Source: an uncultured Prevotella sp.
GTDB lineage: Bacteria > Bacteroidota > Bacteroidia > Bacteroidales > Bacteroidaceae
NCBI GenBank assembly: GCA_934190685.1
Contig: CAKPTK010000031.1
Location: 1 to 18,977, forward strand
Reading direction: 5' to 3'
DNA length: 18,977 nt
Shown: positions 1 to 18,977 of the stretch, in pieces
Layout: each line of letters opens with the position of its first letter
How positions within the stretch are numbered: the stretch's first letter is position 1
The notes under the pieces: generated by a model
Database searches by the model: none
What the model saw: the letters and a program-made list of their open reading frames with translations, nothing else
What the model was told of the DNA's origin: nothing
Program-made: the position numbers and the translations under genes

Positions 1-10
1 CGATACGGCA

Positions 11-38
11 GGGCAAACGCATTTTGATGCGTTTGCCC
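11..38. repeat. Perfect 11-bp hairpin at the Rhs breakpoint
   Basis: The arm GGGCAAACGCA (11-21) and its exact reverse complement (28-38) flank a 6-nt loop (TTTTGA). No T-run follows, so it is not a standard intrinsic terminator in either direction. It ends one base before an in-frame TAA (39-41), immediately before the point where similarity to the Rhs core begins (45). It may be the terminator of a gene outside the window, or a scar at the recombination junction that detached the Rhs tip. The structure is certain; its role is not. Confidence 0.6.
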
Positions 39-44
39 TAACTT

Positions 45-1109
45 GTGGGGCGATTCCTCAACCCCGACCCTGTCATACAGGATGTGGAGAACGGTCAGAA
101 TTTCAACAGCTACTCGTATGTTCTGAACAATCCACTGAAATATACAGACAAGAATGGCGAGTTTTGGGGGTTGGCCTTGGCTTTGGGAGCTGTTTGCGGT
201 GCTTACATAGGAGGAAGCGTTGCCAACCACAACGCCAACCCTTTAAAATGGAATTGGAGCAGTGCCGAAACATATTTGGGCATTGTTTTCGGTTCTGCCA
301 TTGGTGCGGCAACAGGTGCTGCATTTTCAGGGATGGGATTGGACTTTGTATTCAGCGTTTCAACGCCTTTTATAACAGTTGGGATAGAAGTGGCTTCCAA
401 CAAAAACAGCAGTCTTAAAATGATTGATTACGGCTACACAACGGTTGCCGGTGGAGGATACAGCAATGGAATAAAAAAGGCAGAAGAAAATGCCGACAAG
501 GCATATGACAACACTTTAAGTACAGCACAAGATATTGTTTCCACAATAAACAACGACCTCAGCAACCTTCCCATCACATCAATGGATGTCATCTCAAACA
601 CCAATGATTTTTTGGAAGAAGAATTGGACAACTGGACAACGGATGTTTTTTACGGAACAGATTTTAAATTCTATGCAAACAGGATGAGTGCTCCTAAAGG
701 TGTCACGCTTTTAAGTGCCAAAAGTACATATAATGCTGTTGGCAACACTTTTTGGGGTATTGATTATTTGGTCATGTACACTGATATTTACCATATTTGG
801 AAATCAAATAAAAGTCAATATAATAAAAACATTGAGTATGGTCAAGAAATCGGAGGCTTTGTCGGGGCTGCCATTGGAAGCAGATTAGGAATTTTAACTG
901 CGCCTATCACAGGATATTGGTCAATAGGAATAGCCATGACATTAGGAGCTTTTGGAACGAACATAGGCACCAATGCAGGAGGAGGATGTGTACAACTTGT
1001 ATATTTACTGCCATATTTAAAACCCATGTATGAAATAAACAATACAATCAATGAGTTAATAGAAAGCAAACAACCATATTTAAATAGTTATTATCATTTT
1101 CCCCACTAA
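45..1109 (+). CDS. Orphan Rhs C-terminal tip (core remnant plus variable domain)
   Basis: The first 40 or so residues match the end of the conserved RHS repeat-associated core: GRFLNPDP, then N-x-YSYVLNNPLKYTDKNGEFW. In intact Rhs/YD-repeat proteins this stretch ends a core of over a thousand residues and is followed by a variable toxin-like C-terminus. Here the preceding in-frame codons are a stop (39-41) and unrelated sequence, so this is a detached tip. The GTG at 45 is only the first possible codon, with no visible ribosome site, and the fragment may not be translated at all. The variable part (about residues 41-354) has hydrophobic Gly/Ala-rich segments near residues 41-56, 79-105 and 268-312, the last resembling a glycine zipper. 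I recognise no nuclease, deaminase or protease motif. The DNA is much more AT-rich than the genes after 1990. A membrane-acting toxin is my inference. Confidence 0.65.
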   Translation: MGRFLNPDPVIQDVENGQNFNSYSYVLNNPLKYTDKNGEFWGLALALGAVCGAYIGGSVANHNANPLKWNWSSAETYLGIVFGSAIGAATGAAFSGMGLDFVFSVSTPFITVGIEVASNKNSSLKMIDYGYTTVAGGGYSNGIKKAEENADKAYDNTLSTAQDIVSTINNDLSNLPITSMDVISNTNDFLEEELDNWTTDVFYGTDFKFYANRMSAPKGVTLLSAKSTYNAVGNTFWGIDYLVMYTDIYHIWKSNKSQYNKNIEYGQEIGGFVGAAIGSRLGILTAPITGYWSIGIAMTLGAFGTNIGTNAGGGCVQLVYLLPYLKPMYEINNTINELIESKQPYLNSYYHFPH

Positions 1110-1209
1110 GACCGTTTAGTATTTGTAAAAATAAAATAGGAATCATTCACTATATTTTTAACATTTTGGAACTTTAAAGAAATTGCAATCTCATAAAATT
1201 TATAAAAGT

Positions 1210-1656
1210 ATGAAATACATAGTTTATCTTTTTTATATTATTGCCAAATATGAATACTGGTCATTCCACATATTTGACAATATTGGATTTACAGGCGGTA
1301 ATGACAAAAAGATGAGGAGCGAAAGAATTTTAAACAACGCCACCAATCGCTACACACAGATGGCTTATAAAGGAGGAGAGCTCGCTTATTTTAGTTGTAT
1401 CCTTATGTTTCTATACAAATTGGGTTACAAACAAGTGGAACTATTATTTTCGAATGTGGTCACCTTGGGAGTCGCTTTCGCATTATTCTCAATACCGTTA
1501 GAATATTTTCTACTGTATAAAGATGATAGGCTCAAGAAATACTCGGCAGAGTTTGCACAGTTCTCATCCAAACAGAAATTCAAATACGGCACGGTGGCGC
1601 TGGTGCTGTTCCTTCTTCCCATAGTGACGCTCATAATTGAGTTTGTCTGTTTTTAA
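1210..1656 (+). CDS. Small multi-spanning membrane protein, candidate immunity protein
   Basis: I do not recognise the family. From the ATG at 1210 the protein has 148 residues. From the in-frame ATG at 1312 (MRSERILNN) it has 114, and that shorter start is also reasonable because the extra N-terminus is low-complexity and AT-driven. An in-frame TTG at 1183 is a third, less likely option. Three hydrophobic stretches are visible: GELAYFSCILMFLYKLGY, an EL-to-EYFLLY stretch around VVTLGVAFALFSIPL, and a C-terminal one around GTVALVLFLLPIVTLII. A charged KDDRLKKYSAEFAQFSSKQK loop lies between the last two. It follows the Rhs tip by 100 nt on the same strand, where cognate immunity genes usually sit, and small multi-helix membrane proteins commonly protect against pore-forming toxins. 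The immunity role rests on position and topology only. Confidence 0.5.
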   Translation: MKYIVYLFYIIAKYEYWSFHIFDNIGFTGGNDKKMRSERILNNATNRYTQMAYKGGELAYFSCILMFLYKLGYKQVELLFSNVVTLGVAFALFSIPLEYFLLYKDDRLKKYSAEFAQFSSKQKFKYGTVALVLFLLPIVTLIIEFVCF

Positions 1657-1677
1657 GAGACACGCTCAATTATGAGC
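1629..1677. repeat. Perfect 13-bp inverted repeat at the end of the membrane-protein gene
   Basis: GCTCATAATTGAG (1629-1641) is exactly complementary to 1665-1677. Inside the loop a second 5-bp pairing exists (TGTCT at 1644-1648 with AGACA at 1658-1662), giving a long two-part stem-loop. The left arm lies in the last codons of the gene and the stop codon (1654-1656) lies in the inner loop. There is no T-tract after it, so it may be a weak or rho-assisted terminator, an mRNA-protecting 3' hairpin, or the edge of an inserted segment. Confidence 0.5.
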
Positions 1678-1702
1678 AGGTCGTTGAGCTTGAAATTGGT
1701 TT

Positions 1703-1867
1703 TTAACAGGAACAATATTGTAGCCCTTCGGCGAGAAACTTACGAAGATGAAGGTGCATGATGCCTCCATCATCGTTTTTTGTAAGAAGTGGAGTCATGG
1801 AAATGACGTACTTTGGATAGTTGTCCTTGATGATATACCAAGTTGGTTTTTCATCATCACTTATCTT
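1703..1867 (-). pseudogene. 3' remnant of a DUF4143-type AAA ATPase gene
   Basis: Read on the minus strand, 1867 to 1703 gives 54 residues and then a stop. The peptide contains KPTWYIIKDNYPKYVISM followed by a GGIMHLHLRKFL ending, which resembles the extreme C-terminus of the AAA+/DUF4143 ATPases that are abundant and multicopy in Bacteroidota. An in-frame stop (1868-1870) lies just before it, and there is no plausible start codon and no P-loop, so roughly a thousand bases of the usual gene are missing. A candidate minus-strand promoter lies immediately upstream (1887-1894). The layout suggests an internal deletion that left the promoter and the 3' end. Family recognition is from memory of the motif, with moderate certainty. 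Confidence 0.5.
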
Positions 1868-1960
1868 TTATAATTGAAACTTTTTGCAAATATACAACTT
1901 TTATCTTTTATAATGGATAAAAGCTTAAAATGTTTTGACTTTATCTTCCATAATAGATAA
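1861..1960. repeat. Three 20-bp AT-rich repeats with an exact 40-bp period
   Basis: Units start at 1861, 1901 and 1941. They read TTATCTTTTATAATTGAAAC, TTATCTTTTATAATGGATAA and TTATCTTCCATAATAGATAA. The second and third carry TTATC...GATAA at their ends and so are partly palindromic; the first has lost its right half-site. Units and spacers are both 20 bp, placing the units on the same face of the helix. A possible minus-strand -7 box lies in the spacer between units one and two. This is the layout of a tandem operator for a DNA-binding regulator. A recombination repeat is the alternative. Confidence 0.55.
1887..1894 (-). promoter_or_regulatory. Candidate -7 box for the lost ATPase gene
   Basis: On the minus strand this reads TATATTTG, matching the Bacteroidota -7 consensus TAnnTTTG, and it is followed by CA as in many promoters here. 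I see no good TTTG at the -33 position. It points toward the ATPase remnant and is bracketed by the 20-bp repeats, so it may once have depended on an activator or been autorepressed. Confidence 0.35.
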
Positions 1961-1998
1961 AAAACTGCATTCTATTAGTAAAGAGCCACTCCAATTCC

Positions 1999-2346
1999 CT
2001 ACACCAGCCTGTCAAGCTGCGCCTTCAGGGCCTTCAGCTCGTCACGCACACTGATAAGCCGCTCCAGCACCTCGGCGTTCTTGTCGGCGCCCTCGCGGTT
2101 GCTCTGGAGCATCTTGCGGGCTGCGGCGAGCTTGAAGCCGCGCACCTTGACGAGGTTGTAGATGACCTTCAACGTGTCGATGTCCTTGTCGTTGTACATC
2201 CGCACGCCGTTGTCGCCCGTCTTGGGCTTCAGCTGCGGAAACTCCTTCTGCCAGTAGCGCAGCGTGCTCTTGTTCACTTCAAACATGTTGGCCACCTCCT
2301 CGATGGAGTAATATGTCTTGAGATTCTTGTTCGTGTTGAGTGCCAT
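1999..2346 (-). CDS. MerR-family transcriptional regulator (115 aa)
   Basis: This is a small DNA-binding regulator. The N-terminal winged HTH is clear: YYSIEEVANMFEVNKSTLRYW (about residues 12-32) is the MerR helix-turn-helix, followed by a wing ending in GVRMYNDKDI (about 47-56) and an LAAARKML helix. The last 25 or so residues (AEVLERLISVRDELKALKAQ) form a heptad-like coiled coil suited to dimerisation. There is no room for a ligand or metal-binding domain and no Cys cluster, unlike classic metal-sensing MerR proteins. I chose the ATG at 2344-2346 because the open frame upstream runs through the promoter. The gene is divergent from alaS and shares its control region. Its target is unknown; the shared region is the obvious candidate. 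Confidence 0.85.
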   Translation of the reverse strand: MALNTNKNLKTYYSIEEVANMFEVNKSTLRYWQKEFPQLKPKTGDNGVRMYNDKDIDTLKVIYNLVKVRGFKLAAARKMLQSNREGADKNAEVLERLISVRDELKALKAQLDRLV

Positions 2347-2380
2347 AATCAGCTCTTTTTGATAAACAAATATTAATTTA

Positions 2381-2412
2381 TTTGCAAAAATACTCAAAAG
2401 GACGTACCTTTG
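2381..2412 (+). promoter_or_regulatory. alaS promoter
   Basis: TTTG (2381-2384) is followed after 20 bp by TACCTTTG (2405-2412), an excellent match to the Bacteroidota -33/-7 pair. The predicted start of transcription near 2418 leaves a leader of about 60 nt before alaS. Both TTTG cores are part of the self-complementary octamer TTTGCAAA, which also provides the elements of the opposing promoter. Confidence 0.7.
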
Positions 2413-2416
2413 CAAA
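2385..2416 (-). promoter_or_regulatory. merR-type regulator gene promoter
   Basis: On the minus strand the -33 element TTTG lies at 2413-2416 and the -7 element TATTTTTG at 2385-2392, separated by exactly 20 bp. This fits the Bacteroidota housekeeping promoter. It is almost entirely superimposed on the opposing alaS promoter. Confidence 0.65.
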
Positions 2417-2478
2417 ACTTTTATGAAGAAATAGTTGTAATTTCCAGAAAGAATCAAAATTTAAAATACGCAATAAAG

Positions 2479-5100
2479 ATGATGACAGCAAACGAAATCC
2501 GTGACTCTTTCAAAAAGTTTTTTGAGTCAAAGGGACACGTCATCGTACCGTCAGCCCCGATGGTTATCAAGGACGACCCTACGTTGATGTTCACTAACGC
2601 CGGAATGAACCAGTGGAAGGACATTATCCTCGGCACACGCGACCCCGAGCCGCGCCGCCGCGCCGACACTCAGAAATGCCTCCGCGTGAGCGGCAAGCAC
2701 AACGACCTTGAGGAGGTGGGACACGACACCTACCACCACACCATGTTCGAGATGCTCGGCAACTGGAGCTTCGGCGACTACTTCAAGGAGGGCGCCATCG
2801 ACTACGCCTGGGAGTATCTGGTGGACGTGTTGCACCTCAACCCCGAAGACCTCTACGTGACCGTGTTCGAGGGTTCCAAGGAGGAAGGTCTTGCCCGTGA
2901 CGACGAGGCTGCATCATACTGGGCCAAGCACGTGCCCGCCGACCATATCATCAACGGCAACAAGCACGACAACTTCTGGGAGATGGGCGACACGGGTCCA
3001 TGCGGTCCCTGCTCAGAAATCCACCTCGACTCCCGCACCCCCGAGGAGAAGGCCAAGGTGCCGGGCCGCGAGCTGGTCAACATGGACGACCCGCAGGTCA
3101 TCGAAATCTGGAACATCGTGTTCATGCAGTTCAACCGCAAGGCTGACGGCTCGCTCGAGCCACTGTCGATGAACGTCATCGATACCGGCATGGGATTCGA
3201 GCGTCTGGTGCGCGCCATGCAAGGCAAGCACTCCAACTACGACACCGACATCTTCCAGCCCATCATCAAGGAAATCTGCGCCCTCTCGGGCAAGGAATAC
3301 GGCAAGGACGAGAAGACCGACGTTGCCATGCGTGTCTGTGCAGACCACCTGCGCGCCGTGGCATTCTCCATCGCCGACGGCCAGTTGCCCAGCAACGCCA
3401 AGGCTGGTTATGTGATCCGCCGTATCCTCCGACGTGCCGTGCGCTATGCCTATACCTTCCTCGGACAGAAGGAAGCCTTCATGTACAAGCTCGTTCCCGT
3501 GCTCGTGAGAGAGATGGGCGAAGCCTATCCCGAGCTGAAGGCACAGCAGGAACTCATCACCCGCGTGATGATGGAAGAGGAGGACTCCTTCCTCCGCACC
3601 CTGGAGAAGGGCATCAACCTGCTCTCCGCCGCCATGGACGAGCTCAAGGCACAGGGCAAGAACACACTCGACGGTGTGCAGGCATTCCGCCTCTTCGACA
3701 CCTTCGGATTCCCGCTCGACTTGACGGAGCTGATCTGCCGCGAGAACGGATTCACGGTGGACGAGAAGCAGTTTGACGAGGAAATGCAGAAACAGAAAGA
3801 GCGTGCCCGCAACGCCGCCCAGGTGGAAAACAGCGACTGGGTGGAGCTTCGCGAGGGCGAGCAACAGTTCGTGGGCTACGACTATACAGAATATGAGTGC
3901 CACATCCTGCGCTACCGCAAGGTGACCCAGAAGAAGAACGTGTTCTACGAGATCGTGCTCGACAACACACCGTTCTACGGAGAAATGGGTGGCCAGGTAG
4001 GCGACACGGGCGTGCTCGTCAGCGAGAACGAAACCGTGGAAGTGGTGGACACCAAGCGCGAGAACAACCAGAGCATCCACATCGTGAAGAAGATGCCCGA
4101 GCATCCCGAGGCCGACTTCATGGCTTGTGTGGACACCGACAAGCGCGACGCCAGCGCCGCCAACCACACGGCGACCCACTTGCTCGACTATGCCTTGAAG
4201 CAGGTGCTGGGCGACCATGTGGAGCAGAAGGGAAGCTACGTGTCTGCCGACACGCTGCGTTTCGACTTCTCCCACTTCCAGAAGGTGACCGACGAGGAGC
4301 TTCGCAAGGTGGAGCGCATGGTCAACGAGATGATTCGTGCCGACTATCCGCTCGACGAGCACCGCGACACACCGATCGAGGAAGCCAAGAAGCTCGGTGC
4401 CGTGGCACTGTTCGGCGAGAAATACGGCGACAAGGTGCGCGTGGTGCGCTTCGGTCCGTCGGCAGAGTTCTGTGGCGGTATCCACGCCAAGAGCACCGGA
4501 CGCATCGGCATGCTGAAGATTGTCAGCGAGAGCAGTGTGGCTGCCGGCATCCGCCGTATCGAGGCTCTCACCGGCAAGCAGTGCGAGGAGGCCCTCTATG
4601 CTTTGGAGGACACCATGCGCGGCATTCGCGAGCTCTTCAACAACGCCAAGGACTTGAAGAGTGTCATCGCCAAGTATATCGACGAGCACGAGAGCATGAA
4701 GAAGAGCATCGAGAAGTTTGAGGCACAGGCTGTGGAGCGTACCAAGAACGTGCTTCTCGAGAAGGCACAGGACGTGAACGGCGTGAAGGTCATCAAAGCG
4801 GTGCTGCCGCTCAAGCCACAGGCTGCCAAGGACCTCGTGTTCAAGTTGCGCGAGGCAGTGCCCGAGAACCTGTTCGCGGTCATCGGCACCAATGCCGACC
4901 AAAAGCCATTGCTCAGCGTGATGATCAGCGACGACCTCGTGAAGGAGCGTCAGCTCAACGCCGGCAAGATGGTGCGCGAGGCTGCCAAACTGATCCAGGG
5001 CGGCGGTGGCGGCCAGCCCCTCTACGCTTCTGCCGGAGGCAAGAACGTTGACGGCCTATCCGCAGCCGTAGACAAGCTCGTGGAACTCGCCAACCTGTAA
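2479..5100 (+). CDS. alaS: Alanine--tRNA ligase (873 aa)
   Basis: The enzyme attaches alanine to tRNA-Ala in the cytoplasm and hydrolyses mischarged Ser/Gly-tRNA-Ala. All parts are present and the length matches the bacterial enzyme (E. coli 876 aa). The N-terminal class II catalytic core has the motif 2 region [20 protein letters not shown] and the motif 3 sequence GMGFERLV. The editing domain has the zinc-binding HTATH (H563, H567) and CGGIH (C665, H669). The C-terminal DHHA1 domain ends in a glycine-rich [16 protein letters not shown] segment. ATG 2479 and ATG 2482 are adjacent; either may be used. The longer open frame starting at a TTG (2410) overlaps the -7 box and is rejected. The gene is monocistronic with its own promoter and a strong terminator. 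Confidence 0.97.
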
Positions 5101-5120
5101 TTCCGCAAAGATATTTCCAT

Positions 5121-5165
5121 ATAGAAAGGGCTGCGCTCGATTGAGCGCAGCCCTTTCTATTTTCC
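5121..5165 (+). terminator. alaS terminator, 18-bp perfect stem
   Basis: Stem 5121-5138 pairs perfectly with 5143-5160 around a GATT loop, with a G/C-rich centre (GGGCTGCGCTC) and a T-rich tail (CTATTTTCCTT) 21 bp after the alaS stop. The A-rich left flank could let it also act from the other side, though fumarase has its own terminator. Confidence 0.85.
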
Positions 5166-5256
5166 TTAAACAATCGTTTGACTATCTATTTTTCCGCGTC
5201 ATATCCCGACAAGCAAGCGGAGGACGACGGCTCACTTTACTATTCACGATGACGAC

Positions 5257-5305
5257 AAAAAAAGGCTCCCGTGCCTCACCTTGAAAAGGATTGACACGAG
5301 AGCCT
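5257..5305 (-). terminator. Fumarase gene terminator
   Basis: On the minus strand, AGGCTCTCGTG (5305-5295) pairs with CACGGGAGCCT (5273-5263) with one mismatch around a 21-nt loop, then runs into seven T residues (5263-5257). It lies 28 bp after the fumarase stop. This is a typical intrinsic terminator. Together with the alaS hairpin it separates two convergent transcripts. I see no gene in the 95 bp between the two hairpins. Confidence 0.8.
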
Positions 5306-5332
5306 CGCTGTGTGTTTATCGTTGATAATAGT

Positions 5333-6988
5333 TTATTTCATGCTGCAGGACGGGCACCATGGCTTCAACTGCTTGAAGAAGTCGTTGCCCTTGTCGTCCA
5401 CGAGGATGAAGGCCGGGAAGTCTTCCACACGGATTTTCCAGATGGCCTCCATGCCCAGTTCGGGATATTCCACGCATTCGATGCTCTTGATGCTGCTCTG
5501 CGAGAGCACGGCTGCCACACCGCCGATGGTGCCGAGATAGAAACCGCCGTGCTTCCGGCAAGCGTCGGTCACCACCTGTCCACGGTTGCCCTTGGCAATC
5601 ATCACCAAGGAACCTCCATGCTCCTGGAACTCGTCCACATAGGGGTCCATACGGTTGGCAGTGGTGGGTCCCATCGAACCGCAAGGATAGCCCTCCGGTG
5701 TCTTGGCAGGTCCGGCATAGAGAATCGGATGATCCTTGAAGTAGGCAGGCAAATCCTCGCCCGCGTCGAGACGAGCCTTGAGCTTGGCGTGCGCGATGTC
5801 GCGTGCCACGATGATGGTGCCCTTCAGGCTCACACGGGTGCTCACGGGATATTTGGTCAGTTCCTGGCGCACGGCGTCGATACCCTTGTCGAGGTCAATC
5901 TCAATGCCCTTGGCGCCTTCGCCCGGCTTGCGGTATTCCTCGGGGATAAGCTCGGAAGGATTGGAGTCGAGCTTTTCGAGCCAGATACCGTCCTTGTTGA
6001 TTTTCGCCTTGATGTTGCGGTCTGCCGAGCAGCTCACGCCCATGCCGATAGGACAGCTGGCACCGTGACGGGGCAGGCGGACCACCCGGATGTCGTGGGC
6101 GAGATACTTGCCGCCGAACTGTGCGCCGAGACCGATTTTCTGAGCCTCCTTGAGCAGTTTTTCCTCCAGGTCGAGGTCACGGAAAGCACGTCCGGTCTCG
6201 TCGCCCGAGGTGGGCAGGGAGTCGTAGTATTTGATGCTGGCGAGCTTGACCGTGAGAAGATTCTTCTCAGCGCTGGTGCCGCCGATGACGAAAGCGATGT
6301 GGTAAGGAGGACAAGCGGCTGTGCCGAGGCTCTTCATCTTCTCCACCAGGAACGGCAGCAAGGTGCCCTCGTTCTGGATGGTGGCCTTGGTCATGGGATA
6401 GAAATAGGTCTTGTTGGCCGATCCTCCACCCTTGGCGACCATGACAAAACGGTATTCGTCGCCTTCCACCGCCTCGATGTCTATCTGGGCGGGCAGGTTG
6501 CAGCGGGTGTTCACCTCGTCGTACATGGTGAGCGGGGCGTTCTGCGAATAGCGCAGGTTGTCCTGAGTATAGGTGTTGTAGACACCACGACTCAGCGCCT
6601 CCTCGTCCTCAAAGTCAGTCCACACACGCTGTCCCTTCTCGCCATGGATGATGGCGGTGCCGGTGTCCTGGCAGAAAGGCAGGATGCCCTTGACGGCCGT
6701 CTCGGCATTGCGCAGGAACTGCAGCGCTACATACTTGTCGTTCTCCGAAGCCTCGGGGTCTTTGAGAATCTTGGCTACTTGAAGATTGTGCTCACGGCGG
6801 AGCATGAACTCTACGTCGTGGAATGCCTGCTGTGAGAGCAGGGTCAGGGCCACGGGAGAGACTTTGAGGATCTGCTTGCCCTCAAACTCGCCCACCGACA
6901 CGCCTTCTTTCGACAGGAGATAATACTCAGTATGGTCCTCGCCCAACTGGAACATGGGAGCATACTTAAAGTCTGGTGTTGTTGCCAT
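5333..6988 (-). CDS. fumA: Class I fumarate hydratase, iron-sulfur (551 aa)
   Basis: It catalyses reversible hydration of fumarate to malate in the cytoplasm. In anaerobic Bacteroidota this step works mostly in the reductive direction, feeding fumarate to fumarate reductase. The single-chain layout and length match FumA/FumB-type enzymes (about 548 aa). The N-terminal domain contains FCQDTGTA (C106) and AACPPYH (C226). The next conserved cysteine is in GASCPIGMG (C312). These three are the [4Fe-4S] ligands expected for the family. The C-terminal domain has [14 protein letters not shown] and KGNRGQ. I chose the ATG at 6986-6988 ([11 protein letters not shown]); the open frame continues upstream through the promoter region. 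It is oxygen-sensitive by family. Whether fumA or fumB is the better symbol cannot be decided from the sequence. Confidence 0.95.
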
Positions 6989-7042
6989 AATGTTTTGCTT
7001 TTTATATATAACTATTATTTTATCGTCTGCTGAACGGCGATG

Positions 7043-7050
7043 CAAAGTTA
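7043..7050 (-). promoter_or_regulatory. Fumarase -7 box
   Basis: On the minus strand this reads TAACTTTG, followed by CA, and gives a leader of roughly 50 nt before the fumarase ATG. The expected TTTG 20 bp upstream is not convincing. Positions 6989-7242 are a 254-bp divergent control region shared with potA. No gene is supported inside it, and I see no riboswitch-like structure. Confidence 0.5.
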
Positions 7051-7188
7051 CTGCAAAAATCCGAGTAAGCGAAGAGATTGAAAGCATTATTTCCATTCTT
7101 GTCCGGCGAAGAGCCCGACAGAACATGACAAAGATGTGTCAAGCGGAGAAAAACACGACGGCTCCTGCCTTATATAACAATTTTTCCG

Positions 7189-7196
7189 TAACTTTG
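7189..7196 (+). promoter_or_regulatory. potA operon -7 box
   Basis: TAACTTTG followed by CA matches the Bacteroidota -7 element. The start of transcription should fall near 7203, only about 10 nt before the ATG at 7213 but about 40 nt before the ATG at 7243. This favours the second as the potA start. No clear -33 TTTG is present, so expression may be weak or activator-dependent. Confidence 0.5.
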
Positions 7197-7242
7197 CACT
7201 CGATTTTCAGCTATGCTGACCATAGACAACAAACAGGCAAGA

Positions 7243-8631
7243 ATGAACAAACAAGCACCACATATCATCGAAATCGCCAACGTGTCAAAACGTTTCGGCG
7301 AGAAGACCGCCCTCGGAGGCATCAACCTCTATGTGCGAAAGGGCGAATTCATGACCATCCTCGGGCCTTCGGGCTGCGGAAAGACCACGCTGCTCCGACT
7401 ACTCGCAGGATTCGAGACCGCCACCAGCGGCACCATCACCATCGGCGGAGAAGACGTGACCGATGTGCCGCCCTACCGCCGGCCGGTCAACACCGTGTTC
7501 CAGAAATACGCCCTCTTCCCCCACCTCAACGTGTTCGACAACATCGCCTTCGGACTGAAGCTCAAAGGCATGGGCAAGGAGGAAATCACACGCAAGGTGA
7601 AGAACGCCATGAAGATGGTGGACATGAGCGACTATGAATACCGCGACGTCAACTCACTCTCCGGCGGACAGCAGCAGCGCATCGCCATCGCCCGCGCCAT
7701 CGTCAACGAACCCGAGGTGCTCCTGCTCGACGAACCGCTCGCCGCCCTCGACCTGAAGATGCGCAAGGACATGCAGATAGAGTTGAAGGAAATGCACGAC
7801 CGACTGGGCATCACCTTCGTCTACGTCACCCACGACCAGGAGGAGGCGCTCACCCTGAGCGACACCATCGTGGTGATGAGCGCGGGAAAGATACAACAAA
7901 TCGGCACCCCGACAGACATCTACAACGAGCCTGCCAACGAGTTCGTGGCTGACTTCATCGGCGAGAGCAACATCCTCAACGGCACGATGATAGAAGACCA
8001 CCGCGTGAGGTTCTGCGGACGCGAGTTCGACTGTGTGGACGAAGGGTTCGGCAGGCAGCAGCCTGTCGACGTGGTGATTCGCCCCGAGGACATCGAGGTG
8101 AGCGCAGACCCCGCACAGGGACAACTCCAAGGACGCATCACGTCGAGCATCTTCAAAGGCGTGCACTACGAGATGCGCGTGGAGAGCGGCGCCTATGAGT
8201 TTGTCATCCAGAACTACAAGCACTTCGGCGTGGGAAAGGAAATAGGCATGAGCGTGACGCCGGAGGGCATACACATCATGCACAAGGAGCGCACGGAAAA
8301 CCGGCTCAAGGGCGTGATGCGCGACCGCGACGTGGTGGAATTCCTCGGCTGCGAGTTCCGCTGCCTCCGCTCCGACTTCAAGGAGGGCGACGAGGTGACG
8401 GTCAAGATACCGTTCGACCGCATCGAGCTGACCGACAACGAGGAGGACGGCATGATCAACGGCGACGTGAACTTCATCCTCTACAAGGGCGACCACTACC
8501 ACCTCACCGTGGGCACCGACTGGGGCGAGAACCTGTATGTAGACACCCAGGACGTGTGGGAGAACTCCGACCATGTGGGCATCAAGATCGCGCCGACAGC
8601 CATCTCGCTGGAGCCAAGAGACAAAGAATAG
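7243..8631 (+). CDS. potA: Polyamine ABC transporter ATP-binding protein PotA (462 aa)
   Basis: This is the ATPase of a spermidine/putrescine-type importer, acting at the inner face of the membrane with PotB and PotC. The nucleotide-binding domain is complete: Walker [10 protein letters not shown] (41-49), Q-loop Q87, signature LSGGQQQR (139-146), Walker B VLLLDEP (159-165), LAALD, and switch H197. The C-terminal part is longer than the usual family length of about 370 residues and seems to hold two related TOBE-like units. Unit one is about 254-348 ([23 protein letters not shown]). Unit two is about 364-458 ([24 protein letters not shown]). The start at 7243 (MNKQAPHII) is chosen over 7213 on promoter distance. 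It is first in the potABCD operon; potB starts 43 bp after its stop. Polyamine specificity is inferred from the operon. Confidence 0.92.
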
Positions 8632-8674
8632 ACAAAACATTATAAAGACATTGAAACAGACAAAGATAAGGAGA

Positions 8675-9448
8675 ATGTTCTCCTCGCGCAAGTCGTGGGC
8701 ACTGCCCTACGCCGTGTTCGCCGCCGTCTTCGTGGTGCTGCCCCTGCTGCTCATCGTGGTCTACGCCTTCACCGACGAGAACGGAGCGTTCACCCTGCAA
8801 AACTTCCAGAAGTTCCTCGCCCATCCCGAGGCCATCAACACCTTCATCTACTCCATCGGCATCGCCATCATCAACACCGCCGCATGCATCCTGCTGGGCT
8901 ATCCGGCCGCCTACATTCTTTCGCAGATGAAGTCGGGCTACGCCCAGACGGTCATCATGCTCTTCATCCTGCCCATGTGGGTGAACATCCTCGTGCGCAC
9001 ACTCGCCACCGTGGCACTGTTCGACTTCTTCAACCTGCCCCTGGGCGAGGGAGCACTCATCTTCGGCATGGTCTATAACTTCATCCCCTTCATGATCTAT
9101 CCCATCTACAACACCCTCTCGAAGATGGACCGCAGCTATATCGAGGCGGCACAAGACCTGGGCGCCACACCCTGGCAGGTGTTCTTCAAGACCATCCTTC
9201 CGCTCTCCATGCCCGGCGTGGCGAGCGGCATCCTCATGGTGTTCATGCCGACCATCTCGACCTTCGCCATCTCCGAACTGCTCACCATGAACAACATCAA
9301 GCTTTTCGGAACCACCATCCAGGAGAACATCAACAACTCGATGTGGAACTATGGAGCCGCCCTGTCGCTCATCATGCTCTTCCTCATCGGCGCCACCACC
9401 CTCTTCGCCTCTGACGAGGGACACGAGGAGAAAGGAGGCATCGTATGA
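8675..9448 (+). CDS. potB: Polyamine ABC transporter permease PotB (257 aa)
   Basis: One of the two inner-membrane permease subunits. About six hydrophobic helices are visible, starting with LPYAVFAAVFVVLPLLLIVV (residues 10-29). The cytoplasmic EAA loop that docks to PotA is clear: EAAQDLGATPWQVFF then LPLSMPG (157-181). The start ATG (8675) is preceded by AAGGAG, one of few strong Shine-Dalgarno sites here, and the open frame upstream overlaps potA, so the shorter start is preferred. The length is slightly below E. coli PotB. The stop overlaps the potC start by ATGA, indicating translational coupling. Confidence 0.93.
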   Translation: MFSSRKSWALPYAVFAAVFVVLPLLLIVVYAFTDENGAFTLQNFQKFLAHPEAINTFIYSIGIAIINTAACILLGYPAAYILSQMKSGYAQTVIMLFILPMWVNILVRTLATVALFDFFNLPLGEGALIFGMVYNFIPFMIYPIYNTLSKMDRSYIEAAQDLGATPWQVFFKTILPLSMPGVASGILMVFMPTISTFAISELLTMNNIKLFGTTIQENINNSMWNYGAALSLIMLFLIGATTLFASDEGHEEKGGIV

Positions 9449-10248
9449 TAAGGAAAACGCTCTGCCAAGGCTATCTGTGGCTGCTCCTGCTGCTGCTCTA
9501 CTCGCCCATCCTGATCATCGTCATCTGGTCGTTCACCGAGGCGAAGGTGATGGGCAACTGGACAGGTTTTTCCCTGCAACTCTACAGGAACCTCTTCGTG
9601 CAAGGCACCCACCATTCGCTGGTGAACGCCCTGGTCAACACGCTCACCATCGCCCTCATCACCGCCACCGTGTCCACCCTGCTGGGCAGCATCTCCGCCA
9701 TCGGCATCCACAATCTCCGGGGCAAGACACGGAAGGCCATCAGCTTTGTCAACGAGATACCCATCCTCAACGGTGACATCATCATCGGCATCTCGCTGTT
9801 CCTGCTCTTCATCTCCCTGGGCATCCACCAAGGCTACATGACCGTGGTGCTGGCGCACATCACGTTCTGCCTGCCCTACGTCATCCTCAGCGTCATGCCC
9901 CGACTCAAGCAGATGAACCCCAACCTCTACGAGGCGGCACTCGACCTGGGCGCCACACCCATGCAGGCACTGCGCAAGGTGATACTGCCGGAAATCCTGC
10001 CCGGCATGATCTCGGGATTCATGCTCTCCATCACCCTGTCCATCGACGACTTCGCCGTGACCATCTTCACCATCGGCAACGAGGGACTCGAGACGCTGTC
10101 CACCTTTATCTACGCCGACGCGCGCAAGGGCGGACTCACGCCGGAACTGCGTCCGCTCTCCGCCATCATCTTCGTCATCGTACTGATCATGCTCGTGGTC
10201 ATCAACCGACGCGCTGACCGCAAGAAGGAAGGAGGAACCAAGAAATGA
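9445..10248 (+). CDS. potC: Polyamine ABC transporter permease PotC (267 aa)
   Basis: Second permease subunit. It has a short cytoplasmic N-terminus, a first helix of nearly unbroken Leu/Ile (LWLLLLLLYSPILIIVIW, residues 11-28), and further helices near 61-85, 112-126, 132-152, 186-205 and 237-255. The EAA loop EAALDLGATPMQALRKV then LPEILPG (163-187) parallels that in PotB. Its start overlaps the potB stop and its stop overlaps the potD start, both by 4 nt, so the four genes form one coupled unit. The positively charged end RRADRKKEGGTKK fits a cytoplasmic C-terminus. Confidence 0.93.
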   Translation: MIRKTLCQGYLWLLLLLLYSPILIIVIWSFTEAKVMGNWTGFSLQLYRNLFVQGTHHSLVNALVNTLTIALITATVSTLLGSISAIGIHNLRGKTRKAISFVNEIPILNGDIIIGISLFLLFISLGIHQGYMTVVLAHITFCLPYVILSVMPRLKQMNPNLYEAALDLGATPMQALRKVILPEILPGMISGFMLSITLSIDDFAVTIFTIGNEGLETLSTFIYADARKGGLTPELRPLSAIIFVIVLIMLVVINRRADRKKEGGTKK

Positions 10249-11603
10249 TCCGTCTACTGAACAAACAACACTGGCTGCGCACCGTTCTGCTGGCGGCAGG
10301 CACACTCCTGCTCTGCGCCTGCTACAACCAAGAACCCCGGGAACAGGTGCTCAAGGTATACAACTGGGCGGACTATATCGACGAGGACGCCCTCGCCAAG
10401 TTCCCCGAATGGTATGAACAACAGACGGGCGAGAAGGTGAGAGTCATCTACCAGACGTTTGACATCAACGAGGTGATGCTCACCAAAATCGAGCGTGGAC
10501 ACGAGGACTTCGACGTGGTGTGCCCCTCGGAATACATCATCGAGCGCATGCTCCGCAAGAACCTGCTCCTGCCCATCGACACCACTTTCGGCAAGACACC
10601 CAACTATCTGCACAACGTGTCGCCCTACATCCGCCACGAACTCGACAAGACAAGCACGCGGGGACGCCTCGCCGAGCGTTATGCCGTGGGCTACATGTGG
10701 GGCACCTGCGGCATTCTCTACAACAAGAGCCGTGTGCCGCGTGCCGACGCCCTCACCTGGGGCACCCTGTGGAACAAACGCTATGCCAAGCAACTGCTCA
10801 TGAAAGACAGCTACCGCGATTCCTACGGAACGGCACTCATCTGGGCGCACAGGAAAGACCTGGCGGCAGGCAAGGTCAGCGTGGACCAACTGATGAACGA
10901 CTACTCGCCCGAGGCCGTGAAGACCGTGGAGCGGGAACTGAAACTGCTCAAGCCCAACATCGAGGGATGGGAAGCCGATTTCGGCAAGGAGACCATGACC
11001 AAGGGCAAGGCATCGCTCAACATGACCTGGAGCGGCGACGCCGTATGGGCCATCGAAGAGGCTGCCAATGTGGGTGTGGACCTGGGATACGAGGTGCCGC
11101 ACGAGGGCAGCAATGTGTGGTTTGACGGGTGGGTCATCCCGAAATATGCCAAGAACCGCAAGGCGGCAAGCTATTTTATCAACTACCTCTGCCGTCCAGA
11201 CATCGCCATCGCCAACATGGAGACCACAGGCTATGTGAGTTCGGTGGCCACACCCGAAGTGCTGGAAGCGATGACCGACCCGAAAGAAAAAGGAACCGTC
11301 AACGTGGCTTATTTCTTCGGAGGCGACACCCGCAAAGAACATCTCAACCCCATCATGTATCCCGACAGCACGGTCATCGCCCGCTGCGCCATGATTCACG
11401 ATGCGGGCGAACACACGCCGGAGGTGATTGACATGTGGTCAAAGGTGAAAGGCGACAACCTCGGCAGCGGTGTGGTCATCATCCTGCTCGGCACGGTGGC
11501 CGTGCTCACCCTGTTGGTGGGCTACCGCAAATACACCCGATACAAGCATCAGCGTCTCTCGCGACGCCACAGAAGACACCACGTCATCCGTCTGAAAAGA
11601 TAA
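10245..11603 (+). CDS. potD: Polyamine-binding lipoprotein PotD with C-terminal membrane anchor (452 aa)
   Basis: Extracytoplasmic substrate-binding subunit. The N-terminus (residues 1-26) is a lipoprotein signal ending LLLCAC, with C26 the likely lipidated cysteine. The mature domain starts LKVYNWADYIDEDAL and contains YAVGYMWGTCGILYNKSRV, MTWSGDAVWAIEEA and VWFDGWVIPKYAKN, all characteristic of the PotD/PotF family. The protein is about 100 residues longer than E. coli PotD. The added end has a hydrophobic helix (about 409-427, GVVIILLGTVAVLTLLVGY) and a 25-residue tail rich in Arg, Lys and His. So it appears anchored at both ends, with the tail probably in the cytoplasm near PotA. The doubly anchored topology is inferred. 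It is last in the operon. Confidence 0.9.
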   Translation: MIRLLNKQHWLRTVLLAAGTLLLCACYNQEPREQVLKVYNWADYIDEDALAKFPEWYEQQTGEKVRVIYQTFDINEVMLTKIERGHEDFDVVCPSEYIIERMLRKNLLLPIDTTFGKTPNYLHNVSPYIRHELDKTSTRGRLAERYAVGYMWGTCGILYNKSRVPRADALTWGTLWNKRYAKQLLMKDSYRDSYGTALIWAHRKDLAAGKVSVDQLMNDYSPEAVKTVERELKLLKPNIEGWEADFGKETMTKGKASLNMTWSGDAVWAIEEAANVGVDLGYEVPHEGSNVWFDGWVIPKYAKNRKAASYFINYLCRPDIAIANMETTGYVSSVATPEVLEAMTDPKEKGTVNVAYFFGGDTRKEHLNPIMYPDSTVIARCAMIHDAGEHTPEVIDMWSKVKGDNLGSGVVIILLGTVAVLTLLVGYRKYTRYKHQRLSRRHRRHHVIRLKR

Positions 11604-11655
11604 GCACACAGGCGCAACATTTGCACGATCATCACATAAGACAGACTGCACCCGG

Positions 11656-11688
11656 AAGAAGAAATAAAGGATTTTATTTCGTTCTTCT
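11656..11688 (+). terminator. Possible AT-rich hairpin after potD
   Basis: AGAAGAAATAAA pairs imperfectly with TTTATTTCGTTCTTCT across a short loop, with a 3-nt bulge, about 55 bp after the potD stop. It lacks a G/C-rich stem and a clean T-run, so a terminator role is weak. Positions 11604-11801 otherwise hold only promoter elements. Confidence 0.25.
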
Positions 11689-11693
11689 CCCGA

Positions 11694-11776
11694 TTTGCAC
11701 TATCTTTGCAGAAGATAGGCTGCACTCGGCAAATTGAAAGCAAGCTTTCTTTGCGCTCGTTTGCACTATCTTTGCA
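11694..11776 (+). promoter_or_regulatory. Duplicated promoter element for the GYF-dxs-trkAH operon
   Basis: The 17-bp sequence TTTGCACTATCTTTGCA occurs exactly twice, at 11694-11710 and 11760-11776. Each copy contains a -7 box TATCTTTG. The first copy has a near-consensus TTTC 20 bp upstream (11677-11680). A related CTGCACYCGG motif precedes each copy (from 11646 and 11720), so the whole promoter segment looks duplicated. A third TTTGCAC lies at 11620. The downstream copy places transcription start about 20 nt before the ATG at 11802. Confidence 0.6.
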
Positions 11777-11801
11777 AACTATATAAAAAGACAATACCGC
11801 T

Positions 11802-12569
11802 ATGAATTATTATATTTTTGTCAATAAGGAACAGCAAGGACCATATTCCTTGGAAGAACTGCGTAGCCGACACATCGCCTCCGACACCTTGGTCTGGAGG
11901 GAAGGCATGGAACAATGGATGCCGGCATGGCAAGTGGAAGATTTGCGACCGCTCTTTGAAAACGCACAACAAGCGCAAACCACACCACCACCCGTACAAC
12001 CCACCTTCGCCGGCAACACGCAGCAAGGCGAAGGCTTCGCCCAACAGAACACCAACAACTACACACCGCAACCGGAGCCACAACAGCCTCAGCCGAAACG
12101 CCCGGGCTGCAGCAAGGTGCTGCTCGGCGTGCTCGTTGTCATCGCCCTCATCCTGTTCACCCTCGCCGCCACCTGCCCGTCACGACAAGACCATGAGGAA
12201 GCCGTGAAGAAGGAGGTGAGCCGCCTCGTCGAGAAAGCCACGGAAGACAGTGGCAACGACTTATTCAGCACCTTCGGCAAGATGTTTGCCTCCGGACTGA
12301 CCAACCTCGCCGTGGAGCAGTTGCTCGACGTACACAACTACGTGCTGTGGTCTGTCGGCGAGGTACACTACGGGGGACACACCAAGAATGTGTCGTTCGG
12401 CATTCTCAACCACGTGTTCACCTTCGACGCCGACGATCTGGAAAGAGCCATGAAAGGCGACGTGAACATCCAAGAGTCGGAAGAGAGCTCCGACAACACC
12501 TCCACTGACGAGTCCAACTCCGGCAATGACGACAACAGTCAGGCTGAAGACACCGTCTCATACAACTAA
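11802..12569 (+). CDS. GYF_2-domain single-pass membrane protein (255 aa)
   Basis: The function is unknown. Residues 1-52 form a GYF_2 (DUF4339) domain: YYIFVNKEQQGPYSLEEL, then DTLVWREGMEQWMPA. This small fold usually binds proline-rich peptides. It is followed by a Pro/Gln/Asn-rich linker (53-100), one transmembrane helix (about 105-124, VLLGVLVVIALILFTLAA), and a C-terminal domain (about 130-222) with LLDVHNYVLWSVGEVHY and NVSFGILNHVFTFDADDL. The last 30 residues are Ser/Asp/Glu/Asn-rich and probably disordered. The C-terminal domain reminds me of small Bacteroidota proteins with an 'xSxG...VSFGxLGxVF' pattern, but I cannot name it. The gene starts the operon and ends 30 bp before dxs. It might scaffold a membrane complex. 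Confidence 0.8.
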   Translation: MNYYIFVNKEQQGPYSLEELRSRHIASDTLVWREGMEQWMPAWQVEDLRPLFENAQQAQTTPPPVQPTFAGNTQQGEGFAQQNTNNYTPQPEPQQPQPKRPGCSKVLLGVLVVIALILFTLAATCPSRQDHEEAVKKEVSRLVEKATEDSGNDLFSTFGKMFASGLTNLAVEQLLDVHNYVLWSVGEVHYGGHTKNVSFGILNHVFTFDADDLERAMKGDVNIQESEESSDNTSTDESNSGNDDNSQAEDTVSYN

Positions 12570-12599
12570 CACGACAAGCCACTAACCCGAAAAACGGAC

Positions 12600-14495
12600 A
12601 TGAAGAAAGACAATTTCGAATTGCTCAACCATATCAACAGTCCGGAAGACCTGAGGAAACTCTCGGTCGACCAACTGCCACAACTCTGCGACGAACTGCG
12701 CCGCGACATCGTGGACGAGCTGTCAGTCAATCCCGGACACCTGGCGTCGAGCCTCGGCGTGGTGGAAATCACCGTCGCCCTGCACTATGTATACGACACG
12801 CCGGACGACAGGATCGTGTGGGACGTGGGACACCAAGCCTACGGGCACAAGATTCTCACAGGACGACGCGACAAATTCTGCACCAACCGCAAACTGCACG
12901 GCATCCGCCCCTTCCCCTTTCCCGAGGAGAGCGAATACGACACGTTCACCTGCGGACACGCCTCCAACTCCATCTCGGCGGCACTCGGCATGGCTGTGGC
13001 AGCCAAGAAGACCGGACACGCCAACCGCCATGTGGTGGCAGTGATCGGCGACGGAGCCATGAGCGGCGGACTGGCGTTCGAGGGACTCAACAACGTGTCG
13101 CAGTCGCCCAACGACCTGCTCATCATCCTCAACGACAATAACATGAGCATCGACCGTGCCGTGGGCGGCATGGAGCAATATCTCCTCAACCTCGACACCA
13201 ACGAGACCTACAACAAGATCCGCTTCCGTGCCGCACAGTGGCTGCACGCCAAGGGACTGCTCAACGAAAACCGCAAGAAGGGCCTCATCCGGCTCAACAA
13301 CGCCATCAAGTCGGCACTGAGCCATCAGCAGAATGTGTTCGAAGGCATGAACATCCGCTACTTCGGACCTTTCAACGGCAACGACGTGCGCGAGGTGGTG
13401 AGACTGCTCCGGCAACTGAAGAACATGACCGGGCCTAAACTGCTCCATCTGCACACCGTCAAGGGAAAAGGCTACAAGCCCGCCGAGGAGAGCGCCACCA
13501 TCTGGCACGCTCCCGGAAAGTTCGACCCCGAGACCGGCGAGCGCATCATCAACCATACTGCCAACGAGCCCATGAAATATCAAGAGGTGTTCGGACAGAC
13601 CCTGCTCGAACTGGCGAAAGAGAACCCACGCATCGTGGGCGTCACGCCCGCCATGCCCACAGGCTGCTCGATGAACATCATGATGAAGGCGATGCCCGAC
13701 CGCGTGTTCGACGTGGGCATCGCCGAAGGGCATGCCGTCACCTTCTCGGGAGGCATGGCAAAAGACGGACTCCAACCGTTCTGCAACATCTACAGCGCCT
13801 TCTCACAACGCGCCTACGACAACATCATCCACGACGCGGCGATTCTGAGATTGCCCGTGGTGCTCTGTCTGGACCGTGCAGGACTGGTGGGCGAGGACGG
13901 CGCCACCCATCATGGAGCCTTCGACATGGCGTTTCTGCGCCCTATCCCCAACCTGACCATCGCCTCGCCGATGGATGAACATGAGTTGCGCCGACTGATG
14001 TACACCGCCCAACTGCCCGGCAAGGGCACCTTCGTCATCCGCTATCCACGCGGCAAAGGCGTGCTCGCCGACTGGCGTTGTCCGCTCGAGGAAGTGGCAG
14101 TGGGCACAGGACGCAAACTGCACGACGGCACCGACGTGGCCGTACTGACCATCGGCCCCATCGGCAACAACGTGGAAACCGTCATCAAGCAGCTCGAGGA
14201 GGAAGGCTCTCCCGTGAGCGTGGCCCACTACGACATGCGTTTCCTCAAACCGCTCGACGAGCATATCCTCGAGGAAGTGGCAAAGACCTGCAAGCGCATC
14301 GTCACCGTGGAGGACGGCGTGCGCAACGGTGGACTCGGCTCGGCTGTGCTCGAGTGGATGAGCGACCACGGACACGACATCCCCGTCAAGCGCATCGGAC
14401 TGCCCGACGCCTTCGTGGAACACGGCACCGTGGCACAACTGCGCGAAATCGTGGGCATGGACAATGAAAGTATAAAGAAAGCTATCGCACAATGA
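12600..14495 (+). CDS. dxs: 1-deoxy-D-xylulose-5-phosphate synthase (631 aa)
   Basis: It condenses pyruvate and glyceraldehyde-3-phosphate to DXP using thiamine diphosphate, the first step of the MEP pathway to isoprenoids. It is cytoplasmic and dimeric. Visible features are the N-terminal [10 protein letters not shown] (H47), the thiamine-binding [16 protein letters not shown] (from 150) with LNDNNMSI (177-184), the catalytic-glutamate segment [10 protein letters not shown] (E376), and [14 protein letters not shown]. The length is typical for the family. Many homologues have Gln after the catalytic Glu; here it is Gly, which I believe is common in this phylum. The stop overlaps the trkA start (ATGA), so translation is probably coupled. 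No separate promoter is visible. Confidence 0.96.
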
Positions 14496-15838
14496 AAATC
14501 ATCATAGCCGGGGCTTACGCCATCGGCACCTATCTCGCCAGACTGCTGGCACGCAACAACCAAGACATCGTCTTGATGGACAGCGACGAAGACCGACTGA
14601 GCAAAATCGGCAGCGAATGCGACCTGCTCACCATCGAGGCGTCGCCGTCGAGCATCCACGCCCTGAAACAAGCCGGGGCGGAAGACGCCGACTTGTTCAT
14701 CGCCGTCACTCCCGACCAAAGCCTCAACATGATTTCATGTGTGATCGCCAAGGGACTGGGAGCCAAGAAGACGGTCGCCAAGGTGGACAACTATGAATAT
14801 ATAGAGCCGTCGCAGACCGACTTCTTCAAGGGCATCGGTGTCAGCGCGCTCATCTACCCTGAAGACTTGGCAGCCAAGGACATCAACAACGGACTGAAGA
14901 TGAGTTGGGTGCGCCAGCGGTGGGACGTGCACGACGGAGCGCTTGTGATGCTCGGCATCAAGCTCCGCGAGTCGTGCGAAATCCTCAACCGTCCGCTCAA
15001 GGAACTCTGCGGGCCGCAAGACCCCTACCACGTGGTGGCCATCAAACGAGGCACCGAGACCATCATCCCCGGCGGTAACGACGAACTGAAAGTGTACGAC
15101 ATGGCCTACTTCATGACCACCCGCCAGTATATCCCCTACATCCGCAAGATTGTCGGCAAGGAACACTATGTCGACGTGAAGAACGTGATGGTGATGGGAG
15201 CCGGCGAGACGGCACTGCGGGCCGTGCAGACCATGCCCGAATACATGACCGTGAAAATCATCGAGAAAGACGAGCGGCGCTGCGACTATCTGAGTGACGT
15301 CATCAGCGACAGCCACGATGTGATGATCATCAACGGCGACGGACGCGACCTCGGACTGCTCCTCGAGGAGGGCATCCACAACACGCAGGCCTTCGTGGCC
15401 CTGACCGAGAATGCGGAGACCAACATCCTCGCCTGTCTCACCGCCAAGCGCATGGGCGTGCGCAAGACCGTGGCCATGGTCGAGAACGTGGACTATGTGA
15501 GCATGGCGGAGAGCCTCGACATCGGCACCATCATCAACAAGAAGGCCATCGCCGCCAGCTATATCTACCAGATGATGCTCGACGCCAACGTGGAGAACGT
15601 GCGGTTCCTGATGACCGCCAACGCCGATGTGGCGGAGTTCATCCCTGTGGTAGGCTCAAAGGTGACCCTGAAACCCGTGAAAGATCTCGGGCTGCCCATC
15701 GGCATGACCATCGGCGGACTGGTGAGAGACGGCAAGGGAATGCTCGTGTCGGGTAACACGCAGATAGAGCCGGGCGACTCCGTGACCGTCTTCTGCCACA
15801 ATATCAACATGAAAAAGATTGAGAAATTCTTCATATAA
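14492..15838 (+). CDS. trkA: Trk potassium uptake regulatory subunit TrkA (448 aa)
   Basis: Cytoplasmic NAD(H)/nucleotide-binding gating ring of the Trk K+ system. It has the usual tandem layout: RCK-N (about 1-120), RCK-C (about 140-215), RCK-N (about 231-350) and RCK-C (about 365-448). The first Rossmann strand reads [10 protein letters not shown] (3-12) with acidic D30 closing the second strand. The middle Gly of GxGxxG is Tyr here. The second copy reads [13 protein letters not shown] (233-245), retaining the first two glycines but not the third. Both sites are thus slightly non-canonical; the first may be normal for Bacteroidota. The length matches E. coli TrkA (458 aa). trkH follows after 15 bp. 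Confidence 0.93.
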
Positions 15839-15853
15839 CCCGCACTGCGAAAG

Positions 15854-17308
15854 ATGTTCAACGAAAAAATCATACTGAAAGTCATCGGCTCACTGCTCGG
15901 CATCGAGGCGTCTTTCATGCTGTTGTGCCTGCTCATCTCGCTTTACTACGGCGAGAACGACATACTGGCGTTCATCATCTCCCTGGTGGTGACGGCAGGT
16001 GTGGCGGCACTGCTGCGCTTCATGGGACGCAACGCGGACAACACCATGGGACGGCGCGACGCCTATCTCGTAGTGACGCTGACCTGGACGTGCTTCACGC
16101 TCTTCGGCACCATGCCCTTTCTCATCAGCGGCTACATCGACAATTTCACCGACGCCTTCTTCGAGATGATGTCGGGTTTCACCACTACAGGTGCCACCAT
16201 CATCGACGATGTGGAGCGGCTGCCCCACGCCCTGTTGTTCTGGCGCTCGCTCTCGCAGTGGATCGGCGGACTGGGAATCGTGTTCTTCACCATCGCCCTG
16301 CTGCCCTCGCTGGTGGGCGGGTCCGTGCGTGTCTTCGCCGCAGAGGCCACCGGTCCCATCAAGACCAAGTTGCATCCCCGACTGAGCACCAGCGCCAAGT
16401 CCATCTGGATGATCTATCTGCTCATCACCATCGCCTGCATCGTCTGTCTGCTCCTGGCGGGCATGAATGTGTTTGACAGTTTCAACTATTCCATGACCAC
16501 CGCCGCCACGGGAGGCTTCGCCACCCAGAATTCGAGCATCATGAAGCAGCCTGTGCTCATCGAGTATATCATCACGTTCTTCTGCTTCATGTCCGGCATC
16601 AACTTCACCTTGCTTTATACAGCGTTGTTCGGCAAGAAACTGAAAAGTTTGTTCAGCAATTCCGAGTGTCGCTTCTACTTCATCATTGTCGCCGTCTTCA
16701 CGCTCTTCATCATGTTCGAGCTGATGCACTACCGCAATTACAGTCTTGAGCACGCCTTCCGCAGCGGACTGTTCCAAGTGGTGTCGTTCATCACCACCAC
16801 CGGTCTCTTCAACGACGACGCCGGTCAATGGCCACACGTGACCTGGATTATCCTTGCCATATGCATGTTCATCGGCGCCTGCTCAGGCTCCACGAGTGGA
16901 GGTTTCAAGTGCATCCGTGGCTTGATGTTGCTCAAGGGCGTGAGAAACGAATTCAAGCAGATGCTCCATCCCAATGCCGTGTTGCCGCTGAAGATTGACG
17001 GTGTGAACGTGCCGCAGTCGAAGCGCGTCACGTTGTTGGCGTTCCTCACGGTCTACCTCATCCTGTGCATCATCTGCTCGTTCACCATCACCGCCGCGGG
17101 CATTGACAGCACCAACGCCATCACCATCACACTCAGTGCCCTGGGCAATGTCGGTCCGACACTGGGCCTGGAGATTGGCCCCACGATGTCGTGGAGCGTA
17201 CTGCCTGACTTCGCCAAGTGGATCTGCGCCATACTGATGCTGATGGGACGTCTGGAAATCTTCACAATCCTCGTGATTTTCTCGCCCGCATTTTGGAAAA
17301 ACGTGTAG
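15854..17308 (+). CDS. trkH: Trk potassium uptake transmembrane protein TrkH (484 aa)
   Basis: Membrane channel subunit that takes up K+, gated by TrkA. The four pore-loop repeats are visible: SGFTTTGAT (107-115), TAATGGFAT (216-224), SFITTTGLF (311-319) and SALGNVGPTLG (428-438). Each contains the single filter glycine of the SKT family. ACSGSTSGGFKCIR (342-355) and the C-terminal LMGRLEIFTILVIFSP are also typical. The length matches TrkH/TrkG (about 483 aa). It is last in the operon, followed by strong hairpins. Confidence 0.95.
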   Translation: MFNEKIILKVIGSLLGIEASFMLLCLLISLYYGENDILAFIISLVVTAGVAALLRFMGRNADNTMGRRDAYLVVTLTWTCFTLFGTMPFLISGYIDNFTDAFFEMMSGFTTTGATIIDDVERLPHALLFWRSLSQWIGGLGIVFFTIALLPSLVGGSVRVFAAEATGPIKTKLHPRLSTSAKSIWMIYLLITIACIVCLLLAGMNVFDSFNYSMTTAATGGFATQNSSIMKQPVLIEYIITFFCFMSGINFTLLYTALFGKKLKSLFSNSECRFYFIIVAVFTLFIMFELMHYRNYSLEHAFRSGLFQVVSFITTTGLFNDDAGQWPHVTWIILAICMFIGACSGSTSGGFKCIRGLMLLKGVRNEFKQMLHPNAVLPLKIDGVNVPQSKRVTLLAFLTVYLILCIICSFTITAAGIDSTNAITITLSALGNVGPTLGLEIGPTMSWSVLPDFAKWICAILMLMGRLEIFTILVIFSPAFWKNV

Positions 17309-17337
17309 AAATCAGCAAGCGGTCCTATACAAAACAT

Positions 17338-17413
17338 GCGCCCTGCAGAAGCAAAAGATTCTTTTCACGGTCTATTGTCCGTGTCTTTTGTTTCCGCAGG
17401 GCGCGGTGTTTTA
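17338..17413 (+). terminator. Long compound hairpin terminating the trkH transcript
   Basis: The outer stem GCGCCCTGC (17338-17346) pairs perfectly with 17396-17404. Inside it, AAGCAAAAGA pairs with TCTTTTGTTT (one wobble) and ACGG with CCGT around a short loop. GGTGTTTTAT follows. The T-run is short, but the stem is strong and lies 29 bp after the trkH stop. Confidence 0.65.
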
Positions 17414-17419
17414 TCTCTT

Positions 17420-17471
17420 ACGCTCCGTCTGTTCCGTCCCGCACCATGTACGGGCGTAACAGACGGAGCGT
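17420..17471 (-). terminator. 14-bp hairpin abutting the DUF4435 gene stop
   Basis: ACGCTCCGTCTGTT (17420-17433) pairs perfectly with 17458-17471, and an inner CCCG/CGGG extends the stem. On the minus strand it begins two bases after the TGA of the DUF4435 gene. It lacks a T-run. Its convergence with the trkH hairpin suggests it insulates the two transcripts or protects the 3' end of the mRNA. Confidence 0.6.
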
Positions 17472-17472
17472 T

Positions 17473-18546
17473 TCAAGGTTGGGAAGCCTGATTGGTTCTT
17501 TCCCTCAAAGGCTCCCCACCTTCCCTTTCTCGTCCGAAGACATTCCCTTCCGAAGAGTCGCCGAAGAGCCGTTCCAGGTCATGGCAGAGCCGCTTGTAGG
17601 GTTCGCTGCGCTGATAGCCTGTATTCTTTTTGAGCATCTGCGTGATGTCTGCCAGACTGTGGGTGTAGCACGACATTTCGTTATGCTTCTGCACCGTGTG
17701 CGCCGCCTTGCTGTAGATTTCGTTCTCCCGCTCCCGGATGAGCAAGTCACAGATGCGCTTCAACATGGGAACCACCACATTGTCGAAGAGATGATGGCCC
17801 TGTATATATAAATAGGTGGTCTGGGGAGTCACGCCCAAAGCCTTGAGTTCCTCCTTCAATTTCAGCCAGCTCTCCTTGGCCTTGGGATGGGCACGCTGCA
17901 ACATCTGCACTTTGCGGCCCACCTTGTGGCGCACATGGGCAATCACCGCGTCAGGATTCTGGAGATTGAAATTGCCGGTCTCTATCACCCGGTTGAAGTC
18001 GGTCATGGTGAACTCTCCGTAGTGGGTGTTGCGATAGACCCAGATGTTCCACACGAAGAGAGGGAAGACAGCCTCGGAAAACTTGGTGAGATAGTCCACG
18101 AAATCGAACAAAGCGTGATCGTTGAGCGTCACCATCACACACACGTTGTGCAGGCTCGGCGCATAGCACTGATAGTTCTCGATGGCGTAGACATAGGTAT
18201 GGAAGACATAGCGGTTGTGGAGAATCTTCTCCGACACAGCGGTGGTGCCCTGGAGCAGATAGTCGTAGTCGGCGTCGACACAGGCTATCATATTGTCGCC
18301 CACCCGTTCCTCCAACAGATTCATGAGCACCTGTTTCTTGCCTTTGGTCAAGGTCAGGCGCGAGGGCAGCATCACCTCGAAATAGCGGTGTTCGTTTTCG
18401 AAGTCGCTGAGCACGGAGCGCCAGAAGAACACATCGTCATAGCTCTCCACGTATGCTACAATTTTCTGCCGCGCCGACTTCGAGTTGAGTTTGTTGGCAG
18501 CCTCGAAGTAAAGCGACGACAGGTTCTCGTTCAGTCGCCTGCTCAT
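17473..18546 (-). CDS. DUF4435 TOPRIM-like protein, AriB-like (357 aa)
   Basis: The N-terminal half has the marks of DUF4435, a TOPRIM-related fold: IVAYVESYDDVFFW (E34, D37, D38), IACVDADYDYLL (D91, D93, D95) and YAIENYQCY (E123). The acidic E and DxD residues are those expected to hold metal in TOPRIM nucleases. The C-terminal half is mainly helical with many charged residues. The last 30 or so residues (from GDSSEGNVFGRERE) look disordered. It starts 4 nt after the stop of an ABC-type AAA ATPase gene on the same strand. In the PARIS anti-phage system an ATPase (AriA) holds a DUF4435 TOPRIM nuclease (AriB) inactive until a phage anti-restriction protein is sensed. The pair matches by domain and order, but base composition is like the core genes around it, so a different resident role is possible. 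Confidence 0.8.
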   Translation of the reverse strand: MSRRLNENLSSLYFEAANKLNSKSARQKIVAYVESYDDVFFWRSVLSDFENEHRYFEVMLPSRLTLTKGKKQVLMNLLEERVGDNMIACVDADYDYLLQGTTAVSEKILHNRYVFHTYVYAIENYQCYAPSLHNVCVMVTLNDHALFDFVDYLTKFSEAVFPLFVWNIWVYRNTHYGEFTMTDFNRVIETGNFNLQNPDAVIAHVRHKVGRKVQMLQRAHPKAKESWLKLKEELKALGVTPQTTYLYIQGHHLFDNVVVPMLKRICDLLIRERENEIYSKAAHTVQKHNEMSCYTHSLADITQMLKKNTGYQRSEPYKRLCHDLERLFGDSSEGNVFGREREGGEPLRERTNQASQP

Positions 18547-18550
18547 AAGC

Positions 18551-18977
18551 CTATTCTTTTACAGTGATGTCGGTCACCTCGGTCACATGGTTCATCCATC
18601 CGTTCATGATCACCGCCGGCGAGTGGGTGGTGAGGATAATCTGCACATTCTCGTTGAGTTCCATGATGAGGTCGATGAGTTGTTTCTGCCAGTCGATGTG
18701 CAGGCTCACCTCCGGCTCGTCCATGAAGAGCACATAGGGAAGGTTGTCCTCCACCAGCACGGTGAGCAGGATGGCGAGAATCTGTTTCTCGCCGCTCGAC
18801 AACTGGTAGGGCTGGAGAGTCTCGCCCATTTGGGAGAACTTGATTTCGTTCTCGCTCCGGATCATCTTCTTGCCGGTCTCCTTGAAGAGCCGGTCGATGA
18901 TGTCCTGGAACTTCCGCTTGGGCTCGCTGATGCGCTGCGCCTTTTCCGCCGCGTCGGCACCACCCTCCTGCAAGACG
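18551..18977 (-). CDS. ABC-type AAA ATPase, C-terminal part, AriA-like (5' end outside window)
   Basis: Only the last 140 or so residues are in the window; the frame runs open off the end at 18977. Visible motifs are an ABC-type signature LSSGEKQILAILLTVL, Walker B YVLFMDEPEVSLH, and the switch histidine in IILTTHSPAVI. This is the C-terminal half of an AAA_15/AAA_21 ATPase, the class found in OLD-family nucleases, retrons and PARIS AriA. Walker A must lie beyond the window. It ends 4 nt before the DUF4435 start, and the two are surely cotranscribed. An ATPase from another two-gene system is possible until the N-terminus is seen. Confidence 0.8.
   Translation of the reverse strand, partial: VLQEGGADAAEKAQRISEPKRKFQDIIDRLFKETGKKMIRSENEIKFSQMGETLQPYQLSSGEKQILAILLTVLVEDNLPYVLFMDEPEVSLHIDWQKQLIDLIMELNENVQIILTTHSPAVIMNGWMNHVTEVTDITVKE

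Follow-up and report, generated by a model that had tools for sequence, protein, structure and literature searches.

A gene pair encoding an ABC-type ATPase and a DUF4435 nuclease lies at the end of the window (the whole 18,977-nucleotide stretch of DNA analysed here), and we consider it rather probable that this pair is an ancient, fixed ATPase-gated nuclease that serves the cell itself at least in part. Gain and loss are the rule for defence genes, and the occurrence of the pair in about 97% of the sampled species of its family, one of the main gut families, breaks this expectation. The pair, characterised by a short AriA, is fixed and probably domesticated. The arrangement given in the preliminary description, an ATPase gene followed after 4 nt by a DUF4435 gene, and the motifs listed there were all present as described.

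12,600–15,838, plus strand: dxs and trkA, housekeeping context
15,854–17,308, plus strand: trkH, convergent with the pair (TrkH Pfam match, 220.7 bits)
17,473–18,546, minus strand: AriB-type DUF4435 Toprim nuclease, 357 aa (Pfam PF14491; PADLOC AriB)
18,172–18,180, minus strand: codons of E123-N124-Y125 (E123 in 116/116 loci)
18,262–18,276, minus strand: codons of D91-x-D93-x-D95, the Toprim DxD (all three D in 116/116 loci)
18,445–18,447, minus strand: codon of E34, the Toprim glutamate (E in 116/116 loci)
18,475–18,546, minus strand: AriB residues 1–24, N-terminal arm RLxxNLxSxYxxAA (seen in aligned AriA-paired copies)
18,547–18,550: intergenic gap of 4 nt between the ATPase and DUF4435 genes (ORF coordinates)
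18,551–18,976, minus strand: AriA-type ABC ATPase, C-terminal 141 aa, frame open at the window end (AAA_21; PADLOC AriA)
18,617–18,628, minus strand: switch region THSP (H in 116/116 loci)
18,698–18,733, minus strand: Walker B and D-loop VLFMDEPEVSLH (D, E and loop H in 116/116 loci)
18,782–18,802, minus strand: ABC signature LSSGEKQ (SSGE in 116/116 loci)

By Pfam, the run holding the pair includes fumarate hydratase, a solute-binding protein, dxs, trkA and trkH, and the window displays the trkH side of the pair only. An alaS frame, 12 kb from the AriB gene, served as tree marker. The GC content is 0.539 at positions 16,501–18,000, 0.55–0.60 over 3001–16,500 and 0.38–0.47 in the first 3 kb. 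The AT-rich start of the window (38% GC) carries two plus-strand ORFs, at 45–1109 and 1183–1656 (the second one small), neither with a Pfam match; judging by a motif, the first of these resembles the C-terminal end of an RHS-type protein, and the small ORF comes after it.

The window ATPase matched Pfam AAA_21 with 76 bits (cut-off 27) and AriA in PADLOC at 5.5e-43, and its best match in a search of the PDB was AriA (8ux9_B, 1.6e-10); the modelled structure is that of an AriA fold. Its N-terminal half and Walker A lie beyond the window and are supplied by orthologues (about 272 aa; Walker A e.g. GVNGVGKST). The ABC residues are intact in every locus covering them, the residue after the Walker lysine being S or T. 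In this short AriA class the distance from Walker A to the signature is 146–167 residues in all measured copies but two, from two genomes, with 117 and 97 residues. Core AriA thus lacks the spacing of the long-AriA subtype, a division made in this analysis (about 325 residues, as in the relatives L186 and L187; 325–339 residues in four of the five long AriA measured). An unrelated ATPase lying beside the nuclease was ruled out by the constant pairing in the family together with the predicted AriA fold. Two of the 30 genomes examined for pairing (G030 and G063, loci L103 and L111) have an AriA without most of the helical arm segment TELDWQLYQLQRRYLDYQVNIGN, which keeps its ATPase motifs and is still paired with AriB; G036 and G099 gave split AriA matches that also miss most of this segment.

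The DUF4435 protein matched PF14491 with 202 bits (cut-off 27) and AriB in PADLOC at 1.8e-68. Searches of the PDB by sequence, with a single sequence and with a profile, returned no AriB match, so that homology of the nuclease rests on fold, Pfam/PADLOC and motifs. Its predicted structure has the AriB fold, with an rmsd of 5.3 Å at 8% identity (Foldseek alone, E 2.5e-3). The Toprim metal residues E34, D38, D91, D93, D95 and E123 are intact in 116 of 116 loci (108 once L081–L088, repeats of eight genomes, are removed), and on this conservation a dead nuclease was ruled out. K70 is invariant and K71 nearly so in core AriB, and these are at most candidates for counterparts of K60 and K64 of AriB, which grip the anticodon loop. 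The N-terminal arm, mostly below a pLDDT of 50 in the monomer model, is a proposed contact with AriA. One core genome (G323, L116) has AriA in place and a DUF4435 frame of just 242 aa, reflecting either truncation or an assembly error.

Kinship of the pair with AriA and AriB, as suggested in the preliminary description, was corroborated by family models, the PDB search (for the ATPase) and predicted structures, and the nuclease has both a predicted AriB fold and invariant metal residues. The proposed Bacteroidota branch also emerged, the pair forming a Bacteroidales branch of its own in trees. The detection rule of Rousset et al., in the portion of that paper drawn upon (PMC9122126), is an AAA_15/AAA_21 ATPase gene beside a DUF4435 gene, and the window has the two genes adjacent and above the Pfam cut-offs. 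The core pair lacks the traits of mobile or accessory systems (patchy presence, links to mobile elements), and it differs from Septu (PtuAB), an ATPase with an HNH nuclease, in that the partner is a DUF4435 protein with a predicted AriB fold.

The GTDB family of H. marshii holds Bacteroides and Prevotella (Bacteroides by protein matches), and of its 398 genomes 389 gave a DUF4435 match. By reading of the table, about 386 family genomes have a strong core-type match (E below 1e-36); 339 of the 389 have one match and about 50 have two or three. The domain was found in 41 of 198 genomes of the order, at least three of these being family members, and in just 7 of 198 drawn from the phylum, while the immune domain SMODS, used as a control, occurred in 8 of 199 genomes of the H. 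marshii family. Likewise, of 101 family genomes 100 gave a match to the AriA profile, and in 97 the score was at least 184 bits. Of 214 relatives from the genome collection, the 80 best all have the ATPase upstream; one of these 80 carries the label ‘uncultured bacterium’, and the labels of the others are Prevotellaceae, Prevotella-group genera or Bacteroidales. In 30 of 30 core pairs examined, the AriA gene comes first and the AriB gene follows on the same strand, with gaps of −23 to 217 nt (computed with ATG-only starts); this 30-genome set, also used for trees, excluded G230 and G334, whose sole copy is accessory, as well as G323 with its short frame, and had G001, G004 and G008 added.

In the order-wide profile search a gap in score separated the family copies (511–538 bits) from a sister set (309–328 bits) and from all others (180 bits or less). 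The sister family has the nuclease in 98 of 100 genomes and is Rikenellaceae according to a few named protein matches (Rikenellaceae or Tidjanibacter, a genus of that family). The catalytic residues are kept in 20 Rikenellaceae nucleases, one row being without its first two residues owing to the choice of start. In 20-kb stretches around these 20 genes a core-type AriA profile match lay beside the nuclease in only two (G898 and G902), and no AriA was found within about 10 kb on each side in the other 18, nor in about 1.5 to 3 kb from each of two further Rikenellaceae genomes. Of the 18 unpaired copies, 14 have a shortened or replaced N-terminal arm and three retain the arm, which could not be read in the remaining one. 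In the tree (inner supports not shown), the two paired loci nest within the Rikenellaceae and have unpaired lineages to either side, suggesting that at least two losses or relocations of AriA probably took place, with the nuclease staying in place. Since a toxin does not usually outlive its antitoxin, a sister nuclease without nearby AriA points to a nuclease that is useful in itself.

Neighbours of the Rikenellaceae gene include a SUI1-like factor (8/20 loci; in L253 and related loci the orphan nuclease is divergent to this gene), MnmG (3/20), a penicillin-binding protein (9/20) and a semialdehyde dehydrogenase (9/20), which is suggestive of a fixed locus and does not point to a function. In 10 of the 20 loci the orphan nuclease also has as a neighbour a protein of about 985 aa that matches no Pfam family. 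A search for tRNA genes beside the 20 nucleases gave two predictions, one without an assigned amino acid, and no pattern.

The history of the core pair largely follows that of the chromosome. Across the 30 genomes, tree distances correlated with those of AlaS with r of 0.92 for AriB and 0.79 for AriA (values reached in none of 2000 permutations). Of the 19 well-supported splits in the AlaS tree, 14 reappear with AriB and 13 with AriA, leaving five or six missing. The AriB gene and alaS share a contig in 20 genomes, and in 16 of these they are no more than about 105 kb apart. Upstream of ariA, 30 of the 80 Prevotellaceae loci have a divergent EamA transporter; so do 8 of 20 loci sampled from the family, where it lies within 1.1 kb in seven and at 3.2 kb in one, and records of B. 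finegoldii and P. massiliensis. The notion of an old, fixed and possibly domesticated module is borne out, but fixation is wider than Prevotellaceae and the site beside trkH: the pair is fixed family-wide, and only some loci have trkH nearby (52 of 80 Prevotellaceae loci, judged from the fetched flanks). On these comparisons of genes and trees, the pair appears to have been inherited largely with the chromosome since the ancestor of Bacteroides and Prevotella.

No core-type copy turned up in scans of viral contigs and phages. Six weaker AriA relatives were present on viral contigs, two of which (L270 and L271, 37–41% identity) are probable mobile members of the family. The plasmid collection gave two core-type matches, both resembling pieces of chromosome: NZ_OY725943.1 (L161, PLSDB) has the core pair together with meaB and an EamA transporter, arranged as in other sampled Bacteroides-type genomes, and OY726067.1 (L162, PLSDB) has the same EamA-AriA-AriB order.

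Selection on the pair resembles that on its housekeeping neighbours. In the 35 of 80 Prevotellaceae loci carrying all five genes, mean pairwise identity was 75.4 for AriA, 75.5 for Dxs, 71.5 for TrkA, 60.6 for AriB and 60.5 for TrkH. In four Prevotellaceae pairs dN/dS of AriA and AriB was 0.014–0.158, within or slightly above the range for TrkH, TrkA and Dxs (0.034–0.113), and in two Bacteroides pairs it was 0.046–0.080 compared with 0.022–0.027 for AlaS (about twice or more). Medians over all pairs (AriA 0.202, AriB 0.083, TrkA 0.204, Dxs 0.191, TrkH 0.128) were set aside in favour of shared pairs, as near-saturated pairs differ between genes.

Nine of the 398 family genomes have no DUF4435 match; G230 and G334 have a weak, accessory-type match only, and G013 is divergent. 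trkH is kept in all 11 pair-lacking genomes tested. Seven genomes (six of the nine, and G230) form one clade with Bacteroides sedimenti in the AlaS tree (support 1.0), the AlaS of G178 being 100% identical to that of B. sedimenti; B. graminisolvens and B. ihuae fall outside this clade, and a DUF4435 match is reported for B. ihuae, a control genome. G052, G172 and G334 are separate absences outside the clade, and G148, without a full alaS match, is probably an incomplete genome. Judged from these sequences, the core pair can be lost, and mainly one loss event appears to be involved. The B. sedimenti clade lives without the pair, which is therefore not essential everywhere.

In E. coli PARIS, AriB is held by AriA hexamers until a trigger frees it as a dimer that cleaves tRNA by means of two metal ions, according to PMC11455837 and the sections of PMC12409363 used here. 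In our reading the pair was fixed in the common ancestor of Bacteroides and Prevotella; by analogy with E. coli, AriA would keep AriB inactive, and a signal would free an AriB dimer to cut RNA, most likely tRNA, slowing translation. Less certainly, this could meet a standing need of the cell, for example as a checkpoint on translation or RNA processing, and perhaps also act against phages, in place of a dispensable, mobile defence. We tentatively entertain the further reading that a defence nuclease has turned into a housekeeping enzyme, core in two dominant gut families and acting on endogenous RNA. This enzyme might be gated by AriA in Bacteroides and Prevotella and work without an adjacent AriA in most Rikenellaceae, where the arm is mostly lost or replaced, an extension we also advance with reserve; a function as a control of translation or RNA maturation is conceivable on similarly provisional grounds.

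The main competitor is active core immunity, a PARIS fixed by sensing some feature common to gut Bacteroidales phages, with tRNA cut and infection aborted. In PARIS, a phage trigger such as Ocr leads to abortive infection through tRNA cutting by AriB. All checkable PARIS parts are present and intact, relatives with a short AriA occur on small plasmids, viral contigs hold two AriA relatives, and strong purifying selection would fit a conserved trigger too. There is also a precedent in N. meningitidis, where PARIS is listed among the few lineage-bound, near-constant systems in the part of PMC9090908 consulted. However, a near-universal, vertical pattern across the family, conservation of AriA at the level of Dxs and the lack of a nearby AriA at 18 of 20 Rikenellaceae loci speak against it, as does the patchy occurrence of additional DUF4435 copies in this family, where about 50 of the 389 genomes have two or three matches, and we regard immunity as a possible, somewhat doubtful explanation.

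Two other explanations fare much worse. Addiction, with the pair kept as a toxin-antitoxin module because loss of AriA would free a toxic AriB, agrees with the adjacent ATPase-nuclease order of all 30 core pairs, but most sampled Rikenellaceae keep an intact nuclease without nearby AriA, the opposite of what it predicts, and the B. sedimenti clade of Bacteroides lacks the core pair; we consider it very unlikely. That an accessory PARIS was recently acquired and came to lie beside housekeeping genes by chance is scarcely credible: the PADLOC label is indeed PARIS, but distribution, AlaS-like trees, neighbours and the lack of core copies in the viral contigs scanned led us to reject recent acquisition or mobility, and four extra DUF4435 copies (L179–L182), from three of the same 30 genomes, fall outside the core clade.

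Several known systems resemble the ancient ATPase-gated nuclease proposed here. OLD-family proteins, including the archaeal Cran1, likewise combine an ABC ATPase with a Toprim domain. Septu and retron PtuA ATPases match less well than AriA, and PtuA has an HNH nuclease as its partner. RNase M5 is not known to have an ATPase partner. The active site of E. coli AriB is reported to be like that of this Toprim maturase (PMC12409363, in part), and Cran1 is described in the portion of PMC12796447 used here as a related ATPase-nuclease with a non-immune, essential cellular role, which provides a precedent. ATPase-DUF4435 fusions of about 515–525 aa occur in other Bacteroidales (L165–L169) and keep residues aligned to E34, D91, D93 and E123, not D38 or D95. 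Short-AriA pairs are also present on small plasmids of Enterobacter, E. coli SE11 and W, Klebsiella, Acinetobacter and Psychrobacter, and in the four examined the DUF4435 gene comes after the ATPase gene (325–336 aa), their AriB being 20–27% identical to that of the window where matched and lying outside the core clade; one such pair is found in L160 and on 5.3-kb plasmids of E. coli SE11, W and KO11FL, with an AriB about 22% identical to core AriB.

None of the titles and abstract openings listed by searches of the open-licence literature presents the pair as a core gene of Bacteroidaceae, and PARIS is not mentioned in the portion of PMC13356809 covered. The closest known system is PARIS of E. 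coli B185 (AriA/AriB; structures 8ux9 and 8v45–8v49), from which the core pair differs in the length of AriA (464 aa compared with about 272 aa); the stretch from Walker A to the signature is much shorter in core AriA than in long-AriA relatives, on which the difference was measured. The core pair plausibly accounts for the published occurrence of PARIS in 20% of human gut genomes, mainly Bacteroidales, and if the housekeeping reading is true, surveys counting it as PARIS overstate gut phage immunity. With near-universal presence and conservation at the level of housekeeping genes, the idea that an immune nuclease was domesticated can be put to a direct test in Bacteroides, which is genetically tractable. 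Finally, whereas PARIS is present in 5.2% of genomes, as given in the part of PMC9122126 drawn upon, the core pair is near-universal in one family.
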